NCBI RefSeq assembly: GCF_014138285.1
Contig: NZ_JACGXN010000016.1
Span: forward strand, 54,188 to 118,187
Reading direction: 5' to 3'
Source of the DNA: Phyllobacterium myrsinacearum
Lineage (GTDB): Bacteria; Pseudomonadota; Alphaproteobacteria; Rhizobiales; Rhizobiaceae
Length of the DNA: 64,000 nucleotides
The first letter of the stretch is position 1; each line of letters starts with the position of its first letter. This document shows positions 1 through 64,000 of this stretch, one piece after another. The notes beneath the pieces are model-generated. The model was not told the DNA's origin. It saw only the letters and a list, made by a program, of their open reading frames with translations, and did not search any database. A program made the position numbers and the translations under genes.

Positions 1-1
1 C

Positions 2-112
2 CCCGGACGGCTCATCGGAGAGAAGTATCTCGACCGCGCCGTCGAGGACGAGGAAGGCAAGCTCAACGCCAGAATAATTGGCGCAATTTCAAAGGTGACG
101 ACGAAGCTATGA
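2..112 (+). CDS. Head-tail joining/neck protein, 3' end only
   Basis: Only the last 36 codons are inside the window, open from base 2 to a TGA at 110-112, so the N-terminus and any diagnostic domain are missing. The stop overlaps the ATG of the next gene (ATGA), the same coupling seen through the tail operon. Lying directly before a tail-terminator-like gene and the major tail protein, it should be an HK97 gp10-like neck protein. That assignment rests on gene order; the residual sequence, ending in VTTKL, is too short to prove it. Confidence 0.5.
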   Translation, partial: PGRLIGEKYLDRAVEDEEGKLNARIIGAISKVTTKL

Positions 113-519
113 TTTGGGACATTCTTATTGCGAAGATCGAAGCGGCCGGCCTTGCAGCGGCCGGCAACGACATGTTCATCAATGACTTTCCAGCCGAAGT
201 GGATACCGGTGTCATGTTGAAATCGCCACTTGCTGGAATTGCTATCGATCCCAACCTGCCAGGCTACTATACGCCAAACCTTCAGATTATTGTTCGCCAC
301 AAGGATCCCGTTGAGGGTGAGAAGCTCGCGGCTAAGCTTAACCACATTCTCTATGTTGAAGCACCAGAGAGATATGAGCAGACTGCCGAGCGCGGTGCGG
401 TTCAGATCAACATCTTCCGGGCCCGGAGTTTGCCGATCCGGTATCCACGTCAAGAGGGCGGATCGATCGAATGGTCGCTCAACTACAGCACATCCTTCAC
501 CATTCAGGCTCGCTCATAA
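109..519 (+). CDS. Tail terminator/minor capsid-like protein
   Basis: A 136-residue protein beginning MIWDILIAKIEAAG. It has a mixed alpha/beta pattern and the run DPNLPGYYTPNLQIIVRH followed by a segment rich in E, K and L. This resembles the small proteins that close the end of siphophage tails and join them to the neck (gpU-like or minor capsid protein families). It overlaps the preceding gene by four bases and sits before the tail-tube gene, which is the expected place. Its stop codon is immediately followed by a copy of the dispersed palindrome. Family assignment is by context and general character, not by a catalytic motif. Confidence 0.55.
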   Translation: MIWDILIAKIEAAGLAAAGNDMFINDFPAEVDTGVMLKSPLAGIAIDPNLPGYYTPNLQIIVRHKDPVEGEKLAAKLNHILYVEAPERYEQTAERGAVQINIFRARSLPIRYPRQEGGSIEWSLNYSTSFTIQARS

Positions 520-537
520 TAAATCAATATTGATTTA
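520..537. promoter_or_regulatory. Dispersed operator palindrome, copy 1
   Basis: TAAATCAATATTGATTTA is a perfect 18-bp palindrome. It directly follows the stop of the tail-terminator-like gene and overlaps the -35 of a possible promoter for the tail-tube gene. Confidence 0.8.
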
Positions 538-558
538 CTTTTTGCCGTCAGGTAAACT
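530..558 (+). promoter_or_regulatory. Candidate promoter for tail-tube gene
   Basis: TTGATT (530-535), a 17-base spacer and TAAACT (553-558). The -35 is the right half of the palindrome, so a protein bound there would block polymerase. The start codon follows at 604. Confidence 0.4.
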
Positions 559-603
559 ACTGGTCAAGTATGTCCTTTCCGCCTCTCAAGGAGTAAATCT
601 ATT

Positions 604-1128
604 ATGGCTGGTCCAACATCTAGCACTGAAAACGTCAAGCTTGGCGTCTGCACCGTCCTCTTTAATGCAGAGGATCTTGGTTTTACCAAGGGCGGCGTGG
701 AAGTCGAAGTGACGACGGATACGCACGAAGTCACCGTCGATCAGTTTGGCGATACGCCGATCGATGAACTTGTAACTGGCCGTAAGGTCACTGTTAAGGT
801 TCCGCTCGCCGAAACGACGCTCGACAACCTTGTCCGCATCATGCCTGGCGCAACCCTGATCGTCGATGGCACCGATCCGAAAAAGCGCCAGGTCGTTGTT
901 GATACGGGTGTTTCCATTTCGCTTTTGTCTATTGCCAAGAAGCTCGTTCTGCGTCCGAAAGGCACAACTGGCGAAGAAGATTTCACGATTTTCAAGGCAA
1001 TGACCGCCGGCGCGATTTCGTTCGCCTATCAGTCCGATACTGAACGAGTCTTCAACGTCTCCTTCAAGGGCTACGCTGACGCTACGGGAAAGCTTTTTGC
1101 CCTTGGTGATACTACTGCAGCTGCTTAA
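604..1128 (+). CDS. Major tail tube protein
   Basis: A 174-residue protein starting MAGPTSSTENVKLG, with AAGGAG at 588-593 as ribosome site. It has alternating beta strands (EVEVTTDTHEVTVDQFGDTPIDEL, then VTVKVPLAE) typical of siphophage tail-tube subunits, where the early strands describe a symmetrical binding surface and the target protein stacks as hexamers. Length and place, just before a frameshifting chaperone pair and the tape measure, match the conserved tail module. It would form the tube through which DNA passes. It has its own upstream promoter candidate and palindrome, consistent with a need for many copies. Confidence 0.8.
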   Translation: MAGPTSSTENVKLGVCTVLFNAEDLGFTKGGVEVEVTTDTHEVTVDQFGDTPIDELVTGRKVTVKVPLAETTLDNLVRIMPGATLIVDGTDPKKRQVVVDTGVSISLLSIAKKLVLRPKGTTGEEDFTIFKAMTAGAISFAYQSDTERVFNVSFKGYADATGKLFALGDTTAAA

Positions 1129-1150
1129 TCACTTGATTTCAAGCGCAAAG

Positions 1151-1168
1151 TAAATCAATATTGACTGA
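1151..1168. promoter_or_regulatory. Dispersed operator palindrome, copy 2
   Basis: TAAATCAATATTGACTGA. The right half is also the left arm of the hairpin at 1161-1190, so protein binding and RNA folding share bases. Confidence 0.7.
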
Positions 1169-1199
1169 CATTCTTCCGAGTGTCAGTCAATTTCATTTT
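1161..1199 (+). terminator. Hairpin with T-rich tail after tail-tube gene
   Basis: TTGACTGACA (1161-1170) pairs perfectly with TGTCAGTCAA (1181-1190) across a 10-base loop and is followed by TTTCATTTT. The stem is AT-rich, so it may be a partial terminator that lowers expression of downstream tail genes relative to the tube protein. Confidence 0.45.
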
Positions 1200-1211
1200 C
1201 AGGGAAACACT

Positions 1212-1553
1212 ATGACGAAATACCTCAATCTGGACGAACTCTCCGCAGAGCGCGAATTCTTCATCAAGCTCAGTGGCAAAGACCATCTGGTCCAAGAGCC
1301 GACTGTTCAGGACTTCCTCGACAATCTGAAGGAGCTCGAGGCATTGCCGATCAATGCGTCTCCGACAGAGGAACTCAATCTCACCATTAAGCAGCTTCTG
1401 CGCTCGGTGCCGACACTGACCGACCCACAGTTGCGCAAGCTGACATTTTCTCAGGTCAAGGCAATCCACGATTTCGTTATGACCGCAGGTGGACAGAAGA
1501 TTGAAACTGAAGAGACGAAGGATGGTGAAGTGGACCCCAAGCCGGCGAGCTGA
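1212..1553 (+). CDS. Tail assembly chaperone, G-like frame
   Basis: A 113-residue acidic protein (MTKYLNLDELSAEREFF...) ending DGEVDPKPAS. Start at ATG 1212 is preferred over an in-frame TTG at 1161 because the TTG lies inside the palindrome/hairpin, while AGGGAA precedes the ATG. By length and place between the tube and tape-measure genes it is the lambda gpG equivalent. Such proteins coat the tape measure during tail assembly and are absent from the virion. The -1 frame stays open past its stop and encodes the T-like extension, with a C-rich slip site at 1535-1541. Confidence 0.75.
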   Translation: MTKYLNLDELSAEREFFIKLSGKDHLVQEPTVQDFLDNLKELEALPINASPTEELNLTIKQLLRSVPTLTDPQLRKLTFSQVKAIHDFVMTAGGQKIETEETKDGEVDPKPAS

Positions 1554-1891
1554 AGTCTATAGATTTCGGATTTCTGTTCGCCAGATTAATAAAGTTCTTC
1601 CGCTTTGATCATGATCATCTGCTCCGGTATCCGCTCAAACGGTTCTGGTTCTATCACCGGCAGGTGGATCGGCTCGCCGCAGAAGACGACTTGAGAATGA
1701 TCAACCTGCTCGGCTCTGTTACCTCCGCCGAGTCTTACGGAAAAGCGGTAGATCAACTTCACAAGTCGATGGGTGAAATCTGGGTGATGGCCCCTAAAGC
1801 CCAAGTATTTGATGCTGATGCGCCAGATGCGGAGTTCGACAGAACAGCATTCAAGGCGCTGAAGGCGAAAGTCCACAAAGCAAAAAGGTAA
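1529..1891 (+). CDS. Tail assembly chaperone, T-like -1 frame extension
   Basis: The -1 frame relative to the G-like gene is open from 1529 to the TAA at 1889-1891. It reads through a stretch with GFLFARLIKFFRF, then RFWFYHRQVDRLAAEDD, the aromatic-rich pattern found after the shift in many GT chaperones. No good start codon with a ribosome site opens it (an in-frame GTG near 1664 falls inside the conserved part). It is therefore best read as the C-terminal part of a G-T fusion made by programmed -1 frameshifting. The T part normally contacts the tail-tube protein while G holds the tape measure. Confidence 0.65.
   Translation, partial: SGPQAGELKSIDFGFLFARLIKFFRFDHDHLLRYPLKRFWFYHRQVDRLAAEDDLRMINLLGSVTSAESYGKAVDQLHKSMGEIWVMAPKAQVFDADAPDAEFDRTAFKALKAKVHKAKR
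1535..1541 (+). other. Candidate -1 programmed frameshift site
   Basis: C CCC AAG in the G-like frame is the only homopolymer-like slip site in the window where both frames are open (1529-1550). The peptidyl Pro-tRNA could re-pair on the CCCC run, whereas the A-site codon would be mismatched at its first base after the slip. It is therefore less ideal than lambda's GGGAAAG. Confidence 0.45.
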
Positions 1892-1906
1892 ATCAATAAT
1901 GATTTA
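1889..1906. promoter_or_regulatory. Dispersed operator palindrome, copy 3
   Basis: TAAATCAATAATGATTTA, flanked by G and C so that 20 bases are symmetrical. It begins at the stop codon of the T-like frame and lies just before the tape-measure ribosome site. Confidence 0.8.
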
Positions 1907-1922
1907 CTAGTTGAAGGAAGTC

Positions 1923-4900
1923 ATGACTGCGATCCGTGTTGAACTAGAACTTGCCGACGGTAATTTTACGACTCGCATGCTTCATGCCGGTCAATCGGTT
2001 GCTCAGTTTAATCGCGAGATCGCAGCATCTTCGCCACGTCTTCAGGCCGTCGCTAATGCAGGCGGTCAGGTGATTCGTTCCTATTCGCTTGCCGATATGA
2101 AGGCCAAGGGCTTTCTATCGACCATGCGTGACCTGTCGATTGTGCTCGGCGTCGTCGGTCTCGGTATGTCCAAGCTCGCCAATATTCAGTCGTCGTGGGT
2201 GGGCGACATCGTTCGCGTCAACATGGAGTTTCAGAAGCTCGCCTTCCAGATGAAGTCCATGAGCACAGCGCTCGATCCGATCCGGGAGGCAGCAGACAAC
2301 GTAAAGTATCTACGCGAGATGGCGATGAATGCGCCGTTCTCCATTCAGACCCTCAACAATGCCTTCGTCAAGTTGAAGGCAACCGGAATGAAGGATGTCA
2401 ACGAGACGCTTCAGGCTCTCGTAGACGGCGTAGCGGCATTCGGCGGCACTGACGAAGCACTTCAGCGCATTACGCTTGGTATCAGCCAGATGGCTGGTAA
2501 GGGCGTCATCCAGATGGAAGAGTTGCGTCAGCAGCTTGGTGAGTCCATGCCAACGGCCGTTCAGCAGATGGCGCAGGCCATGGGCATTTCCATGTCCGAG
2601 CTGATTAAGGAGATCGGCACAGGCACCGTCGCCGCCAAGCCGGCGATTGCTGCACTTGTTGCTGAAATTGAACGTGGTTACGGCGGCCGCGCTCTATCAA
2701 TGATGCAGACTTTCGAAGGTCAGTTGAAGAAGACCTATACGGCTCTTCAGACGCTTTCACTCGAGGCCGGTGGCCTGCAGAACGGATCATACACCGAAGG
2801 CGGTTTCATGAGCGAGCTGCGCAAGCAGCTACAGGATGTAAACCGGATCCTTTCTTCCGAAATCGGCACCAATCTTGCTCGTAGTCTCGGCTCCGGCCTG
2901 ACTACCGCAGTTCAGTATATCCGCAAAGCCATTGATGCGCTCATCGCCTTCCGCGAGGAGGGTTTCCGCACGGCCATGATTGTTGGCAAGATCTTTGTTG
3001 CGTCGAAGATGATCAGTGGCGTCTCCGCTATGATCGGCGGGATTGGTAGGCTGCGTCAGGCACTTGCATTGACCGGCACCGATTTCACGCGCTCCAAGCG
3101 CTCGCTCGACGTTCTGATGAATTCGTTCTCAAGCAGCGTCACCGGCATGACACGCGCTCGTCTGAGCTTTGCAACTGCTGGCAGCTTCCTGCGCGGCATT
3201 GCTGGTGCAGCTGCCGCCCTTCCTCCTGTTCTTTCCCTTATCGGCATCGGCGTTGTAGCTGTCGCTGAGTATTTCGACCTGTTCTCGAACAAGGGCAAGG
3301 ATGCGATGAACACGCTGAAGGAATTCGGCGCTGCGTCCAAAGACACGCTCGACATCGCATCGGACTACATCAAGAAGCAGGAAGAAGATTTCGCCAAGCT
3401 AACGCAGATGCGTGAAGCTTCGGCTCGCAACAGCGCCAATATGGCGCTTCCGGGTCTGGTCGCACGTTATCGCGGGATCTCTACCGAACAGGCTCGCAAA
3501 GAGCTTGAAGACGAGGCGCGCCAGGAATTCGACGTAGAGAACGACTACGCTGCAAAGTCGCTTGAGATCCAGGAGAACAAGCGTCTTCTTGCCAAACGCT
3601 CGAAGGAGCTGGAAAGCCGCGAACGCGCCGAAGCCCTCGATGAATACCGCAATCAGGTCAATGAGGAGCTGCAGCTTGAGCAGGCGGCCTATCTTCGCCG
3701 GCGTCAGCAAATCCAGGACGAGTTCGACGCTGAAGAAAAAGCGCTTGGACCTGGCAAGTCAGCAAGTGCCATTCGCGAGCGTCGCGGCAAGGCTCTGATC
3801 GAGCAGGCGGTCGAACTCTACAATACGCGCGAGCGCCTTATGAAGGAGATGCTGGCGAAGGAAGAAAAGGCGCTTGACGACTCTTCGAATGTAACGGCTC
3901 GCAAGGGCATTGAGGAGCGTATCACCTATATTCTCGATCAGATCAACCAGGTTAAGGAAGCGCGCCAGTCCGCGTCCGAACAGGAGATCGGTGCGCTTAA
4001 GTTCGAGGCTCCCCTCAATGACGAAAAGCTGTTTTCGAAAGGCGAGATTGCGCTCGAGCGTGTTCAGGCTGAGGTTAAGGGTCTGGTTGGTGAACTCTCC
4101 GGTGCGAATGCCGAAGTCGAGGAGCTGAAGGCCAAACTTGCAGCTAACCAGCCTTATGGCGACATGGGCCGCGCAGAAGTTCAGAAACTCGTAGACAAGC
4201 TGGTCGAAGCGACCGCCGCCAAGGAGCTGTTGGACAAGCTGCTGAAGGGCAAGCGCGATCTAGCCGACGATATTGATAAGGCACGTCTCGATGCCCTCGA
4301 AGAGCAGGCAAAGCTCGAAGAGGAGCTTTCCGGCAAGACGCTCTCAACAGCCGAGAAGATCGAGCTCAAGATCAAGAACGGCGCTTACAAGGGCTTCGGT
4401 CCCGCGAAGCTGACGCTCGACCAGTATAAGCTCATCGTTTCTGCACTCGACTTGCAGGGCAACGCTTTGACGCAGGTTGGCGATGTTGCACGCAACAATG
4501 CCTTCGGCTCTGCAACCCAGACTGCCATCCAGACAACGAACGACAAGCTTCGTGAAATGTCCGGCATCGTAACAGGGATCGGCAATGGTCTTACCGGCCT
4601 GTCATTCAATGGTCTCAACCAGTTTGCCGGGGGCGGACTTGCTCTGCCAGGCGGTAACTCCAAGAGCGCGCAGGAAGCGGCCGCGAAGGGCTTCCTGGAC
4701 CTGATTGGTTATGCTGAGGGCACCGATAAGGGTCGCGGCTACAACGAGACACTCGGTTTCGGCAAGTTTACGGGCGGCGATCAGAACCTGGTGGGGATGA
4801 CGCTTGATCAGATTGACCAATTGCAATCTGCAATGCTCAAGCATCCCGACAACAATTTCAATTCTTCGGCGCTTGGCCGCTATCAGATTGTCCAGCAAAC

Positions 4901-6647
4901 CTTGCGCGGACTGCGCGATGAAATGGGTTTGGGCGGTAACCAGCTCTTCTCGGCCGATCTTCAGGACTCGCTTGCGACCCGTCTGGCCTCACGTCGCGGC
5001 AATAGTGTCGCTGGTCTGCGCAATGAGTGGGAAGGTCTGCGCCGTATTGATCCGGGCCTTATTTCCAACGCCTATACAGGCGGCATCAATGCGAAAATGT
5101 CCGGGCCACGCGTTGGCAAAGCTCCGACGGTTAGTCCCGCTGCCGCACCTGCAATCCCAACCTACGCTCCCGACAAGAATGCGGTTGCCCTGCAACAGCA
5201 GATGAATGACCTGGAGGTCACTTACAAGCAGCAGATCTCCGACATCGTTAAGATCGAGCAGGAGAACGAAGGCAACAAGAAGCGCAACGATGCGGTCAAG
5301 CTTACCAAGTCTCTCAATGATGAGATTGAGGAACAGAAGAACGCAATCGATCAGGCCGACGTTGCCAACAAGCGCTACCTTGCAACCCGCCGCGCGCTCG
5401 AAAAGCGTGGCGTGGATCTCAATTCCGCTGAAGCAAAGGCCGCGCTTGCCGCAGCACGCGAGCTCGACCAGCTCACAGAGCGCTCCAAGAAGGTTTCCCA
5501 GGCGAACAACGCTGAAGAGAAGTTTAAGGAACGCCAGCTCGAGCTTAACAAGCAGCTTGAAGAAGCGCAGGCACGCATTGGTGATCCGAACAGTTTGAAG
5601 TCGTCCTCCGGCTATCGAGCTCTACGACAAGAGCTCGAGGCGTATGTTCGCGACGTTGAAGCCGCCTACGGCAAGGAAAGCACCGCTTACTCCAACGCAC
5701 AGGCCTACAAGACCCAGATGCTTCGTCAGTTTTCAACTGTCGAGGGTATGGAAAAGGCTGCGACCTGGCGTAAGGATACGATCGAGCTGAACCGCTCGCT
5801 CGGCACTGAAATGCAGCAGCGCCGCGCAGCCCTCGATCAGCAAATTGCCGAGATCGATGCCGCGGTAGCCCAGTTCCAGGGCTCGGAAGAACAGAAGGTT
5901 GAATTCGTCCGAATCGCCGAGGCCAAGAAGGCTGCTATCCGCGCGCAATACAACCAAGAAATGAATCCGATGCAGAAGCAGATGGCCGAATGGGGCGATA
6001 TGCAGGGCAATCTGATCAAGCAATCTACGCAGTGGATGGACAATATCGCAGGCGGCATCACCGATCTCATCATGGGAACGGGAGATCTGAAGTCCGTCAT
6101 CAGCAGCATCCTGAAAGACATGGTGAACATGGGCGTCAAATACATGATGTCGGGCATGTTCGGTAACAAAGGCCAGTCAGCAGGCGGCGGCGGGAAGAAA
6201 GCCGGCATGGCTGCGGGCGGCGGGGCGAAGAAAGGTGCGCCATTGATGGGTGTGGGTCTCTATCATGCCGGCGGAATGATCGGCCACACTAAGATGCACA
6301 CTGCCGTAAATCCTCGTGCTTTCGTTGGCGCACAGAAGTTCCACGCCGGCGGGATCATTGGCGGCCCGAAGCTTCAGCGCGATGAAGTGCCTATTGTTAC
6401 GCGCAAGGGCGAGGGGGTCTTCACCAAGGAGCAGATGGCAGCGATGGGCGCCGTCGGTGGAGCTCAGATGTATGCACCGCAGTTCAACATGCCGGTTACA
6501 GTCAATGCCAGTGGTGGATCCGCCGATCAGAACCGCGATTTGGCTCAGCAAACTAGTCGCGAACTAAAATCGATGGTGAAGTCGGTCATGGCCGAAGAGT
6601 TTCAAAACCAACGCCGCCCAGGCGGAATGATGAGTAAGACGAAATGA
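1923..6647 (+). CDS. Tape measure protein with embedded muramidase-like domain
   Basis: About 1574 residues, the longest gene here; its length sets tail length. ATG 1923 is chosen over TTG 1911 because GAAGGA precedes it. The N-terminal third holds a tape-measure core (APFSIQTLNNAFVKL, then GVIQMEELRQQLGESMPTA). Hydrophobic segments follow near residues 55-80 and 425-455, then long coiled coils. Around residues 922-1042 is a lysozyme-like insert (GYAEGTDKGRGYNET, then SSALGRYQIVQQTL) resembling GH104-type phage muramidases; its glutamate in YAEGTD is the likely catalytic acid. The C-terminus resembles the lambda gpH end (ITDLIMGTGDLKSVISSILKD). The insert would open peptidoglycan during DNA entry. 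Confidence 0.9.
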   Translation: MTAIRVELELADGNFTTRMLHAGQSVAQFNREIAASSPRLQAVANAGGQVIRSYSLADMKAKGFLSTMRDLSIVLGVVGLGMSKLANIQSSWVGDIVRVNMEFQKLAFQMKSMSTALDPIREAADNVKYLREMAMNAPFSIQTLNNAFVKLKATGMKDVNETLQALVDGVAAFGGTDEALQRITLGISQMAGKGVIQMEELRQQLGESMPTAVQQMAQAMGISMSELIKEIGTGTVAAKPAIAALVAEIERGYGGRALSMMQTFEGQLKKTYTALQTLSLEAGGLQNGSYTEGGFMSELRKQLQDVNRILSSEIGTNLARSLGSGLTTAVQYIRKAIDALIAFREEGFRTAMIVGKIFVASKMISGVSAMIGGIGRLRQALALTGTDFTRSKRSLDVLMNSFSSSVTGMTRARLSFATAGSFLRGIAGAAAALPPVLSLIGIGVVAVAEYFDLFSNKGKDAMNTLKEFGAASKDTLDIASDYIKKQEEDFAKLTQMREASARNSANMALPGLVARYRGISTEQARKELEDEARQEFDVENDYAAKSLEIQENKRLLAKRSKELESRERAEALDEYRNQVNEELQLEQAAYLRRRQQIQDEFDAEEKALGPGKSASAIRERRGKALIEQAVELYNTRERLMKEMLAKEEKALDDSSNVTARKGIEERITYILDQINQVKEARQSASEQEIGALKFEAPLNDEKLFSKGEIALERVQAEVKGLVGELSGANAEVEELKAKLAANQPYGDMGRAEVQKLVDKLVEATAAKELLDKLLKGKRDLADDIDKARLDALEEQAKLEEELSGKTLSTAEKIELKIKNGAYKGFGPAKLTLDQYKLIVSALDLQGNALTQVGDVARNNAFGSATQTAIQTTNDKLREMSGIVTGIGNGLTGLSFNGLNQFAGGGLALPGGNSKSAQEAAAKGFLDLIGYAEGTDKGRGYNETLGFGKFTGGDQNLVGMTLDQIDQLQSAMLKHPDNNFNSSALGRYQIVQQTLRGLRDEMGLGGNQLFSADLQDSLATRLASRRGNSVAGLRNEWEGLRRIDPGLISNAYTGGINAKMSGPRVGKAPTVSPAAAPAIPTYAPDKNAVALQQQMNDLEVTYKQQISDIVKIEQENEGNKKRNDAVKLTKSLNDEIEEQKNAIDQADVANKRYLATRRALEKRGVDLNSAEAKAALAAARELDQLTERSKKVSQANNAEEKFKERQLELNKQLEEAQARIGDPNSLKSSSGYRALRQELEAYVRDVEAAYGKESTAYSNAQAYKTQMLRQFSTVEGMEKAATWRKDTIELNRSLGTEMQQRRAALDQQIAEIDAAVAQFQGSEEQKVEFVRIAEAKKAAIRAQYNQEMNPMQKQMAEWGDMQGNLIKQSTQWMDNIAGGITDLIMGTGDLKSVISSILKDMVNMGVKYMMSGMFGNKGQSAGGGGKKAGMAAGGGAKKGAPLMGVGLYHAGGMIGHTKMHTAVNPRAFVGAQKFHAGGIIGGPKLQRDEVPIVTRKGEGVFTKEQMAAMGAVGGAQMYAPQFNMPVTVNASGGSADQNRDLAQQTSRELKSMVKSVMAEEFQNQRRPGGMMSKTK

Positions 6648-6997
6648 CCCTTCCAATCTTTGAACCAAGTGTGCCGCCTTCTAGCGGCACACGTCACAAG
6701 CCCGAGATCAAGCTTCTCGAAGCCGAGTTCGGCGACGGCTATACGCAATCGGCGCGGCGCGGAATCAATCACCTGCGCCGCACTCTTGCTCTATCTTGGG
6801 ATAAACTTCTTCCATGGCAGGAAGCTGAGATCATGGGCTTTCTCACAGAGCGAGGCGGCGATCGCCTGTTTTACTTCACACCAACCGGTGAGCGAAAAGC
6901 TTTGAAGTGGACATGCCAGGAATTCGATAGTGCGCATAACAACGACGGCTTTCAGGTGTCAGCGACATTCAAGCAGAGCTTTAATCTGGAGAACTAA
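6644..6997 (+). CDS. Minor tail protein, gpM-like
   Basis: A 117-residue protein whose ATG overlaps the tape-measure stop. The pattern EAEFGDGYTQSARRGIN and RGGDRLFYFTP, with a C-terminal QVSATFKQSF, fits the phage minor tail protein M family (PF05939-type). It is the first gene after the tape measure in lambda-like tip modules. It takes part in the tail-tip complex that starts tail polymerisation. Start choice is fixed by the four-base overlap. A possible weak phage promoter follows it at about 7019-7040. Confidence 0.8.
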   Translation: MTLPIFEPSVPPSSGTRHKPEIKLLEAEFGDGYTQSARRGINHLRRTLALSWDKLLPWQEAEIMGFLTERGGDRLFYFTPTGERKALKWTCQEFDSAHNNDGFQVSATFKQSFNLEN

Positions 6998-7039
6998 TTC
7001 GCTTTTTCGTCTTTTCGTTCCATACGGAGTCTGTTAAAG

Positions 7040-7057
7040 TAAATCATCATTGATTTA
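7040..7057. promoter_or_regulatory. Dispersed operator palindrome, copy 4
   Basis: TAAATCATCATTGATTTA, preceded by TCCA-N10-GTTAAAG (7019-7039), a weak match to the phage promoter motif. It ends 13 bases before the gpL-like start codon. Confidence 0.8.
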
Positions 7058-7069
7058 CTTTAGGGCAAT

Positions 7070-7783
7070 ATGACCTCGTTAGCGACCACAGTTCAAACGT
7101 CTGCGCCTGGCGAATATGTCGAGCTCTTTCGGCTCGACACATCTTCGATCGGCGGACAGGTGCTTTATTTCTGCCAATCGGCCTTTGAAACCAAAGGGCC
7201 GACATTCGGCGGCGTTTACTACACCCCTGTCGATGTTGAGTTCGAAGGCATGGAAACGAATGTCGGCGGATCTTTGCCGCGTCCGAAAGTGCGCGTCGCC
7301 AATATGAATGGCGTCTTTCAATCCATCATCAATCAGTATGGCGATCTTCTTGGCTGTCAGATCCAACGCGTTCGCACTTTCGCCCAGTATCTTGACGACG
7401 GAGCCGAAGCCGATCCGACACAATATCGCGGACCCGATACATTCAAGATCGAGCGTAAGCTCTCCGAAAATCCCGTCTATGTAGAGTGGGAATTGTCGGC
7501 CAATATCGACCAAGAGGGCAAGCAGCTTCCGGGCCGTCAGTGTATTCGCGACACATGCCTTTGGCGCTACCGCCAATTTAATCCGGCGACCGGTAATTTC
7601 GACTACTCGAAAGCTCAGTGTCTTTACACCGGCAGTAACTATTTCGACCGCAATGGCAACCCCGTCGCCACGCGCGACAAGGACCAGTGCGGTCGCAAGC
7701 TTTCTGATTGCGAACTGCGATTTGGCAAGGGCAATCCGCTCTATACGAGCGCCTTCCCAGGCGTCGGGCGGGTGCGCGCATGA
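7070..7783 (+). CDS. Minor tail protein, gpL-like
   Basis: A 237-residue protein with an N-terminal beta-rich half (GGQVLYFCQSAFETKG, then TPVDVEFEGMETNVGG) and a cysteine-rich C-terminal half (RQCIRDTCLWRYR, KAQCLYTG, DQCGRKLSDCELRFG). Lambda gpL carries an iron-sulfur cluster held by C-terminal cysteines, and the cysteine set here suggests the same. A short AGGG precedes ATG 7070. The stop overlaps the K-like gene start. It is expected in the tail-tip initiator complex below the tape measure. Confidence 0.85.
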   Translation: MTSLATTVQTSAPGEYVELFRLDTSSIGGQVLYFCQSAFETKGPTFGGVYYTPVDVEFEGMETNVGGSLPRPKVRVANMNGVFQSIINQYGDLLGCQIQRVRTFAQYLDDGAEADPTQYRGPDTFKIERKLSENPVYVEWELSANIDQEGKQLPGRQCIRDTCLWRYRQFNPATGNFDYSKAQCLYTGSNYFDRNGNPVATRDKDQCGRKLSDCELRFGKGNPLYTSAFPGVGRVRA

Positions 7784-8565
7784 ACGCCTTCTTTGAAGCC
7801 TTTGAAGCCGCGAAAGCACATTCTCGAGCCGAATACCCCAAAGAGAGCTGTGGCGTTATCGCTGATGGCGTCTATGTGCCGTTCGAAAACGTCGCACTCC
7901 CTGAATTCGAGCACGTCGCGGAAGGTAAATGCGGATGCCAGCTATGTTCCTTCGTCATCGATGGTGAGGACTATGCAGCGCGCACAGCGGGCAAGACGGT
8001 CAACTACATCGTCCATTCACATCCCGATGGTCCGCGTTATCCGTCCAAGGGTGACATGGAACAGCAAATTGCCACACAAGTTCCTTGGGCAATTATCACA
8101 ACTGACGGCGAACGCGTATCGGATCCCACGATCTGGGGTGAAGGTCAAATCGCACCGATGATCGGTCGCGAATTCATGCACGGCGTTCACGATTGCTATT
8201 CAATTATTCGAGACACATTCCGGCTCGGCAAGGACAAACTCGCAGAACAGGACATCGAATGGCCGTTTGATCCAATCGAGCTGCCGGAAGTTCCGCGCGA
8301 CGACGCCTGGTGGGAGCTTGAAGGCGAAGATCTCTACACGCAGCTATTTTCCAAGTTCGGTTTCGAGGTCATCAACATGGCGGATGCACGTCCAGGTGAT
8401 GTGTTTCTGTGCGCTGTCGGCGATAGCGGCAAGCTCAATCACGGCGGTGTGCTCCTCGGTAACGACTGTCTTCTCCATCACCTGCCCAAGCGCCAGTCAC
8501 GCAGAGATCCGTCCGGTCTCTGGGGTCGCTCGGCCGATCTGTGGATCCGTTACAAACATGCGTAA
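7780..8565 (+). CDS. Tail tip assembly peptidase, gpK-like (JAB + NlpC/P60)
   Basis: A 261-residue two-domain protein. Residues about 5-110 are a JAB/MPN-like metalloprotease with the ligand motif HSHPDGPRYPSKGD (near 79-92). Residues about 130-255 are an NlpC/P60 cysteine peptidase with HDCYS (Cys near 138) and the histidine in LNHGG (near 220). This is the lambda gpK architecture, needed for tail-tip assembly and possibly local cell-wall cleavage. ATG 7780 overlaps the L-like stop (ATGA), and the stop overlaps the I-like start. Confidence 0.9.
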   Translation: MNAFFEAFEAAKAHSRAEYPKESCGVIADGVYVPFENVALPEFEHVAEGKCGCQLCSFVIDGEDYAARTAGKTVNYIVHSHPDGPRYPSKGDMEQQIATQVPWAIITTDGERVSDPTIWGEGQIAPMIGREFMHGVHDCYSIIRDTFRLGKDKLAEQDIEWPFDPIELPEVPRDDAWWELEGEDLYTQLFSKFGFEVINMADARPGDVFLCAVGDSGKLNHGGVLLGNDCLLHHLPKRQSRRDPSGLWGRSADLWIRYKHA

Positions 8566-9148
8566 AATCTACCTTCATGGATATCTCGCCGAATTCGGCA
8601 AAGTGCACGAAATGGAAGTGCAAACGGCTGCCGAAGCTGTGCGTGCTCTCGGGGTCTGTATTCCTGGCTTCTTTGAGCGTCTCAGAGAAGGCTCCTACAA
8701 CATTGTCGTCGGAAAGAAGCGCTCAAGCGGTCGTTCTCTCTCAGAAGACGACCTCGGCGAAATCACGCTCGGACGCCAAGATCTGCACATCATGCCGGCA
8801 ATTGCTGGTCGCAAACGCGGCGGTTTGCTGAAGGCCATTCTGGGCGTTGTGCTCGTTGGTGCTGCCATCTTCGGCGGTCTTGCTGCTGGCGGCCTTGGCG
8901 CTTCTTTTCTGGGAACGTCCTTCACCTACGGCAATGTCGCCATGTTCGGCGCAGCGCTCGCTCTTGCCGGCGTTTCTCAGCTCCTGGCTCCTTCCGACAA
9001 GAAGGATGACAAGGACGATTCTTCTTTCACCACATCCGGTCCCGGCAACACCTACGAGCAGGGCGGGGCCATTCCCCTTGTTTACGGCGAAGTGGTTACA
9101 GGCGGGATCATGGTCTCCGCCGGCGTTGATATCGAGAAGCTCAAATGA
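8558..9148 (+). CDS. Tail assembly protein, gpI-like
   Basis: A 196-residue protein beginning MRKIYLHGYLAEFGKVHEM. It has a ubiquitin-like N-terminal domain typical of phage tail protein I, then a glycine-rich hydrophobic stretch (LLKAILGVVLVGAAIFGG, then AMFGAALALAGVSQLL) and an ending GGAIPLVYGEVVTGGIMVSAGVD. ATG 8558 overlaps the K-like gene by eight bases and its own stop overlaps the J-like start. In lambda, gpI acts with K and L to build the tip on which J and H assemble and is not found in the finished tail. Confidence 0.85.
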   Translation: MRKIYLHGYLAEFGKVHEMEVQTAAEAVRALGVCIPGFFERLREGSYNIVVGKKRSSGRSLSEDDLGEITLGRQDLHIMPAIAGRKRGGLLKAILGVVLVGAAIFGGLAAGGLGASFLGTSFTYGNVAMFGAALALAGVSQLLAPSDKKDDKDDSSFTTSGPGNTYEQGGAIPLVYGEVVTGGIMVSAGVDIEKLK

Positions 9149-12100
9149 ATGCACATGTGAACGTCCGGAACATTTTCGGCAGCAAGAGCGGCGGTGGCGG
9201 CGGCGGAAAGAAGGGCGGCGGTTCTTCTGACGCCAAGAACACCCTGCAGTCGAAAGCACGCGCACGTCTTGTCGAAGTCTATTCGGAAGGTCCGTGCGAA
9301 GGTCTCGTCGACGGTCTGAAATCGATCTATTTCGATCAGACAGCCGTGACCGCGCCAAACGGCGAACAGAACATGAAGGGAATCACTTTCGAGGAGCGCA
9401 AAGGCACTCCCGATCAGACCCACGTGACCGGATCTCCCTATGTCGAGACACCCGAACAGGTAGAAGCCCAGGTCACGTTCAACAACGGTCCCATCGTCCG
9501 AACCATTGTCGAAGAAAACGCCGATGCCGTGCGCGTGATCGTGCGCATCCCTTCGTTGTTCCGGCAGACAGACGAGGGCATGAAGACCAACAGTGTATCG
9601 TATGCAGTCGATGTTCGACCGTTTGATGGCGCCTGGACTGAAAAGGTCGTCAACAAGATCGAGAAAGAGAAGACGATCTCGGCCTATCAGATCGCTCACC
9701 GGATCGATCTGCCAATCAACGGCTCTCCATGGGATATCCGTGTTCGTCGCATCACTCCCGACAGTGATGATGAAAAGATCCAGAATGAAACCTGGTTTGA
9801 CAGCTACGTTGTTCTGGTCGAGGGCAAGTTCACCTATCCGAACTCAGCCTTTGTGTTTATGGATATTGATGCTGAGCTTTTCGGCTCGAGCATCCCCGCG
9901 CGCTCCTATCACGTTCGTGGCCTGAAAGTTAATGTCCCTTCGAACTATGACCCGATCACACGCACCTACGCTGGCGTGTGGAACGGCACATTCAAGATTG
10001 CCTGGACCTCAAATCCGGCCTGGGTGTTCTACGATCTTCTGATCAACGACCGATATGGTTTGGGTGAGTTCATCGATCCCAATGGTATTGATAAGTGGGG
10101 TCTTTACCAGATCGCTCGCTATTGCGACGAAAATGTCTTCAGCGGATACAAGACCGCTCAAGGCGTTAAGATCATGGGGCCGCGCTACCAGTTCAATGGC
10201 GTGATCAACTCGCGTAAGGAAGCCTTCGAGGTTCTTCGCGACGTTGCGGCTACCTTCCGCGGCATGAGCTTCTGGAACGTCAACCAGATCTTTGCCGTTG
10301 CCGACCTTCCATCCGATCCACAGAAGCTTGTCTCGCCTGCCAACGTTATCAATGGTGACTTTACTTATTCTGGCACTGCTATTTCGGCGCGTCACTCCGT
10401 CGCCATCGTCAATTGGAATGACCCGAACGATTTCTACCGCCCTGCTACCGAAGTCGTCATTAACGACGAAATGCTCAAGAAGTATGGCTGGAAGGAAACC
10501 AAGTATCAGGCGACCGGCTGCACCAATCGCGGTCAGGCACATCGCATCGGCCGCTGGATCCTCGATGTCGAGCAGAACGAAACCGAGACGGTCAATTACG
10601 AGTGCTCATTCGACCATATCGACGTGCGTCCATTTGATATCATCGCGATTGCAGATCCGCGTAAGGCCGCCTATCGCAACGGTGGGCGTTTGGCAGGCGT
10701 GGATATCTCCGGAACAAAAATCACCTTTGACGCGCCCTTCCAGTTTATCGCCGGCGAGACCCATTATCTATCGGCTGTGCTTCCGGACGGCAATGTCGTC
10801 ACCAAGCAGGTCGGCGCTTGGACCGAAGTAACCGATGGTCATGCCCTCGGCGCAACGCTAACCACTCCATTTTCACCGCTGCCGATCGTTGGAGCCATGT
10901 GGGCCATCGCATCGGCATCCGCACGTCCGCGTCAGTATCGCGTCCTCAATATTGAGGAGAGCGACAAGAACAAGTTCAAGATCACGGCGCTGTTCCATGA
11001 TCCCAATAAATACGCACGTGTCGAGGACGAGACGCTTCTCGAGCCGATCCGTTATACTCGTCCGCCGAATTCGATCAAAGCACCGACGAACCTTAAGGCA
11101 CAGCAATCACGTTCTTATGAGAATGGCGCGCCGAAGAACCGTATCTTGTTCGGCTGGACGCCGGCTGATGACTTCATGGCAACGCGCTACCGCGTGTATG
11201 CCTCGACGCCTGACGGCAAGATTGATTTTGGGGAAACAGCGCAGACCTCGATCGATGTCGATAATGTTGTCGATGGTCTCTACATCTTCGCCGTTGAGGC
11301 GCTCGGCTATAACGGGCTGCGCTCTCAGCCGGCAGTGCTTGAATTCCATGCGGAAGGCTTCGGCGCATCCGAAATGCCAAGCATCGAGAACCTCGTGCTT
11401 GCCAACGGCGTATCGGGCACATTCCCAGGATCTCGTGTTGAGCTAACCTGGGACAACAAGTTCCCAGGCTCGACCGCTGCAAACAATCCATTCTTCCTGC
11501 GCAATAACGTCAAGGTCTATGACGCGACCAAGACGCCTGAAGCCCTTTTGCGCAATGAAGTGGTGCTTGTTCCGAGCTACACCTACGACATCGACAAGAA
11601 CATGGCTGACACATCAGCGCTTGGCCGCATCCCTGCGCGCCGGCTGCGCTTCGAAGTAACTGTCTCCGATGTGTTCGAACGCACTTCGTTGCCAAAGACG
11701 ATCACTGTCGAGAATCCTGCGCCTGGCGTTGCCGTCGTGCAGGTTCAGGCGGGCTTTGCCCAGATCTATGTCTCTTGGCAGCCCAATTTTGATCTGGACT
11801 ACGCAGGCACCGCGGTCTGGCTCGAGAAGAATAGTGGCTACAATCCGCAGGAGACTGAGCCAAAGTTCTCCGGTCGCGGTGGTGCTTATGTCTTCAAGAC
11901 CGACGAGACCGTGCCGTTTTATGTCCGTGTCGGTCACTACGACAGCTTCTCGCGCATTCCCGAAAACGTCTCCAGCGAATTCATGATTACGCCGCTGTCA
12001 CTTGACCTGGATACAGAACCGCCAGCGGTGCCGTCTGGCCTCACGCTGACTTCCAGGGTCGATACCGTAGAGGGCGTCGCTCAGCGCGTCCTTCTGCAGG

Positions 12101-13698
12101 CTACCTGGAATGCTGCCGAAGAAAAAGACTTTGCCTACTACGATGTTCGCATCCGTGAAGGACAGGGTAACTACGTCTCCATGACAACGGCCGAAAACCG
12201 CTATGAGTGGTCGGTCAAGCCTGAGACGGAATATACCGTGACCGTGCGCGGCGTTGATATGCTCGGCAATCAGTCCACCTATGCTGGGACGGCAACGCAT
12301 AAGACGATCGAGTGTGACGAAATTGCTGACCTGATTAACGGCGGAAGCACATCGATCAATCCGGGCAAGATTCGTATTTCCGGAAACACCTATCTTTCCG
12401 ACTGGCGCAAAGGCGGCGATGAAACCAGAATCGATGGCGGTGAGCTTTCGGCAAATACGGTGCGAGCAAATACGCTTGAGATCGGGCTTCGAAATCTGGT
12501 GTTCGAAGGACTCACATTCGAACATAACAAGCCAGCCGCCAATCAGGTTTCATGGACATCCGGTGTCATCCGATATCCGGGTGACGATGGCAATATTGCT
12601 TCGCGAACCGTTGTCGCTGGAATTGCAACCTGGACTTCAGGATCGCTTTATTTGATCTGGCTGAAAGGCGCGACCGAAATCACCACGACTACGGTTGTTG
12701 CAACAGCCTACGCCTCAAATGCGGTTGTGCTTGCGGTCTATCGGGGAAACACGGACCTCGTCACCGATGCCGGCAAGACGATCATTGACGGTTCGAACAT
12801 CAAGACTGGCACGATCGACGCTCAGCAGATTAAAGCCAAGGCAATTAAATCAGATTTGATTGATGCGGGAGCGATCAATACGGGTCATTTGCAGTCTGGT
12901 TCCATTACAGCAGAGACACTTGCTGTCGGCACTGGCGGTAACTGGCTGGACAATTCCGACATGTCAGCTGGTCTGGCAAACTGGGTTAAGATTGATGGCA
13001 CGGGAGGTGTAGCTTCGGTTTTATCCATTCGAACCGATACGTATGCGCCTGTAGGTGGAGCCCTTGAAGTTGTCGTTGCAAACGGCGTCACTGACAGCAC
13101 TTATTACACTGACGTCTATGCCGCGAATGTCGATGGATCCATAAGGGATTTCCCGGTCGAGCCAGGTCAGAAATATGAGTTCTCGGTCTATGCCTTGAAC
13201 CATCGATCCACTGCGCAGATTTACATGCAGTTCAAGGATGCTGATAACAATCACATCGCTTACGCTGCAAGTTCGGTCTTTCCGAGCGACGACATTAATC
13301 CACTTAAAAACCTCGCCAATTACAAGCGAGTATTCGTGATAGCGACAGCACCCGCCGGCGCTGTTCGAATGACAGTGCGTCTTCGTAAGGGAGCGACCCT
13401 TACGAGCACGTCGAGCTACATGTGGATGACGCGTGCCAAGCTCGCAAAAGCGGAAGTAAATCAGACCGGTCCTTCACCATGGGCCGTCGGCGGATCGACC
13501 AAAATCGGCGCTGGTCATATCGAGACCAGCTCTCTGTCGGCGATCAGCGCAAACCTTGGCGCAATCACTGCAGGCTCTCTCAATATCAACAACCGCTTCA
13601 TAGTGGATGGCGCCGGTAACACGACGATCCGTTCCGCCACCTCTGGCGCTCGTCTGGAAATGACGAGTTCTTACATCCTGATGGTGGATGGCACATAA
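9145..13698 (+). CDS. Central tail tip/host specificity protein, gpJ-like
   Basis: A 1517-residue protein starting with a glycine-rich linker (KSGGGGGGKKGGGSSD), then the conserved J core (SKARARLVEVYSEGPCEGLVDG). Fibronectin type III-like repeats occupy about residues 640-1055, followed by a repeat-rich stalk with ISGNTYLSDWRKGGDETRIDGG and GTIDAQQIKAKAIKSDLIDAG. The C-terminus (TTIRSATSGARLEMTSSYILM) probably forms the trimeric tip. J is the hub that contacts the host receptor in lambda. One copy of the dispersed palindrome is embedded in the stalk coding sequence at 12846-12863. Overlaps neighbours at both ends by 1-4 bases. Confidence 0.92.
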   Translation: MNAHVNVRNIFGSKSGGGGGGKKGGGSSDAKNTLQSKARARLVEVYSEGPCEGLVDGLKSIYFDQTAVTAPNGEQNMKGITFEERKGTPDQTHVTGSPYVETPEQVEAQVTFNNGPIVRTIVEENADAVRVIVRIPSLFRQTDEGMKTNSVSYAVDVRPFDGAWTEKVVNKIEKEKTISAYQIAHRIDLPINGSPWDIRVRRITPDSDDEKIQNETWFDSYVVLVEGKFTYPNSAFVFMDIDAELFGSSIPARSYHVRGLKVNVPSNYDPITRTYAGVWNGTFKIAWTSNPAWVFYDLLINDRYGLGEFIDPNGIDKWGLYQIARYCDENVFSGYKTAQGVKIMGPRYQFNGVINSRKEAFEVLRDVAATFRGMSFWNVNQIFAVADLPSDPQKLVSPANVINGDFTYSGTAISARHSVAIVNWNDPNDFYRPATEVVINDEMLKKYGWKETKYQATGCTNRGQAHRIGRWILDVEQNETETVNYECSFDHIDVRPFDIIAIADPRKAAYRNGGRLAGVDISGTKITFDAPFQFIAGETHYLSAVLPDGNVVTKQVGAWTEVTDGHALGATLTTPFSPLPIVGAMWAIASASARPRQYRVLNIEESDKNKFKITALFHDPNKYARVEDETLLEPIRYTRPPNSIKAPTNLKAQQSRSYENGAPKNRILFGWTPADDFMATRYRVYASTPDGKIDFGETAQTSIDVDNVVDGLYIFAVEALGYNGLRSQPAVLEFHAEGFGASEMPSIENLVLANGVSGTFPGSRVELTWDNKFPGSTAANNPFFLRNNVKVYDATKTPEALLRNEVVLVPSYTYDIDKNMADTSALGRIPARRLRFEVTVSDVFERTSLPKTITVENPAPGVAVVQVQAGFAQIYVSWQPNFDLDYAGTAVWLEKNSGYNPQETEPKFSGRGGAYVFKTDETVPFYVRVGHYDSFSRIPENVSSEFMITPLSLDLDTEPPAVPSGLTLTSRVDTVEGVAQRVLLQATWNAAEEKDFAYYDVRIREGQGNYVSMTTAENRYEWSVKPETEYTVTVRGVDMLGNQSTYAGTATHKTIECDEIADLINGGSTSINPGKIRISGNTYLSDWRKGGDETRIDGGELSANTVRANTLEIGLRNLVFEGLTFEHNKPAANQVSWTSGVIRYPGDDGNIASRTVVAGIATWTSGSLYLIWLKGATEITTTTVVATAYASNAVVLAVYRGNTDLVTDAGKTIIDGSNIKTGTIDAQQIKAKAIKSDLIDAGAINTGHLQSGSITAETLAVGTGGNWLDNSDMSAGLANWVKIDGTGGVASVLSIRTDTYAPVGGALEVVVANGVTDSTYYTDVYAANVDGSIRDFPVEPGQKYEFSVYALNHRSTAQIYMQFKDADNNHIAYAASSVFPSDDINPLKNLANYKRVFVIATAPAGAVRMTVRLRKGATLTSTSSYMWMTRAKLAKAEVNQTGPSPWAVGGSTKIGAGHIETSSLSAISANLGAITAGSLNINNRFIVDGAGNTTIRSATSGARLEMTSSYILMVDGT
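12846..12863. promoter_or_regulatory. Dispersed palindrome inside the J-like gene
   Basis: TAAATCAGATTTGATTGA has both half-sites in exact consensus form but lies in codons for AIKSDLIDA. There is no nearby promoter, so it could be a chance match in repeat-like coding sequence or a silencer-type site. Confidence 0.45.
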
Positions 13699-14063
13699 TG
13701 ACCAACCGTTTGATTTTTGGCAATTTTAACGGCGAACAGGTGCTTAGAATATCAAGACCTGGTTTCGATGTTTTGGGCAATCTAACCGACGAACAGCTCG
13801 CGTTCGATAGTCGATGGTATTACACCGGCCGCGTCTGGTTAAAGGGTGTCGCAAATATAGGCGCTGGTCCATACACCATCGATTTTGGACGCACATTCCA
13901 AAAACTGCCGATGGTCGAGATTTTCTACACCGTCTCGGGATCGCCTTATTACAGGCAGGGTTCGTTCGACCAGTATTCGTTCACCAACTACAACATGACC
14001 CTTCGGTTCACGGCGAGTAATGCCCAAAACAAGAACGTCTATTATTTTGTCATGGAGTCGTAG
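13698..14063 (+). CDS. Tail-tip accessory protein, RISRPG paralogue 1
   Basis: A 121-residue protein with N-terminal RLIFGNFNGEQVLRISRPG, then LTDEQLAFDSRW, followed by predicted beta strands rich in Y and F. The ATG shares one base with the end of the J-like gene. The same N-terminal pattern (LxRISRPGxxVL...D.L.FD) recurs in the next two genes, so this is the first of three tandem paralogues. Small beta-rich proteins directly after J are commonly tail-tip or fibre decorations. The function is not known; receptor contact is inference from position. Confidence 0.7.
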   Translation: MTNRLIFGNFNGEQVLRISRPGFDVLGNLTDEQLAFDSRWYYTGRVWLKGVANIGAGPYTIDFGRTFQKLPMVEIFYTVSGSPYYRQGSFDQYSFTNYNMTLRFTASNAQNKNVYYFVMES

Positions 14064-14065
14064 AG

Positions 14066-14428
14066 ATGGCTCCAAGAATTATTCTAGGCGATGCCGGGGC
14101 AGGGCAGATTTTCAGGATATCGAGGCCTGGCAAGAATGTATTGAACGCAAGTCAAGACGATCTCATGTTCGATGGCTACAATCCAATGTTGCAGATGGTG
14201 CACAGGGGTGTGGTTCGCATTCCTGTCGCCAAGGGTTCTTACGTCGAAGTAAACACCATTGATCAAGGTTATTGGCCGCTCATTCATCTAGCGGGTGGGT
14301 GGGCTTACACCGTTGGTATCCACTACCTTTCGAACAGCACCTTCCGAATTGGATATTTCGATGACTCGTTTGTATCTGGATCTCCTGTCGCTGTGAGCTA
14401 CATCGTCACAAATCAGAGGTTTGGCTAA
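14066..14428 (+). CDS. Tail-tip accessory protein, RISRPG paralogue 2
   Basis: A 120-residue protein (MAPRIILGDAGAGQIFRISRPG...) that keeps the RISRPGKNVL element and the following QDDLMFDGYN of its upstream paralogue. The C-terminal half differs (AGGWAYTVGIHYLSNSTF). It starts two bases after the first paralogue ends, with a purine-rich GTAGAG before the ATG, and its stop abuts the third paralogue. A conserved N-terminal anchor with a variable beta-rich end is what one expects from proteins docking to a common site while presenting different surfaces. No enzymatic motif is visible. Confidence 0.7.
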   Translation: MAPRIILGDAGAGQIFRISRPGKNVLNASQDDLMFDGYNPMLQMVHRGVVRIPVAKGSYVEVNTIDQGYWPLIHLAGGWAYTVGIHYLSNSTFRIGYFDDSFVSGSPVAVSYIVTNQRFG

Positions 14429-14878
14429 ATGAGCAATCGTCTCTTGATGCGACCTGACCTCGTTCGAGTATCTCGAGCCGGAACTGACGTTTACACGGCA
14501 GGATGGGATAATCTTCTCTTCACGACAGAGAGGTCGGTGCAGCATTTTTTCTTGGAAGGGCTCGTTAACCTTCCAAACGGAAACGGCAGTAACACTCAGT
14601 CAGGAACGACAGAGATTTTCTTCGGAAAAACCTTTCCGACGGCGCCGTGGTTTTACCTCCAGGTTGGCAACTATTTTCCCAATAGCTTTTGCTACATAGG
14701 CGCCATCGGCAACTATAACGGATCCAATAATACAAGCTGGTGGGCAACTGTTGGATACCCGGACCCGCTAATTGGGTGGGGTGGTGACAGACTTCCGATC
14801 AGCTGGTTTGTCGAAAGAAATGCCGTTCCGTCAGGGCCGGTAAGATACAGAATTTTGGATTTGGATCTGGAAAATTAA
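14429..14878 (+). CDS. Tail-tip accessory protein, RISRPG paralogue 3
   Basis: A 149-residue protein (MSNRLLMRPDLVRVSRAGTDVY...). The N-terminal element is degenerate (RVSRAGTDVYTAGWDNLLF) but aligns with the two preceding proteins. The remainder is longer and rich in aromatic residues, asparagine and glycine (NYFPNSFCYIGAIGNYNG), like carbohydrate-facing loops. It starts immediately after the stop of paralogue 2. Role unproven; likely a structural or receptor-binding accessory of the tail tip. Confidence 0.7.
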   Translation: MSNRLLMRPDLVRVSRAGTDVYTAGWDNLLFTTERSVQHFFLEGLVNLPNGNGSNTQSGTTEIFFGKTFPTAPWFYLQVGNYFPNSFCYIGAIGNYNGSNNTSWWATVGYPDPLIGWGGDRLPISWFVERNAVPSGPVRYRILDLDLEN

Positions 14879-14887
14879 GGAGTCGAA

Positions 14888-15385
14888 ATGATCGTCCAGC
14901 ACACTGACGAAGGTTTTATCACCAACATCATGTTCGACCCTGTTCCTGACGAGATCGTTCAGGCAATGACGAACAAGAATATCAAATTCATCAACATCAA
15001 GGGCACTCCGCTACCCCCTGAACAGTTGTTACATCCCATCAGCGGCGAAATGGTGGTTGATGAACTGGGAGAGCCCATCTTTCAGTCGCCTGGACTACGT
15101 GACGTGATCATAGACCTATCGCACGATTATGTCTTTGACGGTGCAATCACCCCTCGGCCCATTTTCGAAGCCCCGGATATAATTCACATCAAAGCCGATG
15201 GCGTGGACATGCAGGTCGTCGAGAACCTACCTGAAGGCGCAACACTGATCGTTGATGGGAAGATTCACATGCTTGAAGGAACGTCGTTGACGATCTCGTC
15301 GGACATGCCTGCTCAATACGATATCCTCATTCAAAAATTTCCGTATCTCGATCGAACAATTAGGGTGGTCGCCGATGCTGCTTAA
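14888..15385 (+). CDS. Tail-associated protein of unknown function
   Basis: A 165-residue acidic protein (MIVQHTDEGFITNIMFDPVP...) with a ribosome site AAGGAG just before ATG 14888. The N-terminal half has the repeated-strand look of small phage tail accessory proteins. The C-terminal half (EGATLIVDGKIHMLEGTSLTISSD) looks like a short beta domain. It overlaps the next gene by 11 bases. I do not recognise a family. Position between tip proteins and a chaperone-like gene suggests a structural or assembly role. Confidence 0.6.
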   Translation: MIVQHTDEGFITNIMFDPVPDEIVQAMTNKNIKFINIKGTPLPPEQLLHPISGEMVVDELGEPIFQSPGLRDVIIDLSHDYVFDGAITPRPIFEAPDIIHIKADGVDMQVVENLPEGATLIVDGKIHMLEGTSLTISSDMPAQYDILIQKFPYLDRTIRVVADAA

Positions 15386-15809
15386 ACTTACCAAGGATTT
15401 GCCCGAACTAAGGAAATCCGCAAATGCAACAATCGATACGGAAGCCGAAGCTTTACGCTTGACGTTCATCACGCCTGGCGACGGGCAGGCGATGGCTTAT
15501 CAGCAGAAAAAGCTCGAGGCGGAAGCGTATCTTGCCAACACCTTGATCTCGCCGGCTGAGGTTCCGCATATCGCCTTTGAGGCCGAGGCTGCCGGAGTAT
15601 CGTTGATGGAGCAGTCAATGCTCGTGGTGACGATGTTTCATGAATGGCAACAGATTTCGGCGTTGATTGAAAAAGCGCGTCTGTCGGCCAAGAGTCGGGT
15701 TGGTCAAGCTGCGGATCCCCAAGCAATCGAAACGGCCGCTCAAGTTGATTGGTCCGAGGTATTAGGACTTGCAAATCGTTCTGCGGTTGTGGATAATGTA
15801 AGTCAATAA
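15375..15809 (+). CDS. Possible tail-fibre assembly chaperone
   Basis: A 144-residue mostly helical protein (MLLKLTKDLPELRKSANATID...) with the run EAEAYLANTLISPAEVPHIAFEAEAAG and a C-terminal helix around MFHEWQQISALIEKARLSAK. Helical proteins of this size that begin with an N-terminal AxINxAxExE-like segment act as fibre chaperones in many phages (DUF4376-like), which is a weak match here. It overlaps the preceding gene. The last codons are contained in palindrome copy 5, so its 3' end is under dual constraint. Confidence 0.5.
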   Translation: MLLKLTKDLPELRKSANATIDTEAEALRLTFITPGDGQAMAYQQKKLEAEAYLANTLISPAEVPHIAFEAEAAGVSLMEQSMLVVTMFHEWQQISALIEKARLSAKSRVGQAADPQAIETAAQVDWSEVLGLANRSAVVDNVSQ

Positions 15810-15816
15810 TGATTTA
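15799..15816. promoter_or_regulatory. Dispersed operator palindrome, copy 5
   Basis: TAAGTCAATAATGATTTA spans the stop codon of the chaperone-like gene. A GATAAT -10-like hexamer (15792-15797) sits immediately upstream, and the lysis genes follow. Confidence 0.75.
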
Positions 15817-15837
15817 CTTTATTTCTAGGAGCCTAGT

Positions 15838-16173
15838 ATGTCTGGTCAAGTTGAAGGCTTCAGGATTACGCCGGCGAGGGTTGCGTTCTTCCTATCCCTC
15901 GTCGCCGCCGTCAGCGTCTTCAAGCCGATCTATACCTATCTCAGCGACCAGATCGTTCATGAGACTGTTCAGGACAATAGGATCACCAAGACCGAACAGG
16001 ATGTCGCCAGCTTTCGTGGCGACGTGAAAGAGCTCAAGGGCTCGATTGACGGGCTCAAAGACCAAGTCGTTCGCCTAACCATCGTGCTCGAAGGCCAAGA
16101 TCGCAAGAAGGCGCTTCTTACGTTGCCTGCACAGCAATTCCAGTCCCCGCGAGACATCGCAAATATTGAATAG
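15838..16173 (+). CDS. Membrane-anchored coiled-coil protein of the lysis cassette
   Basis: A 111-residue protein with one N-terminal membrane segment (RVAFFLSLVAAVSVFKPIYTYL, about residues 14-35). A charged coiled coil follows (FRGDVKELKGSIDGLKDQVVRLTIVLEG). It has TAGGAG before ATG 15838 and stands directly ahead of the endolysin. This topology fits a lysis regulator, pinholin partner or haemolysin-XhlA-like protein. It could equally be a second spanin-like anchor. Function is inferred from topology and neighbours only. Confidence 0.55.
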   Translation: MSGQVEGFRITPARVAFFLSLVAAVSVFKPIYTYLSDQIVHETVQDNRITKTEQDVASFRGDVKELKGSIDGLKDQVVRLTIVLEGQDRKKALLTLPAQQFQSPRDIANIE

Positions 16174-16185
16174 GAGTAATCCTTT

Positions 16186-16701
16186 ATGACTGCATTCCAG
16201 AGTTCTGGTCCTACGTGGATCGACATCGCAGCTCGCTACATTGGCGAGCGCGAAATCAAAGGCCCCAAGCACAATTCAAAAATCCTAGAGTGGTGGGAAA
16301 AGATGAAGGCGCCTTATCGCGACGATGAGACCGCCTGGTGCGGCGCATTTGTCGGCGGTGTTTTGGTTGAGGCCGGCCTTCCCGCCTATCCCAAAGGAGC
16401 AGGGGCTCGCAACTGGCTCGAATACGGCACACCGCTGAGTCAACCGGCCGTTGGTTGCATCGTCGTCTTTTGGCGCGGATCGAAGTCGGGTTGGTCCGGC
16501 CATGTTGGCTTCGTCGTCGGCAAGGATCAGGCAGGCAATCTGATGGTTCTGGGCGGCAATCAGGGCGACATGGTATCGATCAAGCCTTTCGGCAAGGATC
16601 GCATTCTCGGCTATCGCTGGCCTTCGATCGCTCCGGTTGCAAGCCGATATGTTCTGCCGGTTCTGCGTTCCGATGGACGCCTTAGCACCGACGAAGCCTA
16701 A
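16186..16701 (+). CDS. Endolysin, TIGR02594/CHAP-like amidase
   Basis: A 171-residue protein matching the TIGR02594 family of cysteine-type peptidoglycan hydrolases. It has WIDIAARYIGEREIKGPKHNSKI at the N-terminus, catalytic TAWCGAFV (Cys near residue 47), the histidine in GWSGHVGFV and the polar NQGDMVSI. There is no signal peptide or membrane segment, so release would need a holin. It lies inside a compact lysis cassette with membrane proteins on both sides and spanin-like genes behind. GGAG precedes the ATG at 16186. Confidence 0.85.
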   Translation: MTAFQSSGPTWIDIAARYIGEREIKGPKHNSKILEWWEKMKAPYRDDETAWCGAFVGGVLVEAGLPAYPKGAGARNWLEYGTPLSQPAVGCIVVFWRGSKSGWSGHVGFVVGKDQAGNLMVLGGNQGDMVSIKPFGKDRILGYRWPSIAPVASRYVLPVLRSDGRLSTDEA

Positions 16702-16705
16702 TTAG

Positions 16706-16723
16706 TCAATCAGGATTGATTTA
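16706..16723. promoter_or_regulatory. Dispersed operator palindrome, copy 6, doubling as ribosome site
   Basis: TCAATCAGGATTGATTTA. The four central bases, usually AT-rich, are GGAT here, making AGGA nine bases before ATG 16725. The element seems to serve as both DNA site and Shine-Dalgarno. Confidence 0.7.
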
Positions 16724-16724
16724 C

Positions 16725-17189
16725 ATGTCCGAAGTCAAAGACCACATCGCTGAGTTGATCGAGGCATACCGCGTCAACAAGAAGCTCATCGCCTACGGCA
16801 TTTCTGCGACGCAGGCTTTGATCGATGGCGTCAAAGTTGAGGCCAACAATGTCGATGAGGAAACGGCAATGGAACTGTTCGAGGTCGATTACCTCGAGGT
16901 TCCAGGTTTTGACGATCTGCCGGCCGAGCTTCATTCTCAGTTGTTCGCCATCGGCGTGATCGTCGGCACGACACGCGCTGCCTTGATGCTGCAATCAGCC
17001 TTGCGCGAATTTGCACCGCGCAAGACGCAACACATCACCGGCATCATGGAACTTGATAATTACACCGACTGCGCATCGCTGGTTTCCCGCGGCAAGACCG
17101 AAGAGTTGATCGAAATGGTCAATCTGAAGTTCGCGGATCTGTGCAAACGCCTCGATGCTAAGTTCCCAACCTTCCGGACGCTCGAATGA
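16725..17189 (+). CDS. Unknown protein in lysis cassette
   Basis: A 154-residue, mainly helical, soluble protein (MSEVKDHIAELIEAYRVNKKLIAYG...). ATG 16725 is chosen over TTG 16716 because the palindrome supplies AGGA at the right distance. The segment ELHSQLFAIGVIVGTTRAALMLQ is hydrophobic but interrupted by charges. It overlaps the following small membrane protein by four bases. I do not recognise a family. Its place between endolysin and holin candidate suggests a lysis-timing or late-stage role, but nothing in the sequence proves it. Confidence 0.55.
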   Translation: MSEVKDHIAELIEAYRVNKKLIAYGISATQALIDGVKVEANNVDEETAMELFEVDYLEVPGFDDLPAELHSQLFAIGVIVGTTRAALMLQSALREFAPRKTQHITGIMELDNYTDCASLVSRGKTEELIEMVNLKFADLCKRLDAKFPTFRTLE

Positions 17190-17449
17190 GCCAAGGTCTT
17201 CCTCCAAAGACATCCCGGACATTCACCAAGCGGATGCTGATTGCTAACGTGATCCTGTGTTGGGCTGAGATTTTCTTTGGCACCTATATGGGCGCGACTG
17301 AAGGTGTGATCGTTGCCGCATTCGGTCTGATCGGCATCTGCTTCTCGGCCTATATGGGCGTCGGGCACTTCGACTTCCGTAGGGCGACTGATTTCATCAC
17401 ATCAATGACGAATGCTTCGCAATCCGACGAAGTGGAGCCGAAGGAATGA
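17186..17449 (+). CDS. Holin candidate, two membrane segments
   Basis: An 87-residue protein with two hydrophobic stretches, about residues 17-35 (RMLIANVILCWAEIFFGTY) and 38-58 (TEGVIVAAFGLIGICFSAYMG), a basic N-terminus and an acidic tail. Two transmembrane helices in under 100 residues within a lysis cassette is the class II holin layout. It overlaps both neighbours by four bases. An alternative is an antiholin or simple membrane accessory. Confidence 0.6.
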   Translation: MSQGLPPKTSRTFTKRMLIANVILCWAEIFFGTYMGATEGVIVAAFGLIGICFSAYMGVGHFDFRRATDFITSMTNASQSDEVEPKE

Positions 17450-17826
17450 TTGCCAAGCTTCTTCAGCCATTCCTAATTCCAATTGCCTTCGTCGCCGGCC
17501 TTTTGCTGATGTTCTGCGGCTACGGTCTTTACGATACCTGGCTTGCCTATCCGGCGGTAAAGAAAGAGGCCCTCCAGGGCTATGTGCTTGAGACGACACT
17601 TATCGCAAAGCAGGCAGAGCTTGACGCTGTGCGCAGACAGATCGGCCTGCAGATGATCGCACAAAGTCAATTCGAAACAGTGCTGAAACACGTTCAGGAG
17701 CTCGCTGACGCGAACCAAGCACAAAACGCACAGGAAATAGCTGACTATGAAAAGAAGCTCGCTGACGCTGGCCGTAGCTGTCCTATCGACGCTGACGATA
17801 TTAAGTGGCTGCGGAACAGCAAGTAA
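17446..17826 (+). CDS. Inner-membrane spanin (Rz-like)
   Basis: A 126-residue protein with an N-terminal signal-anchor (FLIPIAFVAGLLLMFCGYGLYDTW, about residues 9-32) and a long periplasmic coiled coil (AKQAELDAVRRQIG, then HVQELADANQAQNAQEIADYEKKL). A lipoprotein gene begins inside it in another reading frame, the classical Rz/Rz1 nesting. Together they would link the inner and outer membranes and fuse them in the last step of lysis of a Gram-negative cell. Confidence 0.8.
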   Translation: MIAKLLQPFLIPIAFVAGLLLMFCGYGLYDTWLAYPAVKKEALQGYVLETTLIAKQAELDAVRRQIGLQMIAQSQFETVLKHVQELADANQAQNAQEIADYEKKLADAGRSCPIDADDIKWLRNSK

Positions 17827-18082
17827 GGAGCTGAAGGCAGCCGCTATCACGCAAGGAACCGTTGATGCTGGCCTTAATCTTCTGGATATGCCGCCTGATT
17901 GCCGAAAGACCGAGCAACACCCGCCGCTTGTTATCGGAATGGAAGCACTCACTGCGGCAAAGTTGGAGGGTCAAGCTCTCGATCGCCAGAATGCCCGGAC
18001 GAACCGCTGCAATGCTTATCAGGATCAGGTCCGGAAAGAACTCTCAGAATTAAGCCGGAAGATCAGGACGAAGACGGAGTAA
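17747..18082 (+). CDS. Outer-membrane lipoprotein spanin (Rz1-like)
   Basis: A 111-residue lipoprotein with a Sec signal and lipobox LSGC (LAVAVLSTLTILSGCGTASKE), so the mature protein would start at Cys22. Its first 80 bases overlap the Rz-like gene in another frame. At about 90 mature residues it is larger than lambda Rz1 and not especially proline-rich, but the nested arrangement is diagnostic. A terminator-like hairpin covers its stop codon. Confidence 0.8.
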   Translation: MKRSSLTLAVAVLSTLTILSGCGTASKELKAAAITQGTVDAGLNLLDMPPDCRKTEQHPPLVIGMEALTAAKLEGQALDRQNARTNRCNAYQDQVRKELSELSRKIRTKTE

Positions 18083-18100
18083 CGCCGTCTTTCGTTCATT
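18071..18100 (+). terminator. Terminator after lysis cassette
   Basis: AAGACGG (18071-18077) pairs with CCGTCTT (18085-18091) around a 7-base loop containing the Rz1-like stop codon. The following TTCGTTCATT is only moderately T-rich. Confidence 0.5.
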
Positions 18101-18151
18101 ACTATTCTTCTATTCTACTAAATAACACATATGACGAAACGAGGCAGGGAA

Positions 18152-20011
18152 ATGACTTCCGGATTTGACACAAAACGCTTTGTAGAAACCTACAATGATA
18201 CAGTAAATTTCCCGAACCTAACTGAAGTCGCTCTTGAACTTGGAATCTCTTATCAGACTGTCCGGAACAGGGCAGCAATTCTGCGCGGACAGAAAAAGCG
18301 TGACGCGACCGTTCCGGAATTGGTATCACGCGTCGTTAGCGCAAAGAAACCGGATAATGACAACTACGTTTCGCCGAAAGAGCACGCAAAGATCCGCGCT
18401 GATCGTCTGCGTGGTGAGGTCTCTGCCCTGGTGCAGAAATCACGCTATCCAGTCATCAATCCCGAAGCCATTGTCGTCGAAAGCTATGTTTCGATCATCT
18501 ATGACAGAATAAACGGCATCACCGCCGAGAAGGAAGGCACGCCGCGCACGTGGCTGACAGATACGTTGCGCGTTGAAGGCATCGAGGATCCGCGCGGACG
18601 CAAGTTTATCTTCACTTCTGCCCAGAACGACGCTGAGATCGATAGTCCATTCTGGAAGTCACTCAACACCTATGCAAATTTCATGGACGCCGACATCATT
18701 GTCGGTCCTTTGACCTATGAGACCCAATGGTGGAGTGAAAACAACCCAACCTCGCGAAACTACGCTTCGGAACTCGAGGAATTCCTCTGCTTCGGCCAAA
18801 TGGAGATCGGCAAGAACTTCGTTTTCTGCGGTGAAATGAACACGCTGCCGACCGCGCGCCGACCGATTTCGGATCTGACGACATACAGTCAAGGACGTTG
18901 GGCAGTGTTTCCGCATCCGATGCTTCAGCTCAAATCCATTCCTTCAACAGATCCGTCCGTTCAAGCACATCAGGTCATGACAACCGGTTCAGTCACCAAG
19001 CCGAAGATCATTCCGCGCAAGGCCGGTGTGAAGTCGATCTTCCATCAAGTGCTCGGCGCAACGATAGTCGAATTCGACCAAGACGGTGATGTGTTTTGCC
19101 GTCAGATTAACGCGGATGACGACGGCTCGTTCTATGAGCTGGAGTTCTTTGTCGATGGCGACCATATCGAACTTTGCGAAGGGCCTGTTGATGCAATCAC
19201 GGCGGGCGACATTCATATCACCAAAGCCGATCCGAAGAATGTCGAGGCCACTTTCGGTTTCAATCCTAAAACCCATGCGCCGGTTGCAGGCTCACTCCTT
19301 GGAACGATCCGCACCAAGAAGCTCTTTGCGCATGACATCCACGATAACGAGCGCCGCAATCATCACCATGTTCACGACAACGCCTATTCATTTGAAATGG
19401 CAGTGCGTGGTCGAGATAGCGTCCAAGAAGAGGTCGGCGAGACTGTTGATTTCCTTTCCTACCTGAAGCATCTGGTTGAAGAAGTGGTTGTCGTCGAATC
19501 CAATCACGATCTGGCCTTAGAGCGATATGTCCGCGAAGGGCGCTACCGAAATGACGGTATCAATATCCGCTACGGGATGAAACTCGAGGATGCCTATCTT
19601 GCCTGGCGCGAGGAAGCGGCGCTTGATCTCGACAGCGGCCGCAAGCCACGCACCTTCTCGTTGCTCGAATGGGCTGTGCGTGATCTCGGCGGTTCCGATC
19701 TGGACGGCATAACTTGGGTGCATGACGGCCAGTCCCACAAGGTCAACGGCATCGAATGCGGTCATCATGGTTTTCGCGGCGCCAACGGTGCTCGAGGATC
19801 GGTTGCAGGCTACGCGCAGCTCGGTGTTAAGATGACCATCGGCGATAAGCATTCCCCTGAGATCCTTGACGGCGTATATGTCGCCGGCGTCATGGCCCTT
19901 CAAATGGGCTATAACAAAGGCCCGTCCGGTTGGGCTGTCACCAACGTAATTCAATATCCCAACGGAAAGCGCACTCTGGTAACTCTTCAGAACGGCAAAT
20001 GGCGTGCTTGA
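18152..20011 (+). CDS. HTH plus metallophosphoesterase-like protein, T5 A1-like
   Basis: About 619 residues. ATG 18152 is preferred to ATG 18131 because GAGG stands seven bases before it. An N-terminal helix-turn-helix (NLTEVALELGISYQTVRNRAAI, near 20-42) is followed by a long middle part. A calcineurin-like region carries DIHD (near 394), SNHD (near 450, replacing GNHD) and GHHG (near 537, replacing GHxH). This combination recalls phage T5 A1-type proteins linked to DNA transfer and host DNA degradation. Metal-ligand spacing is imperfect, so nuclease activity is inference. Palindrome copy 7 follows its stop. Confidence 0.55.
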   Translation: MTSGFDTKRFVETYNDTVNFPNLTEVALELGISYQTVRNRAAILRGQKKRDATVPELVSRVVSAKKPDNDNYVSPKEHAKIRADRLRGEVSALVQKSRYPVINPEAIVVESYVSIIYDRINGITAEKEGTPRTWLTDTLRVEGIEDPRGRKFIFTSAQNDAEIDSPFWKSLNTYANFMDADIIVGPLTYETQWWSENNPTSRNYASELEEFLCFGQMEIGKNFVFCGEMNTLPTARRPISDLTTYSQGRWAVFPHPMLQLKSIPSTDPSVQAHQVMTTGSVTKPKIIPRKAGVKSIFHQVLGATIVEFDQDGDVFCRQINADDDGSFYELEFFVDGDHIELCEGPVDAITAGDIHITKADPKNVEATFGFNPKTHAPVAGSLLGTIRTKKLFAHDIHDNERRNHHHVHDNAYSFEMAVRGRDSVQEEVGETVDFLSYLKHLVEEVVVVESNHDLALERYVREGRYRNDGINIRYGMKLEDAYLAWREEAALDLDSGRKPRTFSLLEWAVRDLGGSDLDGITWVHDGQSHKVNGIECGHHGFRGANGARGSVAGYAQLGVKMTIGDKHSPEILDGVYVAGVMALQMGYNKGPSGWAVTNVIQYPNGKRTLVTLQNGKWRA

Positions 20012-20014
20012 TAG

Positions 20015-20032
20015 TAAGTCATTATTGATTTA
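20015..20032. promoter_or_regulatory. Dispersed operator palindrome, copy 7
   Basis: TAAGTCATTATTGATTTA, four bases after the A1-like stop and ahead of the side tail fibre operon. Confidence 0.8.
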
Positions 20033-20060
20033 CTATTAATCACAATTTCTCGGAGATATT

Positions 20061-20411
20061 ATGAGCACTCGCAAGGTCAAATCCAAAGCAATTCGAGCCG
20101 GTTACGATTGGAGCATCCGCATCAACTTTGCAGGCTCGAGTGTCAGTTTCCCCTCGACGGCAACATTCGTTGCTCAAGTGCGCCGAGATCCGACGGCAAC
20201 GGATATTCTTGCGACGATGACGACGGCTGACCTCGGTGTGCAGCGCGTAGACACAAACACGATTGATCTTGTGCTCGCCGGCTACAAGACAGTCAACTGG
20301 CCCGAGCGCACCGCTTACATTGACGTGGTGCGCACTGACGGCGGAATTCAGCATCTTGGCTTCTCGCTTGCGGTTCCCGTTATCCTTCCAATTACTCGAG
20401 GCGTTTCATAA
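20061..20411 (+). CDS. Fibre-operon protein of unknown function
   Basis: A 116-residue beta-rich protein (GYDWSIRINFAGSSVSFPSTATFVAQVRRD...) with CGGAGA before ATG 20061. The even strand pattern and absence of helices suggest a small immunoglobulin-like or baseplate-adaptor fold that could join the following fibre to the tail. The stop shares a base with the fibre start (TAATG), implying translational coupling and matched amounts. Name withheld because no motif identifies the family. Confidence 0.6.
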   Translation: MSTRKVKSKAIRAGYDWSIRINFAGSSVSFPSTATFVAQVRRDPTATDILATMTTADLGVQRVDTNTIDLVLAGYKTVNWPERTAYIDVVRTDGGIQHLGFSLAVPVILPITRGVS

Positions 20412-23311
20412 TGGAAGAAATTCGCGTTAGCCTCGGCATTCAAGACTTAGATCTTGAGGGCAACGGTCCGGACATGGCCGAAATCACGATCAACACTGAC
20501 GCCGCTTTGATCGAGATTACCGGTAATGGCCCAGACCAACCTGAAATCATCATTCAGCCGTCCGGTGCGCCTGGTCCAACCGGATCGATCACGCCTGAGC
20601 TTGTTGCTTTGCGCAACGAGGCAAATGCATCCCGCGATGCGGCGCATACCTCTGAAGTGAACTCTGCTGCGTCCGCGACGACGGCATCAGGCGCAAAGTC
20701 CGATGCGGCTGCATCTGCGGCAGCCGCCAAGGCATCAAAGGATACCGCGGTGTCGTCGGAAGCCGGGGCCATCTCAGCAAAGAACGCCGCGTCCGCTTCG
20801 GCGACCGCAGCTTCTGGGTCCGCCACGTTGGCTGATCAAGCTGCTGATGACTCGGTTGCCGCACTTGCCGCATCCGAAACTGCTCGCGATGTAGCGGTTC
20901 AGGCTAAATCAGATAGCGTGTCCGCCCGGAACGAGTCTGTTCAAGCTCGCGACCAAGCTGTGCAAACGGTGACCGATATTAATGCGGCACGCGACGCGGC
21001 AATTGCGGCGAAAAATGCTGCGGCAGCGAGCGAAACCAACAGTAAGGCCAGTTCCGAAAGCGCTTCAGCTTCCGCAGCTTCAGCCGGTTCGAGCAAGACT
21101 GCCGCTGAAACAGCGGCTACTTCCGCAAACGATGCGAAAGCCGCGGCAGCTCAGAGCCAAGCGAGTGCGCTAGAAAGCAAGAATACTGCCTCACAGGCGG
21201 CGTCCACGGCGACAAGTGCGCGAGATAGTGCATTGGCCGCTCGCGCAGACGCAGCGGGTGCCAAAGATGGTGCCGTTACTGCGCGTGGAGAGGCCGAGGC
21301 ATTCTCTCAGACGGCACTTCAGGCGAAGAGCGAAGCAGAAGCCTCGAAATCCTCAGCGCATCAATCCGCTCTCGACGCCGCAGCCAGTGCCACTCAAGTC
21401 GCTGACAAACAGGCAAAATCAGAAAAGAACCAACCTGGCGGATATGCTGGGTTGGATGCCACTGGTAAGCTCGATAAAGAACAGCTTCCGCCGCTAGGTG
21501 GCCTAGCTGGCAAAGAGAGTATTTCAACGGGCGATATCGATAATAAGGCGGTTACGCTTGCAAAGCAGGCCGACGTGGCGTCTGGCGTTATTATGGGCCG
21601 AGTATCAGCGGGCTCGGGCTCTCAAGAAGCGTTGACGAAAGCTCAGGTAAGAGATGCTCTCAGCATCTCCAACGTCAACAATACGTCCGATGCTGATAAG
21701 CCGATCTCGACTGCGCAGGCAGCTGTAAATGCTACCAAAGCGCCGCTCGCTTCGCCAGTTTTCACAGATACTCCAACAGTTCCGACTGCCGCAGTATCGA
21801 ATGACAGCAAACAGATTGCGAACACCGCTTACGTTCAGCAGGAGCTGCGCAAGCTCATCGGCTCAGCTCCAGCCGAACTGGACACAATTTATGAACTTGC
21901 GGCAAAGCTGCAGGAGAGTGGATCCGCCATTGGTGCCATCAACACTAGCCTAGCGCTGAAGATGGAAAAGGCGAACAATCTTTCGGATCTGGCCGATGTT
22001 GCGGTCGCTCGCACGAACCTTGGTCTCGGCACAGCGGCAACGAAAGCTGTTGCGGATTTTGCGGCTTCAACCCACGATCACGCTGCCGCTACCGCTTCGG
22101 CATCCGGATTTATGACGTCCGCGCAATTCACCAAGCTTAGCGGGATCGAAGTAAATGCGGATGTAACCAAGCAGTCCAACGTAGTTGCGGCGCTCCAAAC
22201 TCTAACCGTCATTGATCCTGCAGACTCAACAATGATGTTCGGTCAGGATCGAAAATGGACTTGGCTGTCCGCTAAGAACCTTTTGAAGAACTATTTTGAT
22301 ACCATCTATCAAAAGGCATTGGGATACGTTGCCGTGAATAAGGCCGGCGACACTATGACCGGCAATCTGTCCGTAAAGGTCGGAACAGGCGGCTCCGTCC
22401 AGCTGTGCGGCGCGGTAGATGCAAATCCTGGCTACGTTTCCTTCCATAAACCTGACGGGACTCGCGCCGGATATATCGGTTACTATAACGGCACGCGCGT
22501 TAACTTGGCAGCAGAGGGCGGATTTACCGGACACAACTTCAACGGTGACATAAATGTTGACGGTGGTCCGATCTATACAAAGAATGGCTTTTACGCACGA
22601 GCCCTATCTGCGGCTGCAAATGCTCATCTGTGGCTGCAAGGTCCAGGTAATGAAGATCGTGCCGTCATTTACGCGGATACTAACAACAATCTCAATCTCC
22701 GAGTTGCTGGCTGGGCAAACTGGCAAATTCGCGCAGATAATACGCTCGCAGGACATCCAAAGGCAGCCTGGATGGGGCAAAACGATGCTGGCGCTTCTTT
22801 ACTAATTCAGAACAATGGCGGCACAGGTGACGCCAATCTTGCGATGCAGGCCTTTGTTTGCACCGGCGCATACGGCATTAAAATAGGACTGCGCGCTGAC
22901 GGATATTATGGTCTCGGCGGTTGGTCCGCTGCGCCGTGGCGTTGGTATTCCGCCCCGAGCGGCGACATGACAGCATCGGGAAACGTAATTGCATACTCTG
23001 ATCCGCGCCTGAAAGACGATGTCAGTAATATTGAAAATGCTTTGGAAATCGTTCGAAAACTGAACGGTGTTCGCTTCACCTGGAATCACAAAACCAAATT
23101 GATCGGCCGACCGGGACAGCGAGATATCGGCGTTCTGGCTGACGAGGTTGAAGCCGTTCTTCCTGAGATCGTAGGTCGTTCAATGCCGGATCAGGACAAT
23201 GACAATGAGGAATGGAAGATGGTCGCTTACGACAAGATGGTGCCAGTCTTGATCGAAGCTATCAAGGAATTGGCTGAAAAAGTGGAGCGCCTCGAAAATG
23301 ACGCTGCCTAG
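20411..23311 (+). CDS. Side tail fibre with C-terminal S74 intramolecular chaperone
   Basis: A 966-residue fibre. Residues about 70-330 are a long Ala/Ser-rich coiled-coil shaft of heptad-like repeats (AASAAAAKASKDTAVSSEAG). A lambda Stf-like region follows, then a beta-rich receptor part. The last about 105 residues match the peptidase S74 chaperone: YSDPRLKDDV holds the Ser/Lys dyad region, followed by DIGVLADEVEAVLPEIV and a terminal helix. S74 domains fold the trimer and are then cleaved off. The next gene begins inside its last codons. Confidence 0.9.
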   Translation: MEEIRVSLGIQDLDLEGNGPDMAEITINTDAALIEITGNGPDQPEIIIQPSGAPGPTGSITPELVALRNEANASRDAAHTSEVNSAASATTASGAKSDAAASAAAAKASKDTAVSSEAGAISAKNAASASATAASGSATLADQAADDSVAALAASETARDVAVQAKSDSVSARNESVQARDQAVQTVTDINAARDAAIAAKNAAAASETNSKASSESASASAASAGSSKTAAETAATSANDAKAAAAQSQASALESKNTASQAASTATSARDSALAARADAAGAKDGAVTARGEAEAFSQTALQAKSEAEASKSSAHQSALDAAASATQVADKQAKSEKNQPGGYAGLDATGKLDKEQLPPLGGLAGKESISTGDIDNKAVTLAKQADVASGVIMGRVSAGSGSQEALTKAQVRDALSISNVNNTSDADKPISTAQAAVNATKAPLASPVFTDTPTVPTAAVSNDSKQIANTAYVQQELRKLIGSAPAELDTIYELAAKLQESGSAIGAINTSLALKMEKANNLSDLADVAVARTNLGLGTAATKAVADFAASTHDHAAATASASGFMTSAQFTKLSGIEVNADVTKQSNVVAALQTLTVIDPADSTMMFGQDRKWTWLSAKNLLKNYFDTIYQKALGYVAVNKAGDTMTGNLSVKVGTGGSVQLCGAVDANPGYVSFHKPDGTRAGYIGYYNGTRVNLAAEGGFTGHNFNGDINVDGGPIYTKNGFYARALSAAANAHLWLQGPGNEDRAVIYADTNNNLNLRVAGWANWQIRADNTLAGHPKAAWMGQNDAGASLLIQNNGGTGDANLAMQAFVCTGAYGIKIGLRADGYYGLGGWSAAPWRWYSAPSGDMTASGNVIAYSDPRLKDDVSNIENALEIVRKLNGVRFTWNHKTKLIGRPGQRDIGVLADEVEAVLPEIVGRSMPDQDNDNEEWKMVAYDKMVPVLIEAIKELAEKVERLENDAA

Positions 23312-23783
23312 TTCCGGCGCAATGCACGCCTGGATCATCAACGGTGAGCTAGGGCGTGCAGGAAACGCTTACTTTCATATGGGAGATGGTGCCACGCGTG
23401 CACTCGCAGGAGTTCCGTCCGGTGGTTATGGAATGAATAGCTTCTTCGGCAAGTCAGTCTATCGGGTTGCCACCATCACCTGCGGCACGGACACCGTAGG
23501 TGGATATGGTTATTCCAGCGAAGGCATCCAGATGGGCAGCATGAACCAGCAGCCGGATCCAAGCAGGACAATCACGCAGGCGGGTTACAGTGTTGCTGGT
23601 CAGATCGTCATAGTGTTCGTTGGAAATCACGTAGCTTGGGCAAACTCCGTTAATGTGATCATCGACGGTGTGGCAAGATCTAAAAATGGTGCCACTTATG
23701 ACAGCTATGATAGGACGTCGATCGTTCTACCAGGCTTTTACGGTTGGTTAAATGGCGAACAGCACACACTCACCTTCAGCTAA
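23298..23783 (+). CDS. Beta-rich fibre-associated protein
   Basis: A 161-residue protein beginning MTLPSSGAMHAWIINGELGR, overlapping the fibre gene by 14 bases. It is rich in glycine, serine and tyrosine (VPSGGYGMNSFFGKS, GGYGYSSEGIQMGS), which is common in fibre-tip or adhesin-like proteins. The translational overlap with the S74 fibre implies co-assembly, perhaps as a tip or cap. No catalytic residues are evident and I do not recognise the family. Confidence 0.6.
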   Translation: MTLPSSGAMHAWIINGELGRAGNAYFHMGDGATRALAGVPSGGYGMNSFFGKSVYRVATITCGTDTVGGYGYSSEGIQMGSMNQQPDPSRTITQAGYSVAGQIVIVFVGNHVAWANSVNVIIDGVARSKNGATYDSYDRTSIVLPGFYGWLNGEQHTLTFS

Positions 23784-23807
23784 GACAATCTCCAGACTGG
23801 ATAAATA

Positions 23808-24137
23808 ATGAACTTTAAATTCCGTCGCGACTATCAGAACAAGCAGGATGAGACGATCACGGTCCTCTACATTCCAGAAGACGCGCGATGCAATCCGCTC
23901 GCGCTCGTATTCAAATATAGTGATTTCAAGACACAAGAAGAACTGGACCGCTTCATACTTGCGCACGCGCCCCTAGAAGCTTGGCAACGCGCCATCGACA
24001 ACGCGAACCAAATTGAGTTTGAGATTGGCAACGTCGAGGCGACTGCAGAAGACGTCCAAAAGGCGCGCGATGCGCTTGGGTCGACTGCGACTGACATGCA
24101 ATCAACGGTCGAGCAAAATCTTGAGTCAAGTAATTAA
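23808..24137 (+). CDS. Small fibre-operon protein, possible chaperone
   Basis: A 109-residue soluble protein (MNFKFRRDYQNKQDETITVLY...). Its first half is strand-forming and its second half is helical and acidic (AIDNANQIEFEIGNVEATAEDVQKARDAL). It is the last gene of the fibre operon, the usual place for a fibre assembly protein. An alternative is a minor structural protein. Its 3' end is followed by two copies of the dispersed palindrome before the replication genes start. Confidence 0.5.
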   Translation: MNFKFRRDYQNKQDETITVLYIPEDARCNPLALVFKYSDFKTQEELDRFILAHAPLEAWQRAIDNANQIEFEIGNVEATAEDVQKARDALGSTATDMQSTVEQNLESSN

Positions 24138-24155
24138 TCAATCAACACTGACTTA
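24138..24155. promoter_or_regulatory. Dispersed operator palindrome, copy 8
   Basis: TCAATCAACACTGACTTA, first of a tandem pair with centres 29 bp apart, at the boundary between structural and replication genes. Confidence 0.7.
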
Positions 24156-24166
24156 TTTATTGTAGA

Positions 24167-24184
24167 TCAATCAACATTGATCGA
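24167..24184. promoter_or_regulatory. Dispersed operator palindrome, copy 9
   Basis: TCAATCAACATTGATCGA, second of the tandem pair. The right half is degenerate (TGATCGA). It lies about 45 bases before the phoH start. Confidence 0.65.
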
Positions 24185-24227
24185 CTATCATGAGAGGGTA
24201 AATTGCATCTCCCATTTGGAGCTTTCC

Positions 24228-25061
24228 ATGACATCCCAGAAGAGAAAACCCGTCGCTCGCCAAGATCGCCGGAGCAAACGCGATTATTCCAACGACAACT
24301 TTCTTACGCTGGTTAAAAAGGAGTCTGAACAGCGTCGCCGTCCGGTTCAAGCCATCAAGGGTGAAATCAAGCCGCTTAATGACAAGCAGCGGGCTTATGA
24401 TGCCGCAATGAAATCCTCCGATGTTGTATTCGGCATTGGACCAGCCGGCACAGGCAAGACCTGGTTCTCGGTCGTGCGTGCAGCGCAGGCTCTACGAGAT
24501 GGAGAAATCGAAAAGATTGTTCTTACTCGTCCAGCCGTCGAGGCAGGGGAGACAATGGGCTTTCTACCTGGCGAACTAGAGGAGAAGTTCGAACCCTATA
24601 TTCGCCCAGTGCGTGACGCTCTCGAGGAGGCTCTCGGCTCATCCCACGTTGAAATGTATTTAAAGAATGGCAAGATCGAGGCTCGGCCGCTTGCCTACCT
24701 ACGTGGGGCTTCGATTAAGAATGCCTGGCTAATCGCCGATGAAATGCAGAACGCGACCATTCCGCAATTTAAGATGCTTCTGACCCGTATCGGCGAAAGT
24801 TCCAAGTTCATCATCAACGGCGATCCGCGCCAGAGCGATCTTCCGGCTGGCAAGTCCGGTCTCTTAGATGCTGTTCGCCGATCCAAGGGCTTCGCCGAGG
24901 TTTCGCTTGTCGAGTTCGGTCATGACGATATCGTCCGGTCTGGATTGTGCCAGAAATTTGCGCGTGCTTACGACACTCCTGAGAACGATTGCTATAACGC
25001 AGTATGTAATGAAACAGACAGCGGATTGCATCGGACACTGACTTATGGAGTTAACACGTAA
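24228..25061 (+). CDS. phoH: PhoH-like ATPase
   Basis: 277 residues from ATG 24228 (GGAG seven bases upstream; an in-frame TTG at 24177 lies in the palindrome and lacks a site). After a basic N-terminus come Walker A GPAGTGKTW (near 70-78), LTRPAVEAGETMGFLPGE, Walker B-like IADEMQNAT and sensor region IINGDPRQSD, all standard for PhoH/PhoL-type P-loop ATPases. These occur widely in phages and are linked to RNA metabolism through an RNA helicase-like activity. It overlaps the next gene by 17 bases and opens the replication region. Confidence 0.9.
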   Translation: MTSQKRKPVARQDRRSKRDYSNDNFLTLVKKESEQRRRPVQAIKGEIKPLNDKQRAYDAAMKSSDVVFGIGPAGTGKTWFSVVRAAQALRDGEIEKIVLTRPAVEAGETMGFLPGELEEKFEPYIRPVRDALEEALGSSHVEMYLKNGKIEARPLAYLRGASIKNAWLIADEMQNATIPQFKMLLTRIGESSKFIINGDPRQSDLPAGKSGLLDAVRRSKGFAEVSLVEFGHDDIVRSGLCQKFARAYDTPENDCYNAVCNETDSGLHRTLTYGVNT

Positions 25062-25761
25062 TACACATGACGCCAGAATGTCGCCCCTAGAGGACGACAT
25101 TCTGGTTTGGCACATCGTCGGTAAACCTTTGCTTGAACACGAACTGGAGCTCTTCGCATCCAAGTGGTTCGACTATCGTGAATTGACCCCGCTCGCGGCA
25201 ACCCGCCGTTACATCGACGTTTACGGGGAAATCTACAAGCGCCATTTCGCCGAAAATCTGGACAGCAGAGCCGCTCAATATGTCAAACCACTCACTGTCG
25301 AAAAGGTGTTTGACGGTCTTGCCCAAGGCTTGCGCAAATACAAGCGATGGTTCATCGGATTTTGGCGTGGCCGCCAGGTCGCTGACGCACTTGGGATGCC
25401 CTATCATCTCTACATCGACCTCGCACTGAAGTTCCGGATGCGATACTGGAATCAGCGCCACCTTCCACAGCCGGAACATCTATTTGGCGAACTCGACGTC
25501 GAGAAGATTCAAAAGCGTTGGGAGGAGATGCAGTCAACGCGTCTCTATCTGTCGGACGAGCCAGCTTACATAATGCAAAATTATCGCGGAATCGGCCATC
25601 AGGACGATTATCACGAGTGGCTAATGAAGCAGGCGGGACTGCGTTCCAATCCGCCTGAGTTTCTGGCGCGTTTTGTCAATGACGACTTGCTGCCCTTGGA
25701 GAAGATTGAGAACCGCTATGACGATTTCATGGTCGAGCGCGTCAATCGCTATCTCCAGTAA
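25045..25761 (+). CDS. Unknown conserved-looking phage protein
   Basis: A 238-residue protein rich in aromatic and charged residues (FASKWFDYRELTPLAATRRYIDVYGEIYKRHF, interrupted by no obvious motif). It is predicted mostly helical and has no membrane segment. A second possible start is the in-frame ATG at 25078. Sandwiched between phoH and an Sm-like gene, it probably belongs to early host take-over or RNA metabolism, but I do not recognise a family and assign no activity. Confidence 0.55.
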   Translation: MELTRNTHDARMSPLEDDILVWHIVGKPLLEHELELFASKWFDYRELTPLAATRRYIDVYGEIYKRHFAENLDSRAAQYVKPLTVEKVFDGLAQGLRKYKRWFIGFWRGRQVADALGMPYHLYIDLALKFRMRYWNQRHLPQPEHLFGELDVEKIQKRWEEMQSTRLYLSDEPAYIMQNYRGIGHQDDYHEWLMKQAGLRSNPPEFLARFVNDDLLPLEKIENRYDDFMVERVNRYLQ

Positions 25762-25764
25762 CAC

Positions 25765-25786
25765 TCCTACGAGCAAACGCTATAAT
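25765..25786 (+). promoter_or_regulatory. Phage-type promoter before the Sm-like gene
   Basis: TCCT (25765-25768), ten bases, then GC-TATAAT (25779-25786). It is preceded by AGTAACAC. No canonical TTGAC -35 is present. Confidence 0.6.
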
Positions 25787-25821
25787 TGAACACAGACGCA
25801 CGATAAGCGAAGGATTTTGAT

Positions 25822-26154
25822 ATGCGCGAACAATTCAACAAACAACAGGTTTTCGACCTTCGAGACAAGCAGGCTGCACGTCCTGTGCGTCAGAAGCTCG
25901 GGTTTCCTGGCAAGAGCAAAGAGAAGCGCTGGTCCCATCAGGATGATCTGGATCGCCTCGTTGGTAAAGAAATCAGCGTTGCGATAATCCTGTCAGGTGT
26001 CGAAAAGTATGTGAAGGGCACGCTACTTGCTGCCGATCAATACTTCATCAAGCTATCACTTCCATTGGTGGATTTGATGACTGGCTCTCCGGTCGATAAT
26101 TCTATTCGTGTATATAGTAAATCAATTATTATTTACTTTTCTGAGGTTAAGTAA
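25822..26154 (+). CDS. Small protein with Sm/Hfq-like pattern
   Basis: A 110-residue protein. After a basic tail, residues about 45-108 show the strand pattern of Sm folds. There is a helix (DDLDRLVGKE), then ISVAIILSGVEKYVKGTLLAADQYFIKLSL with the G-x-L-x-x-x-D turn typical of Sm1, and an Sm2-like KSIIIYF near the end. Hfq is a hexameric RNA chaperone of this fold. This is pattern recognition, not proof. The last codons coincide with palindrome copy 10, which may explain that copy's single mismatch. Confidence 0.45.
   Translation: MREQFNKQQVFDLRDKQAARPVRQKLGFPGKSKEKRWSHQDDLDRLVGKEISVAIILSGVEKYVKGTLLAADQYFIKLSLPLVDLMTGSPVDNSIRVYSKSIIIYFSEVK
26118..26135. promoter_or_regulatory. Dispersed operator palindrome, copy 10
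   Basis: TAAATCAATTATTATTTA, with one mismatch in the right half. It lies within the last codons of the Sm-like gene and 20 bases before the helicase start; TATATAG lies just upstream. Confidence 0.65.
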
Positions 26155-27516
26155 GTGTCGGAAGTCGAGGAGCTAGAAGCGCCAGCCACAGAGACGACGG
26201 AAACCGAGGCGACGAAGTTCGACTTCGACAATGCTTTCCAGCGCAAGGTCGCGGCACTCACGATCCGCGACACGAAGTTTGCGCAACGCACAAAAGACCT
26301 GATCAAACCGGAGTATTTCACGGAAGACGCGATCGGCACGGTCGTCAGCATCGTTCATAATCACGTGAAGGATTACAAGGCGGTTCCGGATCTCTCGATT
26401 CTGCCAACAATCATTCGCGATGCGATCAGAGCTAAGAAGATCCGTTCGGATCTGGTCGAGGGCGTGAAGGAGATCATCAAGTTCTCGCTGAAGGCTGATC
26501 TGTCGAACCCCTTGTTCGTTACCAACAAGGTAGTCGATTTTGCGCGTCATCGCGCAATCGAACAGGCAATGGTCGATAGCATTCCCCTTCTGGAGAAGGG
26601 TGACTTTAAAGCGATCGAGGCGCTGCAAAAGAAAGCACACTCGGTTGGTGCCCAAGCTGATGGCCAAGACTACGATTATTTTGAAGAGATCGAGAGCAGA
26701 ACCAAGCTGCGCGATGACTTCAAACATGGCCGCATCCTCCGGCGAGGTATAACGACCGGCGTGTCCGAGCTCGATGCCCATCTTTATCATGGCGGATGGG
26801 GTCGGCAGGAAATGTCGTTGCTCATGGGCGCCGCCAAATCCGGTAAGACGCTCGGCCTCGGTGAGTTCTCCAAGAACGCTTCTCTGGCCGGCCACAACTG
26901 TTTCTACGCATCCTGCGAAGTGTCTTGCGAGATTATCTCGGATCGTCTCGATGCCGCGCTCTCAGAGACCGCTATGCGGCTTTTGAAGGACGACTACGAG
27001 ACCGTTAAGCGTAAGATTAAAGCGGCGCAGGCGAGGGCCGGCAAGCTTTTGATGCGCAACTTCGCTTCTGGTGCGCTGAAACCAAGTCAGTTGCACCGGA
27101 TCATCGACCAGCTGCGCGCCGATGGAATCCTGATTGATCTGATCACGGTTGATTACGCGGACATCATGGCCGCTGAATATCGCTCGGACAATCTGATCGA
27201 CAATATGCGCGCAATCTATATCGACCTACGTGCGATCGCCTTTGAATTTGATGCTGCGATGCTCACCGCTACGCAAACGAACCGCGAAGGCGCCAAAGCC
27301 TCAACAGCGAAAGCCACAGACGTTGCGGAAGATTTCAACAAGATCCGGACAGCAGATGTGGTGATTTCAATCAATGCGTCGGAAGAAGAACGCAAGTCCA
27401 ATGAGACGCGCCTCTTCTTTGCTGCCGCCCGTAACTCGGAAGACGGCTTTACGTTGCGTTTCCGCCAGGATCGCGAGCAGCTTCGGTTCATCAAGAGCTT
27501 TCTCGGGAAAGAGTAG
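26155..27516 (+). CDS. Replicative DNA helicase, DnaB family
   Basis: 453 residues from GTG 26155. The N-terminal part (FQRKVAALTIRDTKFAQRT) resembles the DnaB N-terminal region. The RecA-like motor has Walker A GAAKSGKT (near 224-231), FYASCEVSCEIISDR, Walker B LITVDYADIM (near 330) and the conserved ATQTNREG motif. It unwinds the fork ahead of the phage polymerase and would load or contact the primase encoded directly downstream (stop and ATG adjacent). No separate helicase loader is recognised in this window. Confidence 0.9.
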   Translation: MSEVEELEAPATETTETEATKFDFDNAFQRKVAALTIRDTKFAQRTKDLIKPEYFTEDAIGTVVSIVHNHVKDYKAVPDLSILPTIIRDAIRAKKIRSDLVEGVKEIIKFSLKADLSNPLFVTNKVVDFARHRAIEQAMVDSIPLLEKGDFKAIEALQKKAHSVGAQADGQDYDYFEEIESRTKLRDDFKHGRILRRGITTGVSELDAHLYHGGWGRQEMSLLMGAAKSGKTLGLGEFSKNASLAGHNCFYASCEVSCEIISDRLDAALSETAMRLLKDDYETVKRKIKAAQARAGKLLMRNFASGALKPSQLHRIIDQLRADGILIDLITVDYADIMAAEYRSDNLIDNMRAIYIDLRAIAFEFDAAMLTATQTNREGAKASTAKATDVAEDFNKIRTADVVISINASEEERKSNETRLFFAAARNSEDGFTLRFRQDREQLRFIKSFLGKE

Positions 27517-28608
27517 ATGGAAACCAAAGATATCATCAAGGAATTTGACCTCGAATATCTCTTCGAGGTCGAAAGCCTGCCATACAAAAAGGCGAGAGGG
27601 CGCTCTGGCATGCAGATCAACGCCAAGCATTGTCCTGCGTGCGGCGACTCCCGCTGGCGTGTCTATCTCAATGCCGATTCAGGCGTGGGAAACTGCTTTG
27701 TGTGCAACAAGACATACACCAAGCTTTCTTTCATCCATGAGCATCTGGGTCACGGTGACAAGGAATGGGGTGCAACGTTCAAAGCCTGCAAGGATATGCT
27801 CAAAGACATGGGTTATCGACCGCGGCGCACGATCACGGCGGCGGTTATTGATACGCCGACCGTTAAGCTTCCATATTCCTTTGCACTACCTACCGACGAA
27901 GGAGAGAACCTTCAATATCTTGAGCAGCGCGGTATCGACGCTTCAATGGGGAAATATTTTCACCTGCGCTTCTGCGAATACGGCTTTTGGCAATATGTGA
28001 ACGAAGACGGCGAGAAAGTAATGCAGCGGTTTGACAACCGCGTGATCATTCCAGTCTATGACATAGAAGGAGATCTCGTCACGTTTCAAGGTCGTGCAAT
28101 CACGACGGATAGCGAGAAGAAGTATCTCTTTCCCGCCACACTTCCAGGCACCGGCCGCTACCTGTTCAATGGACAAAACGTTCTTGCTACAAGTGAAGCC
28201 GCTATGGGCGAGGGTGCTTTCGACGTTGTTGCCATGAAGATGGCGTTTGATGATGACAATGCGCTTCGTCATGTCGTGCCGATTGGGTCCTTCGGCAAAA
28301 ACCTGTCCTACGGAACACTCGACGGCAATGATCAACTCGGTGCGCTCGTTAAGCTAAAGGCGAGGGGACTTAAGCGGTTGACCATAATGTGGGACGGCGA
28401 GCACAAAGCCCTAATGTCGGCGTTGAATGCTGCAAAGCTGGTCTCCGGTATCGGTCTCCAGGCGCGCATCGCACTGCTACCACTTGGCAAGGATCCGAAT
28501 GAAGTGCTGCCGGAAGTGGTGCGACGCGCATACTTTGAGGCAGTCAACTGGTCGCCAGCGCTCGATATCAAATGGCGCCTTCGAAGTCCCTACCCGGTAA
28601 AGTCATAA
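27517..28608 (+). CDS. DNA primase, zinc-ribbon plus Toprim
   Basis: 363 residues. A zinc ribbon formed by CPAC (near 39-42) and CFVC (near 60-63) lies in the N-terminal domain. The catalytic Toprim core has GEGAFDVVAMKMAF (acidic residue near 231) and IMWDGEH (near 291). This is the DnaG/gp61-type layout without a C-terminal helicase-binding domain like that of E. coli DnaG. It starts one base after the helicase stop, as expected for a primosome pair. It synthesises RNA primers for the Pol III-like polymerase at 40 kb. Confidence 0.88.
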   Translation: METKDIIKEFDLEYLFEVESLPYKKARGRSGMQINAKHCPACGDSRWRVYLNADSGVGNCFVCNKTYTKLSFIHEHLGHGDKEWGATFKACKDMLKDMGYRPRRTITAAVIDTPTVKLPYSFALPTDEGENLQYLEQRGIDASMGKYFHLRFCEYGFWQYVNEDGEKVMQRFDNRVIIPVYDIEGDLVTFQGRAITTDSEKKYLFPATLPGTGRYLFNGQNVLATSEAAMGEGAFDVVAMKMAFDDDNALRHVVPIGSFGKNLSYGTLDGNDQLGALVKLKARGLKRLTIMWDGEHKALMSALNAAKLVSGIGLQARIALLPLGKDPNEVLPEVVRRAYFEAVNWSPALDIKWRLRSPYPVKS

Positions 28609-28609
28609 A

Positions 28610-28627
28610 TCAATCATTATTGACTTA
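28610..28627. promoter_or_regulatory. Dispersed operator palindrome, copy 11
   Basis: TCAATCATTATTGACTTA, directly after the primase stop and about 20 bases upstream of a GCTATAAA -10 element. Confidence 0.8.
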
Positions 28628-28630
28628 CTT

Positions 28631-28653
28631 TCCTATTCAGAACTTGCTATAAA
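28631..28653 (+). promoter_or_regulatory. Phage-type promoter before the WGR gene
   Basis: TCCT (28631-28634), eleven bases, then TTGCTATAAA (TATAAA 28648-28653), an extended -10. A TTGACT hexamer lies upstream within the palindrome, but its spacing of 21 is too long for a normal -35. Confidence 0.55.
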
Positions 28654-28684
28654 CGAAACAACACAGAACACAGAGAGAAACAGA

Positions 28685-29221
28685 ATGTCGGTATATCCTA
28701 TCGATCTTAAGCGAGTATCGCTCGACCACATGGGCGGCACAAAAAGCTATCATTTCATCCTCGCGATGAATGCAAAAGGTCAATCAATATTGATTAGACG
28801 TTGGGGCAAGGTCAAATCCGAGGGTCAATATAGATTTGAGAAGTTCGCCGATCGTGCAAACGCAGAAAGAGCATTCGGCAAAGCAATGGATGAGCGTGAG
28901 CGCAAAGGTTATGCAGTCGTCAGCCAGAGCGAAACATTCGCCGCTGACAAGGATTCCAACATGACTGCCTTCGGGCGCATGGTGTGGGCCAAGCTTCCTG
29001 GCGATGTTGTCAATTTTCTCGATCCGGCAATTGACGTGACTGGTCGCAAAGCTGCGCCGGTCAATACGATGGATGAAGACTTCAATCGCCTGCCGGAACA
29101 GCCACGTGGCATGACTTACACGTCAGAGCAGATTGCAGCGGCCGAGGAAGAGCGCAAAGCCGAAATCGAGCGTCAGAAGCAGTCCAAATACTCAGCGAAC
29201 CCGAACTTCGGGAGATTCTGA
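28685..29221 (+). CDS. WGR-domain protein
   Basis: A 178-residue protein. Residues about 18-80 are a WGR domain (SYHFILAMNAKGQSILIRRWGKV, then FEKFADRANAERAFGKAMDERERKGY), a nucleic-acid-associated module otherwise known from PARPs and bacterial proteins. The C-terminal part is charged and ends NPNFGRF, an ending shared with two other phage proteins. A palindrome copy is embedded at 28780-28797 in the codons for GQSILIRR. The stop overlaps the ATG of the next gene, and GGGAGATT in the GRF codons is its ribosome site. A DNA-end or repair role is possible. Confidence 0.75.
   Translation: MSVYPIDLKRVSLDHMGGTKSYHFILAMNAKGQSILIRRWGKVKSEGQYRFEKFADRANAERAFGKAMDERERKGYAVVSQSETFAADKDSNMTAFGRMVWAKLPGDVVNFLDPAIDVTGRKAAPVNTMDEDFNRLPEQPRGMTYTSEQIAAAEEERKAEIERQKQSKYSANPNFGRF
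28780..28797. promoter_or_regulatory. Dispersed palindrome inside the WGR gene
   Basis: TCAATCAATATTGATTAG; the 14-base core AATCAATATTGATT is perfectly symmetrical. It lies 170 bp from copy 11, on the other side of the promoter. Confidence 0.6.
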
Positions 29222-29556
29222 TGGGCGACATTTCCGATGATATGCGCCTTCACGCCGAGAGTGTGCGACACGACGAAGCCTGCCTCGAGGCCGTTCGGTC
29301 TCTTCGAAAAGAACTCAAGGTGCTTCTGCGCATAGATCATGCCGAGAACAACGCCATCTTTCGCGACAATAGGGCCAACCTGCTGAAATCTCGCGACGAC
29401 CTCGACATTCTCGAAGCAATTGCGAACGAGACAGGTCGGGTCGACGCAAACATACGCATCATCGTTCGACGCGCGAGACGCAAAAAGACTGCGTCAGCGG
29501 AAACCGTGCGCTCAGAGCGCTATCGCAACTCCAATCCAAATTACGGGAGGTTCTAA
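29221..29556 (+). CDS. Helical protein with C-terminal NPNYGRF tail
   Basis: A 111-residue charged helical protein (ESVRHDEACLEAVRSLRKELKVLL) with a basic patch RIIVRRARRKK and the ending SNPNYGRF. It overlaps both neighbours by one base. The tail repeats almost exactly that of the preceding WGR protein and of the protein at 54826-55344, although the bodies are unrelated. I do not recognise a family. Basic charge and location suggest nucleic-acid binding or an adaptor to a shared partner. Confidence 0.6.
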   Translation: MGDISDDMRLHAESVRHDEACLEAVRSLRKELKVLLRIDHAENNAIFRDNRANLLKSRDDLDILEAIANETGRVDANIRIIVRRARRKKTASAETVRSERYRNSNPNYGRF

Positions 29557-30095
29557 TGTCGGGTTCAGTTCTCACATTCAAACGCACCAACCAGGCCAAA
29601 TTCAACTGCCCGATCTTTGGTGTGGAAACGAGGGTCGCCGCCTGCATGCAACTTCGCGATCGGGTCTGGGCTGGCTTCAAGCCTCCGGTTCGCAAGGGCT
29701 GCCAAGCATGTATGTCGGCCGGCAAATGTCCGATGGCAAAGCTGGTAGATAAAATGATTTACGGCAAACACGACAAGAATGCGCCAGAGCCCTACGCCTC
29801 GACCGAGCCGAAGACTGTTCGCCTGCGCGACGATCTTCTTGAGCGCGTCCTCCCAATTATCGTGCGCGATGGAACGATGAACAACTTTGGTGTGCCGGCC
29901 AAAGAACGCGCTCTGATTGAGACGGCAAACGAGCGCATCCGCAAACAGATGCAGCATGCGCCAAGCGCTATCAGCGATACCTCTGTTACCCGTCGCAGAA
30001 CAACCCTGAAACCGTCACCGGCTTCCGAACCAGCCAATGACGATCTTATCGATGCAGCTTCGTCCGGAGACATGGCTGCGGCTCTCAACGCGTGA
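29556..30095 (+). CDS. Cysteine-containing protein of unknown function
   Basis: A 179-residue protein. Cysteines at FNCPIFG, VAACMQL, KGCQACMSAGKCP could form a zinc or iron-sulfur site in the first 65 residues. The remainder is helical, then low-complexity and proline-rich, ending SSGDMAAALNA. A similar ending (RGDLAAAISS) occurs in the small protein at 51745. GGGAGGTT in the preceding gene's last codons is its ribosome site. No known domain is recognised. Confidence 0.55.
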   Translation: MSGSVLTFKRTNQAKFNCPIFGVETRVAACMQLRDRVWAGFKPPVRKGCQACMSAGKCPMAKLVDKMIYGKHDKNAPEPYASTEPKTVRLRDDLLERVLPIIVRDGTMNNFGVPAKERALIETANERIRKQMQHAPSAISDTSVTRRRTTLKPSPASEPANDDLIDAASSGDMAAALNA

Positions 30096-30108
30096 AAGGC
30101 GTCTAAAA

Positions 30109-31602
30109 ATGAATGACGGATTCCAAGCATATACACTGATCAATTTGATTGCCAATACACCAGGGCGGCTCGAGAAAGAGCGTCTGGTTGGCGAGCTCGC
30201 TAAGCTCGAAATTGGACAGTTCGTTCTTAAATGGGCCTATGATCCATTCATCACGTTCGGCGTATCCTGCCCGAACCCTGATGTATTCGGCAAAATGTCG
30301 TTTAAACCAAGTATCGTGGAGCGCATCCTCAATAAGCTCGCCTCGCGTGAATTGACGGGCCATGCTGCGCAGCGCGAGATTGCCGAGATCATGGAGTATC
30401 TCGATGAGGCCGGCGCAAAGATGTTCTACTGGATCTTGTCGAAGGATCTTAAGGCTGGCATTTCCACCACGACGATCAATTCAGTCATCCCCGGCCTGAT
30501 ACCGGTCTTTGCCGTTCAACGTGCGCATCCTTATGAGGAAAAGAAGGTCAAGAAGTGGCCCGTTGTTGGTGAACCAAAGCTCGATGGAATGCGAGTGACG
30601 TTCCGGGCCCGAGAAGGTCATGGTGGTTTCTTTTCACGATCCGGCAAGCGCTTTCCCGCTCTCGACTTTCTGGTCGAGCCTGTCATCCAAACTGCGTTAA
30701 AGGTGCTCGCCACGAGCAACAATGAAGCTCTCCGCTTTACGCTCAGCACGCGGCCTGGAGATCTTGCCAGAAATGCGCGTGAAGATTTGAATTTCATGCT
30801 CGACGGAGAAGTCATGACTGGTCTCTTCAATACTACTGGATCCGTTCGTCGCAAGTCGGAACAGGCCGAGGGAGCTGAAATTCATCTGTTCGATCTACTG
30901 TCCGGCGCAGACTTCGACGCAATCGGCAATTCTGGTCCCGAGTGGAATGTTCGGCGCAAGATGGTTGAGGAGTTTCATCGCACAGCTCGCGAAGCTGGTA
31001 TTGATGCGATCCAAATCCTTCCGCGTTACTTTCTGAATAACGATGCTCAGGTTCAGGAGTTCTACGATAAGTTCTCCAATCGCTCGCTTGCGTCCTATTT
31101 GGCGCGAGGCAACGCAGAACGTGAGGCGGAACTCGTTCCCCTGACGATGGATAATGCGACCGGCCGACCGAAAACCCTTGAAGGGATGATCGTCAAGCAT
31201 ACGGACGCCCAGTATGAGAAGCGCAAGTCTTACACCTGGATGAAACTTAAAGGTGAGGAGACAGAGGATCTTAAAATTATCGGCGCTTATCCGGGCGAGC
31301 CCGATACGAAATACGAGCATTGTCTGGGAGGTCTGTCGGTTAATAGATCCGGGGTTAAAGTGGATGTCGGCGGTGGTTTCACCGACGCAGAGCGCGAAGA
31401 AATTTGGAAGCTTTACATGGAAGATCAAGCGGCTGCGCTCGCAGGCGACATGACAATTGCCATCAGCGGCGGCTGGAAGCTTCTTGGCCGTCTCATTGAG
31501 GTCAAGTTTCATGAGGTCACGCCCGATGGATCCCTTCGTCATCCAGTATTCAAATGCTTCCGTGACGACAAAGACGGCGAAGTCGAAAAGGTGGCGGCTT
31601 GA
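30109..31602 (+). CDS. ATP-dependent DNA ligase
   Basis: 497 residues from ATG 30109 (GAAAGG upstream). An N-terminal helical domain is followed by the nucleotidyltransferase core: EPKLDGMRV (adenylated lysine near 157), a second motif around FSRSGKRFPAL, LDGEVMTG, EGMIVKH and TWMKLKGEE (motif V with lysines). An OB domain ends the protein. It seals nicks left by flap removal and recombination. It is the last gene before the convergent repC block and is followed by a strong terminator at 31737. Confidence 0.92.
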   Translation: MNDGFQAYTLINLIANTPGRLEKERLVGELAKLEIGQFVLKWAYDPFITFGVSCPNPDVFGKMSFKPSIVERILNKLASRELTGHAAQREIAEIMEYLDEAGAKMFYWILSKDLKAGISTTTINSVIPGLIPVFAVQRAHPYEEKKVKKWPVVGEPKLDGMRVTFRAREGHGGFFSRSGKRFPALDFLVEPVIQTALKVLATSNNEALRFTLSTRPGDLARNAREDLNFMLDGEVMTGLFNTTGSVRRKSEQAEGAEIHLFDLLSGADFDAIGNSGPEWNVRRKMVEEFHRTAREAGIDAIQILPRYFLNNDAQVQEFYDKFSNRSLASYLARGNAEREAELVPLTMDNATGRPKTLEGMIVKHTDAQYEKRKSYTWMKLKGEETEDLKIIGAYPGEPDTKYEHCLGGLSVNRSGVKVDVGGGFTDAEREEIWKLYMEDQAAALAGDMTIAISGGWKLLGRLIEVKFHEVTPDGSLRHPVFKCFRDDKDGEVEKVAA

Positions 31603-31658
31603 CGATAATAGACAAACGTCGCGTGCGGTTCGCCAAATAGCGTCAAATAAATCTGCAG

Positions 31659-31680
31659 TCCCTCTTTTGCTTGCTATAAT
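31659..31680 (+). promoter_or_regulatory. Phage-type promoter with no gene behind it
   Basis: TCCC (31659-31662), exactly ten bases, then GC-TATAAT (31673-31680) as a TGC-TATAAT extended -10. Only about 60 bases separate its expected start from the terminator stem, so it would yield a short RNA. Confidence 0.6.
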
Positions 31681-31686
31681 AGAATG

Positions 31687-31779
31687 CAGAACTTGAATCC
31701 CTGGTGACTTGGGTAAAGTTACACCTCTCTGTGTCCAAGGGCCGCTTCTCCTCCCCTTACAAGCGGCCCTTTTTTTTTT
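31687..31779 (+). ncRNA. Candidate small RNA, about 93 nt
   Basis: It is bounded by a good promoter and a strong terminator, with no start codon plus ribosome site inside. It lies between the ligase and the convergent repC gene. Nothing in the sequence identifies a target. It might instead be only a promoter remnant next to an operon terminator. Confidence 0.35.
31737..31779 (+). terminator. Strong intrinsic terminator between ligase and repC
   Basis: AAGGGCCGCTT (31737-31747) pairs perfectly with AAGCGGCCCTT (31761-31771), followed by a run of T to 31779. It ends + strand transcription three bases before the end of the convergent repC gene. Confidence 0.9.
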
Positions 31780-31781
31780 CA

Positions 31782-32882
31782 TCAATGAGCTTTCTTGCGG
31801 CGCATGTATCTGATGACTTCGGCCAGATCTATCTGCCCGCTTTCAATCATCCGCACATAATTTCGGAAGTATCCGCCCGGATTCTTGATTTTCATTTCAC
31901 CAGACTGATCCGCGGAATAAATTTCAAGCACGACGAAGAACGCGGCCGACGCTCGCAATGGGCCAATTTTCTCCATAGCTTCGTCCCAAGCGCTCCGGTG
32001 AATCCCAATTGCACCTCGCAAGCCCGCGGCAGCCGATAGAAGTTCTCTATCGTTGCCCACAGATTCAACGTATCCAAAGGCGTCCGGGCATGCAGCGCAC
32101 AAATCAGGCAAGTTGATTTCGCTTTCATTATCTCTTTGCCGTTTGTTACAAGACTGGTCAGGAGAATCTTTGTTGTTCTCAATGAGACGGCTGTTTTTGC
32201 CGCCACAGGCGGCATTATATCTATCTTCAAGGGTAGTTTTCAGACTTTGCCACAGAGAAAGCACAGGCTCTACGGGCTGCGACGACGTTCTACGCGGCGA
32301 AAGCGCTACTAGGCGCTCATACTCGGCTTGCAGGTCGCTCGTGTCGATACTCATCTCCAATGCACTGAGAGCATACAGCGCTTCCTGAGCAGCTCTCCTG
32401 CAGATCGTAATCTGATCAAACAAGGCCATGCGAGCCCGCTGGAACTCGCGGATAGCATCCGTGCGCGCCTGCAGTTCATCTTTCCGCGCCAAGAGAGGGG
32501 AGAGATTGAAGCCATAAGCATCGAGAATCTGACCCTGCTTGGAGCGCACAGCAAATCGCTTTCCGTTGGCACTATCGCGCGCAAGGATCACACCGGCCCG
32601 GATCAACTCCCCAATCGCATATCGGATAGCGCGGTCGGAGAGTCCCGTTCGATCGGATAGGAACTCGTTGGAAGGCCAGACCAGGTAAAGACCGTTGATA
32701 GGCTCGCGAAAGAACCCGACGAGCTGTGATAGAATGGACCTGGCGGATGGGCGCAGTCCCAGGGCAATTGCTGCCAGATGCGCGCTCTCGAATAGATCCT
32801 TCTTGGTGCCGGCATCTTCCGGCACATAGCTGTCCATTGCCGGCGCTATACGGCGCCAGCCCGAATGTCCCTCGGTTCTCAA
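31782..32882 (-). CDS. repC: Plasmid replication initiator RepC (repABC family)
   Basis: 366 residues from a TTG at 32882 with GAGGAG nine bases upstream. Recognised by the run typical of RepC: HSGWRR at the start, VWPSNEFLSDR, AGVILARDSANGKRF, AYGFNLSPLLAR, ITICRR, a low-complexity ENN/KRQRDNESE linker, then LCAACPDAFGYV, SAWDEAMEKIGP and KNPGGYFRNYVR. RepC is the initiator of repABC plasmids of Rhizobiales and Rhodobacterales and normally acts at an origin inside its own gene. It is slightly shorter than usual (about 400-430). repA and repB are not adjacent; a ribbon-helix-helix gene precedes it instead. It lies on the opposite strand to all replication genes. Confidence 0.9.
   Translation of the reverse strand: MRTEGHSGWRRIAPAMDSYVPEDAGTKKDLFESAHLAAIALGLRPSARSILSQLVGFFREPINGLYLVWPSNEFLSDRTGLSDRAIRYAIGELIRAGVILARDSANGKRFAVRSKQGQILDAYGFNLSPLLARKDELQARTDAIREFQRARMALFDQITICRRAAQEALYALSALEMSIDTSDLQAEYERLVALSPRRTSSQPVEPVLSLWQSLKTTLEDRYNAACGGKNSRLIENNKDSPDQSCNKRQRDNESEINLPDLCAACPDAFGYVESVGNDRELLSAAAGLRGAIGIHRSAWDEAMEKIGPLRASAAFFVVLEIYSADQSGEMKIKNPGGYFRNYVRMIESGQIDLAEVIRYMRRKKAH
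32100..32230. other. Possible origin region within repC
   Basis: In repABC plasmids the origin lies in an AT-richer part of repC. Here the codons of the low-complexity linker (TTTCATTATCTCTTTG and neighbours) are locally AT-richer than the rest of the gene. No iterons are visible. Assignment is by analogy only. Confidence 0.3.
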
Positions 32883-32932
32883 AGTCCCGCTCCTCGCTAA
32901 GACAAAGCTTCGCCGATCACCGGAAATCAGTG

Positions 32933-32961
32933 TTGACAGTGATTCGGAAAAGTGGGAGAAC
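32933..32961 (+). promoter_or_regulatory. Promoter for the RepC antisense RNA
   Basis: TTGACA (32933-32938), 17 bases, GAGAAC (32956-32961), reading opposite to repC in the gap before it. The perfect -35 contrasts with the phage-type promoters elsewhere. Confidence 0.6.
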
Positions 32962-32965
32962 CTTA

Positions 32966-33033
32966 TTGTTCGGGTGGTTCGCCACTTTCTATTTCAAAGC
33001 CTCGAAGGTTCCAGCCTTCGGGGCTTTTGCTTT
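32966..33033 (+). ncRNA. Countertranscribed RNA controlling repC
   Basis: About 65 nt, antisense to the repC leader. A hairpin GTGG-TTCG-CCAC (32974-32985) is followed by a strong terminator. AAAGCC-T-CGAAGG (32996-33008) pairs with CCTTCG-G-GGCTTT (33015-33027), giving 13 bp with one U-G pair, and ends TTTTGCTTT. This is the size, place and structure of the repABC ctRNA (incompatibility factor), which pairs with the repC leader and shuts off translation. Its presence means the RepC unit is probably functional rather than a stray gene. Confidence 0.75.
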
Positions 33034-33039
33034 GTCAGG

Positions 33040-33240
33040 TTACATTTTCAATTCCTCATCAGCGACTTTGCGCATCGTCATACGGATTGCATCCGCGCGG
33101 GTGGTTACGCCCAACTTTTCAGCTACCTTCTGAATGGCCTGCTCGTCTTCCGGCGATAACCAGATGGTCGCCTCGCGGAAACCCTCCTGGCGCTTCTGCC
33201 GACGAAAAATAGCCATTCTCTGCGTTTCTGATCCACTCAT
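33040..33240 (-). CDS. Ribbon-helix-helix DNA-binding protein
   Basis: 66 residues from ATG at 33240 (an upstream in-frame GTG at 33261 would add seven residues; neither has a strong ribosome site). A basic arm RRQKRQEGFR leads into the RHH fold: strand ATIWLS, helix PEDEQAIQKVAEKLG, turn TT, helix RADAIRMTMRKV. Such proteins are plasmid copy, partition or antitoxin regulators. It precedes repC in the same direction, the place of repB in repABC operons. An inverted repeat just upstream (33264-33292) is a probable autoregulatory operator. No toxin gene adjoins it. Confidence 0.75.
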   Translation of the reverse strand: MSGSETQRMAIFRRQKRQEGFREATIWLSPEDEQAIQKVAEKLGVTTRADAIRMTMRKVADEELKM

Positions 33241-33263
33241 GTCCGACTCGCTTGCTGTCACGT

Positions 33264-33292
33264 AACAAGTAGCGCCGATTCTGCTACCTGTT
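33264..33292. promoter_or_regulatory. Inverted repeat upstream of the RHH gene
   Basis: AACAAGTAGC (33264-33273) and GCTACCTGTT (33283-33292) match in 9 of 10 bases around a 9-base spacer. A minus-strand TTGCAA -35 candidate adjoins it. Likely operator of the RHH protein, unrelated to the dispersed palindrome. Confidence 0.5.
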
Positions 33293-33394
33293 GCAATAGG
33301 GGTTTATTAACCACGAACAGACTTCCGCGATTCACGAGAAAATGCGGCATAAGATATATTATGGAACGAGCGGATTTCACAGCTTCGATAGGAG

Positions 33395-33763
33395 CTATTC
33401 AGGAAGAGCGTTTATATCAAGCGATCGGCAACTGCTTTCTGAAGTTGATGGGCCAATCGTATTTGGAAAACTAAAAGTCAGGTTCTTGCGATTGAAGACC
33501 GCCGAGTAACCGTCATACCAGGGGCAGGTCAAATAGTCGCCATTTGCCTTGCAAGGAATCTCTCGCCCACCGCCATCGGGAAATATCCAAGTTATTGCGC
33601 CATTATCAAATCTGTAGGTCAACAGGAAGCGTTGGCCCACTTTAAAGGACAGCTCTCTCATCTGGTTGGAAACAACACGGCAAATCACGAGACCTGCTGG
33701 CTCAGCCGCTTGAGCTCCGGATACGGTAAGAGCAAATCCAACACAAAGCAGAGCTCTAAGCAT
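33395..33763 (-). CDS. Exported protein, moron paralogue A
   Basis: 122 residues with a Sec signal peptide (MLRALLCVGFALTVSGAQA, cleavage after AQA) and four or more cysteines in the mature part (ICRVV, EIPCKANG, LTCPW, SSCRSLDI), suitable for periplasmic disulfides. It aligns along its length with the next gene (TW(I)xxxGG..., TC..., VF..K...F..., C+SLDI). It is encoded with repC on the minus strand. Small periplasmic proteins in such blocks often act in superinfection exclusion or lysogenic conversion; that is inference. Confidence 0.7.
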   Translation of the reverse strand: MLRALLCVGFALTVSGAQAAEPAGLVICRVVSNQMRELSFKVGQRFLLTYRFDNGAITWIFPDGGGREIPCKANGDYLTCPWYDGYSAVFNRKNLTFSFPNTIGPSTSESSCRSLDINALPE

Positions 33764-33777
33764 TCATCATTCACCCT

Positions 33778-34134
33778 TCAATTCTTGCTGATATCTAGGG
33801 GTTTGCAACGAAGCCTCGCGAACGCTTCTTTTGCATCCGTCGCCCAGATAAACGTATCCGTTTTGGTATCGAAAACGTTGTTGCGACCGAGCACGGGCGA
33901 AAAACACGTAATGAGATTGTCGGATCTGCTACATTGCTGTGTGATCGCAACGCCAGACTCTGAAATCCAAGTCAGGTATGGAAAGTATTTATCGACACCA
34001 ATGACATACCTAGCGCCCAACTGCTCATTTGAGCCAGTTGGGGCCTTCTCTACCACGCATGATAGCAAGCCGGTTGAGGCTTGAGCCGATAAAGATAGAA
34101 GCACAAACCCCACAACTAAGAGCGATCTCAGCAT
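33778..34134 (-). CDS. Exported protein, moron paralogue B
   Basis: 118 residues from ATG at 34134 (GGGGA upstream; the frame continues further 5' but without a site). The signal peptide MLRSLLVVGFVLLSLSAQA is nearly the same as in paralogue A. The mature part keeps LLSCVVEK, QLGARYVIGVDKYFPYLTWIS, ITQQCSR, LITCFSP and RLRCKPLDISKN. The two genes therefore arose by tandem duplication and have diverged. It is the first gene of the minus-strand block; palindrome copy 12 and a divergent + strand promoter lie beyond its start. Confidence 0.7.
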   Translation of the reverse strand: MLRSLLVVGFVLLSLSAQASTGLLSCVVEKAPTGSNEQLGARYVIGVDKYFPYLTWISESGVAITQQCSRSDNLITCFSPVLGRNNVFDTKTDTFIWATDAKEAFARLRCKPLDISKN

Positions 34135-34243
34135 TTTAATTTTCCCCACTTGAATCCTTATAGTCGTTATTTTGAATCCTTGGAAGTGAATGACGAATCC
34201 TTGCAACCCGTTACAAATTGTCAGAGGAATATAGGCACGCTTA

Positions 34244-34261
34244 TAAATCATTATTGACTTA
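34244..34261. promoter_or_regulatory. Dispersed operator palindrome, copy 12
   Basis: TAAATCATTATTGACTTA in the 265-bp divergent gap between the exported-protein genes and the XRE regulator, so it could control either side. Confidence 0.8.
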
Positions 34262-34304
34262 TTTTAGTGACTGGCGCTATTTTGCCGTCGTAAACAGAGA
34301 ACAG

Positions 34305-34327
34305 CCCATTAAGAGACTGCTATAAAT
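34305..34327 (+). promoter_or_regulatory. Phage-type promoter before the XRE gene
   Basis: CCCA (34305-34308), ten bases, then TGC-TATAAAT (TATAAAT 34321-34327). It stands about 73 bases before the XRE start codon. Confidence 0.55.
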
Positions 34328-34399
34328 ATTATTGAAAGCGACGTGTTGGTGGTGCTCACGAAGCTTCATAAGAAAGTGCCTAGAAGGGGCAAATATTCA

Positions 34400-34837
34400 A
34401 TGAAAGATGACAAGATCCGTCCTTACTCACACACGCGTGTGGTGAAGTTCCTGCAAAAGCGCATGGATGAAATCAAACACCGCAAGAGTCAGTATGATAT
34501 CGCGATGGAAGCCGGCTATCATAAGCCGAATATCATTTCGATGATGAAGAACGGTGATGCCAAGGTTCCGTTGGAAAAGGTGTTTATCCTGGCAAAGGCG
34601 TTCGAAGTCGATCCCAACATTCTCTTCCGCCTGGCGCTCGAACAGAACTTCGGCCAGCAGGACACTTATGCCCTGACGCAGATGATGAACCGCACGATGA
34701 CGGAAAACGAACTCGCTTGGGTTGAGAAAATCCGTGCATATACGGGCGATGCCGACCCTTCGCTCACTCAGGAGCTCGAAAGTGGTTTGGAGAAGCTGCT
34801 CGATAATGCCGAGCGGAAGACAAAGACGCCAGCCTAA
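34400..34837 (+). CDS. XRE-family transcriptional regulator, repressor candidate
   Basis: 145 residues from ATG 34400 (GAAGGGG upstream; an earlier in-frame start adds 19 residues without support). The helix-turn-helix is QYDIAMEAGYHKPNIISMMKNGDAKVPLEKVFILAKAFEVDP, that is, a full Cro/CI-type five-helix core near residues 27-70. A helical C-terminal part follows (MTENELAWVEKIRAYTG). There is no LexA-like protease domain. It is the first + strand gene after the repC block and has palindrome copies on both sides, so it is the best visible candidate for the protein reading the dispersed palindromes; that is inference. Confidence 0.8.
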   Translation: MKDDKIRPYSHTRVVKFLQKRMDEIKHRKSQYDIAMEAGYHKPNIISMMKNGDAKVPLEKVFILAKAFEVDPNILFRLALEQNFGQQDTYALTQMMNRTMTENELAWVEKIRAYTGDADPSLTQELESGLEKLLDNAERKTKTPA

Positions 34838-34898
34838 AAATAATTCTGAAAACGAATACGGCGCCCTTGTGGTCGCCGTTTTCATGTGCCAAAGGAAA

Positions 34899-34916
34899 TA
34901 AATCAATAATGATTGA
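34899..34916. promoter_or_regulatory. Dispersed operator palindrome, copy 13
   Basis: TAAATCAATAATGATTGA between the XRE gene and a small gene. An ATG within it (34909) is an alternative start for that gene. Confidence 0.75.
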
Positions 34917-34974
34917 CTTCCTTAACGGTGCGATACTTCTTACTACCTCCCTCAAACTTACTAAGGTCTCTGAC

Positions 34975-35187
34975 ATGTCGAATGCTTCCTCTGCTATCCG
35001 TTATCAAAATGTGACATTTGAGAATGCCTATTACGAAATCGAAAAACTGGAAAATCACGAGCTTCGTCAACAGGGTGGAGTTGACGTTCATTCCGGGACG
35101 CATCCGGTTCACGGCAATATCCATATTATCATCCCTCCAATGGGCGACGGTCTCCTTCTATTGCCATTTGTTATCCAACGATTTTAG
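34975..35187 (+). CDS. Small protein of unknown function
   Basis: 70 residues from ATG 34975 with AAGG eight bases upstream. A second possible start at 34909 inside the palindrome would add 22 residues. The sequence (SAIRYQNVTFENAYYEIEKLENHELRQQ, then HPVHGNIHIIIPPMGDG) has a helical first half and a short hydrophobic strand near the end. No family recognised. It lies between two palindrome copies (13 and 14), which implies separate control from both the XRE gene and the cobT-like gene. Confidence 0.5.
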   Translation: MSNASSAIRYQNVTFENAYYEIEKLENHELRQQGGVDVHSGTHPVHGNIHIIIPPMGDGLLLLPFVIQRF

Positions 35188-35196
35188 CATTATTAA

Positions 35197-35214
35197 TCAA
35201 TCAACATTGATTGA
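35197..35214. promoter_or_regulatory. Dispersed operator palindrome, copy 14
   Basis: TCAATCAACATTGATTGA, 14 of 18 bases symmetrical at the core, 25 bases before the cobT-like start. A weak TCCA-N10-CATTAT element lies just upstream. Confidence 0.8.
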
Positions 35215-35238
35215 TATCATAAGGACAGAGAGAACAGG

Positions 35239-37494
35239 ATGAAGCGGGAAATTATAGAACTTCGGGAAGTCATCACGAAGCTTGTTCCAATGCTCACGGC
35301 CAAGAAGGTCGTCGTGACACAACGCGGCTCAAGGGCCTACGTGTCAGTCAATCCTCGCACACGCCAACCCGAGCGCGTCAACATTCCGAATGTCTCCGAC
35401 ACGGCCGATGCAAGTTTCATCCGCGCGATTCAAGGATTCATTGATCATGAGGTCGCGCATGTTCTTCTGACCAACTGGAAGGATTACCTTGTCAAAGGCG
35501 ATGCACATGATGTGAAAAACAAGCGACTGCAGGATCTCGTCAATATCGTGGAAGACACGATGATTGAGCGGGAGATCGTCAAGATATTCCCAGGCTCGCT
35601 CAAAAATATCGCAGACCTGCGCAAGCACTTTGTTGATAAGATCACCAAGCCGGCCATGAAACTGGTCAAAGGTGACGACAAGCAGGAGTTTCGTATTCTG
35701 CTTGTGCCGCTCATGCGCGCTCTCGCCGGTCATGTCGAGTTCCAAGCATATATGAACGAGGAAAAGCTCTGGGATCAGCCTATCGTAAAAGCGTTCGTGG
35801 ATGCCCTCCCAGAGACGCTGAAAAAGGCACTTCCTAAATTCAACGCGACAAAACAGTGTCGTGAAGCTGCCGAGCTGTTGGAAAAGATTCTCTATCCAGC
35901 GCCACCTCCGCCGCCTCCCGCGCCGAAAGCAGACCCTGAGCCTAAGAAGGAAGAAAGTGAAGAAGGCGGCGATGGTCCTGGCGAAGGTAAGAAACCGCAT
36001 GGCGAAGACTCGGAAGAGGCGAGCGGCGGGGAGTCTGGCGAAGCGAAAGATGCTGCGGATGGCGGAGCCAAGGCTGCTGGTAAGCCCAAAGGAAAAACAC
36101 CCGAGAAAGATATCGAGGTAGATGCTTTCGACGACGAGGCGTCGAGCGATGACGAACCTTCTGAACCAACGGACGAAGACGAAGATGACGATTTCGGCGA
36201 CCCACTCGCCGGAATGGATCATGGGATGGACGATGATGAGGGCTATGATGCACCGCCATCAGATCCCGATGGCGAAGATGACGGCGACGTGGATGATGAA
36301 TTAGATGACGGCGATAGCGGCTCTGGCTCCGGTGACACAGAAGAAGATGCAGATGGCGCAGAGGACGAGGGCGAAAGCAGCAGCGGCCGCAGTCATTCTG
36401 ACGAAAAACGTCAAACATCCATTGATGAAGAAGACCCGGAGGGAGACTCCGAAAATGAAGGCGGAGTTGGAAATGGTGCCGCCGGCACCAGTGTCTTTGA
36501 CCACGAGTTCAACGACGAGGACTTCTCTGATCTGGATCTATCCTCCAAAATGGCCGATGAGATCACCAAGGGCGCTGTCCGCGACTTACACAGCGCGCCT
36601 TACACCGTCTTTACCCGCGAATTTGATCGGATCGAGCCTCTTGATCTGAAAGACGCCAATATTCCGGATTCATGGGTTCCAAAGATGGAAAGTGAAGTGC
36701 GCTCAATGGTTGGTCGCATGCAGAAGGATATCGAGCGCATGATGGCCTCGCAGAGCCACGTCATGCGTATTCCAGGTCATCGCAGCGGTCGCTTGCACGC
36801 ACCTGGTCTCCATCGCCTTACGACAGGCGACGACCGCGTGTTCTATCGCAAGCTCGAGCATCATTCAAAAGACACGGCGGTCACTCTTCTGATCGATATT
36901 TCCGGATCGATGGTAAGCAACAACAAGATCGCTACGGCAATGGTAGCGGCCTATGCGCTCTCGACAACGTTGGAGCGAGTGAGCATCGCCCATGAGATGC
37001 TGGGTTTTACCACTGCAGGTTATGGCGCTCTTCCGCGCACGCTCCAGGAGGCGATCGCGGATGAAGCACGCTCCTCCGGTATTCGCTGGGCGCGCACGTG
37101 TCCAATCATCATGCCCATCTACAAAGGTTTCGATGAGCGCGTGACGTCAGAGGTGAAAAAGCGCGTGGCTTACCAAGCGTATGCGCGGCCAGGCATGTTT
37201 AATAACGTCGATGGCGAGTGTGTCGAATACGCAGCGCTTCGCCTGATCAAGCGCCAGGAGAAACGCAAAGTCATGCTCGTTCTTTCAGACGGACAACCGG
37301 CCGGCGCAAATCACAGCGACGAACGGCATTTGATGGATACCGTCAAGAAGGTCGAGAAGATGGGTATCGACCTCGTTGGCATCGGCATCATGGATGCGTC
37401 CGTGAGCAAATACTATCCCAACAACGTGGTGCTGCGCGATGTGGCAGCCCTCCCTGGCGAAGTGATGAAGCGGTTGAAAGCGATCCTCTCTTAA
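35239..37494 (+). CDS. CobT-like von Willebrand factor A protein
   Basis: 751 residues. The N-terminal region has a helical part with FIDHEVAHVLLTNW, which resembles a metal-binding HExxH-like helix. A very acidic, low-complexity linker occupies about residues 215-420 (runs of D, E, S, G). The C-terminal VWA domain carries the MIDAS motif DISGSMVSNN (near 552) and VMLVLSDGQPAG. CobT is the VWA partner of CobS in aerobic cobaltochelatase. In phages the pair occurs without the catalytic CobN, as here, so cobalt insertion is unlikely on its own. It probably forms a MoxR/VWA-type remodelling machine with the CobS-like protein 125 bases downstream. Confidence 0.85.
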   Translation: MKREIIELREVITKLVPMLTAKKVVVTQRGSRAYVSVNPRTRQPERVNIPNVSDTADASFIRAIQGFIDHEVAHVLLTNWKDYLVKGDAHDVKNKRLQDLVNIVEDTMIEREIVKIFPGSLKNIADLRKHFVDKITKPAMKLVKGDDKQEFRILLVPLMRALAGHVEFQAYMNEEKLWDQPIVKAFVDALPETLKKALPKFNATKQCREAAELLEKILYPAPPPPPPAPKADPEPKKEESEEGGDGPGEGKKPHGEDSEEASGGESGEAKDAADGGAKAAGKPKGKTPEKDIEVDAFDDEASSDDEPSEPTDEDEDDDFGDPLAGMDHGMDDDEGYDAPPSDPDGEDDGDVDDELDDGDSGSGSGDTEEDADGAEDEGESSSGRSHSDEKRQTSIDEEDPEGDSENEGGVGNGAAGTSVFDHEFNDEDFSDLDLSSKMADEITKGAVRDLHSAPYTVFTREFDRIEPLDLKDANIPDSWVPKMESEVRSMVGRMQKDIERMMASQSHVMRIPGHRSGRLHAPGLHRLTTGDDRVFYRKLEHHSKDTAVTLLIDISGSMVSNNKIATAMVAAYALSTTLERVSIAHEMLGFTTAGYGALPRTLQEAIADEARSSGIRWARTCPIIMPIYKGFDERVTSEVKKRVAYQAYARPGMFNNVDGECVEYAALRLIKRQEKRKVMLVLSDGQPAGANHSDERHLMDTVKKVEKMGIDLVGIGIMDASVSKYYPNNVVLRDVAALPGEVMKRLKAILS

Positions 37495-37527
37495 GAGGAG
37501 ATTGTTAATCGTCATTTCCCATATAAG

Positions 37528-37545
37528 TAAATCATTATTGACTTG
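37528..37545. promoter_or_regulatory. Dispersed operator palindrome, copy 15
   Basis: TAAATCATTATTGACTTG, in the gap between cobT-like and cobS-like genes, with a mismatch at the last base. Confidence 0.75.
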
Positions 37546-37618
37546 ATATCCTAATCAAAAGTCAGTAGTTATTGAAGACAACACAGCGCAAAGCGCACAG
37601 AGACGGAGAGAGTTTCAC

Positions 37619-38866
37619 ATGGAAGATGCAGAGTTGGATCGGTCGCGTATCGTTTGTCAGATCGACGGGGTCGAGGTTCATTCTATCTCGAACCACATCA
37701 AGAAAAACTATAGCGACCCGACCAAAGATTTATGGACCGTCGAGCGTTACAAGACGGAATACCCCGATGCGCCGCTCTATTCAAAGTATGCGCTGCACCT
37801 GATCGCCGAAGAGCGCAAACGCTCCGCCGTGTCTACTGCGTCGGCTGATCCCACCGGCACCAAAAGCCGTGCGAAAGGTCTGTTTCATGAGGTCTTCAGC
37901 ATGGGTAATGCGAAGGCGGCCAAATCGTCGCTCGGCAACCCGATTGAGGTTTCAATCCTCGCCAATCACCAGCCGGAAGTCGTTCCCTACCTCGAGCTCG
38001 TGGATCCGGACTACGTTTTCAACATCGATCTGACCAAGACGGTCATGATGGCGCTTGAGCTTGGCAAGACGCTCTATCTCTGGGGCTATCATGGCACAGG
38101 TAAATCATCATTGATTGAACAGGTGTGTGCTCGTCTTCGCCGCCCATACATGCGCGTCCAGCACACTCGCGACACTGAAGAGGCTCACATTCTCGGTCAG
38201 TGGGTTGTCGCCACGAAGGAAGTCGAAGAAGAGGTGATGGACAAAGACGGCGTCCTTCAGAAGACCAAACGCTATATTTCGCAGACTGAGTATCAGCTCG
38301 GGCAGCTCGCACAGGCAATGATACACGGCATGGTCTACTGCGCCGATGAATATGACTATGCGATGCCAGGCGTGATCGCCGCATATCAGGCAGTCCTCGA
38401 AGGCAAGCCACTCGTCATCAAAGACGCACCTGCTGAATATCGCGTGATCAAGCCGCATCCAGAGTTCCGCTTCACTGCAACCGGCAATACGAACGGAACG
38501 GGCGACGAAACCGGCCTTTATCAAGGCACGATCATGCAGAATGCCGCCGCCTATTCGCGCTTCGCGATCACTGAGGAAGTGACATACATGGATGCTGCGA
38601 CGGAGCAGTCGATCCTCATGTCCAAGACCTCCGTGGACGAGGAAGATGCATCGAGAATCGTCCAGTTCGGCAATGCTGTGCGTGACGCCTTCAAGAAAGG
38701 CGAGCTGACAATGACCTGCTCGCCGCGTGAGCTGATCAACGCCGCAGATAACGGTCTGAACTTCGGAGGAGACTTCATCCGAGGCATCAAGCTTGCGATC
38801 ACCAACCGCTTCTCCCGCGTCGATAAGGCAGTGGCGGAGCAGTTTGCGCAGAGGTTGCTCGGCTGA
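37619..38866 (+). CDS. CobS-like AAA+ ATPase (MoxR clade)
   Basis: 415 residues with GGAGAGAG before ATG 37619. It has the CobS core: VVPYLELVDPDYVFNIDLTKTV, Walker A GYHGTGKSSL (near 156-165), MRVQHTRDTEEAHILGQWVV, Walker B-like CADEYDYAMP and the sensor FTATGNTNGTGDETG. It is the ATPase partner of CobT-like VWA proteins. The codons for GKSSLIE form an exact copy of the dispersed palindrome (38101-38118) and use AT-rich TCA/TTG/ATT codons that are uncommon in the surrounding gene. The stop overlaps the next ATG. Confidence 0.88.
   Translation: MEDAELDRSRIVCQIDGVEVHSISNHIKKNYSDPTKDLWTVERYKTEYPDAPLYSKYALHLIAEERKRSAVSTASADPTGTKSRAKGLFHEVFSMGNAKAAKSSLGNPIEVSILANHQPEVVPYLELVDPDYVFNIDLTKTVMMALELGKTLYLWGYHGTGKSSLIEQVCARLRRPYMRVQHTRDTEEAHILGQWVVATKEVEEEVMDKDGVLQKTKRYISQTEYQLGQLAQAMIHGMVYCADEYDYAMPGVIAAYQAVLEGKPLVIKDAPAEYRVIKPHPEFRFTATGNTNGTGDETGLYQGTIMQNAAAYSRFAITEEVTYMDAATEQSILMSKTSVDEEDASRIVQFGNAVRDAFKKGELTMTCSPRELINAADNGLNFGGDFIRGIKLAITNRFSRVDKAVAEQFAQRLLG
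38101..38118. promoter_or_regulatory. Dispersed palindrome inside the CobS-like P-loop
   Basis: TAAATCATCATTGATTGA encodes part of Walker A (AAATCATCATTGATT for KSSLI) and is identical to intergenic copy 19 at 50063. A double constraint, protein and DNA site, or coincidence. Confidence 0.55.
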
Positions 38867-39513
38867 TGATCGACTGGAAGGAAAGTGAGCGGAACGTCAA
38901 TTCGTTTGCTGATCGGGTAATGCGCCGGCTTGAACGTGCCGGGGCGCCCCTTCACCTGCGAGAAGATATCCGACAGGAACTCTGGATCGCCTGGTGCAAG
39001 GCGCGCGACAGTTGGAACCCTCAAAAGCAAGCTGCATTCCCGACCTTTCTCTACAACGGGATGAAAATGCACATCAACCGTTGGGCCGAGAAGCACGTCA
39101 GTCGCCGGTTTGCGGAAGTCGTCGCCAAGTCGATCGATACGCCAATGACCGAGGACGGCGCAAAGCTGGAAGAAATCATCCCCTCGGCCGATCCCATGCC
39201 GGGTTCAGAGTTTGAGGAAAACAATTACTGGGAATACGCGATCGCACGCCTGAAGCCACGCGCCAAGCTGTTCATTCAATTGCTGCGCGATCCACCGGCG
39301 GAGCTTCTAAAGGAAGTTGATGCGCTCGACGCCAGAGCCGAGTTCGGCCGTTCCCGAGGCCATACAACATTTACCATGGGCGGTGTCACGACGACGCTGA
39401 TCTTCGATCTGATGGGTGCGCCGCGCTCAGAGCGGGTCAAGATTGCCGCTCAGATCCGCGAGGCCGGCGAAGAAGCAAAACGGAATGCCCATAAACGAGT
39501 GCGAGCAATATGA
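38866..39513 (+). CDS. Divergent sigma-factor-like protein
   Basis: 215 residues. Residues about 27-70 (LREDIRQELWIAWCKARDSWNPQKQAAFPTFLYNGMKMHINRWA) have the look of sigma-70 region 2: an acidic helix, then a F-x-T-F/Y helix with basic and aromatic residues, as in T4 gp55-type sigma proteins. A middle region (ARLKPRAKLFIQLLRDPP) could be a degenerate region 4. There is no clear region 1. It overlaps both neighbours by 1-4 bases. If real, it could direct host polymerase to phage promoters. An alternative is another helical DNA-binding protein. Confidence 0.55.
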   Translation: MIDWKESERNVNSFADRVMRRLERAGAPLHLREDIRQELWIAWCKARDSWNPQKQAAFPTFLYNGMKMHINRWAEKHVSRRFAEVVAKSIDTPMTEDGAKLEEIIPSADPMPGSEFEENNYWEYAIARLKPRAKLFIQLLRDPPAELLKEVDALDARAEFGRSRGHTTFTMGGVTTTLIFDLMGAPRSERVKIAAQIREAGEEAKRNAHKRVRAI

Positions 39514-40034
39514 CCGATACGATCCCTCACTTTGCGCCTGGCTGTTTCGGCTCCGCGCTTTCCTTTGACGATGCCCATCCCGTTTGCCGCGGATGCGCCT
39601 TCCAGGAACAATGCAAGCCGCTTCATGCGACCAACCTCTTCGCATTGCGCGCAAGGTGGGGGATCACGACGATGCCTGACGCGCCAAAGGGCGCAACAAA
39701 GACCTCTCCGGTCAATCCGGGCGAGCTTGCTCTGCCGAAAAAGACCCAGGAACTGGTCGATCGCCTTGATCGCTCTAATCTGAACGTTACCGAAAAACTG
39801 CAGAAGGGCGAGAACCCGTTCGCCGGCACCCTGCCCTTCATGCGCATCGTTGCGCATCTTCTTATCAAACTCGATCGCCCACTTACGCGCCAATTCGTTG
39901 CCGCCGCGTTCATGACCAAATTCGACTGGCAGCAAAATACAGCAGACGCCCACGCTCGCATGGCCTTCCAGGCACTCGAGCATATTGGCGCAGTGCGAGA
40001 AATGAACGGCACTATTCAAATCAAGAGGACTTAA
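39510..40034 (+). CDS. Cysteine-motif protein of unknown function
   Basis: 174 residues. The N-terminus holds four cysteines in a short span (PGCFGS, PVCRGCAF, EQCKPL), a probable zinc or iron-sulfur site. The C-terminal half is helical (GTLPFMRIVAHLLIKLDRPLTRQFVAAAFMTKF), perhaps winged-helix-like. It overlaps the sigma-like gene by four bases and is one base from the polymerase gene, suggesting a role in late transcription or the replisome. No family recognised. Confidence 0.55.
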   Translation: MTDTIPHFAPGCFGSALSFDDAHPVCRGCAFQEQCKPLHATNLFALRARWGITTMPDAPKGATKTSPVNPGELALPKKTQELVDRLDRSNLNVTEKLQKGENPFAGTLPFMRIVAHLLIKLDRPLTRQFVAAAFMTKFDWQQNTADAHARMAFQALEHIGAVREMNGTIQIKRT

Positions 40035-40035
40035 T

Positions 40036-43000
40036 ATGCACTCCATCTTAGCAGCTCGAACCGATTTCTCGATCGGCGAGTCGATTATTTCGCCGTCATC
40101 GCTCGTTGAAAAAGCAAAAGAGCTGGGCGCTCGTGCCGTCGGCATTACCGACACCATGTCGTTGACTGGTCTGGTAGATTTTACAACTCGCGCCAAGAAA
40201 GCCGAAATTAAGCCGATCATTGGCGTGCGACTGCGCATGACTGACGGGCCGGAGTGGCGTCCCGACAAGGGGCAAAAGAAGAAGGATATGCCGCCCTACT
40301 ACTACTTAACGGCATATTTTTTGACAGAGGCTGGCCTCAAAGGACTTTACCGGCTGCTGTCCCTCGCAAATTCCGAATCCCGCTTCTACTACGAGAGTAA
40401 GCTTGGCTTTGAGGATCTCTATACGGAACTGGACAATCTGGAGAAGGGCGACATCGCGCTGACCCTTGGCGACGCGCACGGTGTTATCACACATCCTCAA
40501 GTCGCCGATATCGTCACGGAACTTGCGCATCGCGTTGGCTTTGAGAATGTCTACGCCTCACTTATCGCGGTTGATACGCCCTATTTCACACGCATCAACC
40601 AGCTTTCACTCGAGGCGATCGGTCATGGCTGTCAGCCACTTACGGTGCGTCCCGCGTATTACTTCGAAGGTGAGGCTGATGCTCTTGATATCATGGGTGC
40701 TGTCGCCAACAACGTGAAAATCACCGATGGTTGGTTCAAGTCGATGGACAATCGTGATTTTCACGTCGTCGGCGATGTTGAAATGAAGAAGCATGTCCTA
40801 AGTGCAGCCAAGCGCGTCAGTGCGCGTGGATCATTGGGGGTTGGACCAGCGTTCTCGCAGGGGCTGCTCAATACGGACAAGCTCGCCGAGCGCGTGAGCT
40901 ACGTGTGGGAGAAACAGCCTGTTTCGCTTCCGCAGATGGCGCCAAACGAGTTTCTGGCCGTCGTGGAGCAATGCAAACTTGGCTGGAAGGAACGCTTCTC
41001 TGACGCTGTATTTGGCCACCTTCCGGAAAAGACTGACCTTGCCGGCGTCTACAAGGAGCGTCTCTCCTATGAGCTCTCGGTGCTAAAGAAACTCAATTTC
41101 TCAGGCTACTTTCTCCTCGTTCAAGACGTGGTGAATTATGCGAAATCTAATGGAATTCTTGTCGGGCCTGGCCGCGGTTCTGTCGGCGGTTCTTTGGTCG
41201 CTTACCTTATGGGAATCACTGACTGTGATCCGATCCGTTTCGGACTTCTGTTTGAGCGTTTCATTAATCCTGATCGTATCGACCTTCCTGACGCCGACCT
41301 TGATTTCATGTCTGAACGTCGCCACGAAGTTGTTGAATACCTCATCAAGAAATACGGACAGGCTCGAGTAGCTGGCGTTTCGAATTTTGGCACGCTTGCC
41401 GCCGCGTCCTCGATCCGAGATATCGGCAAAGCCGTCGGTTTGTCCGAGCGCGACACGAAGTGCTCAAAGGCAGTTCCGAAGCTGCACGGAGCTAACGTCT
41501 CCCTGGCAAATTGCGCGCTGCAGGTCGAGGAGATCCAGGAGTTCGCCGAGAAATACGAGGACAATTGGTGGCCCATCATGTGCCGTCTGGAAGAGACTAC
41601 GCGCTCATACGGCCAGCACGCCGCCGGCATTATCGTTGGGGGTGTCGATCTTACGGATCGCGCTGTCATCGAAAAGCGCAAGGAAATGTCTGTCGTCTGT
41701 TGGGACAAGCGCATCGTTGAGGATCAAGGGCTCGTCAAAATGGATCTTCTCGGGTTGAAAACGCTTGATCTGATCAACCTCACACTCAATTACATCAAAG
41801 AGCGGCATTCAAAACGCGTCAACATCAACCGGATCCCGCTTGACGATGCGGAAGTGCTGAACAACTTCGCCAAGGGTCTCACGATCGGCATCTTCCAGTT
41901 TGAAGGCGGTGGAATGCGCCGCTTGCTGAAAGAGCTTGGCAGCGACGGCACAATTACTTTCGATGATATTACGGCCGCAACCGCGCTTTATCGCCCAGGT
42001 CCTATGGAATCGGGAATGATGGACTCATTCTATAAGCGAAAGCAGGGTCGGGAATACATCGAATATGACCATCCATTGATGGAACCGATCCTCGAGCCAA
42101 CATTTGGCGTGATGGTCTATCAGGAACAGGTTATGCAGGTCGCTCGCGCAGTTGCCGGATACTCTGCTCCCGACGCTGACAAGCTACGCAAGATCATGGG
42201 TAAGAAATTGCCCGAAGAAATGGCGAAGGAACGCGGCAAGTTTGTCGATGGTTGTGTTGCGACGATCGGGGCAGACGAAATGTGGGCGGGGCAGCTTTTC
42301 GACAAGATTGAAGGCTTCGCCGGCTATGGCTTTAACAAGAGCCACTCAGTCGAATATACCCTGATCTCATATCAGTCCATGTATCTGAAAACGCACTATC
42401 CGGTCGAGTTCTTTGCCGCCGCGCTGACAGGTATGGATGAGGATAAGTTGCCTGGCATCATTGCGGACGCCGCTCGATTTGGCATCGACGTCTCAATGCC
42501 CGATATCAATATCTCTACCGACAGGTTTGAGATTGCGACAGATGTGCGCTTAGTCATTCCCTTCCAACGCATCAAAGGCGTCGCTGGCACAACGACCCAA
42601 GCCATTATCGAGGCGAGGAAGGCGGGTCCGTTCACGAATAAGGCGGATTTTCTCGATCGCGTGGAAAAACGCCGCTGTAACGTCAAGCATCAAGACGCCC
42701 TTGAGCGCGTTGGTGCGTTCTCTCGCATCGAGCCTGGCTCTGTTCCGGCGACCGATCCCTCGCGTGTGCGTGATCTGATCGAACTCATTCCCGGCCTGAT
42801 CACGGCAAACGTGCCAGTGCACCGCGATCTGACGCGCGACAAACACGCGAAGGAAGATATCGTAGAAGTGATCCAAGAATACCGCGCCAAGCACGGTCCA
42901 TCGACTGGTGATAGCGATGGACTGCCGGTCAAGCCACATTTCGGTAAGGATGCGACGTTCATGATCATCACCGACTGCCCGACACGCGGCGAGGAAGAGC

Positions 43001-43401
43001 TTGGATCGATGAGTCAGGGCGCGCAGGTTCAAGCCGTTATTGATGCCATGTTCGTGCATGATTTTAAGCGTCCTGATATCTATTGGACGGGGCTGATCAA
43101 GCGACCAAAGGCAGATAAGCAGGTCTCTTCGGACGAGATTGCCAAGTATATCGATTATCTAAAGCGCGAGATCCAGATCCTCGAGCCTCCCGTGATCGTT
43201 CTACTCGGCACAACCACAGTGCGTCACTTTCTTCCCGATCTTAAAGGCAAGGCGTCTGATCAAGCCGGTAAGGTGGTCTATTCCAAGGAGTTCGACGCAA
43301 ATCTGGTCATCGGCTTCAATCCTGGCGAACTTTACTATGCGCCGGAAAAGAGCGTGCTTCTCGAAGATGTTTTCCAGTCAGTTTTCAATCTTCTGAACTG
43401 A
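40036..43401 (+). CDS. DNA polymerase III alpha-like polymerase with UDG-like C-terminus
   Basis: 1121 residues. The N-terminal PHP-like domain has lost the metal histidines (AARTDFSIGES where active PHP domains have HxHxxxS). The polymerase core has VGPGRGSVGGSLVAYL and the catalytic aspartates in PDADLDF (near 418), then GQHAAGII, YRPGPM and FGVMVYQEQVM. From about residue 965 to the end the sequence follows a uracil-DNA-glycosylase fold (TFMIITDCPTRGEEELG, YWTGLIKRPK, EPPVIVLLGTTTVRHFL). The catalytic motif is absent (TDCPT for GEAPG, FNPGEL for HPS), so this part is probably structural. It is the phage replicase; no beta clamp or proofreading subunit is recognised here. Confidence 0.88.
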   Translation: MHSILAARTDFSIGESIISPSSLVEKAKELGARAVGITDTMSLTGLVDFTTRAKKAEIKPIIGVRLRMTDGPEWRPDKGQKKKDMPPYYYLTAYFLTEAGLKGLYRLLSLANSESRFYYESKLGFEDLYTELDNLEKGDIALTLGDAHGVITHPQVADIVTELAHRVGFENVYASLIAVDTPYFTRINQLSLEAIGHGCQPLTVRPAYYFEGEADALDIMGAVANNVKITDGWFKSMDNRDFHVVGDVEMKKHVLSAAKRVSARGSLGVGPAFSQGLLNTDKLAERVSYVWEKQPVSLPQMAPNEFLAVVEQCKLGWKERFSDAVFGHLPEKTDLAGVYKERLSYELSVLKKLNFSGYFLLVQDVVNYAKSNGILVGPGRGSVGGSLVAYLMGITDCDPIRFGLLFERFINPDRIDLPDADLDFMSERRHEVVEYLIKKYGQARVAGVSNFGTLAAASSIRDIGKAVGLSERDTKCSKAVPKLHGANVSLANCALQVEEIQEFAEKYEDNWWPIMCRLEETTRSYGQHAAGIIVGGVDLTDRAVIEKRKEMSVVCWDKRIVEDQGLVKMDLLGLKTLDLINLTLNYIKERHSKRVNINRIPLDDAEVLNNFAKGLTIGIFQFEGGGMRRLLKELGSDGTITFDDITAATALYRPGPMESGMMDSFYKRKQGREYIEYDHPLMEPILEPTFGVMVYQEQVMQVARAVAGYSAPDADKLRKIMGKKLPEEMAKERGKFVDGCVATIGADEMWAGQLFDKIEGFAGYGFNKSHSVEYTLISYQSMYLKTHYPVEFFAAALTGMDEDKLPGIIADAARFGIDVSMPDINISTDRFEIATDVRLVIPFQRIKGVAGTTTQAIIEARKAGPFTNKADFLDRVEKRRCNVKHQDALERVGAFSRIEPGSVPATDPSRVRDLIELIPGLITANVPVHRDLTRDKHAKEDIVEVIQEYRAKHGPSTGDSDGLPVKPHFGKDATFMIITDCPTRGEEELGSMSQGAQVQAVIDAMFVHDFKRPDIYWTGLIKRPKADKQVSSDEIAKYIDYLKREIQILEPPVIVLLGTTTVRHFLPDLKGKASDQAGKVVYSKEFDANLVIGFNPGELYYAPEKSVLLEDVFQSVFNLLN

Positions 43402-43424
43402 TTGCCGATGCATCCCGCAAGCGC

Positions 43425-43447
43425 TCCTTGAGAGCACTTGATATAAA
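43425..43447 (+). promoter_or_regulatory. Phage-type promoter after the polymerase gene
   Basis: TCCT (43425-43428), eleven bases, then TTGA-TATAAA (TATAAA 43442-43447). It overlaps a small hairpin GCTC-cttga-GAGC, which might act in RNA made from upstream. Confidence 0.5.
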
Positions 43448-43475
43448 TTAATCAGAACAAGCGAAAGGTCTGAAA

Positions 43476-44015
43476 ATGACGGCCACATTTACGGTCAAGA
43501 ACTTCATCGACACGGCGCAAATGAAACGCGACCTTGCCTATTCCCCTGCCGATCTGTCCAACGCTATGATGCAGCAGGCATCCCTGTTTGCACATTACGG
43601 AGTCATCGCTGCACAGGCCTCGCGCCAGGTGGATACCGTTAAATTATTGCTTGAATCCACGGAAGCGGCCGTCTATCGCCGTGAACGTGAGACCGCACTC
43701 CAAGATGGCGAAAAACCCACAGTTGCGGATCTCGACAAACGTGTGGCGCGCAACGGCCGTGTCGTCAATATGAAGAAAGCCCTGATTGAGGCAAAACAGA
43801 TTGAAGCCAACGCAAAAACTGCCACGGAAGCCTTTCGTCATCGCCGCGACATGCTGATCCAGTCCGGATCTACGGAGCGCGAGGAGATGAAGGGCGAACT
43901 TGCAATCTCGGTGCGCACGGCGCGCGACGAAGCTGCCTCCGAAAGCCGAAACAACCTGCTTGCACGCCAGAAGCAGCGCATGAAGGAGGAAGCTGCAGGA
44001 TCAGAAAGTTCGTAA
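43476..44015 (+). CDS. Helical phage protein, possible recombination mediator
   Basis: 179 residues, almost wholly helical and charged (DTVKLLLESTEAAVYRRERE, then KALIEAKQIEANAKTATEAFRHRRDMLIQSG). GAAAGG precedes ATG 43476. A helical coil of this size, with the feature of aligned A/E/K/R heptads, near the SSB and RecA genes is where phages place recombination mediators. The sequence resembles a widespread group of unnamed phage proteins found next to SSB/recombinase genes. No catalytic residues are evident. Confidence 0.5.
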   Translation: MTATFTVKNFIDTAQMKRDLAYSPADLSNAMMQQASLFAHYGVIAAQASRQVDTVKLLLESTEAAVYRRERETALQDGEKPTVADLDKRVARNGRVVNMKKALIEAKQIEANAKTATEAFRHRRDMLIQSGSTEREEMKGELAISVRTARDEAASESRNNLLARQKQRMKEEAAGSESS

Positions 44016-44020
44016 TGTAA

Positions 44021-44046
44021 TCCTCGTTTTTGTTGATATATAAAAG
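44021..44046 (+). promoter_or_regulatory. Phage-type promoter with adjoining palindrome
   Basis: TCCT (44021-44024), ten bases, then GA-TATATAA (TATATAA 44037-44043). The palindrome begins four bases later, covering the expected start point. Confidence 0.6.
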
Positions 44047-44064
44047 TAAGTCAATAATGATTTA
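44047..44064. promoter_or_regulatory. Dispersed operator palindrome, copy 17
   Basis: TAAGTCAATAATGATTTA at the start point of the promoter at 44021, the clearest case of a site placed to block initiation. Confidence 0.8.
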
Positions 44065-44098
44065 CATTCACTCTCAACCCCAGATAAGAGTTCAATCT

Positions 44099-44344
44099 AT
44101 GCTCAATCTCCTGATCTCCTATTTCCTGAAGGTGCTCGGCCGTGAGCCGTCCATCGACGAGATTACCAAGCCGATCACGTCAATTGTGACCAAGCTGGAG
44201 CGGCATGCTGCAGTCCAGACGGCCAAGTCGGCCAAGAAGGAAAAAGAGGCTGCTGACGCCCTCGCCGCTTCAAAGGACCATGCCGAGACCTCAAAACGGG
44301 CAGGCCTCCTCGCATCAAAATACGGGAACATCTTCAACGTCTGA
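44099..44344 (+). CDS. Small helical protein with hydrophobic N-terminus
   Basis: 81 residues from ATG 44099. It begins MLNLLISYFLKVLGREPSIDEITKPI, an amphipathic or membrane-contacting helix, and continues as a charged helix (AKSAKKEKEAADALAASKDHAE). Similar small proteins with a hydrophobic start and Ala/Lys-rich tail are found beside phage SSB genes; their role is unknown. It has its own promoter and palindrome. Confidence 0.5.
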   Translation: MLNLLISYFLKVLGREPSIDEITKPITSIVTKLERHAAVQTAKSAKKEKEAADALAASKDHAETSKRAGLLASKYGNIFNV

Positions 44345-44358
44345 TTTTCCCGAAGTAA

Positions 44359-44380
44359 TCCTGAACATTTTCGCTATATA
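44359..44380 (+). promoter_or_regulatory. Phage-type promoter for the SSB gene
   Basis: AAGTAA-TCCTG box (TCCT 44359-44362), ten bases, then GC-TATATA (44373-44380). It is the closest match to the consensus and has no dispersed palindrome, unlike most of the class. Confidence 0.65.
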
Positions 44381-44450
44381 ACGAAATAACGAAATGACGA
44401 ACGCGTCACGGAGTTAGTAGCAAAGCGCAAAGTAGAAAGTAGCAAAGCAC
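44380..44450 (+). repeat. Repeated purine-rich leader of the SSB mRNA
   Basis: AACGAAAT (44380-44387), AACGAAAT (44388-44395) and GACGAACG are followed by AGTAGCAAAGC twice (44416-44426 and 44438-44448). The leader looks unstructured and has no good ribosome site near the ATG. T4 gp32 represses its own translation by coating an unstructured repeated leader, and this resembles it. Confidence 0.5.
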
Positions 44451-45440
44451 ATGGCACTCAATCCCGCACTCATGAAGCTCGTTTCAAAAGCGTCTTCGAA
44501 ATACAGCCGTTCCACTGGAACGCGGATCAAGCCCAAGGAAGGTCGCAATCGCTACCGTGTCCTGGCACCAACCTCTCTAAATGCTCCTTGGATCGGCGAA
44601 GATGGTCAGTTCTGGGCCGATCTTGGCGTCCACTGGATCAAGGCTGAACTGAATGGTAAACCGCAGGCCGTCGTAGGCTGCCGCGACGTTTGCTATGGCG
44701 AGCCATGTGAACTTGATGCCGCAATCGATCTTGCGATCAATTCGGCGATCGATGAAGAGTCCAAGAAGATCTACACCGAATGGCGCGCCAAGAAGTCCAT
44801 CCTGTTGAACGTGGTCGATCATGCCGGTTCCAAGGATGAATGCGCGATCCTTGAAGTCACGCCAACGACGTTTGCGCAGATCACCGATCTGATCCAGCAG
44901 TATGGAGAGAACGAAGTTGATATTACCGACCCGCAAAACGGTATGGATATCGTCATCACCAAGACCGGCAAGGGTCTGAACACCGAGTATTCGGTCAATG
45001 TGTTTCCAGGCAAAAGCGAGCCAATCAGCAAGGATGTGCTGACACGATTGCACGATCTGAAGGCGCACATCGAGAAGGAATTCTTCCGTGGCGATGAGAA
45101 GAAGGCTCTCGCCTTCATCGCTCAGACTTCTGGCGTTGCTCTTCCGCGCATCGGCGGCCCTGCAACAACCAAGCCTGGTCTGCTGACAACCGGCAAGTCA
45201 ACGCCGACAAAGGCGCTCGTGTCGGAAGATGCGGCTGTTGACGACGCAGTGATCGATGACAGCACCGAGATCGACACTGATGTTGATCTGGACGCGCTCA
45301 ATGAAGCGACGACACTGGTCAAGACCCCTGCCAAGCCAGTCACGAAAGCGGCTGTAAAGCCCGCGCCAGTAGCTGAACCGGAAGACGCTGACGATACGAG
45401 CCTCGACGACATTCTCGCTGACCTCGACAACATCGAATAA
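44451..45440 (+). CDS. Single-stranded DNA-binding protein, gp32-like
   Basis: 329 residues. A basic N-terminal arm (KASSKYSRSTGTRIKPKEGRNRYRVL) precedes an OB-type core with a cysteine cluster CRDVCYGEPC (near 77-86), perhaps a zinc site as in gp32-class proteins. A long linker rich in Ala, Thr and Pro leads to an acidic tail (DADDTSLDDILADLDNIE), the protein-interaction tip common to SSBs. It coats ssDNA at the fork and in recombination with the RecA-like protein at 47.2 kb. Two hairpins follow its stop. Confidence 0.8.
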   Translation: MALNPALMKLVSKASSKYSRSTGTRIKPKEGRNRYRVLAPTSLNAPWIGEDGQFWADLGVHWIKAELNGKPQAVVGCRDVCYGEPCELDAAIDLAINSAIDEESKKIYTEWRAKKSILLNVVDHAGSKDECAILEVTPTTFAQITDLIQQYGENEVDITDPQNGMDIVITKTGKGLNTEYSVNVFPGKSEPISKDVLTRLHDLKAHIEKEFFRGDEKKALAFIAQTSGVALPRIGGPATTKPGLLTTGKSTPTKALVSEDAAVDDAVIDDSTEIDTDVDLDALNEATTLVKTPAKPVTKAAVKPAPVAEPEDADDTSLDDILADLDNIE

Positions 45441-45448
45441 GACCTGCG

Positions 45449-45480
45449 AACTGGCTCGATTTCCCCCGGTTGAGCCAGTT
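45449..45480 (+). terminator. First hairpin after the SSB gene
   Basis: AACTGGCTC (45449-45457) pairs perfectly with GAGCCAGTT (45472-45480). The tail TTCGTC has few T, so it may be a 3'-end stabiliser or partial terminator. Confidence 0.4.
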
Positions 45481-45485
45481 TCGTC

Positions 45486-45530
45486 AAGGGCGGCACGTTT
45501 TAGTTTGATTAGCGTGCCGCCCTTTCTCGT
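45486..45530 (+). terminator. Second, GC-rich hairpin after the SSB gene
   Basis: AAGGGCGGCACG (45486-45497) pairs perfectly with CGTGCCGCCCTT (45513-45524), followed by TCTCGTC. A stable 12-bp stem just before the exonuclease gene, probably reducing read-through from the highly expressed SSB. Confidence 0.6.
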
Positions 45531-45550
45531 CTCAATCAGCAAGGTTTATT

Positions 45551-46516
45551 ATGAAGCGCTATCTCCTCATCGACGGCAACAATATCGCGCACGCTGCGAA
45601 CGGCACGAAAAACAAGCTCACTGTTGGCTCCGTCGAAACGACAGCGATCTTCGGGTTTTTGCGCCAGTTGCGCAAACAGATCTCCATCTATGGCCAGTTC
45701 ACGCCGATCGTCCTTTGGGACGGTGCCTCCTGGCGCAAGATGCAATACAAGGACTACAAGGAAAACCGCGAAAAGAACGACACTGCGGCCGCCCAAAAGC
45801 AAAAGGCAGAGCGCGAGTCCACCAAAAAGCAGATCCCGGCAATTCAGAAGGCGCTGCAGCTCCTCGGCGTCACACAAATAAAGGCTGCAAACATGGAAGC
45901 GGACGATCTGGCTGCAATTTGCGCCGATCGTTACATTAAGCAGGGCGCTGGTGTCGTCCTGGTCTCGGGCGACAAAGATTGGCTGCAACTCGTTGGACCG
46001 AATTGCATGTGGTTCGATCCGATTAATGATCGCAAGGTCCGCACAGTCGCCGATCTTGCTGACGAGAAAAACAAGCTCGGTATCGCCGTCAAATCCTTCA
46101 AGCAATTTGTGGAAATGAAAGCGCTTATGGGCGACACAGGCGACAACATTCCTGGCGTCGGCGGTATTGGCGACAAAGGAGCAATGGAATTTCTGGCCGA
46201 GTTCGAGTCCTATTCGAATTTCTCGAACATGTGCTTGACCGGCGAGGTTGACCTAAAGAAGCTGCCGAAGAAGTTCCGCGATCTTGCTGAAAGCGAGGAC
46301 AAGCGGATCTTGTTCATGCGCAATCTCATGCTCATGGATCTTCGGCATCCCGCGCGTCCCGCGCCCATCAACCTGAAGGTTGATCCCGGCTCGCCAAGCA
46401 TCGAAACCTTTACTCTGTTTTGTCAGCGTCTCGTGTTCAAATCATTTTTGACTGACATTGAGAATTGGGTTTCGGTCTTTCCACCCTTCAAATACCGCGA
46501 GGCTGCCGCAGCATGA
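45551..46516 (+). CDS. 5'-3' exonuclease / flap endonuclease
   Basis: 321 residues. It follows the FEN/PIN-type nuclease plan: N-terminal DGNNIAHAAN, LWDGASWRKMQYKDYKENRE (split), MEADDLAAICADRY, VSGDKDWLQLV and the helix-hairpin region GDTGDNIPGVGGIGDKGA. These acidic residues bind two metal ions. It removes primers and flaps ahead of the ligase. Near its end is a near-perfect palindrome copy (46438-46455). The stop overlaps the ATG of the zinc-ribbon gene. Confidence 0.9.
   Translation: MKRYLLIDGNNIAHAANGTKNKLTVGSVETTAIFGFLRQLRKQISIYGQFTPIVLWDGASWRKMQYKDYKENREKNDTAAAQKQKAERESTKKQIPAIQKALQLLGVTQIKAANMEADDLAAICADRYIKQGAGVVLVSGDKDWLQLVGPNCMWFDPINDRKVRTVADLADEKNKLGIAVKSFKQFVEMKALMGDTGDNIPGVGGIGDKGAMEFLAEFESYSNFSNMCLTGEVDLKKLPKKFRDLAESEDKRILFMRNLMLMDLRHPARPAPINLKVDPGSPSIETFTLFCQRLVFKSFLTDIENWVSVFPPFKYREAAAA
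46438..46455. promoter_or_regulatory. Dispersed palindrome inside the exonuclease gene
   Basis: CAAATCATTTTTGACTGA, one mismatch at the first base, in codons for FKSFLTD. No promoter motif adjoins it. Confidence 0.4.
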
Positions 46517-47172
46517 CTTGGGATCCCGGCAAGGGTGAGCCGAGCGACGTTGATCTTCGCTCATTTGGATATGCCGGCGGTCATTACATGTGCAGATGCG
46601 CCAACGCCGACTGCACAACAATCTGCGAAATGTTTCCCAATCCAACGGGACGATTTTTCGGCGACAAGCGAGCTTCTCGCTGCCGTTCCTGCGCAATGAA
46701 AGCACATGAGGAATATCATATGGCAAAATCAAACGTGACCGCGAAAGAGCGCGTTCAGCACTCAGTTCAAAAGGTTGCAGAAGCGCTCGAGACACTGACC
46801 AAAGCGTTCGAGAGCACTGACGAGACGCTGAAATCTGACGCTGCGAGCAAGACCTTCGCCTTCGTCTCGTCAATGGTGAGTGAAAGTCACCAGCGCGCCG
46901 CCCTGTCATTTAACGTTTCCAAAGCGCGCTCCGGTCAGTTCGATCTTGACGACGAAACATTGGTTGCGCCGGCAGTCGCGCCGGTCATCCGGCCAATTGG
47001 CATAGCACCAGCGCAAACACCAAACGTCATAACCCTACCCTACAGCGTGCCGCCGCACATCGTTCTTGGCGAGGACGGTAAACCCGAGGGGCGTCTTGCA
47101 GGGTCAAAAGTGGAGAAGGTTTCCGCCGCCTTGCGCAAGGTAGATCCAGACGCAGATTTTCTTGAAGATTAA
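46513..47172 (+). CDS. Zinc-ribbon protein of unknown function
   Basis: 219 residues from ATG 46513, which overlaps the exonuclease stop (ATGA). Cysteines in MCRCANADCTTICEMF and ASRCRSCAMK form a treble-clef or ribbon-like zinc site within the first 65 residues. The middle is a coiled helix (RVQHSVQKVAEALETLTKAFE). The C-terminus is variable and ends PDADFLED, an acidic tip like that of SSB-interacting proteins. Placed directly before recA, it may be a recombination accessory. No family recognised. Confidence 0.55.
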   Translation: MTWDPGKGEPSDVDLRSFGYAGGHYMCRCANADCTTICEMFPNPTGRFFGDKRASRCRSCAMKAHEEYHMAKSNVTAKERVQHSVQKVAEALETLTKAFESTDETLKSDAASKTFAFVSSMVSESHQRAALSFNVSKARSGQFDLDDETLVAPAVAPVIRPIGIAPAQTPNVITLPYSVPPHIVLGEDGKPEGRLAGSKVEKVSAALRKVDPDADFLED

Positions 47173-47186
47173 TTGGAGAAGTAAAA

Positions 47187-48266
47187 ATGGCATCAGCCTC
47201 AGAAATTGAAAAGACCATTAGTTCGGTCTTTGGCGGTAATGACGAAGAGTCCACGGTGACGCAGTTCCTCAGCACTGGCTATCCAGAGCTTGATCATGCG
47301 CTCTCCAGCAAGTGGGATGGCGGTGTTCCTGTAGGCCGCCTCATCGAAATCTATGGCCCTGAAAGCTCCGGCAAGACCGCGATTGCAACTCAGATCATGA
47401 TCGCAGCACAGCAGATGGGCGGCTTTGCTGGCTTCAACGATCATGAACGCTCCTTTCAGCAGTATCTTGGCGAGGGTCAGGGACTCGACACCAGCGGCTC
47501 AAAGTTCATGTATAAAAAGCCAAAGACCTTCGAAGAGTCGATGACACTGGCGATTCAGGTTGCAATTCTGCTTCGCGAGAAGAAACTGATTGCGCCTGAC
47601 GCCCCGATCGCATGGATCTTCGACAGTCTCGCCTCGATGGTGCCTCAGTCGGCCATGTTTGACAGCAAGACAAACAAGGAAAAGACCGCCGAGCAGCGCT
47701 CCATGCACGACAACACCGCGTTGGCGCGCGCAACATCGGCTCACTTTCCGGCTTTTGCTCAGGCTTGCGATGATCTGAACATGTGCGCGGTGTTTCTCAA
47801 TCAGATCCGCATGAACATTGGCGTGGTCTACGGCAATCCCGAGACAACACCAGGCGGCAAATCTCCGAAATTCTATTTCTCGCAACGTATCTCGCTCGGC
47901 GCTAAGCCGATCAAGAAGGACTCGACCGCTGATGCGGATGTTCTTGGCTCGCAGATCACGGCAAAGATCATCAAGAATAAGGTTGCTCGCCCCTTCCGTA
48001 AGGCGACCTATCGCTTCGACTACAATGAAGACGGCACCGGTCGCTTCAATGTGCACCGCTCGATGCTCGACTTCCTCGTGGCGGAGAAGATCCTCAAGGT
48101 CAGCGGCGCCTATGTCGAATGGACTGACGGCAAGAAATACTTCCGGGGTCCGCTTTCTGAAAAGCTGATGGCTGATCCGGCCGGTCTTGATCAGCTCAAG
48201 GCGTTGCTGCCAGCCAAATACGAACCTCCGATCGTTGCGGACGTCGATATCGAAGAGGCCGCCTAA
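47187..48266 (+). CDS. RecA/UvsX-like recombinase
   Basis: 359 residues with TTGGAG before ATG 47187. Walker A GPESSGKTA (near 57-65) is followed by GFNDHERSF in place of the bacterial IDAEHAL stretch, IFDSLASMVPQSAM (Walker B region) and FLNQIRMNIGVVYGNPETTPGGK, the DNA-binding L2-like part. It carries out strand exchange for recombination-dependent replication, with SSB, SbcCD and the RuvC-like resolvase nearby. A hairpin follows the stop. Confidence 0.92.
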   Translation: MASASEIEKTISSVFGGNDEESTVTQFLSTGYPELDHALSSKWDGGVPVGRLIEIYGPESSGKTAIATQIMIAAQQMGGFAGFNDHERSFQQYLGEGQGLDTSGSKFMYKKPKTFEESMTLAIQVAILLREKKLIAPDAPIAWIFDSLASMVPQSAMFDSKTNKEKTAEQRSMHDNTALARATSAHFPAFAQACDDLNMCAVFLNQIRMNIGVVYGNPETTPGGKSPKFYFSQRISLGAKPIKKDSTADADVLGSQITAKIIKNKVARPFRKATYRFDYNEDGTGRFNVHRSMLDFLVAEKILKVSGAYVEWTDGKKYFRGPLSEKLMADPAGLDQLKALLPAKYEPPIVADVDIEEAA

Positions 48267-48272
48267 CTAAAC

Positions 48273-48295
48273 TGACCCGCTCTCGCAGCGGGTCA
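48273..48295 (+). terminator. Hairpin after the recombinase gene
   Basis: TGACCCGCT (48273-48281) pairs perfectly with AGCGGGTCA (48287-48295) over a 5-base loop. The tail ATTCTCT is weak, so partial termination or mRNA protection is likely. Confidence 0.45.
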
Positions 48296-48311
48296 ATTCT
48301 CTGGAGGATGA

Positions 48312-48542
48312 ATGCAAAGATACATGGTGAGGTTAGAGCGTAGCATTACGGCCAAACCACACGTCACAGTCGAAGTTGATGCTCACAATCCCGATGAAGC
48401 TGGAATAAAGGCGCTGCAACTTGCAAAGGCAAACGCCCTTGAATGGACAGAGGCGCTCGGCGATCAGGTTTCATCGACAATTCCCACGGTTCAATCCATC
48501 GAATTGGTCGTCGATTATGACGATGTAATTGATGAGCGGTGA
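48312..48542 (+). CDS. Small acidic protein of unknown function
   Basis: 76 residues (MQRYMVRLERSITAKPHVTVEVDAHN...) with CTGGAGG before ATG 48312. A strand-helix-strand pattern ends in the acidic DYDDVIDER. It may be a small ferredoxin-fold domain. No motif identifies it and neighbours do not help; it follows recA and precedes an ASCH protein under another promoter. Confidence 0.5.
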   Translation: MQRYMVRLERSITAKPHVTVEVDAHNPDEAGIKALQLAKANALEWTEALGDQVSSTIPTVQSIELVVDYDDVIDER

Positions 48543-48563
48543 ACGTCTTCCCGAAAGTAGTAT

Positions 48564-48586
48564 TCCCGTTTCGTTCTGCTATATAG
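48564..48586 (+). promoter_or_regulatory. Phage-type promoter for the ASCH gene
   Basis: AGTAGTATTCCCG box (TCCC 48564-48567), ten bases, then TGC-TATATAG (TATATAG 48580-48586). The start codon lies 35 bases further on. Confidence 0.6.
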
Positions 48587-48620
48587 ATGAGTGGATTATC
48601 GGGCACAGATCGGATCGGGA

Positions 48621-49106
48621 ATGAAGGTTATTTCAGTATGGCAGCCGTGGGCTTCTCTTATAGTTCATGGCATGAAATTCTTTGAGACTCGCACATGGTC
48701 AGCACCCAAAAGTATTATTGGTCAAACGATAGGTATCGCCGCGACCAAGAACATCACGCCGGATCAGCGTTCGGCTTATGCCGATCCAGAGTTTCAACGC
48801 TTTTACGAACAATGTGGCCTGCCGCCGCTCGAGGAACTGCCGCGCGCTGTTCTGCTTGGAACGGTGCTGCTGGATTCAGTCGAGCTGATCACCGAGGACT
48901 TTCTCGAGGAAATCACGGACGAAGAGAAGGCGTTTGGCTGGCACCAGTTAGGCGGTTACGCCTGGCGCCTGCGCTATGCGCGACAGTTGCCGCATCCCAT
49001 TCCCATCCAAGGGAAACAAGGAATCTATGACTGGAAAGGTTTCGACAAGCTACAGCCGGTATTGGAGAAACCGGAAGACGTTCGAGCGTATCTCCAGGTC
49101 GTGTAA
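48621..49106 (+). CDS. ASCH-domain protein
   Basis: 161 residues from ATG 48621. The start is typical of ASCH proteins: MKVISVWQPWASLIVHGMKFFETRTW, with the W-x-P-W-A and E-x-R-x-W elements, then IGQTIGIAATK and LGTVLLDSVEL. ASCH is a PUA-like RNA-binding fold; some members are RNA-modifying enzymes or hydrolases. The large middle insert (ITDEEKAFGWHQLGGYAW) is usual in phage versions. Role in the phage unknown; mRNA or tRNA binding is the simplest guess. The ribosome site is poor (CGGGA abuts the ATG). Confidence 0.75.
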   Translation: MKVISVWQPWASLIVHGMKFFETRTWSAPKSIIGQTIGIAATKNITPDQRSAYADPEFQRFYEQCGLPPLEELPRAVLLGTVLLDSVELITEDFLEEITDEEKAFGWHQLGGYAWRLRYARQLPHPIPIQGKQGIYDWKGFDKLQPVLEKPEDVRAYLQVV

Positions 49107-49130
49107 TTATCAAAAACGGGAAGAAAACAC

Positions 49131-49580
49131 ATGTATTACGGTAAAATCGATGTTTCCAAGCAGTGGGTAGGAAACAAAGAGAGTTCGCGGCAACAGCCCC
49201 ATGGACGGTCCATCGTTGTCATTGCTCCCAACAAAGCGGACGGCGAAGCACTGCTCAGCGATGCTTATGGGCCATTCGTTTCGGAAAGTGATCTCAACTC
49301 TGCATTCTTTCAAGGCGAGCCTCGAGATAAAATTGAGGGCTGGCTCAAAGCAGAGAACGGTTTGGCAAAGACAAAAGAGACCGAACTGCTGATTGCGGGA
49401 AATCGCCTGCTTAAAGGTATCTCTATTATCGCGATCCTTGTCCAAATGGATGGCGAAAACGATCCGTTGCAGACGCTCATCAGGGTGAAGAGCGGCGAAC
49501 AAATCAAACATCTTGCTCTCGAGGATCTCGGCACGGTGCAGCTCTTCGATTTGGTTGAAACTATTGAGGGGCTCTTCTGA
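49131..49580 (+). CDS. Unknown phage protein
   Basis: 149 residues (MYYGKIDVSKQWVGNKESS...) with GGGAAG before ATG 49131. Two alternating alpha/beta halves are visible, with DLNSAFFQGEPRDKIEGWLKAENG in the middle and ISIIAILVQMDGE later. There are no cysteines or obvious active-site motifs. The gene stands 12 bases before the next and seems co-transcribed with the ASCH gene. I cannot assign a function. Confidence 0.5.
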   Translation: MYYGKIDVSKQWVGNKESSRQQPHGRSIVVIAPNKADGEALLSDAYGPFVSESDLNSAFFQGEPRDKIEGWLKAENGLAKTKETELLIAGNRLLKGISIIAILVQMDGENDPLQTLIRVKSGEQIKHLALEDLGTVQLFDLVETIEGLF

Positions 49581-49592
49581 GTTAGGTGCCAT

Positions 49593-50012
49593 ATGACTTA
49601 CGCAATTCGCAGGAAGCTCAAAAAGAACTTCGGTGAGGAGAAGGTCAAGAAAGGCCGGCGGACATATGGCGCGATATACACCCGCCCTGACGGCTCCAGG
49701 TTCTATCTCGCCTGGCGCCGGAAGGGAGGATTGTTTCGCGATGGTGAGCTGACGGACTCAGCGGCTTTTCGCGAGAAAAAGGCTATGTGGGCGCTCGACT
49801 TCGAAACCATCACGATGCTCCGGCTTAAGGGCATCGAACATGTGGGCATTCTCGATCACACCAGTGGCGATATCTGGATCACTCGGCTCTGGTATTATCT
49901 CAACAAGTGTTGCGCTCCTCCCCGCAATTATACGGCGCGCGGTGGATCCGATCAGCGCTTTCTTCCCACCTATTATTTCAAGCGCAGACTCGGCCCGGTT
50001 AAAATAAAATAG
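49593..50012 (+). CDS. Basic protein of unknown function
   Basis: 139 residues, strongly basic (RRKLKKNFGEEKVKKGRRTYG, YYFKRRLGPVKIK), with aromatic-rich strands (YTRPDGSRFYLAWRRKGG). Charge and size suggest nucleic-acid or ribosome binding. It might be a small inhibitor of a host enzyme, as many early phage proteins are; this is speculative. Its end is followed at once by palindrome copy 18. Confidence 0.5.
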   Translation: MTYAIRRKLKKNFGEEKVKKGRRTYGAIYTRPDGSRFYLAWRRKGGLFRDGELTDSAAFREKKAMWALDFETITMLRLKGIEHVGILDHTSGDIWITRLWYYLNKCCAPPRNYTARGGSDQRFLPTYYFKRRLGPVKIK

Positions 50013-50030
50013 TCAATCAATGATGATTTA
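50013..50030. promoter_or_regulatory. Dispersed operator palindrome, copy 18
   Basis: TCAATCAATGATGATTTA, upstream member of a pair bracketing the promoter at 50041; centres are 50 bp apart. Confidence 0.75.
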
Positions 50031-50040
50031 CCTGATGCAC

Positions 50041-50063
50041 TCCTGATTGAACGCGCTATAAAT
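50041..50063 (+). promoter_or_regulatory. Phage-type promoter between two palindromes
   Basis: TCCTG (50041-50045), ten bases from TCCT to GC-TATAAATA (50055-50064). Copy 19 begins within the -10 and covers the start point; copy 18 lies upstream, allowing looping or cooperative binding. Confidence 0.65.
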
Positions 50064-50080
50064 AAATCATCATTGATTGA
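50063..50080. promoter_or_regulatory. Dispersed operator palindrome, copy 19
   Basis: TAAATCATCATTGATTGA at the start point of the promoter at 50041, 22 bases before ATG 50102. Confidence 0.8.
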
Positions 50081-50101
50081 TGACACACAGAGAGAAAGAC
50101 T

Positions 50102-50593
50102 ATGGCATCAGGCGACGACATGATGAAGCTCGACACTGGCGAGCAAATTAAGAAATCCACATTCTTCGCGATCTTCAAAGGGGGTGAGAAGAAGGGCAGA
50201 CGGAAGGCAGCCGTTTCCTCCGTGAGGCCATTCACGGTCACGCTTCGCGGTCAAAGCTTTACCATCGATGCAGAAGAACCGAGTCTCATCCGCGGGATCA
50301 TTAACGAACTCGACCGCGAATACATGGAGCTCCAAGAAAAGCATCGGAAGGCGGCGGCTGAACTTACGGCCGCACGCAGTTTCTTAATGAACATGCGGTC
50401 TCTCAAACCTCGTGTTCGCGTCAAGGCCGGTAGTTCAACCGTTGGTGAATCTGCCGTCGTTCTTCCACTCAAGCGCTCACGCCGCGATCTATCACATCTG
50501 ACGCAGGAGGAGAGAGCAGAGGAGAAACGCCTCTATCGCAAGCGCTATTACCGCACAATCACCAAGCCGCGCAGGAAAGGTCTGGCAGCATGA
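50102..50593 (+). CDS. Basic helical protein of unknown function
   Basis: 163 residues. A short beta region (FFAIFKGGEKKGRRKAAVSS, then FTVTLRGQSFTIDAEE) is followed by a coiled coil (LIRGIINELDREYMELQEKHRKAAAEL) and a very basic tail (KRLYRKRYYRTITKPRRKG). It overlaps the SbcD-like gene by four bases, so it may be an SbcCD accessory or DNA-binding partner. No known family is evident. Confidence 0.5.
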   Translation: MASGDDMMKLDTGEQIKKSTFFAIFKGGEKKGRRKAAVSSVRPFTVTLRGQSFTIDAEEPSLIRGIINELDREYMELQEKHRKAAAELTAARSFLMNMRSLKPRVRVKAGSSTVGESAVVLPLKRSRRDLSHLTQEERAEEKRLYRKRYYRTITKPRRKGLAA

Positions 50594-51690
50594 CATACGG
50601 AATCGTGTCCGATCTTCACTGTCACAAGTGGAGCGTCTTTTCGACAACCAGCGGCGACGGAGTGAACTCTCGTCTCCGCATCATCCTGGACGAGCTGGAA
50701 TCGGCCGCCGGTGCGATCGGCGCGGCCGGCGGGAACACTCTTATTATTGCTGGCGACATCAATCACGTTCGCGGCTCACTCGATCCGGAAGTTCTCAATC
50801 CTCTGCAGGATTCGATCCGGCGCATTCTCGACAGCGGCGTTAATATCTACTTCATTCCAGGCAACCACGATCTTGCCGGCGAGGAAACGACAATGCTCGG
50901 CTCGACCGCGCAGACACTGTCCGAGACATTCTCGTCGGAAGGAACGATAACAGCGATCAACACGTCTCGCCTGGTCAAGAGCGGCGACAGTCACTTCGCG
51001 TTCGTTCCGTGGTGTTCAACAACCGAGAAATTGCTCGCGGAAATACAGAAGCTCTCTGAAAAGGCCCTACTCGATGGAACACTCGCGAAAACCGACCTGA
51101 TCATTCACGCCGGTATAGACGGTGTTCTTGATCACATGCCCTCGCGTGGATTGACTGCTGCGCGTCTTGCCACATTCGGCTTTCGCTACGTATTCGCTGG
51201 CCATTATCACAATCACAAGGATCTCGGTTCTGGCGTTTACTCGATCGGCGCAACGACCCATCAGTCATGGAGCGACGTAGGTGCCTTGGCAGGCTGGATA
51301 CTCGTCGGCGAAGACGCAGAGGTCGTTCATGTTTCTTCATGCGCGCCGGCCTTCGTTGATGTGTCCGAACTTGATGAGGAACTGACGAAGGAAGTCTGCA
51401 AAGGCAATTACATTCGCTATCGCGGCATGGAAATGACGAGCGCAGAACTCAAGGAAAAGCGGCAACTCTTTGTCGACAATGGTGCATTGGGTGTTTCGAT
51501 TCAGGCGCCGAAGAAAGCTGCGGCAACACGCACTACTACGCCCACCTCGTCCGGTATGAGTATTGATAAGTCAGTCGCGAAGTATGTCGATGAGTGGAAA
51601 GAAATTCCAACTCATGTAAGTCGCGACGAAGTCAAGAAGCTATGCTTGGAAATTCTCGCATCAACCTTAGCAGTGCACGAGGAAGCCTAA
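50590..51690 (+). CDS. SbcD/Mre11-like nuclease subunit (gp47-like)
   Basis: 366 residues with the metallophosphoesterase motifs in order: SDLHCHKWS (near 7-15), AGDINHVRG (near 55-63), IPGNHDL (near 91-97), a histidine in IIHAGIDG and GHYHNHKD (near 204-211). It is the nuclease half of the SbcCD/gp46-gp47 complex that resects or clips DNA ends for recombination. Its partner at 52307 has the ATPase and zinc hook; two small genes intervene. Confidence 0.88.
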   Translation: MTYGIVSDLHCHKWSVFSTTSGDGVNSRLRIILDELESAAGAIGAAGGNTLIIAGDINHVRGSLDPEVLNPLQDSIRRILDSGVNIYFIPGNHDLAGEETTMLGSTAQTLSETFSSEGTITAINTSRLVKSGDSHFAFVPWCSTTEKLLAEIQKLSEKALLDGTLAKTDLIIHAGIDGVLDHMPSRGLTAARLATFGFRYVFAGHYHNHKDLGSGVYSIGATTHQSWSDVGALAGWILVGEDAEVVHVSSCAPAFVDVSELDEELTKEVCKGNYIRYRGMEMTSAELKEKRQLFVDNGALGVSIQAPKKAAATRTTTPTSSGMSIDKSVAKYVDEWKEIPTHVSRDEVKKLCLEILASTLAVHEEA

Positions 51691-51694
51691 AGAG

Positions 51695-51718
51695 TCCCGT
51701 TTTTGCTCGTGTTATACT
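51695..51718 (+). promoter_or_regulatory. Phage-type promoter, weaker
   Basis: AGAGTCCCG box (TCCC 51695-51698), twelve bases, then GT-TATACT (51711-51718) with an extended TG. Spacing is two bases longer than usual. Confidence 0.45.
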
Positions 51719-51744
51719 TTTAACATAAGCACAGGAGAGAAATA

Positions 51745-52074
51745 TTGGAACTTTATACTGTAATAATCCAAGAGGCTCGCATTGTATCAAGCTTTGACGC
51801 AAGGGGTAAAAAGGTTGGCGAAGAGACAAAGATGGTTGAAGTGACCATCAATGCCCTGCCCTACTCCACGGCTCAGATGTATAAATCGACCGATCCGCAC
51901 GGCACATGCAAGATCATTCCTTACGTTCGCGAGACATCACGCTCCAGTCGCGACAAGGCTCCACTTAAGCTGACCTTCGGCACAAGCAAAACGAAGGGGT
52001 TCGGATCTACCTCGAAATCAAAAGTAGTGACCGCTGCCGAACGCGGCGATCTTGCTGCTGCTATTAGCTCATAG
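51745..52074 (+). CDS. Small protein of unknown function, TTG start
   Basis: 109 residues from TTG 51745 with AGGAGAG eight bases before. It is strand-rich at first (LYTVIIQEARIVSSFD, VEVTINALPYS), then basic and disordered (GTSKTKGFGSTSKSKVV), ending ERGDLAAAISS. That ending echoes the protein at 29556 (SGDMAAALNA). It stands within the sbcD-sbcC operon and might be an adaptor of the complex. Function unknown. Confidence 0.5.
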   Translation: MELYTVIIQEARIVSSFDARGKKVGEETKMVEVTINALPYSTAQMYKSTDPHGTCKIIPYVRETSRSSRDKAPLKLTFGTSKTKGFGSTSKSKVVTAAERGDLAAAISS

Positions 52075-52085
52075 GATTGCCGGGA

Positions 52086-52310
52086 ATGGCTGATTGGGTT
52101 GTTCAAACGCGTGGTCGCTACGCTGGTCGAATAGGAACTGTCCAGCTCGACGATGATCTCGGATTTAAGCACGTTCGATTTGGGCCACGCGACCCGATCG
52201 TGATGTTGCGCGACGCATCGTTGCGCCAAGCCACACAAACAGAAATTGCAGATCGCCTGGGCTGCCGAGTTCAAGACTTGCCGCCCTACCTGAAGGATGC
52301 GCCGAAATGA
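52086..52310 (+). CDS. Small protein of unknown function
   Basis: 74 residues from ATG 52086, AGGA eight bases upstream. It starts with a KOW/SH3-like run (WVVQTRGRYAGRIGTVQLDDDLGFKHVRFG) that suggests a small beta-barrel, then a helical tail (QTEIADRLGCRVQDLPPY). It overlaps the SbcC-like gene by four bases. A barrel of this kind could bind nucleic acid, but that is a guess. Confidence 0.5.
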   Translation: MADWVVQTRGRYAGRIGTVQLDDDLGFKHVRFGPRDPIVMLRDASLRQATQTEIADRLGCRVQDLPPYLKDAPK

Positions 52311-54247
52311 AATTCACCCTACTCAAAATCGAGAACTTCCTCGCTATCACAGAAGCCGAGTTTAGGCTGCATGATCGCGGCCTGGTTCTCATTCAAGGCG
52401 TCAATAAAGCCGATACGTCAGCTGACTCCAATGGCGCCGGGAAATCGTCTCTTCCAGATGCCTTATGTTGGGTGCTTTACGGTATCACAGCCCGAGACGC
52501 ATCTGGTGACGAAGTGATCAACGATAGGGCTGGCAAGGGCACGAAGGTTTCGGTTGATGTGGAAGATGACGAGGATATCTATCGGGTCATCCGGCATCGC
52601 AAGCACCCCAAGGGCAAGAATGCGCTTCATCTGCTGCATCTGCAGAAGGACGGAACGATCAATGACCTGACGCAAGGCACGGACAAGCTGACTCAGGCGA
52701 AGGTCAACACGATCATTGGCGCATCCCACGATGTGTTCAAGTCCTCGATCTACGCGGCGCAGGAGCAAATGCCTGATCTTCCTAAGATGACGGATAAGAT
52801 GCTCAAGATGCTTATCGAGGAAGCATCCGGAGTGACGGTGCTCGAGGAATCCTACAAGCTTGCGCGAGACAAGCTGACGACTGAGCGCGGCACGCGTGAC
52901 GCTATCGCCCAGCAGATCGAAAAACTCACTGAGAAAAAGGACTGGCACGAGCGCAACAAGACTTCGCTTCAGGATCAGATCGACGGGTGGGAGGAGAACC
53001 GCAGTGAAAGCGTCACGAGTGGCACCGCAGAACTGAAACAGCACGTTGAGGATGTAAAGGCACTCGACGAAGAGATTGCAGCAGCCGGCCATGCGGTTCT
53101 CGCCGCTGCAGTAAAAGAATGCGACGACAAAATCCTTGCGGTATCCGAAGAGCAGAAGCAGCTCATGCAGCTGAATCAGAAGGTCGCCCAAGCCACGTCA
53201 ACGGTTAACCTGACGCGGATGGAAGCCAAGCAGACGCAGGATGCTCATGCGCGGCAAAAGGGGAAGATCGCGGCTATCGATCATAGAGTTGGCTGCCCAT
53301 GCGACGAATGCGGCCGCGAAATCACCGAAGCCGAGATCGAGGCCTCCCGCGTCTCTGCAATGGGTGTCTTGAAAACGCTCGTAGACAATTTCACGACACA
53401 GAAGAACGCATTGGAAGACGCACGTAAAGCGCTGACGTTGATCACTGACAAGCGCGACGCGTTTGAAGCGACAATGACAGACATCTCAGCGGTTAGCGCT
53501 CTGCGTGCTGCTAAACAGCGAGAGCTCGATGCGGTTAACGAGGTGATCGTAAAGCGGCGCAACCTTGCGCAAAAAGCTAAGGATCTGGCAGAGGCAATCA
53601 AGACCCTCAAAGCGCAAGAAAACCCGCATCGTTTAGGTATCACTAAGATTGACCGCGAACTTCTAACAATTTCTGCAGAGATTTGTAAGGCATCCGAACA
53701 ATTACGGTTGGCGGAGGGCACCGTGGATATAGCGGAAACGGTTGTTAAAGTGTTTTCACCCTCCGGCGTTCGTGCTCATATCTTGGATGAGGTCACACCT
53801 TATCTAAATCAGCAAACAGCCAAGTATCTGTCGATCATGTCCGATAGCAATATCGAGGCAACTTGGACCACGCTGGTTAAGAACGCAAAAGGGGAACTGC
53901 GTGAAAACTTCGCAATCGAGGTTGCGAATGAGAAGGGAGGCAAGTCTTTCAGATTATTGTCCGGAGGAGAGAAGCGTAAGGTCCGTATTTCGGCGGCCCT
54001 TGCACTACAGGATCTTGTCGCCACGCGCGCCAGGAAACCCATCGAGCTTTTCATCGGCGATGAAATCGATGATGCTCTTGATGCGGCCGGTCTGGAGCGA
54101 CTGACGCAGATCCTAGAGGAGAAAGCCACTGAACGCGGATCCGTGTTCATTATTTCACATAACTCCTTGCGTGACTGGGTGTCTCAAATCATCACCATAC
54201 AGAAAGAGGTCGGTGGCGAGACCACCCTGATTGAGGAGACTGTTTAG
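52307..54247 (+). CDS. SbcC/Rad50-like ATPase (gp46-like)
   Basis: 646 residues. Walker A SNGAGKSSLPDAL (near 44-56) is preceded by the FLAITEAEF strand. Two coiled-coil arms meet at a zinc hook CPCDEC (near 330), where bacterial and T4 versions have CxxC. The ABC signature LSGGEKRKVR (near 550), Walker B FIGDEIDDAL and the switch histidine in FIISHN close the ATPase. It forms the DNA-end complex with the SbcD-like protein. At 646 residues it is about T4 gp46 size, shorter than E. coli SbcC. Confidence 0.9.
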   Translation: MKFTLLKIENFLAITEAEFRLHDRGLVLIQGVNKADTSADSNGAGKSSLPDALCWVLYGITARDASGDEVINDRAGKGTKVSVDVEDDEDIYRVIRHRKHPKGKNALHLLHLQKDGTINDLTQGTDKLTQAKVNTIIGASHDVFKSSIYAAQEQMPDLPKMTDKMLKMLIEEASGVTVLEESYKLARDKLTTERGTRDAIAQQIEKLTEKKDWHERNKTSLQDQIDGWEENRSESVTSGTAELKQHVEDVKALDEEIAAAGHAVLAAAVKECDDKILAVSEEQKQLMQLNQKVAQATSTVNLTRMEAKQTQDAHARQKGKIAAIDHRVGCPCDECGREITEAEIEASRVSAMGVLKTLVDNFTTQKNALEDARKALTLITDKRDAFEATMTDISAVSALRAAKQRELDAVNEVIVKRRNLAQKAKDLAEAIKTLKAQENPHRLGITKIDRELLTISAEICKASEQLRLAEGTVDIAETVVKVFSPSGVRAHILDEVTPYLNQQTAKYLSIMSDSNIEATWTTLVKNAKGELRENFAIEVANEKGGKSFRLLSGGEKRKVRISAALALQDLVATRARKPIELFIGDEIDDALDAAGLERLTQILEEKATERGSVFIISHNSLRDWVSQIITIQKEVGGETTLIEETV

Positions 54248-54256
54248 GAGGCGTAA

Positions 54257-54775
54257 ATGCCTGCGATTACACTCACCGCAACCGGACATCGACATGTCCA
54301 ACTTCCCAATTGGCCCCGGATGCGGATGATTGAAGGGCGAACAGAACAGGCCCTTAAATCCATTGTTCAAAACACACTCAATTCCTGCCTGGATTTGGAG
54401 TCCTTTGTCAGTTGCGGCATGTTGGGTTTTGACATGTGCGCCACCGAAGTAGCCATTGAGATCGGCTTGCCAACAACTCTTGCCATTCCCTTTGCAGCAT
54501 TCGGTTCAAAGTGGCCGGATGACATGCGCAAGCGGCTCGATCGTATGCTGGAAAGAGCCAAAGAGGTTATCACCGTCTCTAAGGGTCCGTTCTCGCTTGG
54601 GAAAATGCGTCGCGCAAATCATTGGCGCATCGATCGCGCAAATATGGTTGCGGCGCTTTGGGATGGTCGGCCGAGCGATACGAGCGACACCATTATCTAT
54701 GCATATTCGCGGCGAGTCCCAGTCCAAAATCTTTATCGAGACTTTGTGAAGCACGCCGATCAATTCTTGATATAA
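54257..54775 (+). CDS. SLOG-fold (YspA/DUF1273-like) protein
   Basis: 172 residues with AGGAG before ATG 54257. The pattern TGHRHVQLP, then FVSCGMLGFDMCATEVAIEIG, IPFAAFGSKWPDDM, LERAKEVITVSKG and a final RIDRANMVAALWDG with TIIYAYSR fits the SLOG/Rossmann-like YspA/DUF1273 group. These bind nucleotides or nucleotide-derived ligands; roles include sensing in defence systems and DNA handling. It may process or sense a nucleotide signal during infection, but that is inference. Confidence 0.65.
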   Translation: MPAITLTATGHRHVQLPNWPRMRMIEGRTEQALKSIVQNTLNSCLDLESFVSCGMLGFDMCATEVAIEIGLPTTLAIPFAAFGSKWPDDMRKRLDRMLERAKEVITVSKGPFSLGKMRRANHWRIDRANMVAALWDGRPSDTSDTIIYAYSRRVPVQNLYRDFVKHADQFLI

Positions 54776-54776
54776 T
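54771..54776 (+). promoter_or_regulatory. Extended -10 promoter candidate
   Basis: TGA-TATAAT (TATAAT 54771-54776) with no clear upstream box. It lies in the stop region of the SLOG gene; a palindrome begins two bases later. Confidence 0.45.
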
Positions 54777-54777
54777 A

Positions 54778-54795
54778 TCAATCAAATTTGACTTA
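54778..54795. promoter_or_regulatory. Dispersed operator palindrome, copy 20
   Basis: TCAATCAAATTTGACTTA, directly after a TATAAT -10 and before the gene at 54826. Confidence 0.75.
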
Positions 54796-54825
54796 ACACA
54801 CATGGATAAAACTAAGGAAGTTTTA

Positions 54826-55344
54826 ATGGTTGCAAGACGCACAGTGGGTTTGAAACACGAGCCGGAGTATCTCAAGACAGCAGGCGCGGCGATTGTCGAT
54901 GCCGTCACCAATAACCGCATTGACGATCCGGAGGTTTTCTCGATTGAGGGAACCCCAATGGTCACGCAGAAAACCGAGGACGGTAAATACAAGCAGAAGC
55001 CTGGTATTGCTGGCCAGGAGTTCTTCATGCATGACGCATATGTCGGTGCGCGGGCCGATCTGATTTTCATTCTGAAGCCAGTTGACAGTCAGGACTACGA
55101 ACACATCGAAGTTCCGGTCAAAAAGATGGATGTTACCTTCCGACACCCTTCGATGATCATCGCTGGCCATCTCAAAATGGAACCTTCAGCTGAACTCGAT
55201 ACTGCAATGATCGTCGCCAAACTTTACGGGGAAGCGATGTCCCAAGGTAAAGCTGTCGAAAAGGCTGAGGCCAAAGCGAAGCTGGAGGACAAGCTTTCCA
55301 AGCGTGAAGTATATTCAAAAGTTCCAAATTTCGGGAGGTTCTGA
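54826..55344 (+). CDS. Unknown protein with C-terminal PNFGRF tail
   Basis: 172 residues from ATG 54826 (AAGGAAG upstream; an earlier in-frame ATG at 54802 would add eight residues). The body (IAGQEFFMHDAYVGARADLIFILKPVD, VTFRHPSMIIAGHLKMEPS) does not match a family I know. The end SKVPNFGRF repeats the tail of the WGR protein and the following helical protein near 29 kb. Its last codons contain GGGAGGTT, the ribosome site of the overlapping RuvC-like gene. Likely a replication or recombination accessory. Confidence 0.6.
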   Translation: MVARRTVGLKHEPEYLKTAGAAIVDAVTNNRIDDPEVFSIEGTPMVTQKTEDGKYKQKPGIAGQEFFMHDAYVGARADLIFILKPVDSQDYEHIEVPVKKMDVTFRHPSMIIAGHLKMEPSAELDTAMIVAKLYGEAMSQGKAVEKAEAKAKLEDKLSKREVYSKVPNFGRF

Positions 55345-55919
55345 TGGGATCGATCATTGTTGCCGGTCTTGATGGATCATTACGAAACTTTGGCGTCGCC
55401 AAACTCGCTGTCGATCTCACCACAATGGCGCTCAGCGTCATCGGGCTGGAGCTGTCCGAGACCGCGAAAGACAAAAACAAACAGGTCCGCAAATCCTCGG
55501 ATTTGTTTCGCCGAGCCCAGGAGAACCACGCAGCCGTTGTCGATGCGGTGAAGGACTGCACAGTCTGCTTCGCTGAAATCCCCTCTGGAGGGCAGAGTTA
55601 CGACGCTGTGATCGGCTTCGGCATTACGATCGGTGTCTATGCGTCGCTTCCGATCCCGCTGATTGAGGTCTCGCCGGCCGAAACGAAGCTCGCTGTGCTT
55701 GGCACTCGAACAGCCTCGAAAGAGGAAATGATCGAATGGGCTTATGCGACCTATCCAGATGCTCCATGGAAAACGCAAAAGCGCGGTGGAGTTATCGTTC
55801 CGACTTTAAAGAACGAGCATCTTGCGGATGCATGTGCAGTTGTCCATGCCGGAATCAAAACGCCGCAATTCAAGCAGGTTTTGGCCATCCTCAAGGCGAA
55901 TGAGAAACTCGTCGCATAA
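55344..55919 (+). CDS. RuvC-like Holliday junction resolvase
   Basis: 191 residues with an RNase H-fold nuclease pattern: first acidic strand GLDGSLRNFGVA (Asp near 10), second VCFAEIPSGG (Glu near 76), then LIEVSPAETKLAVLG and the last acidic helix EHLADACAVVHAG. This is the catalytic order of RuvC-type resolvases. It would cut recombination intermediates before packaging. The ATG overlaps the preceding stop. A phage-type promoter begins at its stop codon for the nucleotide-reductase genes. Confidence 0.75.
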   Translation: MGSIIVAGLDGSLRNFGVAKLAVDLTTMALSVIGLELSETAKDKNKQVRKSSDLFRRAQENHAAVVDAVKDCTVCFAEIPSGGQSYDAVIGFGITIGVYASLPIPLIEVSPAETKLAVLGTRTASKEEMIEWAYATYPDAPWKTQKRGGVIVPTLKNEHLADACAVVHAGIKTPQFKQVLAILKANEKLVA

Positions 55920-55941
55920 TCCTTTATGTCAAGTCTACAAT
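55920..55941 (+). promoter_or_regulatory. Phage-type promoter for nrdB
   Basis: AATCCT (TCCT 55920-55923), ten bases, then TC-TACAAT (55934-55941). A perfect palindrome starts two bases after the -10. Confidence 0.55.
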
Positions 55942-55942
55942 G

Positions 55943-55960
55943 TAAATCATTATTGATTTA
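55943..55960. promoter_or_regulatory. Dispersed operator palindrome, copy 21
   Basis: TAAATCATTATTGATTTA with G and C flanks, symmetrical except at the centre, covering the start point of the nrdB promoter. Confidence 0.85.
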
Positions 55961-55970
55961 CTATATGAAA

Positions 55971-55997
55971 CCCCTCCCCTTTTGGAGGGGATTTCCT
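55971..55997 (+). terminator. Attenuator-like hairpin before nrdB
   Basis: CCCCTCC (55971-55977) pairs with GGAGGGG (55984-55990) and, with a bulged A, GAAA pairs with TTTC. The tail ATTTCCTTCTC is T-rich. It lies between the promoter and nrdB, so it could act as an attenuator or as a terminator for the gene before. Confidence 0.5.
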
Positions 55998-56017
55998 TCT
56001 CAGATCGCAGGTAACAA

Positions 56018-56989
56018 ATGCTCTTTCAAGAACAAGTGGCGCGAAAGCCAAATCTCTACCCTTGGACTCAGGATTTCATCGACAAGATTTGGGCTGGATT
56101 CTGGACGCCAAACGAGTTCAATTTTAAGGGCGACTACGGCCAATTTAAAACGGCTCTATCGCAAGAGGAACGGCTGATTATCACCCGGACCCTGTCGGCG
56201 ATCGGTCAGGTCGAGATTGCGGTAAAAAAGTTCTGGGCTTTGCTTGGCGACAACCTGCCTCATCCGGCGATCGCAGATCTTGGCGGCGTCATGAGCCACT
56301 CGGAAATCATTCATAACCTCGCCTATATCAAGCTGCTCGACAAACTTGGTCTCGATGACGTGTTTGAAGAAAACCTGAAGGAGCCCGTCGTTAAGGGCCG
56401 CGTCGAATATCTGCGCAAGCATCTGGCGAAGGTCTATGGCGACGACAAGAAGCAGTATGTGTATTCCATCATCCTTTTCACGCTGTTCGTTGAGAACGTC
56501 AGCCTGTTCTCGCAATTCTATACGATCCTATGGTTCAATCGCTTCAAGAACGTCCTGAAGGATACGGCCCAGCAGGTGCAATACACGCGCAATGAGGAGC
56601 TTCTCCACGCGCAGGTCGGTATCAAGATCATCAACACGCTGCGAGAAGAATATCCGGAACTGTTCGACGCGGATCTGGAGCAGCGCATCAGCGAAGCCAC
56701 GCACGCAGCTTACGCGTCCGAATGCGCGCTCATCGATTGGATGATCGGATCCTACGAGCGCGACGGACTGTCTGCAGATCTCCTCAAACAATACATCGCC
56801 AAGCGGATGAACGATAGCCTCGCCGCTATCCGGTTCGCACCGCAATTCGTCACTGATCCCGCTTCCATAGCCAAGACATATTGGATGGATGAAGAGCAGT
56901 TCGGAAACAATATGACCGATTTCTTTCACAAGAAGCCGGTCGAATACGCAAAGAAAAACAAAGCCTACGAAGTAGAGGATCTATTCTGA
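56018..56989 (+). CDS. nrdB: Ribonucleotide reductase small subunit, class I
   Basis: 323 residues. Ferritin-like helices carry the metal ligands in EIAVKKFWALL, VMSHSEIIHNLAY (ExxH) and a second ExxH set further on (NEELLHAQVG). The end KKNKAYEVEDLF is the C-terminal peptide that docks on the large subunit. It supplies the radical for reduction of ribonucleotides to deoxynucleotides. It is two bases upstream of nrdA, order B then A. AGG precedes ATG 56018. Confidence 0.9.
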   Translation: MLFQEQVARKPNLYPWTQDFIDKIWAGFWTPNEFNFKGDYGQFKTALSQEERLIITRTLSAIGQVEIAVKKFWALLGDNLPHPAIADLGGVMSHSEIIHNLAYIKLLDKLGLDDVFEENLKEPVVKGRVEYLRKHLAKVYGDDKKQYVYSIILFTLFVENVSLFSQFYTILWFNRFKNVLKDTAQQVQYTRNEELLHAQVGIKIINTLREEYPELFDADLEQRISEATHAAYASECALIDWMIGSYERDGLSADLLKQYIAKRMNDSLAAIRFAPQFVTDPASIAKTYWMDEEQFGNNMTDFFHKKPVEYAKKNKAYEVEDLF

Positions 56990-56991
56990 AA

Positions 56992-58632
56992 ATGACTTAC
57001 TGGTTGAATGACGACGCGAGAACCTTTCTTGCGCGGGGCTATCTCGCGCCTGGACAGACCGCAGAGGAGCGCATTTCGGAAATCGCGCATACCGCTGCCC
57101 GTATTCTCGACCTTCCGGCTTTTGCCGCGGAGTTCGAGCAAGACGTTTTGAACGGTTGGGTGTCTCTTGCCTCGCCTGTCTGGGCGAATTTTGGCACTAA
57201 CCGCGGACTGCCGATCTCCTGTAACAACTCCTATTTCGAAGACACGACCGAAAGCATTCTGCTCAAGACTGCTGAAATCGGCATGATGACGAAGTTCGGC
57301 GCCGGCACTTCTGCCTATATCAGCGCACTTCGCCCACGCGGTGCACCGATTAAGGGCGGCGGAATGTCGAATGGTCCGGTTCACTTCATGGGCCTTTTGC
57401 AGGAAACGACCGACATTATCAGTCAGACCGGCGTTCGCCGCGGATCTTGCGCGGTCTATATCGACATTGACCATCCCGATATTGAAGAGTTTCTCGACTG
57501 CCGCGAAGAAGGCAATGACATTCAGCATCTTTCACTAGGCGTCTGCATCCCGGACGCTTGGATGAACGATATGCGCGAGGGCGATCAGGCGAAGCGCAAA
57601 ATCTGGGCGCGTGTCCTAAAAAAGCGCGCGGAGACGGGCTATCCGTATCTCTTCTTCTCCGATGCAGCCAATCGCGGCAAGCCGCAGGTCTACAAAGACA
57701 AGAACATGACCATTTGGTCATCCAATCTTTGCACCGAGATCATGCAACCATCGAGCGCTGATGAATCCTTCGTGTGCTGCTTAGCATCAATGAACCTTCT
57801 GCATTATCCGGACTGGAAGGATTCCGGCGCTGTCCGCCGGATGACCATGTTCCTTGATGCGGTCATGGGTGAATATATCGAGAAGGTCAAAGACAACTAT
57901 TTGATGTGCAATGCCTATAATTTCGCGAAGAACCATCGTGCGATCGGCATCGGCGCTCTCGGCTGGCATTCCTTCCTGCAGTCGCGGTCGATCCCATACG
58001 AGTCCATGCAGGCAAAACTTCTGAATGCGGAGATCTTCAAACACATCGATGCAGAATCGCTTGCAGCGTCCAAGGAGATGGCAATTCTTTATGGCGAGCC
58101 CGAGCTTCTCAAGGGTTACGGTCTGCGCAATGCAACACGTATGGCGATCGCTCCAACGACGAGCTCTTCCTTCATTCTTGGCCAGGTGTCGCCGTCCACT
58201 GATCCGGAGAACTCGAACTACTACACGAAAGATTTGCAGAAGGGCAAATTCACCTACAAGAACCCCTATTTGCTCAAGGTTCTCGACGGCTACACACGCA
58301 ATGATGCGGAAACCTGGCACTCAATTCTGCTTGCCGGTGGTTCGGTCCAGCACCTCGACTTCATGTCCCAGCACGATAAGGACGTATTCAAGACTTTTGG
58401 CGAGATTGCGCAGATCGAAATCATCACGCAGGCAGCTCAGCGCCAGCAGTTCATCGACCAAGGTCAGTCCGTCAACTTGATGATCCATCCAGACACACCG
58501 CTTAAGGATGTGAACGCGCTCTACGTGCGTGCCTGGGAGCTTGGCTTGAAGTCGATGTATTACCAGCGCTCGACCAATCCGGCGCAGGAATTTGCCAGAA
58601 CCTTGGTGAGTTGTGTGTCTTGTGAGGCATAA
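56992..58632 (+). CDS. nrdA: Ribonucleotide reductase large subunit, class I
   Basis: 546 residues, shorter than the usual 700-760 because no ATP-cone precedes the catalytic barrel. Active-site cysteines appear in LPISCNNSY (near 76) and FVCCLASMN; TSAYISALRPRGAPIKGGG and GVRRGSCAVYIDIDHPDIEEFLDCR are standard barrel segments. The C-terminal CVSCEA is the shuttle pair reduced by thioredoxin or glutaredoxin. Loss of the cone implies no dATP feedback inhibition, useful for a phage. Confidence 0.9.
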   Translation: MTYWLNDDARTFLARGYLAPGQTAEERISEIAHTAARILDLPAFAAEFEQDVLNGWVSLASPVWANFGTNRGLPISCNNSYFEDTTESILLKTAEIGMMTKFGAGTSAYISALRPRGAPIKGGGMSNGPVHFMGLLQETTDIISQTGVRRGSCAVYIDIDHPDIEEFLDCREEGNDIQHLSLGVCIPDAWMNDMREGDQAKRKIWARVLKKRAETGYPYLFFSDAANRGKPQVYKDKNMTIWSSNLCTEIMQPSSADESFVCCLASMNLLHYPDWKDSGAVRRMTMFLDAVMGEYIEKVKDNYLMCNAYNFAKNHRAIGIGALGWHSFLQSRSIPYESMQAKLLNAEIFKHIDAESLAASKEMAILYGEPELLKGYGLRNATRMAIAPTTSSSFILGQVSPSTDPENSNYYTKDLQKGKFTYKNPYLLKVLDGYTRNDAETWHSILLAGGSVQHLDFMSQHDKDVFKTFGEIAQIEIITQAAQRQQFIDQGQSVNLMIHPDTPLKDVNALYVRAWELGLKSMYYQRSTNPAQEFARTLVSCVSCEA

Positions 58633-58639
58633 AGCGGTC

Positions 58640-58850
58640 TAGACCAACTTTTTCAACAGAGTTGTTGTGTCGATTCACTTGACGGTGCCGTCAACTAGCA
58701 TACAGACTGTCGCCAACTTCTGTAGAAGTTAAGGGACGCCGGCGGGGAGGTCGGGCTTGAAATCCGATCTTCCCACCGACTATGAAAAAAAACTGATCTT
58801 CTCCGTCTGGTATGGACCCAGACATTCTGCATGGTGTGGACCCATGCTTC
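58640..58850 (+). ncRNA. Hairpin-rich non-coding stretch after nrdA
   Basis: The 430 bases between nrdA and the next gene (59065) have no plausible coding region but several hairpins. These are TTGACGG-tg-CCGTCAA (58679-58694), AACTTC-tgta-GAAGTT (58715-58730) and a 14-bp imperfect stem (58740-58778). Two successive 19-base hairpins have the same 7-base loop type: GTCTGG-TATGGAC-CCAGAC (58805-58823) and GCATGG-TGTGGAC-CCATGC (58829-58847). Different stems with a conserved loop suggest a selected RNA element. The rest (58850-59000) holds nothing I can name. Confidence 0.35.
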
Positions 58851-59006
58851 GCGTCACAGTGTTTCACTACCTCTGACATGGAATAACTTGAGCATAGATT
58901 GCAAGCCTCTGAGCGGTCAAACATTGAGTTAGCCACAGCTTGCGCGCTTATTTCACTGTATTCTGCGCAAAGCACTCCCGAAAATTTCTATTGAATCCAT
59001 GAGTAG

Positions 59007-59028
59007 CCCTGAATGATTCTGCTATAAG
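59007..59028 (+). promoter_or_regulatory. Phage-type promoter before the small membrane gene
   Basis: GAGTAGCCCTG box (CCCT 59007-59010), ten bases, then TGC-TATAAG (TATAAG 59023-59028). The palindrome follows immediately. Confidence 0.6.
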
Positions 59029-59046
59029 TAAATCAGCAATGATTGA
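59029..59046. promoter_or_regulatory. Dispersed operator palindrome, copy 22
   Basis: TAAATCAGCAATGATTGA directly abutting the -10 at 59023-59028, covering the start point. Confidence 0.75.
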
Positions 59047-59064
59047 TTATACTCGGGAGACAGA

Positions 59065-59217
59065 ATGCTCATTTTAATACTTCTTGCTGTGTATGACCTG
59101 ACCACGAGGATCCTCGCGAACTCGCAGGCAAAGGTCCGGCACCCGCTTCTGCATGCCCAGCTTTTCTCGCATATGCTTTGCGTAGTTGGCTTCTCCTATT
59201 TCTGGTTCAACCGATGA
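59065..59217 (+). CDS. Small membrane protein, 50 residues
   Basis: A 50-residue frame from ATG 59065 with CGGGAGA five bases upstream. It starts MLILILLAVYDLTTRILANSQ and ends VVGFSYFWFNR, so both ends are hydrophobic with a polar middle. It is preceded by a phage-type promoter and palindrome, and its stop overlaps the ATG of the next gene. Good start signals and coupling support a real gene despite the size. Function unknown; it may be a membrane peptide modulating a host protein. Confidence 0.55.
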   Translation: MLILILLAVYDLTTRILANSQAKVRHPLLHAQLFSHMLCVVGFSYFWFNR

Positions 59218-59387
59218 GCGCGCCAATTTCGAAGGGCGATATCGTGACGCTTAAATATCACGAGAATGCGCCGGACATGACGGTCCAGCGCGTCGATATG
59301 CAGGGCGCTGTAGTCGTCTGGTTCGACAAGAAGAACCGCCTCTGCCGCGACTGCATCAATGAAAACCTACTAGCCAGGGTCTCGTAA
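59214..59387 (+). CDS. YodC/DUF2158-like small protein
   Basis: 57 residues from ATG 59214. The sequence MSAPISKGDIVTLKYHENAPDM, then TVQRVDMQGAVVVWFDKKN and CRDCINENLL follows the DUF2158/YodC pattern (KGDxVxLKSGG, MTV, VxCxWF). These are single-domain beta-barrels of unknown role. It overlaps the upstream small membrane gene by four bases and the ThyX gene by one base. Two cysteines (CRDC) near the end might bind a metal. Confidence 0.6.
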   Translation: MSAPISKGDIVTLKYHENAPDMTVQRVDMQGAVVVWFDKKNRLCRDCINENLLARVS

Positions 59388-60406
59388 TGAACATTCCATC
59401 CAAAATGCCATCCGACGACATCTTCTTCGCCAAAGTCATCGCCGATTCCGTCAGTGAGGAAGGCGTCCGCATCACGACGCTGCATTTGCGATATCCACGC
59501 ATCATTCACGCCGAGCTGATGACACACCGCGTTTTCAGCCGCAATGCACGTTCGAGTAGAGCTGTGCCGGTCAAAACGATGTTGGCTGAAGTGCGCACCA
59601 ATCCTTTCATTCCGTGGCACTGGGGTAAGAACCAGAAGGGAATGCAAGCCTCAGAGGAATGCAACGCGCCAGTTGAAATCTTCAATTCGGAAAATCTCCA
59701 CGATGAAGAAAACTCGTTCGGAGTGAACACTGACAGTCATTCACGCGAAAGTGCCTGGCGTCTCGCAGCCCAGTGTGCCGTTGGCTTTGCAGAAGCATTC
59801 TCCGATGCGGGCTACCACAAGCAGATAGCCAACCGTCTCCTTGAACCGTTCATGTATATTGACGTATTGGTGACTTCGACCTCGTGGGCGAACTGGTTCT
59901 CATTGCGCGATCACAAAGACGCGGAGCCGCACATCGCTGATCTTGCACGCTTGATGAAGATCGCTATGGAGCAATCAGCACCGCGTCTTCTCACAAAAGG
60001 TCAGTGGCATCTTCCATACATTTCTGAAGCCGACGCCGATGCTGTCGAGGATTATCTCGAGCCCTATCCCGAGACGACGCATCCTACTATCGACGTTTTG
60101 AAAAGACTCTCGGTCGCTCGCTGCGCGCGTATTTCTTACAAGCCGTTCGATGGCGACGCTTCCGTAGAAAAGGAGCTCGAGCGTTACTGGCTGCTCGTCG
60201 GCTCCACACCGCTGCATGCATCGCCGGCCGAACATCAAGCAACGCCGGACACGCTCCTAGAGACCACCCTCTATGACAATGGAGGTCACTGGATTGGCCC
60301 AAGTCAGGAATGGGACGCCGCTGAACTGCACGGCAATTTCGAGGGCTGGATCCAATATCGCAAGACGCTGCCGAACGAATACGTTCGCGATCAGCGCGCC
60401 GCTTAA
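59387..60406 (+). CDS. thyX: Flavin-dependent thymidylate synthase
   Basis: 339 residues. The signature is MTHRVFSRNARSSRA (near 44-58), a close match to the ThyX motif RHRxxSxNxxSxR with the first arginine replaced by threonine. It makes dTMP from dUMP using FAD, NADPH and methylene-tetrahydrofolate. It is longer than cellular ThyX (about 220-250), with extra C-terminal sequence containing HASPAEHQATPD. It belongs with dUTPase and the kinase-like protein in a pyrimidine nucleotide cluster. Confidence 0.85.
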   Translation: MNIPSKMPSDDIFFAKVIADSVSEEGVRITTLHLRYPRIIHAELMTHRVFSRNARSSRAVPVKTMLAEVRTNPFIPWHWGKNQKGMQASEECNAPVEIFNSENLHDEENSFGVNTDSHSRESAWRLAAQCAVGFAEAFSDAGYHKQIANRLLEPFMYIDVLVTSTSWANWFSLRDHKDAEPHIADLARLMKIAMEQSAPRLLTKGQWHLPYISEADADAVEDYLEPYPETTHPTIDVLKRLSVARCARISYKPFDGDASVEKELERYWLLVGSTPLHASPAEHQATPDTLLETTLYDNGGHWIGPSQEWDAAELHGNFEGWIQYRKTLPNEYVRDQRAA

Positions 60407-60431
60407 TTATACCTCAAACCAGGAGAACCAA

Positions 60432-60695
60432 ATGAAACGAAACTTCGTATTTGTGGCTACGGCAATTGCCACATGTGCCATATTGGTTGGATGCGGCGTC
60501 GATCCGCAGAAAGCAACTGCGGCATTGAACGCACAGGGGATATCGGACGTGACCATTGGAGACCATGCCTTTTTCGGCTGCGGCGAGAGTGACAGTCGGG
60601 CGTCAGAATTTAGAGGAACTGGCGCAAACGGGAAGCCGGTAACTGGTGTCGTCTGCTCGGCTTGGCTCAAAGGTATAACAGTCCGCTATGACTGA
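60432..60695 (+). CDS. Lipoprotein of unknown function
   Basis: 87 residues from ATG 60432, AGGAGA just upstream. A signal with lipobox ILVGC (RNFVFVATAIATCAILVGCG) gives a mature lipoprotein of about 65 residues with two further cysteines (FFGCGES, GVVCSAW). Similar small bacterial lipoproteins exist (ALNAQGISDVTIGDHAFFGCG pattern), so it may be a host-derived moron. It could alter the cell surface during infection. It overlaps the next gene by eight bases. Confidence 0.6.
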   Translation: MKRNFVFVATAIATCAILVGCGVDPQKATAALNAQGISDVTIGDHAFFGCGESDSRASEFRGTGANGKPVTGVVCSAWLKGITVRYD

Positions 60696-60903
60696 CAGCA
60701 CACTCGCCTACCGCATGAAGTCTCTCAACGCGGCAACGAGCGAAGAACCCGAGGAGGCCGGCCATTACTTCACCTTTGACGAGGATGAAGATGAAAGCGC
60801 CACTTGGATCGGGCCATTTGCGACAATTGAGGCGCTCGAACAAGCTGTAAGCGATGCGATCAAGGCAGCCTATGAGGCCGCTATTACCTGCTTTTTCAAT
60901 TAG
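60688..60903 (+). CDS. Small acidic protein
   Basis: 71 residues, strongly acidic (SEEPEEAGHYFTFDEDEDESATWIG), ending in a helix (ALEQAVSDAIKAAYEAAIT). Overlapping the lipoprotein by eight bases. The acidic middle could mimic DNA, as in some phage anti-restriction proteins, but 71 residues and no motif leave this open. Function unknown. Confidence 0.45.
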   Translation: MTDSTLAYRMKSLNAATSEEPEEAGHYFTFDEDEDESATWIGPFATIEALEQAVSDAIKAAYEAAITCFFN

Positions 60904-60914
60904 AAAGACCGACA

Positions 60915-61382
60915 ATGAGCATTTATACCCTTCCTGTTAAGGTTCAGCGCACGCATGAGCGTGCCAAACTTCCCGTCTACAGCTCTAAGGAAGCTGCCGG
61001 CGCCGACCTTCATGCCATGATCAACAACAAGATTGAAAAAGAAGTAATCGCGCCGGGACAAACCCGTCTGATTCAGACCGGTCTTAAGATCGAACTGCCG
61101 GAAGGCACCGAAGCACAAGTTCGCTCACGATCCGGTCTGGCGCTCAAGAAGTCGATCATTGTGTTGAACGCGCCGGGCACTATCGACAGTGACTATCGCG
61201 GCGAGATTGGCGTGATTATTCACAATGCTGGCAATGAGGACTTCTGGGTCAGCCATGGCGATCGCATTGCCCAATTGGTAATTGCGCCTGTTCTGCGCGG
61301 CGTCTTCGAGGAAGCGGCCGAGATTCAGTCCATCACTGATCGCGGCGAAGGTGGCTTTGGCTCAACTGGGGTGCAAAGCTGA
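60915..61382 (+). CDS. dut: dUTP diphosphatase
   Basis: 155 residues with all five dUTPase motifs: GADLHAM (1), RSRSGLALKK (2), NAPGTIDSDYRGEIGVI (3, catalytic Asp), HGDRIAQLVI (4) and DRGEGGFGSTG (5). A homotrimeric enzyme removing dUTP and giving dUMP for ThyX, thereby keeping uracil out of phage DNA. The stop overlaps the start of the kinase-like gene by one base. Confidence 0.93.
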   Translation: MSIYTLPVKVQRTHERAKLPVYSSKEAAGADLHAMINNKIEKEVIAPGQTRLIQTGLKIELPEGTEAQVRSRSGLALKKSIIVLNAPGTIDSDYRGEIGVIIHNAGNEDFWVSHGDRIAQLVIAPVLRGVFEEAAEIQSITDRGEGGFGSTGVQS

Positions 61383-62002
61383 TGCTCTATGGTCTGACTG
61401 GCGCTCACAGATCCGGAAAGACCACGCTCGGCACAGCCCTTGCGGAGGATCTGGAAGGCTTGCACTTCCATGCAACTTCTACAACCGCAGTAGCCAAAGC
61501 GCACGGCTTCGATCCGGTGGCTCCCATGAGTCTGGCCGAACGGCTGAAATTGCAGCGCATTCTGCTTTCCGATCATATCAAGACGGTCCAAGCACTTCCG
61601 CGACCATTGGTGGTCGATCGCACGCCGCTCGACTATCTCGGCTATCTCCTTGCAGAGTTCAACATGACCTCGGCCAGGAACACGACGCCCGAGGTTCTCG
61701 ACGAGGCAACCAGCTTCGTCAATGAATGCCTGGACGCCGCACTGACCTATTACGACATGATCTTCTATCTTTCGCCGCTTCCAAGCTATGAGGCGGCGGA
61801 GGGTAAGCCGGATCTAAACAAGCCGTTCCAGTGGCACCACGCACTCCTGGTGCAAGGCTCTCTGGCGATGCTCGAAGGTCGGCTGCCCTATATGATCATC
61901 GAGGATACAACACACGACTTCCGGCGCGATTTCGTTCAGAACCAGATTGTCGAGCGCATGGACCACATTGATATCATGACCCGCCAGAGTCCCTATCAAT
62001 AA
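61382..62002 (+). CDS. P-loop nucleotide kinase-like protein
   Basis: 206 residues. Walker A GAHRSGKTTL (near 7-16), a LID-like lysine-rich part is absent, and VVDRTPLDYLGYLL (DRxP) is the second element typical of deoxynucleoside or deoxynucleotide kinases. It is most like the AAA_28-type phage kinases. The neighbouring dUTPase and ThyX support a role in phosphorylating dNMPs or dNs. No substrate can be assigned. Confidence 0.65.
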   Translation: MLYGLTGAHRSGKTTLGTALAEDLEGLHFHATSTTAVAKAHGFDPVAPMSLAERLKLQRILLSDHIKTVQALPRPLVVDRTPLDYLGYLLAEFNMTSARNTTPEVLDEATSFVNECLDAALTYYDMIFYLSPLPSYEAAEGKPDLNKPFQWHHALLVQGSLAMLEGRLPYMIIEDTTHDFRRDFVQNQIVERMDHIDIMTRQSPYQ

Positions 62003-62006
62003 AAGG

Positions 62007-62024
62007 TAAATCATTATTGACTTA
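62007..62024. promoter_or_regulatory. Dispersed operator palindrome, copy 23
   Basis: TAAATCATTATTGACTTA, immediately after the kinase stop. It brackets, with copy 24, the promoter of the rIIA-like gene; centres are 78 bp apart. Confidence 0.8.
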
Positions 62025-62060
62025 CAAATGACGCTTGGATATAGCGTTTGCCACAAGCAT

Positions 62061-62084
62061 TCCGATAATGCTCGCGTTATAAAG
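62061..62084 (+). promoter_or_regulatory. Phage-type promoter for the rIIA-like gene
   Basis: TCCG (62061-62064), eleven bases, then GT-TATAAAG (62076-62084), with the palindrome beginning at once. The start codon follows at 62120. Confidence 0.55.
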
Positions 62085-62102
62085 TAAGTCAATAATGATT
62101 GA
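62085..62102. promoter_or_regulatory. Dispersed operator palindrome, copy 24
   Basis: TAAGTCAATAATGATTGA at the start point of the rIIA-like promoter. Confidence 0.8.
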
Positions 62103-62119
62103 TACAGAGAGAGACACAG

Positions 62120-63961
62120 ATGCAGGTTTCACAGTTAGCAGAGCTTGATACCCATGCCGTTATTGGCGGTGGTAAGGCGCGTTCGTTCTCAATGTCTGAC
62201 TCGGCAGAGTTCTTCACTGTGCTGTCCGACACTCTATACCGCGACAAGAAACGCGCTGTTGTGCGTGAGGTGATCTGTAATGGTTGGGACGCGCATGTCA
62301 TGAACGGCTGCACGGACAAACATCTGGAAATCACGCTCACTGACGATGAAATGATCATCAAGGATTTTGGGCCAGGTATCTCAGACGACCGCATTGTTCC
62401 GATCTACTGTGTTTACGGCGCCTCGACGAAGGTAAAGGATGATGCGCAGACCGGCGGATTCGGTCTTGGGTCAAAGGCGCCGTTTGCCTACACAGATCAC
62501 TTCACGGTCGTTAGCTGCTTTGACGAAAAGAAGATCGTCTATGCGATCAGCCGGGGCGGAACAGCGACTGAGGGAAAACCTGAAATCCGTCAGATGGTCG
62601 CAGTTCCCACACAGGAAAGCGGCATAACGGTCACGATTCCCCTGCGCGAAAAAGAAGACCACGTAAAATTCGCCGGCATCATCCGTTCCGTCGTCTATCA
62701 GGGTGGAATGAAGGTTCGCTTGAATGGGCAGGAACTTGCGACGGTGAACTATGAGCAAGCGCGCAAGCGAGGCTATTGCGCCATTCTCAACCGCAACGAT
62801 GAGCTGCGCGAAGCCCACGTCTATTTGCTTTACGGCACCGTTCTTTATCCAATCAGCACGACCGATCCCAGCATTACGGTTGCAACGAACCATGCCAACA
62901 ATCTTATTGGGAAGGGCTTCAAGCTTGTTCTCATCGCCCCGCCGAATTCGGTTGGTGTAACGCCCAGCCGCGAATCCCTTTCCTACTCGGAAATGACCAC
63001 GCAGACGATCCTTCGCCTCCTCAAGCGCGCTTCAAATGAGATTAACTCCTCAATCACCGGTGCCGGGAAGAAGGTCATCACTCGCCTTGGCTCAAAGATG
63101 ACGTTTGATGATGCCCATTTTTTGACCTCGCGGATACACTACGGAGGGGTTACGAATAACGAACTCATTCAAGTGGATCCGCGCCAGATCGCGGCATACC
63201 TGGTCAGGAATAATCTGGAGAAGATTGACGCCTCTCAGCGACGCAAATGGATCTTCTCCGGTCTCATCAAATCAAATCGCGATCAAAGGGCGGCTCTTCG
63301 CGATGCGCGCTATCGCAATATTGATTTTGGAACTATGCGACAAGAGCAAGGCCATCGGCAGTTTGTGAAATTCGCGAGCCGGCTCGGGGCTCTGAATGAA
63401 GCTATGATTTACAGCGATCATTCTGAAATTACACGCGGCACCAAACGTTTGAAGGGGCTGCGCGAGGCCATTGAGTCCGAGGGCAAGTTCATTCGAACTC
63501 TCTATCTTGCACCAAACCGGCGTGAACTGACGTCGCTTATCGTCGGTTGCAAACTCGACGCGATGGATCGATCCAATGAATTTCACATGGGTTTGATCAC
63601 AGGTTCAAAACCGTCACGTGATAAGCTTGATCGAATCCGCAGACTCGCGGAGAAATTCAAGTTCACTATTGAGGAATATGACTTTGAATGGCAGAAGCCG
63701 AAAGTCGTTCGAACAAAGGCTCCACAAGAGACGTTCCACAATCTCGATGATTACGTCGAAGATCACCGACTGGTCGAAGCGACACTCACTGATCCAAAAT
63801 TCTTTATTCGAGCATCCACTCATAATGATGTGATGAGGTTGGGAATTAATGATTATAGCGCTCGGCATATGTTGAAAAAGCTATTCCCTGGCGCAGCGAT
63901 AATCAGTATGCGACGTCCACGCCCCATAGATTTTTCGGTTGATCTACGGGCCGTCAAATGA
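62120..63961 (+). CDS. rIIA-like protein with GHKL ATPase domain
   Basis: 613 residues from ATG 62120 (an in-frame TTG at 62099 lies in the palindrome). The N-terminal GHKL/Bergerat fold has the N-box REVICNGWDAH (near 50-60), DFGPGIS (near 83) and GGFGLGSKAP (near 112-121). This domain is found in T4 rIIA, gyrase B and HSP90. The rest is mostly helical, ending RPIDFSVDLRAVK. T4 rIIA/rIIB act at the membrane and protect against some exclusion systems. An rIIB-like partner may lie just past the window. Confidence 0.75.
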   Translation: MQVSQLAELDTHAVIGGGKARSFSMSDSAEFFTVLSDTLYRDKKRAVVREVICNGWDAHVMNGCTDKHLEITLTDDEMIIKDFGPGISDDRIVPIYCVYGASTKVKDDAQTGGFGLGSKAPFAYTDHFTVVSCFDEKKIVYAISRGGTATEGKPEIRQMVAVPTQESGITVTIPLREKEDHVKFAGIIRSVVYQGGMKVRLNGQELATVNYEQARKRGYCAILNRNDELREAHVYLLYGTVLYPISTTDPSITVATNHANNLIGKGFKLVLIAPPNSVGVTPSRESLSYSEMTTQTILRLLKRASNEINSSITGAGKKVITRLGSKMTFDDAHFLTSRIHYGGVTNNELIQVDPRQIAAYLVRNNLEKIDASQRRKWIFSGLIKSNRDQRAALRDARYRNIDFGTMRQEQGHRQFVKFASRLGALNEAMIYSDHSEITRGTKRLKGLREAIESEGKFIRTLYLAPNRRELTSLIVGCKLDAMDRSNEFHMGLITGSKPSRDKLDRIRRLAEKFKFTIEEYDFEWQKPKVVRTKAPQETFHNLDDYVEDHRLVEATLTDPKFFIRASTHNDVMRLGINDYSARHMLKKLFPGAAIISMRRPRPIDFSVDLRAVK

Positions 63962-64000
63962 GCTCACCGAAGAGTATCTGACGAGCTCATTGTGAGGCTC

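Follow-up and report, generated by a model that had tools for sequence, protein, structure and literature searches.

Here, we identify a predicted stand-alone RepC replicon within a 118-kb phage genome from Phyllobacterium myrsinacearum, and consider it highly probable that this phage persists as a circular plasmid in a Phyllobacterium-like host. The stretch of DNA analysed (hereafter the window; 64,000 nucleotides) corresponds to the final 64 kb of contig C16 (118,187 bp) from a 5.97-Mb assembly in 40 contigs. It holds a cassette consisting of a plasmid-type replication initiator gene (repC), a predicted antisense RNA in the repC leader and a gene for a ribbon-helix-helix (RHH) protein, with plus-strand phage replication genes on both sides, just as the first-pass annotation had placed it. 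New here, by sequence comparison, are the RHH–antisense–RepC architecture with its likely internal origin and the exchange of this cassette at a fixed genomic slot.

The RepC cassette and its contig

The following features define the cassette, its slot and the distant partition genes (window coordinates unless C16 is stated).

30037–31602, plus strand: ATP-dependent DNA ligase, bounding the slot on the left (phrog_114, 4.4e-100)
31738–31779, plus strand: hairpin with T10 between ligase and repC, likely ligase-operon terminator, read from the sequence
31782–32882, minus strand: RepC, plasmid replication initiator, 366 aa, TTG start
32115–32246, minus strand: likely origin (oriV), repC codons 213–256, at a peak of silent-site conservation
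32933–32961, plus strand: predicted antisense-RNA promoter (TTGACA, 17 nt, GAGAAC), conserved in relatives
32967–33034, plus strand: predicted antisense RNA (ctRNA), ends estimated, terminator hairpin last, from folding and covariation
33040–33240, minus strand: RHH protein, likely CopG-like repressor, 66 aa, ATG start (alternative GTG at 33261)
33264–33292, no strand: inverted repeat AACAAGTAGC-N9-GCTACCTGTT, possible RHH operator, weak (p about 0.05, 40 shuffles)
34343–34837, plus strand: HTH regulator, divergent from RHH-repC (HTH_3, 21.8 bits, slightly below the cut-off of 23; phrog_8, 1.7e-6)
35239–37494, plus strand: CobT-like VWA protein, bounding the slot on the right (CobT_C, 4.7e-33; phrog_1576, 1.4e-185)
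C16 33165–33416, outside the window: small RHH-like partner of ParA (RHH_10, below cut-off)
C16 33439–34074, outside the window: ParA (Pfam)

The RepC homologue proposed in the first pass was recovered by Pfam (RP-C, E 4.3e-38; RP-C_C, 1.9e-17; both above cut-off, with no other Rep family matched), by PHROGs (phrog_22671, E 5.1e-62) and by NCBIfam (NF040974, the RepC equivalog, 204 bits against a cut-off of 150). Protein identity is 45–46% with the RepCs of ten Rhizobium phage records, 49% with a Shinella plasmid RepC and 88% with that of an IMG/VR contig (L115). Pfam gave no RHH match for the upstream gene by itself. A profile built from 19 of its homologues found NikR (4.5e-5) and CopG (0.0089) among PDB sequences, and the pLM21S1 homologue is RHH_1 in Pfam; by these profiles an RHH-fold protein is encoded directly upstream of the initiator, in agreement with the earlier call. 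The inverted repeat that had been assigned to this gene is present, but it is weak as operator support, as repeats at p up to 0.05 occur above RHH in 12 of 54 regions. The 157 bases between repC and the RHH gene contain a plus-strand hairpin and a T-rich tail. Rfam yielded no match in the 64-kb window, and our terminator scan did not list the ligase-side hairpin.

The rest of the contig revises the description of the phage as lytic-looking, which was an effect of the window edge: C16 encodes a ParA module (33165–34074) outside the window. This is the one ParA-type match on the contig, about 52 kb from the RepC cassette, and two ParB_N proteins also lie before the window start, so that the look for parA and parB beyond the locus, which the earlier annotation had proposed, did turn up partition-type genes. 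Also outside the window are a terminase above its Pfam cut-off and a capsid homologue (Pfam score below cut-off) 63% identical to an annotated Shinella major capsid protein. By these assignments a single element encodes virion structure and DNA packaging as well as plasmid-type replication and partition. No match to PF00589 (tyrosine integrase) or PF00239 (resolvase) was found on C16. Its ends share no exact overlap, and no start-to-stop frame of at least 60 aa crosses the junction, where the right-end frame stops 42 bases before the end; one ATP-binding gene of a Shinella relative matches both ends, so C16 is apparently a cut circle. A terminase search at 1e-40 against 394 family genomes found no genome besides the source, and so either prevalence is low or the protein is divergent.

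By tblastn, a similar RepC occurs in 14 phage records: the ten Rhizobium records (115–122 kb, RHEph10 counted twice) and four short fecal phage fragments (27–38% identity). Circular plasmid relatives include Shinella unnamed3 (117,457 bp), pLM21S1 (117,539 bp), pRlX6 (119,417 bp; its CobT is in pieces) and Pararhizobium p5 (115,652 bp), and the relatives read have the common order ligase–RepC–RHH–HTH–CobT–CobS. In the available text of PMC4447125 and PMC5537653, pLM21S1 and RHEph10 are the archetypes of a plasmid-like prophage group; PMC12509600 reports parA, parB and repC in both B1VFA and V1VFA-S. All four resemble C16 in size (115–122 kb), in carrying RepC with RHH upstream, and in having HTH–CobT–CobS–polymerase on one side and ligase–primase–DnaB on the other; pLM21S1 also encodes ParA. 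They differ from C16 in host genus, with RepC 45–46% identical. On the strength of these RepC relatives and the published phage-plasmids, we place the element as a further member of the known lineage (pLM21S1, RHEph10, B1VFA). The available portions of PMC4447125, PMC5537653 and PMC12509600 already propose plasmid-like maintenance for this lineage; the RHH gene, antisense RNA, origin and slot exchange are absent from those portions. Mitomycin C did not induce pLM21S1, according to the available text of PMC4447125.

Exchange at the ligase–CobT slot

Because a RepC query would find RepC carriers alone, we searched viral contigs for relatives using CobT, the query itself being taken from RepC carriers. 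This yielded 46 loci, among them near-copies (L161/L162, L184/L190, L174/L175) and four without slot coverage; a homologue of the HTH regulator is kept in 41 of the 46. The slot contains RepC in 34 of the 42 covered loci, with an RHH match in 29 of the 34 and none in five; inspection by eye of five RepC-bearing phages without an RHH match revealed TTGAC and then a hairpin-like stretch near repC. Other occupants are an RPA initiator (L169 and L177; 3e-84 and 4.2e-87), a RepA_C initiator with a tyrosine recombinase (L156 and L186; 1.9e-23 and 1.4e-22), an integrase (2e-17) with Arm-DNA-bind_3 alongside an HTH_17 protein (L178), a guanylate kinase (L195) and a gene content with no family match (L187). 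L171 carries an HTH_36 protein scoring 23.1 bits for RP-C, slightly below the cut-off of 24.4, and so perhaps a divergent RepC. In a CobT tree, L169 falls among RepC carriers (15-row set, SH-aLRT 99).

A stretch about 80 bases from the integrase gene of L178 matches 137 of 151 family genomes. The four matching loci that were examined proved to be tRNA-Phe genes, with the match at their 3' ends; the stretch itself scores below cut-off for tRNA in Rfam, and ARAGORN calls none. We consider it a likely attachment site. According to the available text of PMC12977533 (2026), phage-plasmids are typically devoid of integrases, with no active regulation of integration or excision; the integrase relative, if real, would be a case of a switch between plasmid maintenance and integration. 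Slot-swap cases are few and mostly on metagenome contigs, that of L178 being 15.9 kb long. Two further slots are those of Pseudomonas phage nickie, which has ligase, helicase, primase and polymerase with one small gene in the slot, and of an Acinetobacter plasmid, with a guanylate kinase, a ParA-type ATPase, a tyrosine recombinase and an HTH gene, among others.

As plasmid initiators of unrelated families alternate here with each other and with an integrase, the slot is likely a lysogeny module concerned with prophage maintenance. A phage with a plasmid gene thereby becomes a comparative test, in which RepC is replaced in place, once by an integrase, and this substitution argues that RepC most likely serves prophage maintenance, not lytic growth. 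RepC might instead start lytic replication, opening an origin for the phage DnaB, primase and polymerase, with plasmid maintenance secondary. We regard such a role as improbable, even though repC sits amid phage replication genes and RepC is found in 34 of 42 covered relatives, because relatives do without it. Seven of the eight relatives in which the HMM detects no RepC have ligase, DnaB and primase matches (the eighth contig starts at the ligase, and the eight include L171 with its near-threshold RP-C score), and nickie keeps its replication genes around a slot with one small gene alone. In addition, repC lies on the strand opposite to the replication operon, behind the hairpin with T10.

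Plasmid-like maintenance, the first of two roles put forward in the first pass, is well supported by the 115–119-kb circular relatives, ParA, the lack of an integrase or resolvase match on C16 and the slot swap. Replication and partition genes pass between plasmids and phage-plasmids, as the available text of PMC10879196 describes. On balance, we lean towards a broader model in which a fixed ligase–CobT lysogeny slot takes whole maintenance programmes (RHH–antisense–RepC, RPA, RepA_C with a recombinase, or an integrase with a tRNA-Phe site), plasmid and chromosomal lysogeny would interchange by one local exchange, and RHH–antisense–RepC would constitute a third RepC replicon type, with control resembling that of pMV158 CopG–RNAII.

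Predicted antisense RNA, candidate origin and RepC context

We counted promoter patterns after reducing leaders to distinct ones (53 RHH-type, 56 RepB-type). TTGAC is present on the antisense strand of all 53 RHH-type leaders (18% of shuffles) and all 56 RepB-type leaders (26% of shuffles). A first −35/−10 pattern with a 17-nt spacer matched 36/53 RHH-type leaders on the antisense strand, 0/53 on the sense strand, 0.5% of shuffles and 5/56 RepB-type leaders. With a spacer of 16–18, a range picked after those results, TTGAC plus a −10-like hexamer was found in 49/53 RHH-type leaders and 0.9% of shuffles, again in 0/53 on the sense strand, and in merely 6/56 RepB-type leaders, whose −10 differs. 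A generic promoter scan missed the antisense promoter.

Downstream of this promoter, a 14-bp hairpin at 32996–33027 (plus strand) is the predicted ctRNA terminator, with a folding z of −4.38 against shuffles. A simple terminator scan found 38/53 on the antisense strand against 65% of shuffles (16/53 on the sense strand); as this count did not separate the two and was uninformative, we used covariation instead. Across 29 sequences, 88.5% of stem cells are paired, and stem covariation is 0.543, compared with 0.297 (sd 0.023) for shuffles and at most 0.285 for slid alignments. Two-sided changes occur at 10 of 12 pairs, in a structure derived from the same alignment on which the pairs were counted; this is the weakest of the stem measures, with a shuffle mean of 7.7 and 6/500 shuffles reaching 10. 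The conserved antisense promoter and covarying terminator stem are new results of this comparison. They uphold the leader-directed antisense RNA of the first pass: the RepC leader carries a predicted, conserved antisense RNA, as in repABC plasmids, and its predicted layout is that of known ctRNAs in the available text of PMC10194956.

The second role proposed in the first pass was action against resident repABC plasmids, with RepC or the antisense RNA displacing them by incompatibility. The antisense TTGAC site shared by all 56 RepB-type leaders fits such a role, as does the involvement of the last 39 residues of p42d RepC in incompatibility (available text of PMC3155836). The same assembly encodes a repABC operon on contig C6, so the phage cassette and a repABC plasmid appear to coexist. 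This operon shares 85% identity with that of Phyllobacterium sp. T1293, which marks the host as Phyllobacterium-like. The C6 leader and the phage antisense RNA have no more than six consecutive bases in common, and the corresponding run does not exceed 10 in any of the 56 RepB-type leaders. Lacking shared antisense sequence with the resident leader, the incompatibility weapon is unsupported, and we judge it very improbable.

Within repC, we compared codon identity at identical amino acids with that predicted from codon use in 31 non-redundant RHH-type genes. Silent-site conservation peaks at codons 213–256, with an excess of 0.38 over expectation (highest value elsewhere in repC, 0.12; 0/2000 column permutations as high), where A+T content is 58% compared with 46% for the whole gene. 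We interpret this segment as likely a DNA-level element and putative origin. Twenty-two RepB-type RepCs have a peak at the matching place and a second, smaller one at codons 324–346 of the Phyllobacterium phage repC. The available text of PMC3155836 places the p42d origin in or near an A+T-rich repC stretch at 450–850 bp, a range that includes the phage stretch (637–768 bp), and describes such a stretch in other repC genes too, at positions that are not conserved. The position of the silent-site peak is conserved, unlike that of the A+T-rich stretch in that text.

To place the cassette among RepC replicons, we classified the gene upstream of RepC at 130 loci, which include the best 80 of 531 confirmed matches from a genome scan, four contigs present twice (own/L114, RHEph10/L118, L035/L147, L059/L141) and further near-copies. 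With an RHH HMM seeded with 10 proteins from these loci, 62 have RHH, 58 RepB, none both and 10 neither; four of the 10 (L052, L054, L133, L047) are short of upstream sequence, lack it or contain masked bases. RHH and RepB are mutually exclusive in this set, a further new result. At least two phage neighbour genes are present at 0/58 RepB loci, 45/62 RHH loci (17 without) and 3/10 of the remainder, and among the phage-context loci of the RepC searches the RHH HMM had no match in 3/48.

We built a quick, midpoint-rooted RepC tree of 64 rows, leaving out the loci with neither gene, broken or short frames, rows at least 88% alike and the pRlX6 repC, which is annotated in two frames. The clade that includes C16 RepC (SH-aLRT 98) comprises 22 phage rows plus a single plasmid row, R. 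leguminosarum pRlX2, which branches among the phages. It is part of a mainly RHH-type set of 42 rows (SH-aLRT 100) that also contains five Microvirga repABC operons in nested positions. The RepC profile search and tree suggested in the first pass placed RepC in a phage clade, and the label repABC-type does not hold: repA and repB are absent beside repC, as had been noted, and the clade usually has RHH upstream. R. leguminosarum plasmids also carry phage-type RHH-repC away from any phage neighbour genes, and the cassette is thus mobile. This last observation would suit a degenerate remnant, a functionless repC captured from a plasmid, but we give that reading the least credence of all, given an open repC frame with both domains, 88% protein identity to an independent contig, and conservation of the antisense promoter, terminator and likely origin.

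Proposed control and comparison with known systems

In the stand-alone replicon that we favor, leftward transcription of RHH and repC would start at a promoter upstream of the RHH gene, and the RHH protein likely represses this promoter. Transcribed from the opposite strand between the two genes, the antisense RNA would likely pair with the repC leader and shut off RepC, and these two layers would hold copy number low. RepC likely acts on the A+T-rich origin within its own gene, the distant pair of ParA and its RHH-like partner would segregate copies, and lytic growth would rely on DnaB, primase and DNA polymerase encoded by the phage. The earlier proposal that RHH takes the place of repB stands as to position; in function, as ParA has its own RHH-like partner about 52 kb away, repression is more probable for the cassette RHH protein than a role in partition.

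The cassette resembles repABC plasmids (p42d, in the available text of PMC3155836) in its RepC, its predicted leader antisense RNA and, at a matching place inside repC, its likely origin; in contrast to those plasmids, C16 has RHH in RepB's place and keeps its partition genes about 52 kb from repC. The repC family of pRmeGR4a (available text of PMC10194956) likewise has repC outside a repAB operon and a TTGAC antisense site upstream, so that C16 presents, as in that family, a repC without linked repAB and with its own predicted antisense RNA. The pRmeGR4a stand-alone repC is 25% identical to C16 RepC and had no RHH match upstream, and its plasmid carries repABC as well. The PRK13824 domain, tied to the repC family in the same text, scores 185.5 bits against C16 RepC, below the NCBI cut-off of 390. 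The RHH-linked RepC replicon is distinct from both the repABC and pRmeGR4a types and would be common to phages and to plasmids or contigs of Microvirga, Methylobacterium and Rhizobium. Among the open-access matches listed, no paper describes an RHH gene next to repC or the ligase–CobT slot.

Closest in control is pMV158 CopG–RNAII–RepB (available text of PMC4485353), where a CopG-type repressor gene, an antisense RNA in the gap and a downstream initiator follow the same plan; the pMV158 RepB is a rolling-circle initiator, whereas that of C16 is RP-C with RHH repression that we infer. For the slot, SSU5-related phage-plasmids (available text of PMC12977533) have a CobT homologue and the order ligase–CobT–CobS–polymerase; in contrast to C16, SSU5 itself has small genes and a tRNA alone in the slot. 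Mycobacteriophages of cluster A, as presented in the available text of PMC7157519, belong to another phage lineage and host phylum and use parABS with repA or RNA origins, but in them too an integration cassette is replaced, colinearly, by a partition and replication cassette.

A phage-type repC on R. leguminosarum plasmids

The RepC of the R. leguminosarum plasmid pRlX2 (258,916 bp) is nested within the phage RepC clade of our RepC tree, and its gene belongs to a ribbon-helix-helix (RHH)-repC pair of phage type:

L025:8634-10149 (pRlX2 locus), phage-type RHH-repC

Copies of this pair with 97-100% identity are present in four records, pRlX2 itself counted, and ~91% identical copies in five additional records, all of them R. 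leguminosarum or R. beringeri plasmids. On pRlX2, which is typed as conjugative, the pair is without phage neighbours.

The annotation of pRlX6 splits repC into two overlapping genes and breaks the CobT region into several pieces; this replicon is perhaps a decaying phage-plasmid. Two more RepA-like genes lie on contigs C18 and C28 of the source assembly, neither of which contains a RepC match, and these are perhaps plasmid contigs with cut ends.

Small ORFs between RHH and the divergent HTH regulator

Two mutually similar ORFs with signal-peptide-like starts separate these genes, and neither matched Pfam or PHROG:

33395-33763 (-), small ORF 1
33778-34251 (-), small ORF 2

The corresponding stretch of relatives X66 and L128 holds another, different secreted-looking ORF, and it is possibly a cargo site.

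Relatives with an integrase or RepA_C

Two further relatives carry the following features, the first set occupying the slot between DNA ligase and CobT and the second adjoining the recombinase of the RepA_C relative:

L178:1920-4097, integrase and HTH_17 genes with a tRNA-Phe-like stretch
L156:5527-6570, PIN-domain protein and HTH_17 partner

The L156 pair is toxin-antitoxin-like.
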